Shown: piece by piece, positions 1-36,941 of the stretch
Position numbering within the stretch: the first letter of the stretch is position 1
Layout of the letters: each line of letters opens with the position of its first letter
Assembly (NCBI GenBank): GCA_947625495.1
Contig: CANQOQ010000014.1
Location: forward strand, 1 to 36,941
DNA from: Candidatus Gastranaerophilales bacterium
GTDB lineage: Bacteria; Cyanobacteriota; Vampirovibrionia; Gastranaerophilales; Gastranaerophilaceae
Length of the DNA stretch: 36,941 bases
Direction of reading: 5' to 3'
Notes under the pieces: generated by a model
Databases searched by the model: none
Told to the model about the DNA's origin: nothing
The model's input: the letters and a program-made list of their open reading frames with translations, nothing else
Translations under genes and position numbers: made by a program

Positions 1-118
1 TTTTTTCTGTCGGAAATTTTCCGAAACAGGAAAAATCAAACTGGACAAGAACGGACTTTTACTACCCCAAAACGGACTCAAAATTTTTAAGTGAAAAATC
101 AAGCTATGCCTGAAAAGC

Positions 119-153
119 ACAGACAGTTTGATTATAACAGACAGTTTGATTAT
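119..153. repeat. Tandem 17-bp direct repeat, period 18
   Basis: The 17-mer ACAGACAGTTTGATTAT occurs at 119-135 and again at 137-153. The second copy forms part of the left arm of the long inverted repeat, so the left end carries one and a half copies of the terminal motif. Confidence 0.85.
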
Positions 154-159
154 TTTGGT
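135..159 (+). repeat. Left arm of 25-bp perfect inverted repeat
   Basis: These 25 bases are the exact reverse complement of 5886-5910. The arm includes the core CAGACAGTTTGATTATTTTGG minus its last base. The two arms bracket a 5.7-kb block of accessory genes. No transposase or recombinase gene is recognised between them. Confidence 0.9.
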
Positions 160-253
160 TTTTTCCGTTTTGAAAAAATGATATTTTATAACAAATATTT
201 TTATTAATTTTATAATATATTATTTGATTTATAATTTAATATGGAGATATAAT

Positions 254-1024
254 ATGCCAAACTACAAACACTATAGAGAATCTATTTCAAATGAGCTTAT
301 ATGTACGAAAGATAGAGTAAAAGATTTTATCAACCATAATAGTGAGGATGGTAAATATAAAGAAATTATATTAAAAAATGTACTAAGAAGGCATTTACCC
401 CATACTGTATCAATAGGTACAGGATTTGTTATGAATGAATATAACGAAGCAACTAAGCAGATTGATATTATTATTTATGACAACAAATTTCCACCATTAT
501 TTCAAATAGACGATTTTGTAATTGTGGTAAAAGAAAGTGTTATTGGAATTATCGAAGTAAAAACAACTATCAGAAAAAAAGATTTTAAAATAATCTATCC
601 AAAAGCACATGAAAACGGTCAATTAATAATCGGGAATAGCTCTCGCTCTATTTTTAATGGTATATTTGGATACGAATCAGATTTAAACAAAACAGATACA
701 ATAATTTCTGAATCTATATCACAACCATTAAAAGAAAATATTGGTCAAGTTAATAATATATGTTTTGGAAAAGATATATTTATGAAAGCTTGGTATAATG
801 AGCCAAAAAATTGTTATAAATTTTATAACATACATAATTTATCTTTCGGATATTTTATATCAAATTTATTAGAAACTGTATTTATAAATATCAATCAAAA
901 TGGTGCTTATGTATTCCCAGGAATAATAGGAACAAGTGTTTTTAATAATTATTTATACCCTTTAAATGAAGAGGGTGGTAAAGAAAATTATTTAATAAAA
1001 AACTGGACTGTATCGATTGATTAA
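254..1024 (+). CDS. DUF6602-like protein, possible PD-(D/E)XK nuclease fold
   Basis: A 256-residue protein. I start it at 254 because GGAG sits 7 bases upstream; an earlier in-frame ATG at 224 has no ribosome site. It resembles DUF6602 proteins, whose function is unclear to me. The visible core has an early Glu (E37) in an amphipathic helix, then QIDIIIYD with Asp at residue 71, then a hydrophobic strand ending IIEVKTTI with Glu101 and Lys103. This E...D...ExK spacing is what PD-(D/E)XK nucleases show. No signal peptide or membrane segment is seen. It lies just inside the left inverted-repeat arm and is convergent with the next gene. Nuclease activity is inference; it could equally be an inactive nuclease-fold protein. 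Confidence 0.6.
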   Translation: MPNYKHYRESISNELICTKDRVKDFINHNSEDGKYKEIILKNVLRRHLPHTVSIGTGFVMNEYNEATKQIDIIIYDNKFPPLFQIDDFVIVVKESVIGIIEVKTTIRKKDFKIIYPKAHENGQLIIGNSSRSIFNGIFGYESDLNKTDTIISESISQPLKENIGQVNNICFGKDIFMKAWYNEPKNCYKFYNIHNLSFGYFISNLLETVFININQNGAYVFPGIIGTSVFNNYLYPLNEEGGKENYLIKNWTVSID

Positions 1025-1031
1025 TAGCAAA

Positions 1032-2456
1032 TTATATATTAGGATTAAAGAAATAATAATTTGGCAAAGAAGCATACTTTTTATTTATTTCTGCTTGTGA
1101 AAGTTCTCTAAACCAATAAATAGAATTTTTTGCACCAAAAGTATTGTAATAATTATAAATTCCTTTATATTCCAATATCAAAGGATTTCTCAATATATAG
1201 CCGTTTGCATATTTTTTATTTGTTTCTAAAAAGACTACTTGAATATTGTCTGCTTGAATAATTGAATAATTTCCTGTTAGTAATACACCTCCATTTACAG
1301 ATTGTAAAACTTGAACAGGATAAATAGGTATATGTTTATATAAGAAATTTTTATTAGGAGCTTCATAATAAGTTCCGTAAACATAATTTGACAGTGTAGT
1401 TTTACTTATAGGTTTCACATTATTTTTTTTGAGCCAATTATTATATGAAGTTTTTTCTACACTAAAACCATAACTACTAATACTATTTTGTAATTTAGCT
1501 ATTTTATCAATAGTATTATCAATTTTATTAACAAGTGATATACAATAATCACTTTGATAATGAAAAATATCATTTTCGTTTGAATCAGAAGTTAATTTGT
1601 GTTTTTTTGATTGAATAATATTTTGTACATTATTTTTTAACTTAACTAAGTTTAAGTCATTATATTTATTATTTTCAATATATTCTTTATTATATTCATT
1701 CTGTTTATTAAGAAGTTTAATTTCTTTTGAAAGAGAAGTTAATTTGTCTTTTTCTGATGAAATAAGATTATATAAATCATTTAATTTAGCTAAATTATTT
1801 TTATTTTCAGTAAATTGTTTATTGTATTTATTTAGAATACCATTAATATTCGTATCTAAAAATTTATAATATGTTTGTTGTACAGAAGCCTTATCAAAAA
1901 ATATAAAGTTAATTAACAAAATGTGATTTTTAACATCTTCTTCTAATTTATCAAAATCTTGATTAGATAACATAATTCTATTAGGTTTGTATAATAATGG
2001 GTTATAAATATTTTGTGATGCATTTAGTTTACATTGATTAACATAATTTATTTGTGATTTATATTGGCTTATTATTTTATTTAATATATCAATATTAAAT
2101 TGTTTATTTTCAAAATCCCCTTTATTTTCTATATCTTCCAATGTTTTATATATATCTCCTATTATACTTCCACCTTTTTTCTGATAGTATAAATAATCTT
2201 CTTGTATCAAAATTTCATTTGGAATAAAAATGCCTAAAACACTTTCAATTGTTTCTCCCTTTGCAACTATATCAGAAGTACCCATGCACATTTGATTATA
2301 ATATTCTTCTTCTGCTTTTCTTTGATTTTCGTAAGAAATATTATTTTTGATTTTAGTAAAAAAATTGTCTTTTTTTACCTTTTTTATTTCACCCTGTGCA
2401 AAAGCAGGTGTAAATAAATACATAGCAATAAACAAATAAATTAAAACTTTTTTCAT
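1032..2456 (-). CDS. Secreted coiled-coil hypothetical protein
   Basis: A 474-residue protein with a clear Sec signal peptide: MKK, a hydrophobic stretch to about residue 20, and cleavage after AFA. The middle (about 205-330) is rich in Lys, Asn, Glu and Leu with heptad-like spacing, suggesting a coiled coil. The last 110 residues are richer in Tyr and beta-prone stretches and may form a small folded domain. Three Cys are seen (about 57, 142, 305). I recognise no family. The minus-strand ribosome site is AGGGG about 9 bases before the ATG. It lies 24 bases downstream of the zinc-ribbon membrane gene on the same strand, so the two are probably co-transcribed. Confidence 0.6.
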   Translation of the reverse strand: MKKVLIYLFIAMYLFTPAFAQGEIKKVKKDNFFTKIKNNISYENQRKAEEEYYNQMCMGTSDIVAKGETIESVLGIFIPNEILIQEDYLYYQKKGGSIIGDIYKTLEDIENKGDFENKQFNIDILNKIISQYKSQINYVNQCKLNASQNIYNPLLYKPNRIMLSNQDFDKLEEDVKNHILLINFIFFDKASVQQTYYKFLDTNINGILNKYNKQFTENKNNLAKLNDLYNLISSEKDKLTSLSKEIKLLNKQNEYNKEYIENNKYNDLNLVKLKNNVQNIIQSKKHKLTSDSNENDIFHYQSDYCISLVNKIDNTIDKIAKLQNSISSYGFSVEKTSYNNWLKKNNVKPISKTTLSNYVYGTYYEAPNKNFLYKHIPIYPVQVLQSVNGGVLLTGNYSIIQADNIQVVFLETNKKYANGYILRNPLILEYKGIYNYYNTFGAKNSIYWFRELSQAEINKKYASLPNYYFFNPNI

Positions 2457-2480
2457 AAAAACTACCCCTATAAACTTATT

Positions 2481-3083
2481 TTATAAATCTAATTTCGCAG
2501 TACCGCACATATCATCCCACCAATCAGCATCATTATTCTCTTTTGCCATTTCTTTTATATGATTTTTGTCTTTGCATAAATTTGCATAATATTCTTGGTC
2601 AGCTTCTATTTCAGAATTTATTTCATCTTCAGCTTCTTTACATCTGATTTCTAATTCTTTTTGTGTTTTAGGTGCAGGAAATTCATCATTAATAACTAAA
2701 CTAACATTTTTACAATATATAGTATCATTTACCATACAATTCTTATGTAAAAGTTTATCCCAATTATCAGAATTTATATAGGGTCTACATATTTGAGGAG
2801 CCCTATCATTATTGATTAACTTATATAAAAAACTGCTATTTGGACTATTAAAATTTTGTGTTAAATTTATTCTATTAAAAATTACAATAAATGTAATTAT
2901 GAATAAAAAACAAAATATTAAATAAATTATTATAATAAGTATTATAAATATAATAAAAAGTAGTTTTTTATACCATTTACTTTTTGGAGAACTACTTTTA
3001 GGTAGAGATATTAAACTTCCGCCACAAAATTCACAAAATTTGGAATCATTATTTATATTATTTCCGCAATATGGACACTGCAT
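2481..3083 (-). CDS. Zinc-ribbon membrane protein
   Basis: A 200-residue protein. The N-terminus is a double-zinc-ribbon type module: CPYC at residues 3-6 and CEFC at 17-20. A Lys/Ser linker leads to one very hydrophobic Ile/Leu/Phe segment at about 41-70. The C-terminal 130 residues hold six scattered Cys and many acidic residues, and would lie outside the membrane if the ribbon is cytosolic. It sits 17 bases after the TM2 gene, which carries the same kind of zinc ribbon, and before the secreted protein, giving a three-gene minus-strand operon. Its role is unknown; such ribbons are often protein-interaction modules. Confidence 0.65.
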   Translation of the reverse strand: MQCPYCGNNINNDSKFCEFCGGSLISLPKSSSPKSKWYKKLLFIIFIILIIIIYLIFCFLFIITFIVIFNRINLTQNFNSPNSSFLYKLINNDRAPQICRPYINSDNWDKLLHKNCMVNDTIYCKNVSLVINDEFPAPKTQKELEIRCKEAEDEINSEIEADQEYYANLCKDKNHIKEMAKENNDADWWDDMCGTAKLDL

Positions 3084-3100
3084 AATTTAACCTCTTTTAA

Positions 3101-3424
3101 CTAATATTTTAATTTTTCTCCGTCTGCAGTCCTAAAATTTCCTGTTAAAATTATAATAAAATCAATAAAAACCCATATTCCGGAAATTAATATTCCAAAA
3201 AATGTTAAAGTTAAAATTAATTGTGCTACTGCACTACCAATATGACCTGTATAAAATCTGTGTGCACCCAAAAGCCCAAAGAAAAAAACAAGTAAAAAAG
3301 TTACACACCAATTTTTATCACTTGTAGAATTTCTTTCAGTTACTGAATTATTAGTTGGAACTCCACAATGAACACAAATTACAGCTTTATCAGCTATTTC
3401 TTTTCCACAGTTAGAACAAAACAT
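3101..3424 (-). CDS. Zinc-ribbon TM2 domain protein
   Basis: A 107-residue protein. It starts with a zinc ribbon (CSNC at residues 3-6, CVHC at 17-20), followed by a TM2 domain: two hydrophobic helices, the first containing the family-typical FGLLGAHRFYTG stretch, the second ending in WVFIDFIIILTG. TM2 proteins are small membrane proteins of mostly unknown function. It is first in the presumed operon running leftward through two further genes. The 167-base gap to the divergent XRE regulator probably holds both promoters. Confidence 0.85.
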   Translation of the reverse strand: MFCSNCGKEIADKAVICVHCGVPTNNSVTERNSTSDKNWCVTFLLVFFFGLLGAHRFYTGHIGSAVAQLILTLTFFGILISGIWVFIDFIIILTGNFRTADGEKLKY

Positions 3425-3591
3425 TTCATGCTTTCCTTTTTAATTAGTATTTAATTAATAGTTTACATTAAAATTATAAATTTATTACATATTTATATGA
3501 ATTATTTACATATATTAAACTAAAATAATGAACTATTTACTATTATTTTATTTCGTCTAATACCTTATCATTTTTTATAAGAGGTAATTAG

Positions 3592-3912
3592 ATGAATAAC
3601 AAAAAACTGTTAGGTAAAAGAATTAAAGAAATAAGAAAAAAATCTAATTATACCCAAGAGCAATTGGCAGAGGCAATTGGTATTGATATTACTACATTAA
3701 GCGGAATTGAAAGCGGAAGGCACTTCCCATCTTTAGTTACATTAGAAAAAATTGCAAAAATATTAAATGTAGCATTAATAACTCTTTTTGATTTTAGCCA
3801 TCATATTTCTGTCGATGAAATGAAAACCTCAATAACTGATAACATTGACTTATTAAGCGATGATGATATTAAACTCGTTTACAAACTTTTAATGAAAAAA
3901 TATGGTGAGTAA
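3592..3912 (+). CDS. XRE-family HTH transcriptional regulator
   Basis: A 106-residue protein. Residues 8-62 form a Cro/C1-type helix-turn-helix: GKRIKEIRKKSNYTQEQLAEAIG, then ITTLSGIESGRHFPSLVTLEKIAKIL. The 40-residue tail is acidic, with an amphipathic end that may dimerise. The ribosome site GAGG is about 7 bases before the ATG. It is divergent from the zinc-ribbon operon and 121 bases upstream of the small membrane protein plus HEPN pair, so it may control either unit. XRE repressors often accompany defence and mobile genes. Confidence 0.85.
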   Translation: MNNKKLLGKRIKEIRKKSNYTQEQLAEAIGIDITTLSGIESGRHFPSLVTLEKIAKILNVALITLFDFSHHISVDEMKTSITDNIDLLSDDDIKLVYKLLMKKYGE

Positions 3913-4033
3913 AATAATTATATTTAAGCTAAAAACAACTTAAATATTAATTTTTAATTAAATTTCTCAGTTAAACAAGTTAATTCTTATATAATTTACT
4001 CATATTTAGATAATTATACAAAGGAATAATATA

Positions 4034-4306
4034 ATGAATGAACTTGATTCTATATTTATAGCCCAAAATTGCTCTTCTGCACAACAAATTTCATCTTTGT
4101 TAAAGCAAAGAAATCCAATAAAAGAAACAGACAAAAATACATATAAAACGGCATTATTAATTGAACAAATGATAGAGGAAGGAAAAAGAGTACAAAATAA
4201 AGCTAATTTACAATTTATAATTACAATGATAGTTGCACTTTTAACTTTGTTTTTTTCAGCTTTACCATATTTTCCTCAAATTAAACAGATATTTATAGGT
4301 TTTTAA
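4034..4306 (+). CDS. Small single-pass membrane protein paired with HEPN gene
   Basis: A 90-residue protein with no recognised family. Residues 1-58 are polar, probably helical and cytosolic. Residues about 60-82 (FIITMIVALLTLFFSALPYF) form one C-terminal membrane segment, followed by a short tail. AAAGGA lies just upstream of the ATG. Its stop is 6 bases before the HEPN gene, which implies co-translation and a shared function. A membrane partner for a HEPN effector is a plausible reading but is inference. Confidence 0.6.
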   Translation: MNELDSIFIAQNCSSAQQISSLLKQRNPIKETDKNTYKTALLIEQMIEEGKRVQNKANLQFIITMIVALLTLFFSALPYFPQIKQIFIGF

Positions 4307-4312
4307 AGGAAA

Positions 4313-5587
4313 ATGGCAGTAAGTATTGAAAATGAAATCATTCAAGAATTAAACGAAATTTTAAAAGATTTTAAAGAAGTTTTAATAGAAGATGTTTTAA
4401 AACTTTCTATTAAAAATCCTCATTATATTTTTATAAAGGATAATAATAAAACTTTTTATTTGGAAGATAAAAATAAAATTTATAGATATAATAATGTAGT
4501 ACAAGATTGTTGGCAAGATTTAGATGCAAAAATCATAGATAAAATATACTTTGGATATTACAGAAAAATATTTGATGAGTTAATTTGTGAAAAAATACTC
4601 AAAAAAGAAAATCTAATAAATAGAGATATTGAAAATCTTTATAAAAAGTTTGAAAATATTCAAACTGAATCTTATACAATGATTATTAAATTATATGGGT
4701 TATGTCTTGTAGGTAAAAATAAACATATAAATTTAGGAAAATTTGTTATTTGCGACTATGAATATTTTATTCGCAATTATAATGGTTTTAATAATATAAA
4801 TCATGCTTTTTATGAAAAACCTAAGGGAATGATAAATAATTGTTATTTAATTCATAATAATATTATTGCAATAGATAATAAAAAAGCAGAATTTGTATTT
4901 TTTGATAAAATAAATAAATTTATAAATATAATTTTATTTTGTTGTCGTTATAGTAGTGAAGATAATGCTAAAATTTCATATAAAGATAATAATTCAATTA
5001 TTGAATATATATGTGCTAATAATACTAATAATAACTTGTTATATAATAGTAAAAATGATTCATTAATAAATCCTTTATATAATCTTCCCGAAGACTGTTT
5101 TGGTAAGAATAATTATACTTTTTTATTTGAATATCTTGATAGAAATAATTTAAACATATTGGAGAAGAAAGTTTCTATTGCAATTGATTGGATTGGGCAA
5201 TCTCTAAGAACAAATAATTTACAACAGAGATATACATTTGTAAGTATTGCTCTTGAAACTTTGTTGAGTAAAAAATCGAGTGGAATTATGGATTATGGAG
5301 TAACATATAGATTACGAGAATATGCTGCATTTCTTGCTTCAGAAGATATAAAAAAACGAGAGGAAATATTCAATATTTTACCTAAACTATATGGGAAACG
5401 TTCTGAAATTTCACATAATGGACACTCAAAAGATTTAAAATTAAAAGATTATTATACATTATTAAATATTGTTTTCATGGTTACTATTAAATATTGTAAA
5501 TTAATAAAAGAAGGAAAAATAAAAAATATTAAAGATTTAGATAATTATATAAATGAAATAAAAGGTCTTAAGCAAATTGATGTATAA
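4313..5587 (+). CDS. ApeA-like HEPN domain protein, putative RNase effector
   Basis: A 424-residue protein. The N-terminal ~280 residues are Lys/Asn/Ile-rich and unassigned. The C-terminal ~140 residues look like an ApeA-type HEPN domain: an aromatic helix (IALETLLSKK), then YRLREYAAFLA, then LYGKRSEISHNG. The last has the R-x4-H motif (Arg363, His368) that forms the RNase site in HEPN nucleases. HEPN proteins of this type act in abortive phage defence or as toxins. It is the second gene of a tight pair. No ribosome site clearer than AAAGGA is seen before the ATG. RNase activity and defence are inferred from the motif and context. Confidence 0.7.
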   Translation: MAVSIENEIIQELNEILKDFKEVLIEDVLKLSIKNPHYIFIKDNNKTFYLEDKNKIYRYNNVVQDCWQDLDAKIIDKIYFGYYRKIFDELICEKILKKENLINRDIENLYKKFENIQTESYTMIIKLYGLCLVGKNKHINLGKFVICDYEYFIRNYNGFNNINHAFYEKPKGMINNCYLIHNNIIAIDNKKAEFVFFDKINKFINIILFCCRYSSEDNAKISYKDNNSIIEYICANNTNNNLLYNSKNDSLINPLYNLPEDCFGKNNYTFLFEYLDRNNLNILEKKVSIAIDWIGQSLRTNNLQQRYTFVSIALETLLSKKSSGIMDYGVTYRLREYAAFLASEDIKKREEIFNILPKLYGKRSEISHNGHSKDLKLKDYYTLLNIVFMVTIKYCKLIKEGKIKNIKDLDNYINEIKGLKQIDV

Positions 5588-5663
5588 AGAATAATTATTG
5601 CATTAGCTTTAAATTTTTTATATAAAAAATATATTATAATCCTACACAAGGAAATAAAATCAA

Positions 5664-5837
5664 ATTCTAGAATTAACTGAACCTCAAAAACAAAAATTAA
5701 AAAAACTTATACTGCAATTTAACTCAATAAATTTGAAATTAAATCTTGTCATATATAATTCAGAAAACATAACTTTAGAAATTGATGAAAATATAAAAAG
5801 ATACCCAAAATTAAAAAATATAAAAGTTAATTTATAA
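5664..5837 (+). pseudogene. Short open frame lacking a usual start
   Basis: From an ATT at 5664 to the TAA at 5835-5837, 57 codons are open and read as a normal-looking peptide (LTEPQKQKLKKLILQF..., ending KNIKVNL). AAGGA lies at about 5649-5653, but no ATG, GTG or TTG follows at a useful distance. It is either a remnant or a small gene using a rare start. The family is not recognised. Confidence 0.35.
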
Positions 5838-5852
5838 AATATGAATCAATAA

Positions 5853-6092
5853 TTTTTTTTAAATTCTATTTTATCTTTAGAACTTACCAAAATAATCAAA
5901 CTGTCTGTTAAAAGAAATCAATCTGAGTGTTCATTTACAGCAGTAAATAGAAAGAGTAATATGATATTTACGGTTAATTTTACAAAACAAATTATTGAGC
6001 CGAAGACGAAATCAATGAGCCTGTATGCGTTAGCTGATTATTACGGAAAAGTCCGTTTAGAAAAATTACTAATAAAAGTAAAAATGGTATAA
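5853..6092 (+). pseudogene. Open frame fragment containing the right repeat arm
   Basis: Seventy-nine codons are open between stops. The first ATG comes late, at 5961, leaving 43 residues that include EPKTKSMSLYALADYYGKVR. Base composition is more mixed than in the neighbouring HEPN gene. The frame reads through the inverted-repeat arm as TKIIKLSV. It is probably the 3' end of a broken gene; I cannot name the parent. Confidence 0.4.
5886..5910 (-). repeat. Right arm of 25-bp perfect inverted repeat
   Basis: Exact reverse complement of 135-159 over 25 bases, with both flanks mismatching immediately outside. Unlike the left end, only one copy of the motif is present here. Confidence 0.9.
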
Positions 6093-6186
6093 GTAATATT
6101 TTTTTTGTTTAAAAATTCTTAATGGAATATCAATTTTTTGTTTTAAAACTACTTATATATATAAGTGGAGTATAGGAGTGGTGTGT

Positions 6187-7617
6187 ATGACATTAAATAC
6201 AGTAAATTTATCAAATGATAATTTTGTAGCAGGATTTAACAATCAAAATACTACCAAAAAAAATAATGTTGACATTATCAAGACTGACCCAAAATATGAT
6301 GAATTTGTAAGTATTTCAAAGAGTAATTCAGAAGAAAAAGTAAGCTTTAAAGAAGGGGTTAAACTGGTTGGCAAAGGTTTTGTCAATAAAGTTAAAAATA
6401 TGGCAACAGCAATTATTAAACATCCTGTTAAAAGTATACTTGCCATGGGTGCTACTTCCCTTATTATAGCGAGTGCTCCGATAATCGGAATTTCCTCGGC
6501 TACTATTGCATCTATTTTAGCTTTGGGTTTTGCAGGATTCTCCATAGGTAAAACGGTTCTTGATGTTGTTGAAACAGTAAAAGATAATAAAGCGGGAAAA
6601 TATAATGAAGTTCGAGAAGACTTACAACAAATAGGCGGAGACGGCGTTGATTTGGCATTATCTTTGCCTTTCGTTCCAAGGGCTATAAATCAGGTTTCAC
6701 GATTTGCAAGATATGGCAGAGGTACTGTCGGATTGAATACTGAGTTATTATCTAATTTTAGAAATTGTCATAATTTTTCAGATGTAAAACTTGAAATTGC
6801 TAAAGCCGACACATTAATTAATTATGAAATGATAGGAAATGAAATGGGATTAGTGGTAAAGCCTGAAGTACAATTTTCCAAAGAAGGTATAGGTGCGCCA
6901 AGTTACGATAATGTATCCGGTAAAATTGATATACCTGAAAGACTTTTAACTCCTGAGGGGAAAAATGCAATGAGAAGGCTCGGGAAAAATATGGAAATTG
7001 AATTAAAACACGAATTACAGCATTTTAGACAAGCTTCAGATATTGCAAGAACCTATGGTGTTGACGGATTAAAACAACAAATGATTGATAGTTATAGATA
7101 TACATATAAAGAAAACGGCGGAACCTTTGACACTACCGATAGATGTTTTGAAAATAATAAAAAAACAACCTTGGATAAATTTGGAAATTATAAAGAACAA
7201 GTAGACAATTTATTGTTTGGCGACGGTTCAAAATTTAATGAAAAAATATATCAGGATGTAATTAATAAACAAGGTATGTATCAGGCAGGAAGCGAACAAG
7301 CAGCTAAAGCTTCAGAATATTCAGCAGGTATAATGGAACAAGCAAAAAGAGCAAAAGAAATGGGTGAGTTATGGCAAAACGGTGATGAAGAAGGCATGTT
7401 AAAAATATATTTTGAAAATGTTCTTGAAAATGAAGCAAAAACTGCAGAAAATACATATAAAGCCAATATAGTTAAAGGTCGTCCTACCGTTGTTAATGAT
7501 GCAGTTATGGCTGGTTCTGTTGCAGAAGGATATTTCACCGATGATGATATCACTTTAATAGGCAAAAATTCTATAAAGGCAAAACTCAGGCAATCTTTAC
7601 GGAAAAAATCAAATTGA
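6187..7617 (+). CDS. Putative HExxH zinc metalloprotease-like protein
   Basis: I start this at the ATG at 6187, 8 bases after AGGAG; GTG codons at 6178 and 6181 overlap or follow the ribosome site too closely. That gives 476 residues. A hydrophobic, Ala/Ile-rich stretch (about 80-122) could be a membrane hairpin. Further on, MEIELKHELQHFRQA carries HExxH (HELQH, about residues 275-279), the zinc site of zincin peptidases. The third ligand is not obvious. The C-terminal third is a helical, Glu/Lys/Ala-rich region. No signal peptide is seen. It neighbours a cysteine-peptidase-like gene, but in the opposite orientation. Protease function is inference from one short motif, which can arise by chance. 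Confidence 0.5.
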   Translation: MTLNTVNLSNDNFVAGFNNQNTTKKNNVDIIKTDPKYDEFVSISKSNSEEKVSFKEGVKLVGKGFVNKVKNMATAIIKHPVKSILAMGATSLIIASAPIIGISSATIASILALGFAGFSIGKTVLDVVETVKDNKAGKYNEVREDLQQIGGDGVDLALSLPFVPRAINQVSRFARYGRGTVGLNTELLSNFRNCHNFSDVKLEIAKADTLINYEMIGNEMGLVVKPEVQFSKEGIGAPSYDNVSGKIDIPERLLTPEGKNAMRRLGKNMEIELKHELQHFRQASDIARTYGVDGLKQQMIDSYRYTYKENGGTFDTTDRCFENNKKTTLDKFGNYKEQVDNLLFGDGSKFNEKIYQDVINKQGMYQAGSEQAAKASEYSAGIMEQAKRAKEMGELWQNGDEEGMLKIYFENVLENEAKTAENTYKANIVKGRPTVVNDAVMAGSVAEGYFTDDDITLIGKNSIKAKLRQSLRKKSN

Positions 7618-7757
7618 ATTCGTAAAATCTCAAGCTAAAAATCATTAGTAGCAATGTAATCAAGTAAAATCCGGCCGAGTGGAAAGATTCGCCCCATCCC
7701 ACAATACTCAAACTAAGTGATCCAAATCGTCAAACCAAGTGTCTTTTTGCATACAAT

Positions 7758-8000
7758 TTATATAGTAATATATAACATAAATGTTGAACCCCAATTTGCA
7801 TATTGGATACTAATAGTGCCTATAAAATTACTTACTTCATGTCCGTTTCCGTTAGAAATACAGCAATGTCCGTAATGATTCAAACCATAAGCACTCCAAC
7901 TGATAATTGAACCTGCCGGTAAATTTTTCAAATCTTCAATGTTTTTTATTGTATCATTTAAATCATCTGCTTCTGTTCCGTATCCTATACATATTTTGCA
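7758..8000 (-). pseudogene. Decayed copy of the cysteine-peptidase C-terminus
   Basis: Read on the minus strand this gives IEDLKNLPAGSIISWSAY, then HYGHCCISNGNGHEVSNFIG, then YANWGSTF, then a stop at 7758-7760. It lines up with the end of the intact gene at 8166-10190 (VEDLRNLPPGAIVSWSTY, FGHVWISDGQGHEISDFI, YSAWGASF). It keeps the two His positions, but the region holding the catalytic Cys is missing or scrambled upstream. It is a truncated paralogue just downstream of its sibling. Confidence 0.75.
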
Positions 8001-8150
8001 TCATTTTCCGTGTATAAGAATATACTTTCATCGGACAAAGTTATATTATTATACTTCTCATTTTGAGTATCTAAACTAATTAAATATTGGTAGAAACCGT
8101 TTTTAATATTTAATGTCCTGCGATTATTTAATTCAATACACTTTTTCTTA
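7985..8150 (-). pseudogene. Second minus-strand coding remnant
   Basis: About 55 codons are open, with no start, ending at a TAG at 7985-7987. It reads KNGFYQYLISLD and then ITLSDESIFLYTENDAKYV. It overlaps the upstream end of the peptidase-like remnant in another frame, so the two may be pieces of one gene joined by a frameshift, or of different genes. The family is not recognised. Confidence 0.4.
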
Positions 8151-8165
8151 TATTATTTTCAGTAA

Positions 8166-10190
8166 TTATCTGGGTAAGAATACTCTGAAGGATGCGCCCC
8201 AAGCTGAATAGTTCAGGCTAACATTGGCGATAAAATCACTTATTTCATGACCTTGACCGTCTGAAATCCAAACATGTCCAAATCTACCGTTACTTTTAGT
8301 ATGACCGGCTTCATAAGTACTCCAGCTTACAATAGCTCCGGGAGGTAAGTTTCTCAAGTCTTCAACACTTGTTATTTCTTGTGTAACTTCTATCCAGTCA
8401 TCAAGCTGCGAAAGAACATTACCATAATCACATCCGTTTCCGTAGGTTCTATATCCGAATGCTTTCTGAATAGCATCCGCTACACCTCCGGCACAGTTTC
8501 CGTTTGCATAATAGTCATTACCATATAATGCTAATGCTGCATCAGCTAAAGCTTGCCCTCTTTCTTCGTTATATTGAGAAAAAGCACTTATAGATTTTAA
8601 ATTGTCTTTTGCTAAATCTCTTATATCTCTGTCATTTAATGCTGATTTTACATCATTTACATATTTTTGGCTTTCCGAAACTTTTGCTTTGGCATCATTT
8701 ATAGCATTTGCTTTTGCCGTATCGTATGCTGTCTTTGCTTCATTATACGCATTTTTATACTCAGCCACTTCGGGATATTTTTCATCTATTTGTCCTTCAA
8801 GCTCAGCTTTTGATGATTTTAAAGTTTCCAATTCACCTTCTAATGCTACTTTTTCGTCATTTAAATCATCCAGTTTCTTCTGTTCCGCATCCCAAGCATC
8901 TTTTGCATCCTTTTCTGCCCGTTCAGCATCTCTGATTTGCGCCTCTACTGAGTCTATTGCACCTTGTATCTCCGCTTTTTTAGTTTCATCGGTTTCTTTA
9001 CCAAGTGCTGCCTGCAATAAGCCTAATTGACTTTCTAATGCTTCTCTTGTTGATACCGCATTATTATATGCACCTTCTGCTTCAGATACAGTATTTTCCT
9101 GGTCTGCTATTTCTTGTTCTTTATCTGTTATCTCGCCTTCTTTTGCGGTAATATCATTTACTAGTCCATCCAATTCCTCGGCCATTTCTTCATCTACAAG
9201 CTCAAGTTCTTCAAGATATTTATCATATGCACTATCTATCTTTTCCTGCAACTGTATTAACTCAGGGGTATTACCTGATATGGCATTTTCCAATGTTGTT
9301 TGATTATCTGATAATGTTTGCTGTGCGGTATCAAGTTCTGCTTCCAATTCTTCACGCGTCATATTATCAAGTGTTTTTTCTCGTGTTTTAATTCCGCCCC
9401 CGCCTCCAAAAACACCAACAGGACCTGATACAGCCTTTTCCGGATCTTGTGTTTCCACATCTTCCGTCTCTTGCACGTCATTACCACTATGTAACTGAAT
9501 GTCAGTAAATGCACCTAATAAGTCATCAATAGTAAGATTTTTATCATCTCCGTCTGTACTATTAATATGGTTGAAGAATTCATCTAATTCTTCTTTTGTA
9601 AATTCACCATCATGATTATTATCAACTGCATTTGCAAAATTTTCATTTTCTAAAAACCAATTTAAAACATCATTAAAAGTTGCTTGTTCGGGATCTATTT
9701 CATCAGGAAGAATTTCCCCATCAGATGTAAGTGCATTTGCCGGCTGCGGAGCATCAGCATCACCCTTATTTACAGGAAGAGTTGCAGATTCCGTTCCATC
9801 TGCGGCAATATTAGTTCCTTCATCATTTGTACCAGCGGTTTGTTCGCTACCATCCGGGGAAGCAGTTTGTTTCACGCCTGTTTTTCCTTCTGCATTAATT
9901 GTATTTGCCTGTGCAGCTTCCTTCTTAGCTTCTTCTTCCGGATCAACCAGTTTCCCGTCTACATAGTCCATACTTAAAAGTTTATTAATATCAATGCCCT
10001 TTGATAAATCCGCATTACTTATATTAAATTCATCATGAAGATATTTTTTAACCGCTTCCGGAAATATTAATACCTCATCATCAGAGCTATTATAATTACC
10101 ATTACTAGCATTTTGGAGCTGTTCCTCTTGTAAATTCGCATACCAGATATCAAATCCGGTCCAAAAATTTGAACTATCTGCAATACCCAT
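8166..10190 (-). CDS. EF-hand/coiled-coil protein with CHAP- or NlpC-like peptidase domain
   Basis: A 674-residue acidic protein. In order: an N-terminal segment without a signal peptide (MGIADSSNFWTGFDIWY); a Glu/Ala/Thr-rich linker; an EF-hand loop DNNHDGEFTKEE (190-201) and a second calcium-loop-like DGDDKNLTIDDL (213-224); a Gly run (FGGGGG, 261-266); a long Glu/Lys/Ala coiled coil (about 276-540); and a C-terminal domain with GNCAGG (Cys566), FGHVWIS (His639) and GHE (648-649). That Cys-His arrangement fits a CHAP or NlpC/P60-type amidase/endopeptidase acting on peptidoglycan or an isopeptide. The coiled coil before the catalytic domain recalls secreted wall hydrolases. SD AAGGAAGG is 7 bases before the ATG. 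How it would leave the cell without a signal peptide is open. Confidence 0.65.
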   Translation of the reverse strand: MGIADSSNFWTGFDIWYANLQEEQLQNASNGNYNSSDDEVLIFPEAVKKYLHDEFNISNADLSKGIDINKLLSMDYVDGKLVDPEEEAKKEAAQANTINAEGKTGVKQTASPDGSEQTAGTNDEGTNIAADGTESATLPVNKGDADAPQPANALTSDGEILPDEIDPEQATFNDVLNWFLENENFANAVDNNHDGEFTKEELDEFFNHINSTDGDDKNLTIDDLLGAFTDIQLHSGNDVQETEDVETQDPEKAVSGPVGVFGGGGGIKTREKTLDNMTREELEAELDTAQQTLSDNQTTLENAISGNTPELIQLQEKIDSAYDKYLEELELVDEEMAEELDGLVNDITAKEGEITDKEQEIADQENTVSEAEGAYNNAVSTREALESQLGLLQAALGKETDETKKAEIQGAIDSVEAQIRDAERAEKDAKDAWDAEQKKLDDLNDEKVALEGELETLKSSKAELEGQIDEKYPEVAEYKNAYNEAKTAYDTAKANAINDAKAKVSESQKYVNDVKSALNDRDIRDLAKDNLKSISAFSQYNEERGQALADAALALYGNDYYANGNCAGGVADAIQKAFGYRTYGNGCDYGNVLSQLDDWIEVTQEITSVEDLRNLPPGAIVSWSTYEAGHTKSNGRFGHVWISDGQGHEISDFIANVSLNYSAWGASFRVFLPR

Positions 10191-10259
10191 AGTAAATCCT
10201 TCCTTTTCTTTAATTAATTTCGGAAAAATTTTTAAAAACTTTAATTTTTGTTACAAAAA

Positions 10260-11999
10260 TTAATATATAAAATTACTTTTTTGTATATTTTTTAATTTAT
10301 TATGAGCAATTAGTTCCAGTTGTCTTTCATCGTAATCTTCAGGAGGCTGAGCGGTAACTTTAAAGCCAAAACCGTATTGGAAAGCAGAAGGAACTTGAGC
10401 AACAATTTGTTCATACTCGCCCAAGATGGAATTGACACAATGCAAAACTCCCGCGTCAACTACAGCCAAATCTCCTTCTTCTAAAATTTTTACACTGCTT
10501 TTTCCGTTCTTAACAACATTTAATGCAGCAGCACCGCTTGTTATTAAATATACTTCCGTTTGTCTTTTTTCAGCAAGGTTTGGGTGTGAGTGCAATTTTT
10601 CTTCTTTTCTTAATTCCGACATTCTTATCGGCCTTTTATCTGCAGCCTGAACAATTGATACCCCGATAAACGGAGTTTTGCTTTTTGACGAGGATAGTGC
10701 AGTAGAATTCGTTACCCAAGGAGTTTTTTCGTGAGTCCAGTTATTTAATTTGGTATTCAAATCATATACTGCTGCGTTTTCATTTATAAATTTTAATCCG
10801 CTCACATCAAAACCTGTAGTATTATTTTCCCGCCAGCTTCTTATTATTTCTGCCTGTTCATCATAGGTAAATCCTTTTTCACACAGTACTTTTCTTAAAC
10901 TGTCTTCATTGCCGTAGCATTCTTTCCAGTATATAAATTCGGTTTCTTTTTGAGGTGTATATAATATTCCAACATCCTGCATCTTTTTAACAAGCTTCGG
11001 ATTATATTTTGACTTTGGATTTCTTATAGAAAATTTAGAATCCATATGAACCTGTCTTGCCTGAGTTATTATTGGAGTTACCATATTTATTTCATCCTCC
11101 TCAAACCCAAAATCTTTAAGAATAAATTTTACATATTCCGCAGTATATGGATGCTTAAATTTTAAATAACCGTCATTTTTTTGCACCAGCATATCCATCG
11201 CAAACAATTTATCCATTATGCTTTTTGCTTTTTCTACAAGTTTTCTGTCATATTCATTTAACTGTTCACGCTTTGAATATAAATCATAAAGAAGATTATT
11301 TCCGGACTGCCACTTATCTATTGAAATTGTTCTTAAAAAGTTTTCATCTCTTAACTTATCACTCAGTAATGTGTTAGGAGTAAATTCACCGTTGTATAAA
11401 TGAGAATTATAATACATTAATTCCAAAAATTTATTTCTGATGTTATTATCTTGAGCATCTCTGCCGTATCTTTCATACCAATCGTAATCCTTTTTGGACA
11501 TAATCATCATAGGATAACCGCTTTTAACATCTATTTTAGCTTTAGTTCCTTCATTTAACATAACGGCAGTATTTTCATTAAGTTCAATGTCTTTACCGTC
11601 AATATGAAGCACTCCTTTTGCTTTCTTTGGGAATATTACCTGAGTATCATATTCAAAAGAATCATGATTATATAAATATTTAATCGCATCAACGCCGTAT
11701 ATTATTTCTGTCTGAGAATCAAAATCTATTATATATGAGTCATTTTGTTTTGTTGCCATTAAAGGCATATCCTCATTCTCTGAAGTTATTACATATGCTC
11801 TTTTTATAGCCGGAGCATTACCTTTGAAGGATAACGGCAGATAGTTTGCTGCTATTTGACTTGAAGGTATATTATTTACGGAAAGTCTCTCCTGATAAGG
11901 ATGTGCATTACAATCAACCCCATATCCGACTGACTTTGTGCTTGTACATATATCGGGCATTTTTATTGAATTAGAAATATTAATGTTTTCAGCGCGCAT
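10260..11999 (-). CDS. Large protein with C-terminal cupin domain
   Basis: A 579-residue protein. The N-terminus has LPLSFKGN (about 55-62), a short motif I associate with proteins of gut Melainabacteria. Residues about 65-180 may form a first degenerate cupin-like half (VIFPKKAKGVLHIDG, then AVMLNEGTKAKI). The middle is helical and unassigned. The C-terminal domain has KLHSHPNLAEKRQTEVYLITSG, then GDLAVVDAGVLHCV, which matches the two cupin motifs with metal-binding His, His, Glu and a late His. The substrate is unknown. GAAGG lies about 6 bases before the ATG. It is divergent from bioA. Confidence 0.6.
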   Translation of the reverse strand: MRAENINISNSIKMPDICTSTKSVGYGVDCNAHPYQERLSVNNIPSSQIAANYLPLSFKGNAPAIKRAYVITSENEDMPLMATKQNDSYIIDFDSQTEIIYGVDAIKYLYNHDSFEYDTQVIFPKKAKGVLHIDGKDIELNENTAVMLNEGTKAKIDVKSGYPMMIMSKKDYDWYERYGRDAQDNNIRNKFLELMYYNSHLYNGEFTPNTLLSDKLRDENFLRTISIDKWQSGNNLLYDLYSKREQLNEYDRKLVEKAKSIMDKLFAMDMLVQKNDGYLKFKHPYTAEYVKFILKDFGFEEDEINMVTPIITQARQVHMDSKFSIRNPKSKYNPKLVKKMQDVGILYTPQKETEFIYWKECYGNEDSLRKVLCEKGFTYDEQAEIIRSWRENNTTGFDVSGLKFINENAAVYDLNTKLNNWTHEKTPWVTNSTALSSSKSKTPFIGVSIVQAADKRPIRMSELRKEEKLHSHPNLAEKRQTEVYLITSGAAALNVVKNGKSSVKILEEGDLAVVDAGVLHCVNSILGEYEQIVAQVPSAFQYGFGFKVTAQPPEDYDERQLELIAHNKLKNIQKSNFIY

Positions 12000-12065
12000 A
12001 CGATACCTTCGTTTTTTATAAATCTAATGAATAAAATAAATTGATTATTTTTTGCAATTATTTAA

Positions 12066-12093
12066 TTTTTGTAAATTATTTTAGTAATATAAT
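12066..12093 (+). promoter_or_regulatory. Possible promoter for bioAD
   Basis: TTTTTG (12066-12071), 16 bases, then a perfect TATAAT (12088-12093). Transcription would start near 12100, giving a very short leader with the AGAGG ribosome site before the bioA ATG at 12115. The -35 match is weak. Confidence 0.4.
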
Positions 12094-12114
12094 ATTTTTG
12101 AAAAGAGGATTGTA

Positions 12115-13479
12115 ATGAATAAAAAGCAATTGTTGGAAACAGATATAGAGTATATTTGGCGCCCGTTCACCCAAATGAAATCATTAGAAAATGAAGATAA
12201 TAAACCTATTATTATTAAACGAGGCAAAGGAATATATTTAGAAGATATTGACGGGAAAAAATATATAGATGCAGTATCATCGTGGTGGGTTAATACTTTG
12301 GGGCATTCAAACAAAAGATTGAATAAAGCCCTTTCTAATCAGGCAAAAAAGATAGAACATGTTATCTTTGGCGGGTTTTCACATGAACCTGCAATTTTGT
12401 TTGCAAAAAAACTTGTTTCTATGATGAATAATAAATTAAAACATGTTTTTTTCTCGGATAATGGGTCTACTGCAGTAGAAGTAGCACTTAAGATGGCATA
12501 TCAATATCAGGTTTTAAAAGGGCATCCAGAGAAAAAGAAGTTTATAGCGCTTAAAAATTCATACCACGGAGATACGCTCGGGGCGGTTTCTGTTGGAGGA
12601 ATTGATATGTATCATAAACTTTATAAACCGCTTCTGTTTGAAATAAGACAAGCTTTAAGCCCATACTGTTACAGATGTCCTATGGGATGCAATAAAGAGA
12701 CCTGCACTTGTGAGTGTCTTGAAAGTGTTGAAAATATTTTGAACGAAGAAGCAGGTAAAATTGCGGGTATTATTATTGAACCGTTAGTACAAGCTGCGGG
12801 CGGGATGATTATGTATCCGCCTAAATATATAACTAAACTTAGAAGCATTTGCGATAAATACAACATTCTTCTCATAGATGATGAAGTGGCAATGGGATTT
12901 TACCGTACGGGAAAACTGTTTGCCTATGAACACGCCAATATCGTCCCCGATATTATTTGTGCCGCAAAAGGAATTACAGCCGGTTATATGCCTTTATCAG
13001 TAACGGTTACTACTGATGAAATATATAATGCCTTTTATGATGACGATATTGACGGTTATAAAACTTTCTATCACGGGCACAGCTACACGGCATATCCGCT
13101 TGCGCTTTCCGTTGCTTTAGAAAATCTTAAAATACTTGAAAAACTTAATATTGAAGAATATTTAAAACCCAAAATAGCTAAATTTGCAAAGGAACTTGAA
13201 AAATTCAGAAATCATAAAAATGTCGGAGATATAAGACAAACAGGCATGATTTGTGCTATTGAATTGGTTAAAAATAAGCAGACAAAAGAACCTTTCAGTT
13301 ATGAAGACGGAATAGGCAGAAAAATTTATATTGAAGGTTTAAAGCTGGGAGCGATTTTGCGCCCTATGTGGAATTGCATTTATTTTATAACTCCTTACAT
13401 AATTACCGAAAAAGAGATAGAAAAATTAACCGATATAGCATATAAAGCCTTAAATAAAGTACTGCCGAACGAGGGATAA
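12115..13479 (+). CDS. bioA: Adenosylmethionine-8-amino-7-oxononanoate aminotransferase
   Basis: A 454-residue class III aminotransferase that converts KAPA to DAPA with SAM as amino donor in cytosolic biotin synthesis. Visible features: IWRPFTQMK near the start, SSWWVN (56-60), DNGSTAVEVALKMA, the NSYHGDT box, DDEVAMGF with the PLP-binding Asp256, and AAKGITAG with the Schiff-base Lys285. A Cys-rich insert (CYRCPMGCNKETCTCEC, 185-201) carries six Cys. The usual Thr in DE(I/V)ATGF is Met here. AGAGG precedes the ATG. It is followed after 1 base by bioD. Confidence 0.95.
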   Translation: MNKKQLLETDIEYIWRPFTQMKSLENEDNKPIIIKRGKGIYLEDIDGKKYIDAVSSWWVNTLGHSNKRLNKALSNQAKKIEHVIFGGFSHEPAILFAKKLVSMMNNKLKHVFFSDNGSTAVEVALKMAYQYQVLKGHPEKKKFIALKNSYHGDTLGAVSVGGIDMYHKLYKPLLFEIRQALSPYCYRCPMGCNKETCTCECLESVENILNEEAGKIAGIIIEPLVQAAGGMIMYPPKYITKLRSICDKYNILLIDDEVAMGFYRTGKLFAYEHANIVPDIICAAKGITAGYMPLSVTVTTDEIYNAFYDDDIDGYKTFYHGHSYTAYPLALSVALENLKILEKLNIEEYLKPKIAKFAKELEKFRNHKNVGDIRQTGMICAIELVKNKQTKEPFSYEDGIGRKIYIEGLKLGAILRPMWNCIYFITPYIITEKEIEKLTDIAYKALNKVLPNEG

Positions 13480-13480
13480 T

Positions 13481-14143
13481 ATGGAATATTTTATAACAGG
13501 TATTGATACTGACATAGGAAAAACCTTTGTAACAAAAGGGTTGGCTCTGGCAAAAGAAAACCAAGGAAAAAAAGTCGGAGTTTTTAAACCGTTGCAGTCA
13601 GGGGCAATTAAAAGAGATAATGAATTTTTAGCTCCGGATTTGGAAGCGGTAAAAGAGCTATCACCCGATATAAATACAAAATGCTCTTATCTGTTAGAAG
13701 GAGAAGTATCTCCCGCATTAGCGGCAAGACTTGCCGGAGTAAAAATAAATATTGAAAAAATAAAAAAAGATTTTTGGGAATTTTCGCAACTAAATGATAT
13801 CACTTTTGTAGAAGGAGCGGGAGGCATTTTAGCGCCTGCAACAGATAATATGTTATGCGCAGATCTGATTAAAGCTCTTAACATCCCCATAATTATAGTT
13901 ACGGTGCCTTTTTTAGGCAGATTAAATCATACTCTTTTAACTGTTCATTATGCAAAAACAAATAATATAAATATAAAAGGAATTATTATTAATAAAATTC
14001 CCGAAAAAACAGACGATTTAGCAAGCCTTAACTTTATAAAAGAACTTAAAATGTATACGGATATTGAAATTCTCGGATACATAAAGGATTTAAAAAGCCC
14101 CGATAAAAATGAAATAATAAAGCAATTTTATAATATTTTATAA
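13481..14143 (+). CDS. bioD: Dethiobiotin synthetase
   Basis: A 220-residue ATP-dependent enzyme that closes the ureido ring of dethiobiotin from DAPA and CO2. The P-loop GIDTDIGKTF (7-16) is textbook BioD. KPLQSG (about 36-41), VEGAGGILAP and the later NKIP nucleotide-specificity stretch are also present. It starts 1 base after bioA and completes a two-step bioAD unit. Other biotin genes (bioB, bioF, bioC) are not in the window. Its last 6 bases overlap the convergent rsmG. Confidence 0.95.
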   Translation: MEYFITGIDTDIGKTFVTKGLALAKENQGKKVGVFKPLQSGAIKRDNEFLAPDLEAVKELSPDINTKCSYLLEGEVSPALAARLAGVKINIEKIKKDFWEFSQLNDITFVEGAGGILAPATDNMLCADLIKALNIPIIIVTVPFLGRLNHTLLTVHYAKTNNINIKGIIINKIPEKTDDLASLNFIKELKMYTDIEILGYIKDLKSPDKNEIIKQFYNIL

Positions 14144-14836
14144 GGGATTTTTCTTAATTGCACCGTTTTTGCGCGGATATATATCATCAACGGCTTTAAG
14201 TTTTTTAAAAATCAAAAGCACTCTTTTGGGATTTTCTTCAATCGGAAGTGTATATTCAATTTTTTTTATAAGCTTTGTATTTAATTTATTTAGAGCACTT
14301 TGCGCGTTTTCAAGTTCTTCTTTGGCTTTTAAAGCTTTATATGCCGCAAAATAACCTCCGATTTTAATATACGGAATTGCATATTCTAAAATCATTCTTA
14401 ACTCTGCCATAGCTCGTGAAGTTACCATATCAAAGGAATTTTTATATTCATAAGGCAAGTCTTCTATTCTATCAGTTTTAGCTTTTATATTTTTAAGACT
14501 CAATGATTTAATTATGCTATTTAGAACATTTATTTTCTTATTTATTGAATCTACTGCAATAAAATTTTTTTCAGGGAAAGCTATAGCTAGCGGAAGTGCA
14601 GGAAATCCGCCGCCTGTTCCTATATCCATAAGAGATTTTACATTTGTATTATCTTTCAAATATAAATTTAGCGCCAAACTATCCCAAATATGTTTATAAA
14701 AGAGATTTTGTTCATCATTTTTCCCTATTAAATTAATTTTTTCGTTAAATTCCAAGAATAAACTTTGGTATAAATCAAAAGTTTTTATTTGATTTTTATT
14801 TAACTCTATTCCAAGCTCAATAAGTTTTTTGTACAT
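14138..14836 (-). CDS. rsmG: 16S rRNA (guanine527-N7)-methyltransferase RsmG
   Basis: A 232-residue SAM-dependent methyltransferase acting on G527 of 16S rRNA. The SAM motif DIGTGGGFPALPLAI and the motif VTSRAMAELRMIL are family hallmarks, as is the preceding HIWDSLAL. The ATG overlaps the stop of the upstream STAND/TPR gene by one base (TGATG), so translation is probably coupled. The C-terminus is short and basic. Confidence 0.93.
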   Translation of the reverse strand: MYKKLIELGIELNKNQIKTFDLYQSLFLEFNEKINLIGKNDEQNLFYKHIWDSLALNLYLKDNTNVKSLMDIGTGGGFPALPLAIAFPEKNFIAVDSINKKINVLNSIIKSLSLKNIKAKTDRIEDLPYEYKNSFDMVTSRAMAELRMILEYAIPYIKIGGYFAAYKALKAKEELENAQSALNKLNTKLIKKIEYTLPIEENPKRVLLIFKKLKAVDDIYPRKNGAIKKNPL

Positions 14837-17385
14837 CAGCGAAATTTCTTTATATCTTTTATTAAATTTTCATATTCATCCTGACCGATTGCAATTTTTA
14901 TTCTGCTCAATTTTTGTTCTATAATTTTATCCAAATCAATATCAACTCCTGAAAGAGTTTTAGCAAGCATATATGATCTTACTGCCTCTTTATTATTAAA
15001 TTGATTTAAATAAAAATCACCGATATCCACATAAGAATATACAACAAGCGATGTATCTTCAAGCTTTTTAGCGCAGTTTACAGCATCTATTAGATAATCT
15101 AAAGCTTTTTCTGCATTTTCTACCCTGTATAATTTCGCAAGTTTTGTATATGATTCATATAAACCTTCATAATTTTCCATCTGCTTATCAGCGTTTATTG
15201 CAAGTTCATAATACATTTTTGATGCGGTATTGTTATTTTTATATAAAGAAATTTCAGCCAAATTAAAATATGCAGATGCCAAATCCGGATTATCTTTTAT
15301 ATCCTGTGAAGACTGTACACATCTTAAGTAGTATTTTTGAGCTTCTTCTATATTATTTAAGTCATCCATAAGAAGCGCATATTTAAAATAACACTTCGCT
15401 AAAAGTTGAATTTTATTATATTTTTCTGCTATAGATAACGCTTTCTTTATATATTCTTTTTCAGACTCAATATTATCTATATTGTCTTCAAGCTCTGCCA
15501 ATTCCAAATAAATATTTATATGTAATTCTTCGGAACCTTCAAAGTTTGATTTTAAAATCCGATTGTACACCTCTTTTGCATTGTCATACTTATATAATTC
15601 ACAATATATATGCGCAAGCGTTCTTAATACTTCATTTGATTCAATATATAAAGAAGCCGAAGAATATATCTGATAAACTTTTTCATAAATATCAACAGCT
15701 TTATCAATTTCCTGTAAATGTTTATAACAATTGGCAATGTTTAGATATATTAAAGGTTCTTTTTCTTTAAAATCTTTTTCATTGTTATATGTTAAAGCTT
15801 TTCGATAATATAAAACAGCATCCGAAAAATTAAATTCTTTTTCGCATTCTTTTCCCAATTTTATATAATCATCTATACCGTCAGGAACAATATTTGATAT
15901 AGTATTTGATATAGTATTTGATATTTTTTCAGTACTATTTTCTTTAACATAAGATGTAGGTTTAAATTGTTCTTTAAATATATCTTCATTTGTTGTATTA
16001 GCATATAACATAACATCCTTTGCGGATAATGTATTATTTTTTTGTCTTAAATTCCTTTTGTATCGTTTGGGAACGGATTTTTTTTCATTAATAACGTTAT
16101 AACCGCTTGAACGAACATAAGATAAATACGGCATTCCTTGGGCATCATGAGCCCTCGGAGTTTTTGTTTTTGCAAGTTCTTCCTCTAATGTATTTATTCT
16201 TTTATCATGATAAGCTATTTCCTGTCTCATGGTTAACCTTGATAAAAACAACTGTCTTTCAAAGGGTTTTAAGGGTAATTCCTGCTCATATACTTCTTTT
16301 ATAAACTTATGCATTTTTATTCTTGTTGCAATATTAATTGTTTTTAGAAATTCGGTTTTAATGTAGTCTTTTATATAATATCTGTCAAATTTTTCAGTTA
16401 TAACACGCTTTTGAATTAAAAAATTCAAATCATCTTCTTGAGAAATATTTTGATTAATTAAAAAATCAAGGCTGCTTCCATGTCTTATAAGAGCCAGAAA
16501 AATTAATACTTTTAAAAATCTTTCCGTCGATACGGATAAAATTTTATTTATAAGAAATTCCAAAAAGTTTTTTGTTGATTTTTTATACTCTGATGCAAAA
16601 ATTGTTAAAGAAGTTCCCAAAATCTGCATAATAAATACTGATAATTCCAAAAGCAAATAATGCCCGCGCGTTATTTTGTATAATTCTTCAATTTCAAATC
16701 GGGTACCGTCGATTTTATTTATTTCCAAATACTCATACATCTCTTCTTTTGTTATAGAACTAAGGGTATATGTTTCAGAAGAATCCGTACTGATTAAATC
16801 AGATTGTTTAAATGTTCTGGAGCAGATTATGATTTTTACTTTTGCAAAATGAGAAAGATAGTTTAAAAAATCTAAAATATCATTTTGAGTACTTGCCGAA
16901 CGCATATTTATTTCAAGTGAATCAAAAATAAACAGCATCGGTTTATCACAATATTTAATGTATGCATTAATCTTATCAGAGAATATATTTGATTCTACCT
17001 TTGGCAGAGTTACTTTATTTTCATTATGATATATTTGAAAATCTTTAAACATTGAAAGCTGAATATCATCAATATTAATAGCTTCCTGATAAGAATTTCT
17101 GAAAATCAGCACATCCTCGGATATAAAGTCCAACACACAATCAGCTACATAAGTTTTACCCGAACCCATAAAACCGTTTAAAATAAAAATATTTTCCGAA
17201 GATTTTAAAAATTTAATAATTTTTGATAATGCTTCAATATTGTGTTTTAGAATAAAACTTTTTTCCTGAAAGGTAATATATTTTTCAAGGTCGGATATAT
17301 TAACTCTTTCACCCTCAATAACAGACATAAAAGTTTCATTTAAAAAATTATAGTTCATACTATACATATTATAATAAATTAACAT
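14836..17385 (-). CDS. STAND-like ATPase with C-terminal TPR repeats
   Basis: An 849-residue protein. The N-terminal ATPase has Walker A GFMGSGKT (71-78), Walker B LFIFDSLE (151-158) and a sensor-like IIICSRTF. A winged-helix-like segment follows to about 370. A Lys/Arg/Asn-rich linker holds three ISNT repeats. At least seven TPR-like helical pairs fill about 505-845. This NTPase plus TPR plan is that of STAND regulators and scaffold ATPases; no effector domain is evident at the N-terminus. The start is uncertain: the first ATG (17385) and the one at residue 10 both lack an SD, and TATAAT lies between them. It overlaps rsmG by one base. Confidence 0.7.
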   Translation of the reverse strand: MLIYYNMYSMNYNFLNETFMSVIEGERVNISDLEKYITFQEKSFILKHNIEALSKIIKFLKSSENIFILNGFMGSGKTYVADCVLDFISEDVLIFRNSYQEAINIDDIQLSMFKDFQIYHNENKVTLPKVESNIFSDKINAYIKYCDKPMLFIFDSLEINMRSASTQNDILDFLNYLSHFAKVKIIICSRTFKQSDLISTDSSETYTLSSITKEEMYEYLEINKIDGTRFEIEELYKITRGHYLLLELSVFIMQILGTSLTIFASEYKKSTKNFLEFLINKILSVSTERFLKVLIFLALIRHGSSLDFLINQNISQEDDLNFLIQKRVITEKFDRYYIKDYIKTEFLKTINIATRIKMHKFIKEVYEQELPLKPFERQLFLSRLTMRQEIAYHDKRINTLEEELAKTKTPRAHDAQGMPYLSYVRSSGYNVINEKKSVPKRYKRNLRQKNNTLSAKDVMLYANTTNEDIFKEQFKPTSYVKENSTEKISNTISNTISNIVPDGIDDYIKLGKECEKEFNFSDAVLYYRKALTYNNEKDFKEKEPLIYLNIANCYKHLQEIDKAVDIYEKVYQIYSSASLYIESNEVLRTLAHIYCELYKYDNAKEVYNRILKSNFEGSEELHINIYLELAELEDNIDNIESEKEYIKKALSIAEKYNKIQLLAKCYFKYALLMDDLNNIEEAQKYYLRCVQSSQDIKDNPDLASAYFNLAEISLYKNNNTASKMYYELAINADKQMENYEGLYESYTKLAKLYRVENAEKALDYLIDAVNCAKKLEDTSLVVYSYVDIGDFYLNQFNNKEAVRSYMLAKTLSGVDIDLDKIIEQKLSRIKIAIGQDEYENLIKDIKKFR
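15891..15926. repeat. 12-bp in-frame tandem repeat (three units)
   Basis: TATTTGATATAG occurs twice exactly, then once with the last two bases changed. On the coding (minus) strand it gives ISNT-type tetrapeptides in the linker between the ATPase and TPR parts. The unit is a multiple of three, so slippage would change linker length without a frameshift. Confidence 0.85.
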
Positions 17386-17414
17386 TTTTTATATCTATTA
17401 AACAATGTATTTAT

Positions 17415-17439
17415 AAAAAAGAGAGCCGATTTGGCTCTC
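17415..17439 (-). terminator. Rho-independent terminator, probably for groESL
   Basis: Stem GAGAGCC (17421-17427), loop GATTT, stem GGCTCTC (17433-17439). On the minus strand it is followed by a run of T (complement of A at 17415-17420); on the plus strand it is followed by TTTT, so it may work both ways. It lies about 230 bases past the groEL stop and just before the STAND/TPR gene. Confidence 0.8.
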
Positions 17440-17671
17440 TTTTCAATTTTTTGGTTCGGGGGGGGGGCAGTGGCACATTTAAAGTTTGGTTTAACTTATT
17501 TATATTTAATCCAATTTTAAATCGGCTCTTACTGCACCCTGCGGAATTTCGCTTCTTGAAATTCCTGTTCGCACAAGCCCTGCAACCTCGTTTCAAAAAC
17601 CTTTCGGTTTTTTCCTCTCGGTCGGCTTGCTGCTCCCTCGGGTTCGCTTCGCTCCACCCTGCGGAATTTCG
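17440..17671. other. GC-richer repeat-bearing spacer after groEL
   Basis: This stretch is clearly richer in G and C than the rest of the window. It contains a run of ten G (17458-17467), a 19-base direct repeat (17535-17553 and 17655-17673), and an 11-base sequence at 17518-17528 that is the inverse of part of the terminator hairpin. No gene is supported. Confidence 0.6.
17535..17553 (+). repeat. 19-bp direct repeat, copy 1
   Basis: CACCCTGCGGAATTTCGCT, identical to 17655-17673. The high GC and intergenic setting suggest a dispersed repeat family. Confidence 0.85.

Positions 17672-17673
<2 letters not shown>
17655..17673 (+). repeat. 19-bp direct repeat, copy 2, touching the groEL stop
   Basis: Identical to 17535-17553. 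Its end covers two bases of the groEL stop codon (TAG, 17672-17674 on the minus strand), so the repeat begins exactly where the reading frame ends. Confidence 0.85.
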
Positions 17674-19623
<1,950 letters not shown>

Positions 19624-19702
19624 AATATCCTCCTTTATGTCTACCTTAATTACTTTATACAATTATTTTTTTATTTTTCATAAAATATTAATGAAAAATT
19701 AA

Positions 19703-20422
19703 TTATTTCTCAAACAGCCATCCGCAGCAGATATTGACGAACTTTTCTCTGTCTTGTATAAATAAATCTTCGGCATGGTTACAATGTTCAAACAGTTCAA
19801 AACGTTTGTCGCAAACTGCTTTTTCATACAATTCTTTTGTATGCCAGTTATAAACCGTCGGGTCTTTTTCTCCCGCTAAAAATAACGTGGGCGCCTTTAC
19901 CTTTTGAATAATATCAACAGCATTAACTTTTTTACCGTTTATTACCGAAGGTCTTACGGAAAACCATCTTTTAAGCTCGCATTTTTTTAGAGTCGGAATC
20001 CAAGCTTCCTTTTTCCACATTTTATTTTCAATCTTATCAAATTCAGCGGGAGCACTGATCGCAATTACTTTTTTTACATAATTTCTTTTTGTTGCCGCCT
20101 CTATAACTATGGAAGCCCCAAGAGAAAAACCGACCAAATATATATTGTTATAAATCTTATGAAAATAATCCATAACAGTTAAAATATCAAGAATTTCACA
20201 TCTGGTAAAAGTATAAAAACCTCCGCTCCTGCCGTGTCCTCTAAAATCCATTGCCACTACATCAGAATATTTAGAAAATACCTCGCTCATCTCTTTAAAA
20301 GACTTACTGTCCTTTGTCATAAACCAGCCCGGAGCTAATATTACAACCTTATCAAAACCGTTTTTATAATAGTTAACCGCAATCTTAACCTTATCTTTTG
20401 TAATAAGTTTTATCTCATCCAT
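19703..20422 (-). CDS. Alpha/beta hydrolase, serine-hydrolase type
   Basis: A 240-residue cytosolic enzyme. I start it at the ATG at 20422 (MDEIKLITKDKVKIAVNYY), which has AAGGGA upstream; longer frames from 20476 have no ribosome site. The fold markers are VVILAPGWFM (oxyanion region), AMDFRGHGRSGG, nucleophile elbow GFSLGAS, acid GEKDPTV, and catalytic His in HCNHAEDLF. Substrate not predictable; an esterase, lipase or thioesterase is likely. The next upstream gene is divergent. Confidence 0.85.
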   Translation of the reverse strand: MDEIKLITKDKVKIAVNYYKNGFDKVVILAPGWFMTKDSKSFKEMSEVFSKYSDVVAMDFRGHGRSGGFYTFTRCEILDILTVMDYFHKIYNNIYLVGFSLGASIVIEAATKRNYVKKVIAISAPAEFDKIENKMWKKEAWIPTLKKCELKRWFSVRPSVINGKKVNAVDIIQKVKAPTLFLAGEKDPTVYNWHTKELYEKAVCDKRFELFEHCNHAEDLFIQDREKFVNICCGWLFEK

Positions 20423-20566
20423 TGTCTTTTCCCTTAATATCATTAATGTTTTACCATAAACACAAATTGTTATCATTACAAATTGTTACATTTAATAAAC
20501 TAAAATTAAAGTTTAAAAAAATAATACCGAATAAAAAAATATACGGAAGAATAGGGAAAATAAATA

Positions 20567-20722
20567 ATGAATAAAGAAATATATATGCCGATAAGTAATA
20601 TATCAGAAGGTGTGGAGTTCTTTTTAAGAGGGGCAAAAAAACGCCGTTCTATGGCAATTGCAAGCGTCAGACAGTTAAATACGGGTTTGACAACAAATCT
20701 TAGATTGGTTGCAAGCAAATAA
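20567..20722 (+). CDS. 51-residue basic small protein
   Basis: Open from the ATG at 20567 to the TAA at 20720-20722. It reads MNKEIYMPISNISEGVEFFL, then RGAKKRRSMAIASVRQLNTG, then LTTNLRLVASK. It is basic, has normal codon use and no membrane segment. AGGGA lies about 10 bases upstream and a clean terminator 24 bases downstream, which supports a real gene. No family is recognised. Confidence 0.55.
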   Translation: MNKEIYMPISNISEGVEFFLRGAKKRRSMAIASVRQLNTGLTTNLRLVASK

Positions 20723-20745
20723 TGAGTTGAGAGTAATTATAAAAT

Positions 20746-20770
20746 AAAAACCGCATATAATGCGGTTTTT
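20746..20770. terminator. Bidirectional rho-independent terminator
   Basis: AAAAACCGCAT, a 3-base loop, then ATGCGGTTTTT. The A and T runs on either side let it end both the plus-strand 51-residue gene and the minus-strand FtsB-like gene, whose stop falls inside it. Confidence 0.85.
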
Positions 20771-21140
20771 ATTTTTGTTTTGATTTATTATTTACCTCAA
20801 TTTCCCGAGTTTTTTCATTATCTTTATTAATTATAATAAGTATTTCGTTTTGTCCTGCCATCTTTAAATTATTCCTTGCAATCGACTCCAAAATAACTTC
20901 CGAATTAAAATTTTTTATCTCTGACTTTAACTGCTTATTTTTATCTAACTCTTCATCACGTTTATTTTCCAAGCCTTTTATCTTTGACACAAAATTTATA
21001 TTTTTATTGATATTTTGCAAGGAACTGACGAAAAGTTCAACTATACATACTATTAACACTATAGTAAGAAGAGAATATTTTATCTTTTTCTTTTTTTTAT
21101 CGTTAACCGGAATATTTTTATCAATATTATTACTGTTCAT
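20769..21140 (-). CDS. FtsB/DivIC-like septum formation initiator
   Basis: A 123-residue bitopic membrane protein. It has a basic cytosolic N-terminus (DKKKKKIKYS), one membrane helix (about 24-44), a coiled coil (about 48-80), then the family-typical ILESIARNNLKMAGQNEILIII. FtsB/DivIC proteins bridge FtsL and FtsQ at the division septum. The C-terminal tail is short and charged. The neighbours are not other division genes. Confidence 0.75.
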   Translation of the reverse strand: MNSNNIDKNIPVNDKKKKKIKYSLLTIVLIVCIVELFVSSLQNINKNINFVSKIKGLENKRDEELDKNKQLKSEIKNFNSEVILESIARNNLKMAGQNEILIIINKDNEKTREIEVNNKSKQK

Positions 21141-21212
21141 AATGTTATTATACTCTATAATTATTTATTTATAAATCATTCTAAATACAAATTTTATATT
21201 ATAATTTTTGAT

Positions 21213-22760
21213 ATGAAAAAAAAATTATTTTATATTTTATTATCCGTAATATTTATAATAGGTATCGCAGTCAGGATATTTGTTTTTAAAACTAATTTTT
21301 ATAATGTTGTTGTAGATGAATGTCATAGTTTGGCTTCCATTAGTACACATTCCTTCAAAGAAATTTTTTTAATTTATGAACAGGGAGCAAATTTTTTACC
21401 TGCATACAAATTGGTTCTTAAAATAATTACTTCCATATTCGGCTACAATTTCCCGATTTTAAAATCATTAAGTCTCATTTGCGGAATACTTTCTTTATTT
21501 TTATTTTATAAAATTTTATCAAAATTATTCAATAATAAAATAATAATTCATAGTGCTTTAATCTTATTTATATTTAATTACACACTAAATTTTTACATAT
21601 CGTTTATTAAAAATTATGAAATAGATGTACTTATAACTATGATACTTATAAATTCAACTTTAAACATATATATAAATTTCAAGGAATCTAAAATTCCTTG
21701 GAAAAATATGTTTATTTACATAATTACTTCAATAATATTTATATATACATCTATTCCTGCAATAGTAATTATAGAATCTTTTTGGCTGATTTTATTATTT
21801 ATATGGATTTATAAAAAAAATATTTCAAACATAAAAAGAGCATTAATATTCCAATTGTTAACCCTTCCTTTTTTAATAGCGGAATACTTTATGTATATAA
21901 ATCAAATGGTTGCAGATACCTCGCTAAAGGCACAATGGACAAACGGTAATTTCTTTTTTGCACCTACTTCTTTAAAAGCGGTAAATTCTTTAATTAATTT
22001 TTCTTTTTTCCACTTTTATTGGTTTGATATTGATTTGGAAAATTCATTTCCAAATACTGTTATTATACTATTCATTATTGTTTTTATTGCAGGAAGTTTA
22101 AAATTTATACTTCCTGCAATAAAGAAAGAAAAAGATTTTTCGGGAATATTTGTAGTACTGCCTGTTTACATATTTTTATCTCTTTCATTTCTCAGTATTT
22201 ATCCCTTCTGTAATCGTTTAATAACCTTTTTAATTCCCGTGTTTATTATCATAATACTTAACTTTTTTGATTTAAAAGGTAAAGCAGGTATATTGGGCAA
22301 TACAATCGTAATCATATTACTCTCAACCTTTCTGTATTTAACATACACATATAATGAATTATATAATCTTATAAACAATACAAGTATACAAAATTTAAAT
22401 AAGGATATAATCGACAATTTGGAAAGTAATGATACCCATAAAATAATTGTAAGTTTAGAACAAACATGTTTAAGATGTACAAATAACAATAATGTTTTGA
22501 TTATAGACCCATTTAAAATAGACACTCAAAACCCAAGCAGTCAATTTATAATTTACGACAGAAGAACAAACGAAACATACTCTGATTCAATTAAAAATAT
22601 TATTAACGGTTATGATACAATATACTTGGCATACAGAGAAAGTGATAATTATAATAAAGAATTAGAGTTGGTAAAAAAATATATTTTGAAAGAAAATTAT
22701 AAAATAATAAAAAACAAAAATGGCGGATACTTTTCCGAATATTATATATTAAAAAAATAG
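21213..22760 (+). CDS. GT39/ArnT-like membrane glycosyltransferase
   Basis: A 515-residue protein with about ten membrane segments. The first extracytoplasmic loop carries VVVDECHSLAS; the acidic Asp-Glu pair at about 35-36 is the conserved catalytic feature of GT-C enzymes in the GT39/ArnT/PMT group. These transfer sugars from polyprenyl-phosphate donors to lipids or proteins outside the inner membrane. The C-terminal ~110 residues form a soluble domain. Donor and acceptor are unknown. A 15-base inverted repeat lies within the gene at 22083-22123. Confidence 0.75.
   Translation: MKKKLFYILLSVIFIIGIAVRIFVFKTNFYNVVVDECHSLASISTHSFKEIFLIYEQGANFLPAYKLVLKIITSIFGYNFPILKSLSLICGILSLFLFYKILSKLFNNKIIIHSALILFIFNYTLNFYISFIKNYEIDVLITMILINSTLNIYINFKESKIPWKNMFIYIITSIIFIYTSIPAIVIIESFWLILLFIWIYKKNISNIKRALIFQLLTLPFLIAEYFMYINQMVADTSLKAQWTNGNFFFAPTSLKAVNSLINFSFFHFYWFDIDLENSFPNTVIILFIIVFIAGSLKFILPAIKKEKDFSGIFVVLPVYIFLSLSFLSIYPFCNRLITFLIPVFIIIILNFFDLKGKAGILGNTIVIILLSTFLYLTYTYNELYNLINNTSIQNLNKDIIDNLESNDTHKIIVSLEQTCLRCTNNNNVLIIDPFKIDTQNPSSQFIIYDRRTNETYSDSIKNIINGYDTIYLAYRESDNYNKELELVKKYILKENYKIIKNKNGGYFSEYYILKK
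22083..22123. repeat. 15-bp perfect inverted repeat inside the GT39-like gene
   Basis: Arms 22083-22097 (ends ATTGCAGGAAGT) and 22109-22123 with an 11-base loop. It encodes an IAGSLKFILPAI stretch at a membrane segment. Confidence 0.8.
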
Positions 22761-22820
22761 AATAAAATTTCTATTTAGAACTATGTCCAAATTATTTACT
22801 TATGTCATTTTCCGGATAAA

Positions 22821-23888
22821 TTAAATTTTGAAAGAAGTCGATAATTTTAATCTTTGTTTAATATTGGCCGTATCATTATATTGATTTGAGGCATTTAATT
22901 CTATTTCAAGATTATTTTTATTTTTTAAGGGTTTATATGATAAAACAAGTTCATCCTGCATATTATTTTGAGAAATATTTCTGATAAATCTGGTTTTTAC
23001 GGAAAATGAATCAGTCAATTTATATTCAGGCATAAAATACACGCTTGTATCAATATCATCAGTACTTGCATACTTGCTCTGTCCTATTTGTGCATTCAGT
23101 TTTAAACGTTTAAAAGAGTATTCGCCGAATATTCCGCCCGTAGATTTATTATCATTATAAATATCTTTAGCAAAATATCCTCCGCCCATAGAAAAACTCC
23201 CCGAGTTTTTTGGCAAAGCAACAGGTACGGTAGAAATAACAGCTCCTCCCGATGCGGAATGATTAAATGATGAACTAAAGGAGCCTAATGACATATTTAA
23301 TTTATTACCTTTATATGCCAAGACGGAACCTGTATTGTATGTTGACTCGTTTGCTCTTATAAAGAGCAAAGAAGGACCTAAAGAATCAAATAAGTTAGTC
23401 TGACCTAAAGATGCAGATACCCTGTCTGAAACTTTTGCGGTTAATTTTTGGGAATTAACAACGGAAGGAATCGGAGCCATATGTCTGGAATCATTCAAAA
23501 ACGCCTGAGTAAAAGCTTTATTTGAATCCCATATCATATTTTCTGCTTTTATCTGCCGTTCTATTTTGTATTGAGTTTTGTTGGCCTTTAAGCTGAAAAG
23601 CCTTGGGGCATTTACATCATCAATTGCATTTGAATCTGTATCATCAAGTTTCAACTCAACGGCATAACTTTCATAACGTTTAGCTATATCTTCAATTGCT
23701 TCCGTTTCAAAATTGTCCTCCTTCTCAACCGTCTCTATATTATCAGGTTCATTTATTTCAAAAGTTTGAATGTATCTGCCTAAGTCAGAGAAGCTTTCAA
23801 CTTTTACATTTGGCTTATCCGAGGCTTTTGAATAATTAGGATAAGTTAACACAATACTCACTAATAACAGTATAAAAATCTTTTTCAT
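22821..23888 (-). CDS. Secreted protein, probable outer-membrane beta-barrel
   Basis: A 355-residue protein with a signal peptide (MKKIFILLLVSIVLTYPNYSKAS). An acidic linker covers about 25-100. From about 140 onward the chain alternates polar and hydrophobic residues in short strands separated by Gly/Asn/Asp turns (FSMGGGYFAKDIYND, GGIFGEYSFKRLKLNAQIG, FSVKTRFIRNIS) and ends LKLSTSFKI, as in small outer-membrane barrels. This implies a diderm envelope. Function unknown. Confidence 0.65.
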   Translation of the reverse strand: MKKIFILLLVSIVLTYPNYSKASDKPNVKVESFSDLGRYIQTFEINEPDNIETVEKEDNFETEAIEDIAKRYESYAVELKLDDTDSNAIDDVNAPRLFSLKANKTQYKIERQIKAENMIWDSNKAFTQAFLNDSRHMAPIPSVVNSQKLTAKVSDRVSASLGQTNLFDSLGPSLLFIRANESTYNTGSVLAYKGNKLNMSLGSFSSSFNHSASGGAVISTVPVALPKNSGSFSMGGGYFAKDIYNDNKSTGGIFGEYSFKRLKLNAQIGQSKYASTDDIDTSVYFMPEYKLTDSFSVKTRFIRNISQNNMQDELVLSYKPLKNKNNLEIELNASNQYNDTANIKQRLKLSTSFKI

Positions 23889-24100
23889 ACTATAATTTTC
23901 AGCTAAAATTTTTATTAATTCAATCGGTTAAATACATTATACCTAAAAATTATATACTTTATTAAGTTTTATTAAGAAAATTTTTTACACAGATTTTGTT
24001 GTTATTAAAGGGCTTTAAGGTGTTTTTAGTTTTTTTTTGAAAAAAAATAGTATATATTTTAAAATAAACTAGCAAAAAATTTTTATACCATGGTTTAGTA

Positions 24101-24106
24101 TATAAT
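24101..24106 (+). promoter_or_regulatory. -10 box for the 123-residue gene
   Basis: TATAAT at 24101-24106, preceded by TAGTA, 23 bases before the ATG at 24130. A good -35 is not seen at the usual distance. Confidence 0.4.
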
Positions 24107-24129
24107 GCGAAATAAACACGGAGACAAAA

Positions 24130-24501
24130 ATGGCGGAAATTAATAATAATATACCTAATTTGGGACATAAGGTAGAAAAAGTAAACACAACCGGACAAAA
24201 ACCGCAGAAAAAAAATACAGAAATAACAGAAGATAAAAAATCTTCGGAATATACAGTTGATACAGGGGTACTGGGTCGTTCACAGGTAACACCGAAAGGC
24301 ACAGATATTACAAAAAGTGTTGATGAGACGGTTACCTTAGCAATCTTACATCCTGAAATTATAAATCTCTGCCAAAGATTAGTTGACAAATTATATCAAG
24401 AAAACCGTGAAAATGGGATGAGTGAATTTGATGCAGCAATAAATGCTGCTTTGGCAGAAGAAGAATTATTATATATTTTACAGCATCGTAGTGTTCAATA
24501 A
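24130..24501 (+). CDS. Small hypothetical protein
   Basis: A 123-residue protein. Residues 1-60 are polar and probably disordered (many Lys, Thr, Asn and Gln). Residues 65-123 look like a compact helical domain (DETVTLAILHPEIINLCQRL, then FDAAINAALAEEELLYIL). No signal peptide. CGGAG lies 6 bases before the ATG. It stands before pyrF-ald with a separate promoter-like region in between. No family recognised. Confidence 0.6.
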   Translation: MAEINNNIPNLGHKVEKVNTTGQKPQKKNTEITEDKKSSEYTVDTGVLGRSQVTPKGTDITKSVDETVTLAILHPEIINLCQRLVDKLYQENRENGMSEFDAAINAALAEEELLYILQHRSVQ

Positions 24502-24564
24502 TTAAATATTGATAACTTTATATAATAGTGCTAATATAATTTCATTATTTCAGATGGGAATTAT

Positions 24565-25320
24565 ATGAAACAAATAAAGCCTATTGAAGCAAAAGACAGA
24601 ATTATTCTTGCGCTTGATGTTGATAATGTAGAAGAAGTTATAAAATATGTTGACTTATTAAGAGATTATGTAGGTTATTTTAAAGTAGGACTTCCGTTTC
24701 TAACTTCTTGCGGAATTGAAACAATTAAAATAATAAAAGAACACGACGGAAAAGTCTATTTTGACGGAAAATTTCAAGATATTCCGAATGCTGTTGCATC
24801 TTCAAGCGTAAATTTATTAAAAAAGGGGATAGATTTTTTTAACATAAGTGCAACAGGCGGTTCAAAAATGATGGCTAATACCGTTGAAAGCTGCAACATT
24901 TATGCAAAGAAAAATAATATAGACCCCCCTATAATTCTTGCGATAACATTACTTTCAAGCTTCGGTCAAAAAACTTTAACGGAAGAACTCGGTGTTGATA
25001 TTAATATTTCAAATTATGTGTTAAAACTGTCCAAAATAGCAAAAGAAGCAGGAGTATCAGGGGTTGTTGCTCCCGACACGGACGCTAAACAAATAAAAAA
25101 AGAGCTTGGTGAAGACTTCATTGTAGTTTGCCCTGCAGTCAGACCCACCTGGGCAATAGTTAACGATCAAATCAGAATTGTAACACCTGCTGATGCAATA
25201 AAAGCAGGAGTTGATTATATAATTATAGGAAGACCAATAACCCACGCACAAGATCCCGTATCAGCTGCTAAAATGATTATTACTGAAATTGAAGAGGCAC
25301 TTAAAGTAAAAGAGGAATAA
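24565..25320 (+). CDS. pyrF: Orotidine 5'-phosphate decarboxylase
   Basis: A 251-residue TIM-barrel enzyme of the last step of UMP synthesis. Features seen: IILALDVDN at the first strand, FKVGLPF, and the catalytic Asp-x-Lys-x-x-Asp motif as FDGKFQDIPN. Later come VVCPAVRPTWAIVNDQIRIVTPADAI and YIIIGRPIT, the phosphate-binding end. It is followed one base later by ald. Other pyr genes are absent here. Confidence 0.95.
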   Translation: MKQIKPIEAKDRIILALDVDNVEEVIKYVDLLRDYVGYFKVGLPFLTSCGIETIKIIKEHDGKVYFDGKFQDIPNAVASSSVNLLKKGIDFFNISATGGSKMMANTVESCNIYAKKNNIDPPIILAITLLSSFGQKTLTEELGVDINISNYVLKLSKIAKEAGVSGVVAPDTDAKQIKKELGEDFIVVCPAVRPTWAIVNDQIRIVTPADAIKAGVDYIIIGRPITHAQDPVSAAKMIITEIEEALKVKEE

Positions 25321-25321
25321 T

Positions 25322-26443
25322 ATGATTATAGGGGTAGTAAAAGAAATTAAATCCGAAGAAAACAGAGTCGGTTTAACTCCTCATTGCATTCAATTATTAA
25401 ACAATAAAGGACATAAAGTATATATAGAGAAAGGTGCCGGAATAGGCAGCGGGTTTGCCGACGAAGAATATGCAAAAGAAGGTGCCGTAATTCTTAACTC
25501 GCCTGAGGAAGTATATCAAATATCCGACATGATTGTAAAAGTAAAGGAACCTCAGCCATGCGAATATAAATTCTTAAAAAAAGAACAAATTATATTTACT
25601 TATTTGCATCTCGCCGTAGAAAAAGTTCTTACAACGGAATTAATCAATAAAAAAATAACGTCTATTGCTTATGAAACAATAGAAACAGAAGATAAAAAAC
25701 TTCCGCTTTTAATTCCGATGAGTGAAATAGCAGGAAGGATGTCTGTTCAAATTGCAGCTAATTTATTAGAAAACAGAAATAACGGTTCGGGAATATTATT
25801 AAGCGGTGTAGCAGGCGTTCCTGCGGGGAAAGTATTAATAGTCGGAGCCGGTTCTGTCGGCATCAATGCTGCTAAAATTGCCGTCGGAATGGGGGCAAAC
25901 GTATGTGTTGCAGATATTGATACTCAAAAATTAAGGGTTATTGAAGATAAATTCGGTTCACAAGTTAAAACTTATATTTCAACCCCGTCTAATTTATCCC
26001 GTCTGATAAAAGAAGCAGATGTTGTTATAGGGGCAGTACTCATCCCGGGACATAAAGCACCTGTCTTAATAACCGAGGATATGGTAAAAAGTATGAAAAA
26101 AGGCTCGGTAATTATAGACGTTTCCATTGACCAAGGCGGAATCGTCGAAACGATGGACAGGATAACAACCCATAAAAACCCGACATACGAAAAATACGGA
26201 GTTATTCACTATTGCGTTTCCAACATGCCCGGCAGTGTAGCTCGAACTTCAACACTTGCATTAACTAATGAAACAATAAAATATATTTTAAAAATTGCGG
26301 ATAACGGGTTGGTTAATTCAATCAAAACTGACGCCGCTTTAGCAAAAGGAGTAAATACTTTTAAAGGCTTCCTCACAAACAAGGGAGTTGCCGAGGCTCA
26401 TAATCTTGAATATACCGAGATCCCAAGCCTTATCGGTTTTTAG
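25322..26443 (+). CDS. ald: Alanine dehydrogenase
   Basis: A 373-residue NAD-dependent enzyme interconverting L-alanine with pyruvate and ammonia. Family features: IGVVKEIKSEENRVGLTP at the N-terminus, VKVKEPQPCEY, TYLHLAVEK with the catalytic His, the Rossmann motif VGAGSVGINAAKIA, and the C-terminal ALAKGVNTFKG. It begins one base after the pyrF stop, so the two are co-transcribed. It overlaps the convergent radical SAM gene by 14 bases. Confidence 0.95.
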   Translation: MIIGVVKEIKSEENRVGLTPHCIQLLNNKGHKVYIEKGAGIGSGFADEEYAKEGAVILNSPEEVYQISDMIVKVKEPQPCEYKFLKKEQIIFTYLHLAVEKVLTTELINKKITSIAYETIETEDKKLPLLIPMSEIAGRMSVQIAANLLENRNNGSGILLSGVAGVPAGKVLIVGAGSVGINAAKIAVGMGANVCVADIDTQKLRVIEDKFGSQVKTYISTPSNLSRLIKEADVVIGAVLIPGHKAPVLITEDMVKSMKKGSVIIDVSIDQGGIVETMDRITTHKNPTYEKYGVIHYCVSNMPGSVARTSTLALTNETIKYILKIADNGLVNSIKTDAALAKGVNTFKGFLTNKGVAEAHNLEYTEIPSLIGF

Positions 26444-27512
26444 GCTGAAGATCGCAGCACATTTGACAAGCATTAAATACGCCGGTCCTGTATAAATTTT
26501 TTCTGAAACATTTGTATTTAACTGTATTTATAGCTTCTTTTAACGGCATTTCTTTTAAATTTGCAACTTTATATGACAAACAGGGGTATATATCACCTTT
26601 AGGGGTAATATATAAACTGGTCATCGGGATTAAACAATTTTTATATAAATCAGTAATCGCTTTATCCTTCGAATTAAATACTTTTTCTATTGTTTCTATG
26701 CCTCCTGTTGATTTAAATCTGGGGGCATATCTCAGTATTGTATTTGAATGTTTTTGAAGACTTTCAAGTTCTTTATATATCTCTTTAAAGTGCTCCATAT
26801 CAAAATATAATTCAGGCGGATATTGTTTTAAATAAAAGTCCTCACTAAATTCATCATATAAAATTGAATTTTGTCTTAATGGCTGTTTTCTGATAAAAGT
26901 CAACGAAAAAAACTGAGCATTAAGTCTCATTGCCTCTTTGTATAATTTAGGCAAATCATCAAGATTATTTTCAAGAATACATGTTTTGATATCAAGCATC
27001 GGATGTGATTTTTTATCGCGTTTAGAGTTAAACAATTCTAAATTATTTATGACTTTATCCCATAAATGCGGGTAATTACGTATTTCATCATGCTTTGCAC
27101 CATACGCATCTAAAGAAACAGAAAGAAGCAATAATTTATATTTTATAAATGCGTTGATAATTTCTTCATTTAAAGCGATTCCGTTAGATATAACGCTGAT
27201 TTTTCTAAATTTTTCACCGGCTTTTTTGTATATTTCAAGGAAATCCTTTCTTATAAGAACCTCTCCCGCGACAAAAGAAACAAGAGAGAAAGGAGGTAAT
27301 TGGTCAATAATATCAAACCATTCTTTCGTAGATAATTCCTCGATATTTCTTTCACCCGTTATATAGCAAAAGGGACAAGAAAGATTGCACCTGTATGTAA
27401 GTTCAAGAATATATCTAACAGGCATTTTAATCTTACCCGTGCAATTATTATATACTGCTTTTGCATATATATTTCTTGCAATATCAAATAAAGAACTGTA
27501 ATCTAACGGCAT
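26430..27512 (-). CDS. Radical SAM/SPASM domain protein
   Basis: A 360-residue protein. The radical SAM Fe-S motif is CNLSCPFCYI (Cys at about 43, 47, 50). SLVSFVAGEVLIRKDF replaces the usual GGEPLL. A C-terminal SPASM-like region has CLIPMTSLYITPKGDIYPCLSY and a CQMCC end. Such enzymes modify peptides, proteins or small molecules. There is no PqqD-like N-terminus and no obvious precursor peptide beside it; the nearest small gene is divergent at 27658. Substrate unknown. Confidence 0.8.
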   Translation of the reverse strand: MPLDYSSLFDIARNIYAKAVYNNCTGKIKMPVRYILELTYRCNLSCPFCYITGERNIEELSTKEWFDIIDQLPPFSLVSFVAGEVLIRKDFLEIYKKAGEKFRKISVISNGIALNEEIINAFIKYKLLLLSVSLDAYGAKHDEIRNYPHLWDKVINNLELFNSKRDKKSHPMLDIKTCILENNLDDLPKLYKEAMRLNAQFFSLTFIRKQPLRQNSILYDEFSEDFYLKQYPPELYFDMEHFKEIYKELESLQKHSNTILRYAPRFKSTGGIETIEKVFNSKDKAITDLYKNCLIPMTSLYITPKGDIYPCLSYKVANLKEMPLKEAINTVKYKCFRKNLYRTGVFNACQMCCDLQPKNR

Positions 27513-27657
27513 TTTTAACTCCGCTAATAATTATATATCAAATAAATAAAACTTTAACATTTTGTTACAATACTAAAATAAAAAAGCAATTCAAACAAGG
27601 GAAAAAACTTTATATAAGTATAGCGAGGACTAATAATATATAAGAGGAAAAAATAGA

Positions 27658-27912
27658 ATGGCAATTGGGGCTAGAGACCGCATAGACAGAGAGCTGGTCA
27701 AAAAATATGCAAAACTGAAGATGGATAATCCTGAGACCACAAAACTTGTAGACTCACAAAAAATGTTATCCGCAATGAATGATTATGCACTAATGCAGCG
27801 AAGTATGCTGGATATGAATACAAAGCTTAAAAATATATGTTCAAACGTAACATCAAAATCCGCGGTATACTTAAAGCTGACATTTAATCCTCCAAAACCG
27901 AGAAGACAATAA
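27658..27912 (+). CDS. Small hypothetical protein
   Basis: An 84-residue basic, soluble protein. GAGG lies 11 bases before the ATG. It reads MAIGARDRIDRELVKKYAKL, helical through about 62, then a short basic tail with PPKPRRQ. A strong hairpin follows. It is divergent from the radical SAM gene. No family recognised; it does not look like a RiPP precursor because no leader-core division is visible. Confidence 0.5.
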   Translation: MAIGARDRIDRELVKKYAKLKMDNPETTKLVDSQKMLSAMNDYALMQRSMLDMNTKLKNICSNVTSKSAVYLKLTFNPPKPRRQ

Positions 27913-27938
27913 TAAATCAAATTTATAAATAATTTTAC

Positions 27939-27982
27939 AAAACGATTAACTTTTATATAAAATAATAAAAGTTAATCGTTTT
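27939..27982 (+). terminator. 17-bp stem hairpin before maf
   Basis: Arms 27939-27955 (ends CGATTAACTTTTA) and 27966-27982 pair perfectly with a 10-base loop and are followed by TTATT-like sequence. It can end the 84-residue gene. It also lies only 12 bases before the maf ATG, so it could affect maf expression. Confidence 0.6.
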
Positions 27983-27993
27983 ATTATAAACTT

Positions 27994-28566
27994 ATGAAAA
28001 AAATAATCTTAGCATCAACTTCGCCAAGGCGAAAAGAATTATTAAAAAAAATCGGAATTGAATTTGAAATAATTTCACCTGATTATGATGAAAATATAAT
28101 TCATAAACCCTTTAGTTACGAACTTGTAGAAAGTGTTGCGGAGAAAAAAGGTTTATCGATTGCGGATAAACTTAAAGAAGATGCAATAGTTATTAGTGCC
28201 GATACTGTTGTTGTATATAAAAACGAAATTTTAGGCAAACCTAAAAATTATGATGATGCTTTTGCCATGCTTTATAAGCTTAACGGAAATACCCATATAG
28301 TAGTAACTTCCGTTTGCATTTTTGATACTGAAAAAAATAAAAAAATCATTAAATCAAATACAAGTAAAGTAACTTTTAAAAATGTATCCGAAATCAAGAT
28401 AAAAGATTATATAAATAAGTTTTCGCCGTACGATAAAGCAGGTGCGTACGGGATTCAAGAAATGGGCGAAAATTATATAAAAGAAATCAATGGAGATTAT
28501 GACAATATAGTAGGACTTCCTACAAAAATGTTAAAAAAAATGTTAGATGAGATTAATTTATTGTAA
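27994..28566 (+). CDS. maf: Maf-family nucleotide pyrophosphatase
   Basis: A 190-residue house-cleaning enzyme that hydrolyses modified or canonical nucleoside triphosphates and affects septation when overproduced in Bacillus. Features: IILASTSPRRKELLKK at the N-terminus, ISADTVVV with the catalytic Asp, LGKPKNYDDAF, and DKAGAYGIQEMG. The ATG follows the hairpin closely and has no clear SD. It heads the run maf-apt-flhB-sigma factor. Confidence 0.93.
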   Translation: MKKIILASTSPRRKELLKKIGIEFEIISPDYDENIIHKPFSYELVESVAEKKGLSIADKLKEDAIVISADTVVVYKNEILGKPKNYDDAFAMLYKLNGNTHIVVTSVCIFDTEKNKKIIKSNTSKVTFKNVSEIKIKDYINKFSPYDKAGAYGIQEMGENYIKEINGDYDNIVGLPTKMLKKMLDEINLL

Positions 28567-28597
28567 AATATTAAATGGAGTTAAGAAGGAGATATAA

Positions 28598-29125
28598 ATG
28601 AACAGCGTTGAGCTTGTAAAAAACAGTATAAGAAGTATTAAAGATTTTCCGGTTAAAGGAATTATATTTAGAGATATAACAACTGCAATTAAAGACAAAG
28701 ATGCCCTAAAAGCCATGATTGATTTTTTAACGGATAAATTTAAAAATCAAGGAATTGATTATGTTGCCGTAGTTGAATCAAGAGGTTTTATTTTCGGAAG
28801 TACACTTGCCTATAATATAGGAGCAGGATGTATTTTAATCAGAAAGCCGGGAAAACTTCCCGCAGAAACTATAAGTGAAGAATATGCACTTGAATACGGA
28901 ACGGATAAATTAGAAATTCATAAAGACGCTGTTGAAGAAGGTAAAAATGTTATTGTTATCGATGATTTACTGGCAACCGGCGGTACGGTAAATGCTGCGT
29001 GTAAATTACTCAAAAAAGCCGGAGCAAAAGTAAAAGCCGCTGCGTTTATTATTGAGTTATCGGAATTAAACGGAAGAAAAAATCTGCCCTCTGATATTGA
29101 TATAGTATCAATGGTAAAATATTAA
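28598..29125 (+). CDS. apt: Adenine phosphoribosyltransferase
   Basis: A 175-residue purine salvage enzyme making AMP from adenine and PRPP. Features: FPVKGIIFRDIT, YVAVVESRGFIFG, LIRKPGKLP and the PRPP loop VIVIDDLLATGGT. A strong SD (AAGGAGA) precedes the ATG. It is 31 bases after maf and 15 bases before flhB. Confidence 0.96.
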   Translation: MNSVELVKNSIRSIKDFPVKGIIFRDITTAIKDKDALKAMIDFLTDKFKNQGIDYVAVVESRGFIFGSTLAYNIGAGCILIRKPGKLPAETISEEYALEYGTDKLEIHKDAVEEGKNVIVIDDLLATGGTVNAACKLLKKAGAKVKAAAFIIELSELNGRKNLPSDIDIVSMVKY

Positions 29126-29140
29126 TTTTAGGAATGATAA

Positions 29141-30217
29141 ATGGCTGATGAAAATAAACAGTTTGAAGCCAGCCAGCAAAAGCTGCAAAAGGCCAGAAAA
29201 GAAGGTCAGGTTGTAAAATCAAAAGACTTTTCAACTGCTCTTGCCCTTTTGGTTATGTTCATCACCATAATAAAAATTTCTCCTTTTATATGGGATCAAA
29301 TATCAGTATTATTTGTATATCTGTATGATAAAATTCCCGAAAAACATTTGGAGGATATAGGTTATGTACATCTATTTACGGCGATAGTAATTCCTACCGC
29401 TTTAATTATCGGTCCGATATTAATATTAGCTTCATTTATAGCGATTTTGGGAGATTTTATTCAAGTGGGGCCTTTAGTAACAACAAAACCTTTGGAGCCC
29501 AAGCTTGATAAATTAAATCCCACAAAGTATTTTAAGAATTTGATGTCGCCAAAAACCGCTTTTGATTTAATAAAAAATATATTAAAAGTTGTATTATTAG
29601 GTTTAATAGGTTGGATGGTATACAAATCGCATTTGGAAGCAATAATAGCTCTGGCAAGTATAGAAAACAGTTTTGCTATATTAAACGAATTCGGTTCTAT
29701 TTTAATTGATTTTATAATGAAAGCGGGAATTGCATTTTTAATAATTGCGGGAGCTGACTACGGAATAACAAAGTGGAAATTTTTACAAGACCAAAAAATG
29801 TCATTTAAAGAAGTAAAAGATGAATATAAAAACTCTGAAGGCGATCCGCAGGTAAAAGCTGCATTAAGACAACGCAGACAGCAAATGCTGCAGCGAAAGA
29901 TGATGGATTCCGTTCCGGACGCGGATTTTGTTGTTACGAATCCTACTCATATCGCGTGTGCCTTAAAATATGACTCAACAAAAATGGAATCACCGCAGCT
30001 GCTGGCTAAAGGTACCGAACTATTTGCAAAGAAAATAATTGAAATAGCAAGAGAACATTCTATTCCCGTTGTCGAAAATCCTCCCGTCGCCAGAGCTATA
30101 TTCAGACTCGTTGAAATAAATGCTTCTATCCCACCCGAATTATATAAAGCGGTAGCTGAGATATTGATTTTTGTTTATAATTTGCGAAATACTCAAAAAG
30201 GTAGTAATATAAAATAG
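29141..30217 (+). CDS. flhB: Flagellar type III export protein FlhB
   Basis: A 358-residue inner-membrane component of the flagellar (or related type III) export gate. The basic N-terminus (QQKLQKARKEGQVVKSKDF), about four membrane segments between 30 and 205, the linker MSFKEVKDEYKNSEGDP, and the autocleavage site NPTH (267-270) in VVTNPTHIACALKYD are all present. Self-cleavage between Asn and Pro switches substrate class. The SctU family is close, but the neighbour sigma factor fits a flagellar role. No other flagellar genes are in the window. Confidence 0.93.
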   Translation: MADENKQFEASQQKLQKARKEGQVVKSKDFSTALALLVMFITIIKISPFIWDQISVLFVYLYDKIPEKHLEDIGYVHLFTAIVIPTALIIGPILILASFIAILGDFIQVGPLVTTKPLEPKLDKLNPTKYFKNLMSPKTAFDLIKNILKVVLLGLIGWMVYKSHLEAIIALASIENSFAILNEFGSILIDFIMKAGIAFLIIAGADYGITKWKFLQDQKMSFKEVKDEYKNSEGDPQVKAALRQRRQQMLQRKMMDSVPDADFVVTNPTHIACALKYDSTKMESPQLLAKGTELFAKKIIEIAREHSIPVVENPPVARAIFRLVEINASIPPELYKAVAEILIFVYNLRNTQKGSNIK

Positions 30218-30237
30218 AGTATTTATAGATTATAAAA

Positions 30238-30903
30238 ATGAATACAAGACTACAAGATTACATAGAAATAGTTGAAAAAGTTGCCAAAGTTGAGCATAGG
30301 CGTATTCCATCACATATGGTAGACTATGATGAGCTTGTCAGCATTGGAATTATTGCCGTTCAAGTTATAATAAAGGGCAAAACGGAAGAACAACTTGAAA
30401 AGTACAATAGTTCTTATATTGGCACAGCCGTAAGATGGGCAATAAGAAATGAATTAAGAAACAGATATAAATGGTATACGCTTAAACATAATAACGAAGA
30501 TCAAACGGAAGAAAATGTTTCAGAGGACGAAGGTTCTGATGAAAACGGTGTAATTACCCCCGGTAAAGTCAGAGAAGCTATCTATGAAACAATATTATCA
30601 ATTGACAGCTTAGCTGCTGCAGCATCGGATAATGATTCTCCATTTGATTTTATTAAAGACCCTTCTGCCCTGCCTGATGAGAAAGCTGAAATTTCAGAAC
30701 TCGGCAGAGATATAAGAGAAGCTATTTCTAAACTCCCTCAAAAAGAGAGAATTATTATCGAATACAGATTTTACAGGAATATGCAGGTTAAAGAAATAGC
30801 CGAACAAGTCGGATTATCTTCTTCAAGAATTACCAGAATAATTCAGGCATCTTTAAACACGGTTAGAGAATACCTAAATAAAAAAGACCATTACGAGTAC
30901 TAA
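30238..30903 (+). CDS. FliA/WhiG-like sigma-70 family factor
   Basis: A 221-residue sigma factor. Region 2 is seen in MVDYDELVSIGIIAVQVIIKG through YIGTAVRWAIRNELRNRYKW. Region 4 is LPQKERIIIEYRFYRNMQVK, then EIAEQVGLSSSRITRIIQAS, a classic helix-turn-helix. Between them is an acidic linker in place of a well-kept region 3. FliA-type factors drive late flagellar genes. It starts 20 bases after flhB with no clear SD, and its stop overlaps the convergent TPR gene by 4 bases. A general stress role cannot be excluded. Confidence 0.8.
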   Translation: MNTRLQDYIEIVEKVAKVEHRRIPSHMVDYDELVSIGIIAVQVIIKGKTEEQLEKYNSSYIGTAVRWAIRNELRNRYKWYTLKHNNEDQTEENVSEDEGSDENGVITPGKVREAIYETILSIDSLAAAASDNDSPFDFIKDPSALPDEKAEISELGRDIREAISKLPQKERIIIEYRFYRNMQVKEIAEQVGLSSSRITRIIQASLNTVREYLNKKDHYEY

Positions 30904-32570
30904 ACTTCAAATAAAGAATGAAGTTTTGATTCTATTTCGGTTGAATCCATTTCTTCATTATTTTGATTAAATTCAAGCGCAGTTTGATAGCATTTTGCGG
31001 CATCAAGATTTTTACCTTGTTTTTGCAATACCCTGCCCAAGTTAAAATGTGCCATAACATAATCCTGTTTAAGCTCAATAGCTTTTTCAAAAAGCTTTTT
31101 AGCCTCTTTTAAATTACAAATACCGTCAAGATAAATGACACCCAAATTATTATATGCATTATAATATTGAGGATTTAAGCCGATAGCTTTATGATAAGCA
31201 ATTATAGCTTCTTCAAGATAATCTTTTTGCCATAGAGCCATTGCACACTTGTTATATGATACAGGGTTCTTGGGATTTAGTTTTATTGCTTCGCAATATG
31301 CTTTTATTGCGCTGTCTATATCATCACAATCTGAGTATATATCACCTAAATCGACATAAGCATCAGAATTTGTTCCGTCAAAAATTATGGCTGATTTTAA
31401 TAAATCCAAAGCTCCGTCTACATCATCAAAGGTTGAATAATATACAGATGCAAGTGTCTGACAAACAATTGAAGTCCATTCGGGATTGGGATTTTTATTA
31501 ATTGCATATTTATAGTGTTCAACGGCTTCTTCATATTGTTCCGCCTGTATTAGAGCATATCCGAGTGCATTATGATAAAAAGGATTGTCATAATCTTTTT
31601 CTAATGCTAATTTAAAGGCATTAACAGAATTTATTATGTCATTTCTTTTCAGATATAAATGCCCGAGTTCATAATACACGGGAGCGTTATTTTCTTCTAT
31701 TTCCAGCAGTTTTGTATAACACTCAACAGCCGTATCAATATCATCTTCAAAATAAACTTGAGAGATAGTTGCAACTTTATAAAGCAGTTCTTTACAGTTC
31801 GGGTTTGTTTCTAAAGCTTTAATATATGCATCTCTTGCGGTAGAAATTTCTTCATTTTTTATATTAATATCGCCGATTTTTTTATAATAAAATTCATTTT
31901 GTCCGGTTGTATTTGCCGCCATATCGTATGTTTTAACAGCCATAGAATAATTTTTAGTTTTTTCCATTATTTTTCCTACGGCATCCAAACACATTAGAGA
32001 TAAATGTTTGGAAAGATTTTTACAAAGCATTTTAACTGACGGGGTATCTAAAGCTATACTTACTCCGCCTGAAAGCAAATAATACAAATATTGTGAAAAA
32101 TCTTTTGCGCTGAAATGGGTTTCATTCATTTTATCCAAATACATAGAAGCTAATGAAAGCCTTGAACGAGCCGATTTTAAGGGATTAATTTTTATCGCTT
32201 CTTTTAATTCTTTTTCTGCCTCATCGTAGTTTTTTGCCATTTCGAGGAAATAAGCCGCATATATTCTTGCATTATAGTTGGAAGGAGAAATATTTATAGC
32301 AGATTTACATTGCTCTATTGCACTTGCAAGATTAATTTCACCCTTATCCCATAACAAAGATGCTAATCTATAATACGCTTCAGCTATATTGGGATTATAT
32401 TTTACGGCATCAATATAGTTTTCAACGGCGCTATCTAAATCCCTTCTTTTACCCTTCATTAAATACTGCTCATGAAATCTTCTTGCAAATTCCATATAAT
32501 CCTGAGCTAAAGCATTTTTATCCGGTTTTTCTGAATAGTCTGCAGAGTTTAGAGCAATTTCATCTAACAT
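30900..32570 (-). CDS. TPR-repeat protein
   Basis: A 556-residue protein that is nearly all tetratricopeptide repeats. Typical units read AEAYYRLASLLWDKGEIN, FYHNALGYALIQAEQYEEAV, SYNKCAMALWQKDYLEEAI and AHFNLGRVLQKQGKNLDAA; about 12 repeats can be counted. No signal peptide or enzymatic domain. It is probably a cytosolic scaffold. Convergent with the sigma factor and divergent from the following secreted gene. Confidence 0.85.
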   Translation of the reverse strand: MLDEIALNSADYSEKPDKNALAQDYMEFARRFHEQYLMKGKRRDLDSAVENYIDAVKYNPNIAEAYYRLASLLWDKGEINLASAIEQCKSAINISPSNYNARIYAAYFLEMAKNYDEAEKELKEAIKINPLKSARSRLSLASMYLDKMNETHFSAKDFSQYLYYLLSGGVSIALDTPSVKMLCKNLSKHLSLMCLDAVGKIMEKTKNYSMAVKTYDMAANTTGQNEFYYKKIGDINIKNEEISTARDAYIKALETNPNCKELLYKVATISQVYFEDDIDTAVECYTKLLEIEENNAPVYYELGHLYLKRNDIINSVNAFKLALEKDYDNPFYHNALGYALIQAEQYEEAVEHYKYAINKNPNPEWTSIVCQTLASVYYSTFDDVDGALDLLKSAIIFDGTNSDAYVDLGDIYSDCDDIDSAIKAYCEAIKLNPKNPVSYNKCAMALWQKDYLEEAIIAYHKAIGLNPQYYNAYNNLGVIYLDGICNLKEAKKLFEKAIELKQDYVMAHFNLGRVLQKQGKNLDAAKCYQTALEFNQNNEEMDSTEIESKLHSLFEV

Positions 32571-32723
32571 TAATTATTCCCCCGATATTTATATCATCCG
32601 ATAAAATTCAAAAAAATGGAATATTTTTAGCCGAAAATACAACGTATGATGTAGGAATCCATCAAAAAAATAATCACTCATTTAATTGAGTTAAATTAGA
32701 TAAAATAATAATAAAATATAAGC

Positions 32724-33512
32724 ATGAAAAAAATATTGTCTGTTTTACTTATATTATTTTTATTGAATACAACGGTCTTTGCGGTAGAATTTGATTCCAG
32801 CATTGATGCTGAGATAAGGAAGGACTATAAGGTGGATGAAAATGATTTACCCGAACTTCCAAAAGCAATACCGACCGCAAATATAGAAGAAGTACCGCCT
32901 CTGCCTGCAGTATCAAAAGCGACAGGAAAAACATACACCCTAAAGGGCGGAAGCAAAGTAAATTTAATATTAAGGAATAAACTTAGCGACTGGAGTCCGA
33001 AAGGAACCTATATCTCTTTTAGTTCTTCCAATGATATTTATACAAAAGAAGGATACACAATACCGTCAGGAACAATCTTTAAAGGCAGAGTAACCGATTC
33101 TCACAGACCTCAATTGACGGGGAACGGAGGACTTGTTGAGTTATGCGTTGATGAAATCCATCTAAACGGTGTTATGTCTAAAATTGATACAAAAATAGCA
33201 CTCGCAAATTCAAAAAAAGTTTTCCGCTCGGATATTAAAGGGCAGCGTAAATACTGGAAAAATTTTGCAAAAGCGACTAAACCGGGGCAAAAGGCATTTA
33301 AAGCAACAAGCGGAGCTGCCCACGAGATGGCATCAATACCAATCATTAATTTACTATCTCCCGTAATATGGATTGTCGGCGGGGTAGTATATGTAGTTAA
33401 TGCCGTATTTGCACCCGTTATAGCAATTTTTTCAAAAGGCGGTTCAGTATCACTTCCCGCAGGAACTCAATTCCAAATTAAAATCTCGGGCGATACTCAA
33501 ATAAAAGGATAA
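32724..33512 (+). CDS. Secreted hypothetical protein, beta-rich
   Basis: A 262-residue protein with a signal peptide (MKKILSVLLILFLLNTTVFA). A Pro/Glu-rich linker is followed by a beta-rich region: VNLILRNKLSDW, YTIPSGTIFKGRVTDS, LVELCVDEIHLNGVM. Then comes a hydrophobic membrane-like stretch (IINLLSPVIWIVGGVVYVVNAVFAPVIAI, in part) and the end SLPAGTQFQIKISGD. The 'IP-GT-F-G-V' pattern faintly recalls TrbI/VirB10-type barrels, but I would not name it. Its 3' end is duplicated in decayed form at 36576-36655. Confidence 0.6.
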   Translation: MKKILSVLLILFLLNTTVFAVEFDSSIDAEIRKDYKVDENDLPELPKAIPTANIEEVPPLPAVSKATGKTYTLKGGSKVNLILRNKLSDWSPKGTYISFSSSNDIYTKEGYTIPSGTIFKGRVTDSHRPQLTGNGGLVELCVDEIHLNGVMSKIDTKIALANSKKVFRSDIKGQRKYWKNFAKATKPGQKAFKATSGAAHEMASIPIINLLSPVIWIVGGVVYVVNAVFAPVIAIFSKGGSVSLPAGTQFQIKISGDTQIKG

Positions 33513-33530
33513 GTTTTTTATAATTTACCA

Positions 33531-33878
33531 TTACTTTAGAATTGATGTATATATAATATGTGTTTTTAGTTTTTTTAACAAATCCAAGATTTCCAAATCT
33601 TTTTCCCTCAAAACTGAATTTTTTATTGGCAGTTTGGAGAATAGCAAAATTCTGATAGTCGGAATTGAAACACCCAGTTTAATCAAATCTCTAATCATTG
33701 TAAGCCACTCAATATCATTAATACTAAATAATCTTTTCCCATCTTTAGATTGTTTTGTTCTCCATGGTTTAATTAGTCCTTCTTCCTCGTAGGTTCTTAA
33801 TCTGTCACTTGTAATACCTAATAATTTAGCAGCTTGACTAATTTGATAGAATGGTTCGTTTAAGTTTAACTGTTTCAT
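33531..33878 (-). CDS. MerR-family transcriptional regulator
   Basis: A 115-residue protein. The N-terminal winged helix-turn-helix is typical: FYQISQAAKLLGITSDRLRT, then YEEEGLIKPWRTKQSKDGKR, then FSINDIEWLTMIRDLIKLG. The last ~40 residues form a short, basic dimerisation tail without the Cys of metal-sensing MerR members; it looks closer to HspR/GlnR-like small members. SD GAGGA is 6 bases before the ATG. It is divergent from the peptide gene, so it probably controls the cassette to its right and its own promoter. Confidence 0.88.
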   Translation of the reverse strand: MKQLNLNEPFYQISQAAKLLGITSDRLRTYEEEGLIKPWRTKQSKDGKRLFSINDIEWLTMIRDLIKLGVSIPTIRILLFSKLPIKNSVLREKDLEILDLLKKLKTHIIYTSILK

Positions 33879-33904
33879 GATTTCCTCAAAATTAATTATA
33901 AGAT

Positions 33905-33930
33905 AGGTTATTGACCTTTAAAACTTAGGT
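33905..33930. promoter_or_regulatory. Putative operator with AGGT/ACCT half-sites
   Basis: AGGT at 33905-33908, ACCT at 33914-33917 and AGGT at 33927-33930 give two overlapping inverted pairs, AGGT-N5-ACCT and ACCT-N9-AGGT. They lie between the divergent MerR start and the peptide promoter, where a MerR dimer could bind. The assignment is inference. Confidence 0.35.
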
Positions 33931-33958
33931 AAATAAATTAGACATTTTTATATATATA

Positions 33959-33988
33959 TTGACATTTAAAAAATATATGTATTATAAT
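33959..33988 (+). promoter_or_regulatory. Consensus sigma-70 promoter for the peptide cassette
   Basis: TTGACA (33959-33964), an 18-base spacer, then TATAAT (33983-33988): a full match to both boxes. Transcription would begin near 33995, leaving an about 100-base leader before the 40-residue peptide gene. The slightly long spacer fits MerR-type activation, in which the protein untwists the promoter. Confidence 0.75.
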
Positions 33989-34093
33989 AACCATGTTTAT
34001 AGAAAAGATAATATTTTTAGTTATTTTTAACAGAATCTAAAAATTAAAAAAATGTAAATATTTATTCTTTAAGTCATTAAAAGGAGAAAATAA

Positions 34094-34216
34094 ATGAACA
34101 AATTATATATAAAAAAAAGACTGAAATATTTATTAATAGTAGCAAGTGCTTGTTGTGTTTATTATCAAGTTAATAATAATTATTGTAAAAATAACCCAAG
34201 CGGATATAATTATTAA
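34094..34216 (+). CDS. 40-residue Cys/Tyr/Asn-rich peptide, candidate RiPP precursor
   Basis: ATG at 34094 with AAAGGAG 7 bases upstream; TAA at 34214-34216. It reads MNKLYIKKRLKYLLIVASAC, then CVYYQVNNNYCKNNPSGYNY. The first half is basic then hydrophobic; the second half is polar with Cys21 and Cys31 and four Tyr. It is 32 bases before a PqqD-like radical SAM/SPASM gene, the position of a precursor peptide. An alternative is a small lipoprotein or membrane peptide: ASAC (17-20) resembles a weak lipobox. Its own promoter and strong ribosome site support real expression. Confidence 0.6.
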   Translation: MNKLYIKKRLKYLLIVASACCVYYQVNNNYCKNNPSGYNY

Positions 34217-34248
34217 TTATTTTTTTAAGCATTAACAAAGGATAAAAA

Positions 34249-35616
34249 ATGAATTGTTATACGCTTCCCTTTTGGCTTTCTTCCCAAACTTATATATTAA
34301 AAGATAAAACTTATTTAGCGTGTATTTTTAACCATAAGTCAAATGAGCTTATAGAATTAGAGGGGCTATCAGCTTTACTTTGGAAGTTACTTTCGGAAGG
34401 TAAAAGTAATTCCGAAATTTTAAAAGTTGCAAGAAAAAATCAGTTTGAAAATGAATTAGAAGATTTTTTAGAAGAATTACATTCTGTTGGTATATTACTT
34501 ATTAATGATAATAAAGAAGAAGATTTAACGAATATACGACCTTATAACAGGGCTAATTTATATGGGATTATGGGTGAACTTGATTTTTGTTTCCAGAAAT
34601 TAGATGATAACGGATTTTTGCCGAATTTATTTTTTGAATTAACATACAATTGTAATTTAAAATGCGTACATTGTTTCAATGACAAAAATTTAAAAGAACA
34701 ACCGACTTTTGAAGATGTTAAACCTATAATAGATGAAGCAATTAAACTTGGTACATTTTTTATAACTTTATCAGGCGGAGAATGTACTTTAAATAAGGAT
34801 TTTATAAAAATTGCCCAATACATAAGAGAAAAAAGACTGGCTTTGTGTATTTATACAAACGGTCAAACTTTTTATGATAATCCGGAACTGCTTGAAAAAG
34901 TAGTAAATTTATATCCCTTTGAAATAGCATTAAGTTTATACAGTATGAATTCTGAAATTCACGAAAAAATTACAGGGATTAAAGGTTCTTATCATAAAAC
35001 ATTAAGTGTAATTAAAAAATTAAAAGAAAAAAATATAAATGTTCGTATAAATTCCTTCCAAACAAAATATAACCCTTATGATTGCAAAGAAATACAAGAA
35101 TTTGCAAAAGAAAATAACGTCAGTTGTGCTATAGATTATGAATTGATAAATAATCCCGATAAATCAAATTCTGATGTAAGAATAACAGAAGAACAATTGT
35201 TAAAAATGTTTAAAGCAAATACCTCACTATATAAGATTGATAATTTCAAAATAATTGAATTCAATGATGTTTTTATGAAAAAAGCATTATTATGCAGTGC
35301 CGGACATAAAGCAATTTCAATTAATCCGAATTTAGATATTTATACTTGTCCAACATTAAAGATACCATTAGGAAACTATAAAAACGTATCTTTAAAAGAA
35401 TTATGGGAAAATAAAGATAATAAATCATCTAAATTATATAAAATAAGAAATATCAGAAGAATTGATTTATCAGACTGTTATAAACACGAATATTGTAAAT
35501 ATTGTTCCTACTGTCCGGGGATTGCACTTTCCGAAGGTTCTTTTTTAAAGAAAAATAAAACTTTTTGTAAAGAAGCAAAAATAAGAATGAAAGTCCATAA
35601 GGAGTTAATTAAATAA
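34249..35616 (+). CDS. PqqD-like/radical SAM/SPASM peptide maturase
   Basis: A 455-residue protein. Residues about 20-88 resemble a PqqD-type peptide-recognition domain (LIELEGLSALLWKLLSEGKS, then LEDFLEELHSVGILLI). The radical SAM core has YNCNLKCVHCF (Cys135, 139, 142) and SGGECTL (176-178 GGE). The C-terminal SPASM part has CSAGHKAISINPNLDIYTCP and a Cys cluster, CYKHEYCKYCSYC, for auxiliary Fe-S clusters. This plan is that of RiPP maturases that make cross-links, epimers or similar changes. AAAGGA precedes the ATG. It overlaps the next gene by one base. Confidence 0.85.
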   Translation: MNCYTLPFWLSSQTYILKDKTYLACIFNHKSNELIELEGLSALLWKLLSEGKSNSEILKVARKNQFENELEDFLEELHSVGILLINDNKEEDLTNIRPYNRANLYGIMGELDFCFQKLDDNGFLPNLFFELTYNCNLKCVHCFNDKNLKEQPTFEDVKPIIDEAIKLGTFFITLSGGECTLNKDFIKIAQYIREKRLALCIYTNGQTFYDNPELLEKVVNLYPFEIALSLYSMNSEIHEKITGIKGSYHKTLSVIKKLKEKNINVRINSFQTKYNPYDCKEIQEFAKENNVSCAIDYELINNPDKSNSDVRITEEQLLKMFKANTSLYKIDNFKIIEFNDVFMKKALLCSAGHKAISINPNLDIYTCPTLKIPLGNYKNVSLKELWENKDNKSSKLYKIRNIRRIDLSDCYKHEYCKYCSYCPGIALSEGSFLKKNKTFCKEAKIRMKVHKELIK

Positions 35617-36500
35617 TGGATTTATCATTAAGATATATTATAAGGTATTTATTTCTAAAACATTTTTTATTATTTTGTAAATTTATCTTAAAAATCAAAG
35701 TAAAAAAATTATTTAAAAGAGATTTGGATTTAAATTCTCCTAGAAGATTAAGTGATAAAATTCAATGGATTAAATTATACGGAAACAAAAAAAACAAAAC
35801 CTATTTATGTGATAAAATTTTGGTCAAAGATTTTGTATCTAAAAAGATTCCCGAATTAAAAATTGCAAAAGTATATCAACAAGGGAATAGTTTTAAAGAT
35901 TTAAATATAAATAAATTGCCTAATAGTTTTGTATTAAAGACAAACCACGCATGGAAAACTAATACTATTATTTTAAACAAGAATATTCTGACAAAAAAAG
36001 AAATAGAAACTATTAATAAAGAATATAAACGATTTTTAAAAATAAACTTCGCATATTGGAGTTATTATGAATTGCAATATAAAGATATAAAACCTCAAAT
36101 TTTTGCGGAGGAATTTCTTGGCGAGTATGAAAATATTGCTAATTATGAAGCATGGTGTTTTAACGGAAAAGTTGAATTTGTATCTTATAGGTTTGTACGG
36201 AAAGACAGTAATACTCATCTTAAAAGTTACCAATATTTTTTTAATTCTAAATGGGAACCTGTTGATTTTTATATAGATTTTAAAGGAGAAGATTATCCCC
36301 CGACAATCATTAATAAAGAAAAAGTTATTAAATATGCTGAGATTTTAAGTAATAATATTGATTTTGTCAGAGTTGACTTTATGGAAAAAAATAAAGAACT
36401 ATATTTTGGAGAAATGACTTTTACTCCTTATTCGGGATTTTTCCAATTTATTCCGGATAAATATGATTATATCTTCGGAGATAAGCTTATTCTTGCTTAA
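35616..36500 (+). CDS. TupA-like ATP-grasp amidoligase
   Basis: A 294-residue protein. LSDKIQWIKLYG and CDKILVKDFV near the start and GEMTFTPYSGFFQFIP near the end match the TupA-like ATP-grasp family, with NSFVLKTNHAW as the ATP-binding strand-loop and VDFMEKNKELYFGEMTF giving the metal-binding acidic residues. Members usually join an amino acid to a sugar or polymer through an amide bond, often in surface polysaccharide clusters. Here its ATG overlaps the maturase stop (TAATG) after AAGGAG, so the two are translationally coupled and may act on the same peptide. Its first ~30 residues are hydrophobic and may anchor it to the membrane. Confidence 0.8.
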   Translation: MDLSLRYIIRYLFLKHFLLFCKFILKIKVKKLFKRDLDLNSPRRLSDKIQWIKLYGNKKNKTYLCDKILVKDFVSKKIPELKIAKVYQQGNSFKDLNINKLPNSFVLKTNHAWKTNTIILNKNILTKKEIETINKEYKRFLKINFAYWSYYELQYKDIKPQIFAEEFLGEYENIANYEAWCFNGKVEFVSYRFVRKDSNTHLKSYQYFFNSKWEPVDFYIDFKGEDYPPTIINKEKVIKYAEILSNNIDFVRVDFMEKNKELYFGEMTFTPYSGFFQFIPDKYDYIFGDKLILA

Positions 36501-36575
36501 TCTTATAACATAGGCACTATACCAAATTTATTCTTCTTCGTAATACTGATTTTTTTAGCGATGAAGTATACGTGG

Positions 36576-36655
36576 CGGCATTTGCACCCGTTATAGCAAT
36601 ATTTTCCAAAGGAGGTTCTATTTCTTGACTGCAGGAACAGGGAAACATCAAAATT
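36576..36655 (+). pseudogene. Decayed copy of the 3' end of the 32724-33512 gene
   Basis: TTTGCACCCGTTATAGCAAT is identical to 33408-33427, and the match continues with scattered changes (AAAGGnGGTTC, GCAGGAAC, AAAATTCT) to about 36655. The frame is broken by an early stop (TTCTTGA). The two copies bracket the MerR-peptide-maturase-ligase cassette in direct orientation. Confidence 0.75.
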
Positions 36656-36680
36656 CTTGATAAGACATTTTTTTTATATT

Positions 36681-36696
36681 AATCTTAAGTAAGATT
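36681..36696. repeat. 16-bp palindrome before ychF
   Basis: AATCTTAAGTAAGATT: 7-base arms and a 2-base centre, 14 bases before the ychF ATG. The tight centre suits a protein-binding site more than a hairpin. Confidence 0.5.
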
Positions 36697-36710
36697 GAAA
36701 GGGAAATATT

Positions 36711-36941
36711 ATGTTGCGAGCAGGAATTGTAGGACTCCCGAATGTAGGAAAATCAACATTATTTAACGCACTTACGTCATCAAAGAATGCCCAAAGCGAA
36801 AATTATCCGTTTTGTACCATTGAACCAAATGTAGGGGTTGTTAATGTTCCTGATGAACGTTTATATATATTAAAAGATTTGGTAAAGACCAATGTCGTAA
36901 TATCTACCGCCATTGAATTTGTTGATATAGCAGGTCTTGTA
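36711..36941 (+). CDS. ychF: YchF/OLA1-type ATPase, partial at the right edge
   Basis: The first 77 codons are present. It reads [20 protein letters not shown] (Walker [10 protein letters not shown]), then [14 protein letters not shown], then VPDERL and FVDIAGLV (Walker B/G3). These are standard for YchF, an Obg-related ATPase that binds ribosomes and responds to redox stress. GAAAGGGA lies about 7 bases before the ATG. The rest lies beyond the window. Confidence 0.95.

Follow-up and report, generated by a model that had tools for sequence, protein, structure and literature searches.

The cassette at positions 33531 to 36500 of the window (the whole stretch of DNA analyzed, 36,941 nucleotides from a Candidatus Gastranaerophilales bacterium) is very likely a RiPP cluster with a 40-residue open reading frame (ORF) as its precursor gene. 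A short gene, encoding a conserved leader and a separate core, lies beside genes for modifying enzymes. The fuller explanation, in which a radical SAM (rSAM)/SPASM maturase performs a leader-guided step and a TupA-like ATP-grasp ligase an amide step, is probable. An earlier note on this DNA had proposed a RiPP-type system, and this reading is supported by leader conservation at related loci, a full-length match of the modeled maturase to SuiB, and an rSAM tree split by leader type. More broadly, there is a reasonable case for a RiPP class, unrecorded until now, that TupA-like (PF14305) ligases define in “Ca. Gastranaerophilales” and in which the ligase alone suffices at dozens of loci per genome and second enzymes are exchangeable in sub-branches.

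Organization of the cassette and its insertion site

The gene order is directly observed and comprises the following features.

32724-33512, plus strand: conserved secreted protein of unknown function (left flank, outside the system)
33531-33878, minus strand: MerR-type regulator of 115 aa, transcribed away from the operon (PF13411, E = 4e-17)
33959-33988, plus strand: sigma-70 consensus promoter, TTGACA-N18-TATAAT, 12/12 match
34081-34086, plus strand: Shine-Dalgarno AAGGAG of the precursor gene, 7 nt before the ATG, predicted from sequence
34094-34216, plus strand: precursor peptide ORF, 40 aa, MNKLYIKKRLKYLLIVASACCVYYQVNNNYCKNNPSGYNY
34249-35616, plus strand: rSAM/SPASM peptide maturase, 455 aa (PF04055, PF13186)
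35616-36500, plus strand: TupA-like ATP-grasp ligase, 294 aa (PF14305, E = 1e-30)
36580-36638, plus strand: relict copy matching 33407-33466 at the 3' end of the ORF upstream (E = 1e-13, 84% over 61 columns)
36711-36941, plus strand: start of the ychF GTPase gene, by homology to the ychF genes of relatives (right flank, outside the system)

Every element described in the earlier note (MerR, promoter, small ORF, rSAM/SPASM and ATP-grasp) was found where it had been placed, including the strong ribosome site and dedicated consensus promoter of the small ORF. The overlap noted between the ATP-grasp start and the maturase stop was confirmed, as TAATG; it probably couples the two genes in the window and is counted as support for the RiPP reading. 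The MerR gene is likewise divergent at both other intact loci of class A, the group of four to which the window belongs, with 70 to 80% identity; the fourth locus (L079) is decayed, with no ATP-grasp gene and a broken rSAM gene. A closely matching promoter occupies the equivalent position in the relatives L039 and L040. Promoter-like sites across the region showed no excess over shuffled sequences, and the promoter evidence is restricted to the perfect site conserved between loci.

ychF follows the left-flank gene directly, at a spacing of 57 to 96 bp in nearly all loci of the genus that show both genes. The relict copy at 36580 to 36638 appears, on sequence grounds, to be a mark of cassette insertion. 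No glycosyltransferase or sugar genes were found between 33513 and 36560, and no protease or exporter gene within the cassette.

Conserved leader and hypervariable core of the probable precursor

The window precursor contains 3 Cys, 7 Tyr, and 7 Asn but no Asp or Glu in 40 aa; the precursor of L040 also lacks Asp and Glu throughout. A basic leader (MNKLYIKKRLK) spans approximately residues 1 to 14 and is followed, from about residue 19, by a variable core rich in Cys, Tyr, and Asn. The start motif M[KN]KLYI[KS] is present at all four class A loci, even though the maturases of the relatives are only 46 to 53% identical to that of the window. The small ORF appears to be more than a chance occurrence, because, of 2,180 ATG ORFs in the loci retrieved, only 4 begin with this motif, and all four lie directly upstream of a class A maturase.

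Both leader conservation and core variability are directly observed. The class A ORFs occupy similar positions and keep their N-terminal leader, whereas the C-terminal part is divergent and Cys rich. The earlier note had expected a conserved C-terminal core; instead, conservation lies in the N-terminal leader, and it is the core that is hypervariable. Its expectation that homologous maturases would adjoin a conserved small ORF was borne out, in several leader types. Cores of classes A, C, and D all contain ≥2 Cys (18 of 18) and are enriched in Cys (6.5-fold) and Gly (2.6-fold) and depleted in Asp and Glu (0.2- to 0.3-fold). Cys is also present in 27 of 29 class B cores, both exceptions coming from loci with frameshifts.

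The class A leader is missed by the class B leader model and found weakly by the class C/D model (E = 2.6 for the window and 0.012 for L039); common ancestry of the class A and class B leader types is not claimed. Ten precursors compared with NCBIfam and Pfam gave no meaningful match to known precursor families. The motifs VASA, VAGG, and SLGG precede the first core Cys, hinting at C39/double-glycine export. A search of the organism's own genome gave no C39 peptidase, and such export is therefore not claimed.

A probable radical SAM/SPASM maturase with a SuiB-like fold

The maturase contains a CxxxCxxC motif (C135, C139, and C142) and SPASM cysteines (C349 to C440). Both PF04055 and PF13186 score above their cutoffs, and the cysteines are invariant in 22 homologues. 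The fold is assigned directly from a structure model (pLDDT 88.7), which matches SuiB over its full length (Z 22.4 over 361 residues, 3-444), an alignment that takes in the peptide-binding N-terminal domain. Other top fold matches, CteB and SkfB, are also RiPP maturases. Identity to solved RiPP maturase structures is 18 to 22%, and by sequence the protein is closest to SkfB, CteB, and PqqE. It falls far below every cutoff of the curated NCBIfam equivalogs (AlbA, SkfB, StsB, PapB, and others), scoring, for example, 77 bits against the AlbA model, which requires 850.

The N-terminal region (approximately aa 3 to 80) is predicted to form an RRE (PqqD-like) leader-binding domain, modeled as three strands followed by three helices (EEEHHH) at residues 10 to 79. 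The PqqD-like N terminus previously noted thus holds by fold, through the domain aligned with SuiB, but not by sequence, as PF05402 reaches 19.8 bits against a Pfam cutoff of 23.4 and is matched at all by just 2 of 22 homologues.

In the rSAM tree, classes A, B, and C each form one group. Because the tree separates the maturases by precursor-leader type, related maturases appear always to accompany their own leader type. When 84,980 species genomes were scanned, full-length homologues among the best 80 loci were restricted to Gastranaerophilales and one Clostridiales MAG, whose locus (L085) is of class C and lacks a TupA-like gene.

The gene set resembles those of streptide, SCIFF/ranthipeptides, and sactipeptides (SuiB, CteB, SkfB, and AlbA) in its small leader-bearing precursor upstream of an rSAM/SPASM enzyme with an N-terminal RRE, a shared predicted fold with the same auxiliary Fe-S cysteines, and Cys/Gly-rich cores. 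It differs in its hypervariable core and in the TupA-like ligase within the operon. The Cys enrichment is compatible with a sactipeptide/ranthipeptide thioether, no more, and we give a thioether at Cys an even chance of being the rSAM product. A different radical reaction without a thioether (epimerization, a C-C or ether cross-link at Tyr, or partial side-chain loss) is possible, if somewhat doubtful: SPASM proteins of similar fold are diverse (SuiB forms a C-C link, EpeE epimerizes, and PqqE links Glu to Tyr) and the window core has five Tyr, but Cys is the only residue found in nearly every core across classes and is strongly enriched, whereas Tyr is not (0.9- to 1.2-fold).

The TupA-like ligase and its candidate reactions

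The ATP-grasp protein matches PF14305 (107.4 bits, cutoff 25) and none of the RimK-type families. Its model (pLDDT 90.6) has the ATP-grasp fold, with D-Ala-D-Ala ligases as best matches (Z ~13); a sequence search found no PF14305 relative of known structure. Cj1438C of Campylobacter, the sole characterized TupA-like ATP-grasp enzyme found in the literature, uses ATP to join a carboxylate through an amide bond to serinol- or ethanolamine-phosphate (PMC11800397, PMC11800379). The window enzyme shares Pfam family, fold, and presumptive ATP-dependent carboxylate-amine ligation with TupA and Cj1438C, which act on surface polysaccharides, but its cassette has a leader peptide and a peptide maturase in place of glycosyltransferase and sugar genes. 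The class A enzyme is tied to its peptide by operon position only; in the TupA tree, enzymes of classes A and D cluster with others that lack a neighboring peptide, away from the B and P group. The enzyme probably acts on the window peptide.

As the precursor lacks Asp and Glu, its C terminus is the only peptide carboxylate, which makes C-terminal amide formation the most likely reaction, at slightly less than an even chance. The enzyme might instead take an outside carboxylic acid (an amino acid or another acid), with the peptide giving the amine from a Lys or, after leader removal, from its N terminus, and with the rSAM step unchanged. This is rather unlikely. ATP-grasp enzymes work in both directions, the window core has a Lys (residue 32), and PGM1 of pheganomycin, as cited in PMC8939145, couples a peptide to a nonproteinogenic acid. 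However, in Cj1438C it is the large substrate whose carboxylate is activated, a small amine being the incoming partner, and some class B and P cores lack any Lys (L060, L083, and L196). PGM1 adds a nonribosomal unit to a ribosomal peptide within a different gene set and is likened here by function, not homology.

Graspetides (microviridin and plesiocin, with MdnB/MdnC and PsnB) also combine a precursor with an adjoining ATP-grasp ligase, and their loci sometimes add a SPASM enzyme or YcaO, as PMC8939145 describes. The pairing of ATP-grasp and SPASM enzymes is itself already on record there; no report of PF14305/TupA enzymes in RiPP biosynthesis was found in the open-access literature. Ring closure as by MdnB/MdnC, through lactones or lactams that join Asp/Glu to Ser/Thr/Lys within the core, is very improbable. 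MdnC and PsnB are among its fold matches, the relation to MdnC being that of ATP-grasp enzymes in general, and Asp and Glu do occur in class P precursors, where such rings may form; against this, the ligase belongs to another family, and the class A, C, and D cores are poor in both acceptor residues. For the window peptide, with neither, side-chain closure of this type is excluded. The published graspetide survey was seeded with MdnB/MdnC (PMC8939145) and so would not be expected to reach PF14305.

TupA-like genes and peptides across the genus

A further 42 TupA-like genes without this rSAM were examined in this genus of “Ca. Gastranaerophilales”, and each is followed by a peptide with a common acidic leader (class B) and a hypervariable core. 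This linkage to leader-bearing peptides is directly observed. A leader model trained on 18 peptides from such loci was run on 5,076 ORFs, and 37 of 38 held-out matches (E < 0.1) adjoin a TupA-like or rSAM gene. One 2.5-Mb genome carries 32 TupA-like genes and another carries 16. Second enzymes in sub-branches are rSAM/SPASM (as in the window), YcaO, Asn-synthetase-like, B12-type rSAM, and U32-like proteins.

An incidental 40-codon ORF beside enzymes that decorate some surface polysaccharide or small molecule is highly improbable. In other genera of the family, TupA-like enzymes (L207 to L210) adjoin glycosyltransferase-like genes, and those of rumen phages lack such a peptide, but the cassette has no sugar gene, the relatives all have conserved leader ORFs, and peptide-only TupA loci number dozens. 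Exclusive association of the ATP-grasp gene with polysaccharide genes, named in the earlier note as evidence against a RiPP, is not what this genus shows; the genes occur mostly with peptides. A phage origin was rejected, as the TupA-like genes of rumen phage contigs are accompanied by neither leader peptides nor rSAM.

Proposed pathway and significance

The action of both enzymes on this peptide, the kind of bond that each forms, and the role of MerR are what we infer. The RRE-like domain of the maturase would hold the precursor leader, with the core being modified at the radical site, most likely by joining a Cys sulfur to a neighboring residue. The TupA-like ligase would then activate a carboxylate with ATP and couple it to an amine, most likely giving a C-terminal amide; the partner could be an amino acid, another small amine or, once the leader is removed, the N terminus of the peptide itself. 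The divergent MerR may control the shared promoter region.

Gastranaerophilales, relatives of cyanobacteria, are common, uncultured gut bacteria, and no RiPPs were found described for them in the open-access literature. Prochlorosins and other RiPPs with a fixed leader and hypervariable cores likewise combine one leader type with many unrelated cores; the enzymes differ, and at the loci described here a separate ligase gene usually sits beside each peptide. That a single leader serves many unrelated cores implies that the enzymes are tolerant, and 32 such loci in one genome, each with a different core, suggest rapid diversification, possibly for competition or signaling. If the proposed role is correct, peptide modification would be added to an ATP-grasp family so far known solely from surface polysaccharides, and the C terminus as sole carboxylate of the window peptide makes the ligase reaction testable. 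The dozens of different small peptides that accompany the TupA-like ligase in relatives suggest a large family of modified peptides that has so far gone unrecorded.

Cassette organization and insertion site

The window is a complete contig (36.9 kb) of a 1.88-Mb genome and carries, at its right end, a compact cassette that the earlier note had described accurately:

33531-33878, minus strand, MerR gene
33959-33988, perfect sigma-70 promoter
34094-34216, 40-codon ORF
34249-35616, radical SAM (rSAM)/SPASM maturase gene
35616-36500, TupA-like ATP-grasp gene (PF14305)

The PqqD-like N terminus also claimed for the maturase is a weak match by sequence profile and finds its support in the predicted structure (pLDDT 88.7), where residues 10-79 form a three-strand, three-helix domain and the model aligns with the RiPP maturase SuiB over residues 3-444 (361 residues, Z 22.4). 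A second, lone rSAM/SPASM gene in the window (26430-27512, minus strand, 360 aa) scores below all curated cut-offs.

At nearly all loci of the genus where both genes are seen, the counterpart of the gene at 32724-33512 has ychF 57-96 bp downstream of it; the distance in the window is 3.2 kb, and a 61-bp relict (36580-36638) matches the 3' end of the upstream gene at 84%. The cassette is an insertion. Its G+C content is 24% (30% elsewhere in the window) and falls within the range of other stretches. Unrelated cargo occupies the same gap in two other species (L300 and L301): a ~5.6-kb cassette in genome G012, with acyl-carrier-protein-like, ligase-like, synthase-like, and SDR-like ORFs (names assigned by eye), and one gene of 352 aa in G025. 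This interval, bounded by the conserved secreted-protein gene and ychF (window 32724-36711) and empty in nearly all other loci of the genus, is an insertion hotspot.

Precursor peptides and their maturases

Neighborhoods of maturase homologues, which are present in 19 of 41 species, were fetched across the genus. Class A, the leader type of the window, comprises four loci with precursors starting MNKLYIKKRLK, MKKLYIKRMVK, MKKLYIKKRVK, and MKKLYISKRIS, after which the sequences diverge, each with two or three Cys. The start motif is absent from all remaining ORFs among the 2,180 ATG ORFs of the fetched loci. The other class A maturases are 46-53% identical to that of the window, and two of the three other loci also have a MerR gene in divergent orientation (70-80% identical) and a promoter much like that of the window; the fourth class A locus, L079, is decayed and occupies the same chromosomal site as L040. 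Conservation of this kind points to the 40-codon ORF as the precursor. Decay of genes is common in these clusters, and frameshifted precursors or maturases occur at L070:5361-5743, L083:5773-7019, and L079:5956-6992.

Class C precursors (leader MLKISRIARHT..., at least two Cys) lack a TupA gene and were found in the genus, three further genera of the family, and one Clostridiales MAG. Class D precursors have LKISK-like leaders and accompany TupA-like genes. At two class D loci, YcaO proteins (PF02624; L046:5219-6890 and L071:7207-8937) adjoin the precursors, rSAM, and TupA-like ligase, which would make three candidate enzymes acting on a single peptide. Class B ORFs, with the acidic leader LSxxEINELFxDIIE, sit between the TupA-like gene and the rSAM gene; two such units lie in tandem on contig C10 of the window's own genome. 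They are followed by a family 8 glycosyltransferase (PF01501, L007:5011-5919), of which another species has a 94% identical copy in the same position (L068). The pflB gene of the own genome (L007:2584-4931) is apparently frameshifted near its 3' end, with the glycyl-radical part as a separate ORF. Directly 3' of one class B maturase is an asparagine-synthase-like protein with a GATase domain (PF00733 and PF13537, L069:4292-5983) that resembles lasso-peptide cyclases. Classes A, B, and C are each recovered as a single group in the maturase tree, and class D is not; leader type therefore tracks the maturase.

TupA-like genes and linked peptides

Among the 41 genomes of the genus, 32 have close TupA-like genes; G021 carries 32 of these genes and G009 carries 16. 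In sampled loci (86 genes), 42 lack a neighboring rSAM of this family, yet an ORF with a class B leader lies 3' of the gene, nearly always within ~50 bp; the cores of these peptides (class P) are Cys rich and hypervariable. A further 24 are rSAM-linked class B genes (one with another rSAM type), five belong to class D, and three to class A; the remaining 12 lack a peptide, seven of these having been picked from outside the genus. As a control, a leader model trained solely on 18 peptides from G021 and G009 was run on 5,076 ORFs of ≤180 aa. Among 38 held-out matches (E < 0.1), 37 were ≤400 bp from a TupA-like or rSAM gene; the remaining one was in a TupA locus, 448 bp away. TupA-like ATP-grasp genes are tied to peptides in the genus; those on rumen phage contigs lack a peptide with a class B-type leader. 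In the TupA tree, a fully supported branch separates B and P from A and D, which group together (99%) amid enzymes without peptide neighbors. Peptides may have been adopted by TupA-like enzymes once or on two occasions.

Several TupA-linked peptides (L200, L216, L217, L228, L229, L231, and L251) are followed by a Cys-rich ~380-aa protein with a weak Peptidase_U32 match (PF01136). Because the U32 family includes oxygen-independent hydroxylases, this protein may be a further peptide-modifying enzyme. A second rSAM protein overlaps the TupA-like gene at L039:85-1890 (601 aa) and L253:913-2565 (550 aa), the latter with a weak B12-binding match.

Proposed chemistry and novelty

Every one of the 18 class A, C, and D cores contains at least two Cys (Cys enriched 6.5-fold and Gly 2.6-fold). 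Cys is also present in 27 of 29 class B cores, and both Cys-less cores are in loci with frameshifts. Given these Cys-rich cores and a fold of the SuiB/CteB/SkfB type, the likeliest first step would be radical cross-linking at Cys by the rSAM/SPASM maturase, probably to a thioether.

The window precursor has zero Asp and zero Glu and so offers nothing to an ATP-grasp enzyme joining side-chain carboxylates, which rules out that activity on this peptide. The characterized TupA-like enzyme Cj1438C joins a carboxylate to serinol-phosphate or ethanolamine-phosphate in an amide bond (PMC11800397 and PMC11800379). Amide formation at the peptide C terminus would be the most economical reading for the TupA-like ATP-grasp; the reverse direction, with an outside acid ligated to an amine of the peptide, is possible. 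The structural model has an ATP-grasp fold nearest to D-Ala-D-Ala ligases (Foldseek and VIA-align), a predicted likeness that carries little information on the substrate.

Pairs of ATP-grasp and SPASM proteins, and YcaO additions, are already recorded for graspetide loci in a survey seeded from the ligases MdnB/MdnC (PMC8939145). No paper linking PF14305 to RiPPs was found in the open-access literature searched, and the precursors matched no library family. All comparisons were computational and made on MAG assemblies. By its architecture the cassette is a RiPP system, and its PF14305 ligase family is, within the literature searched, unrecorded for RiPPs.
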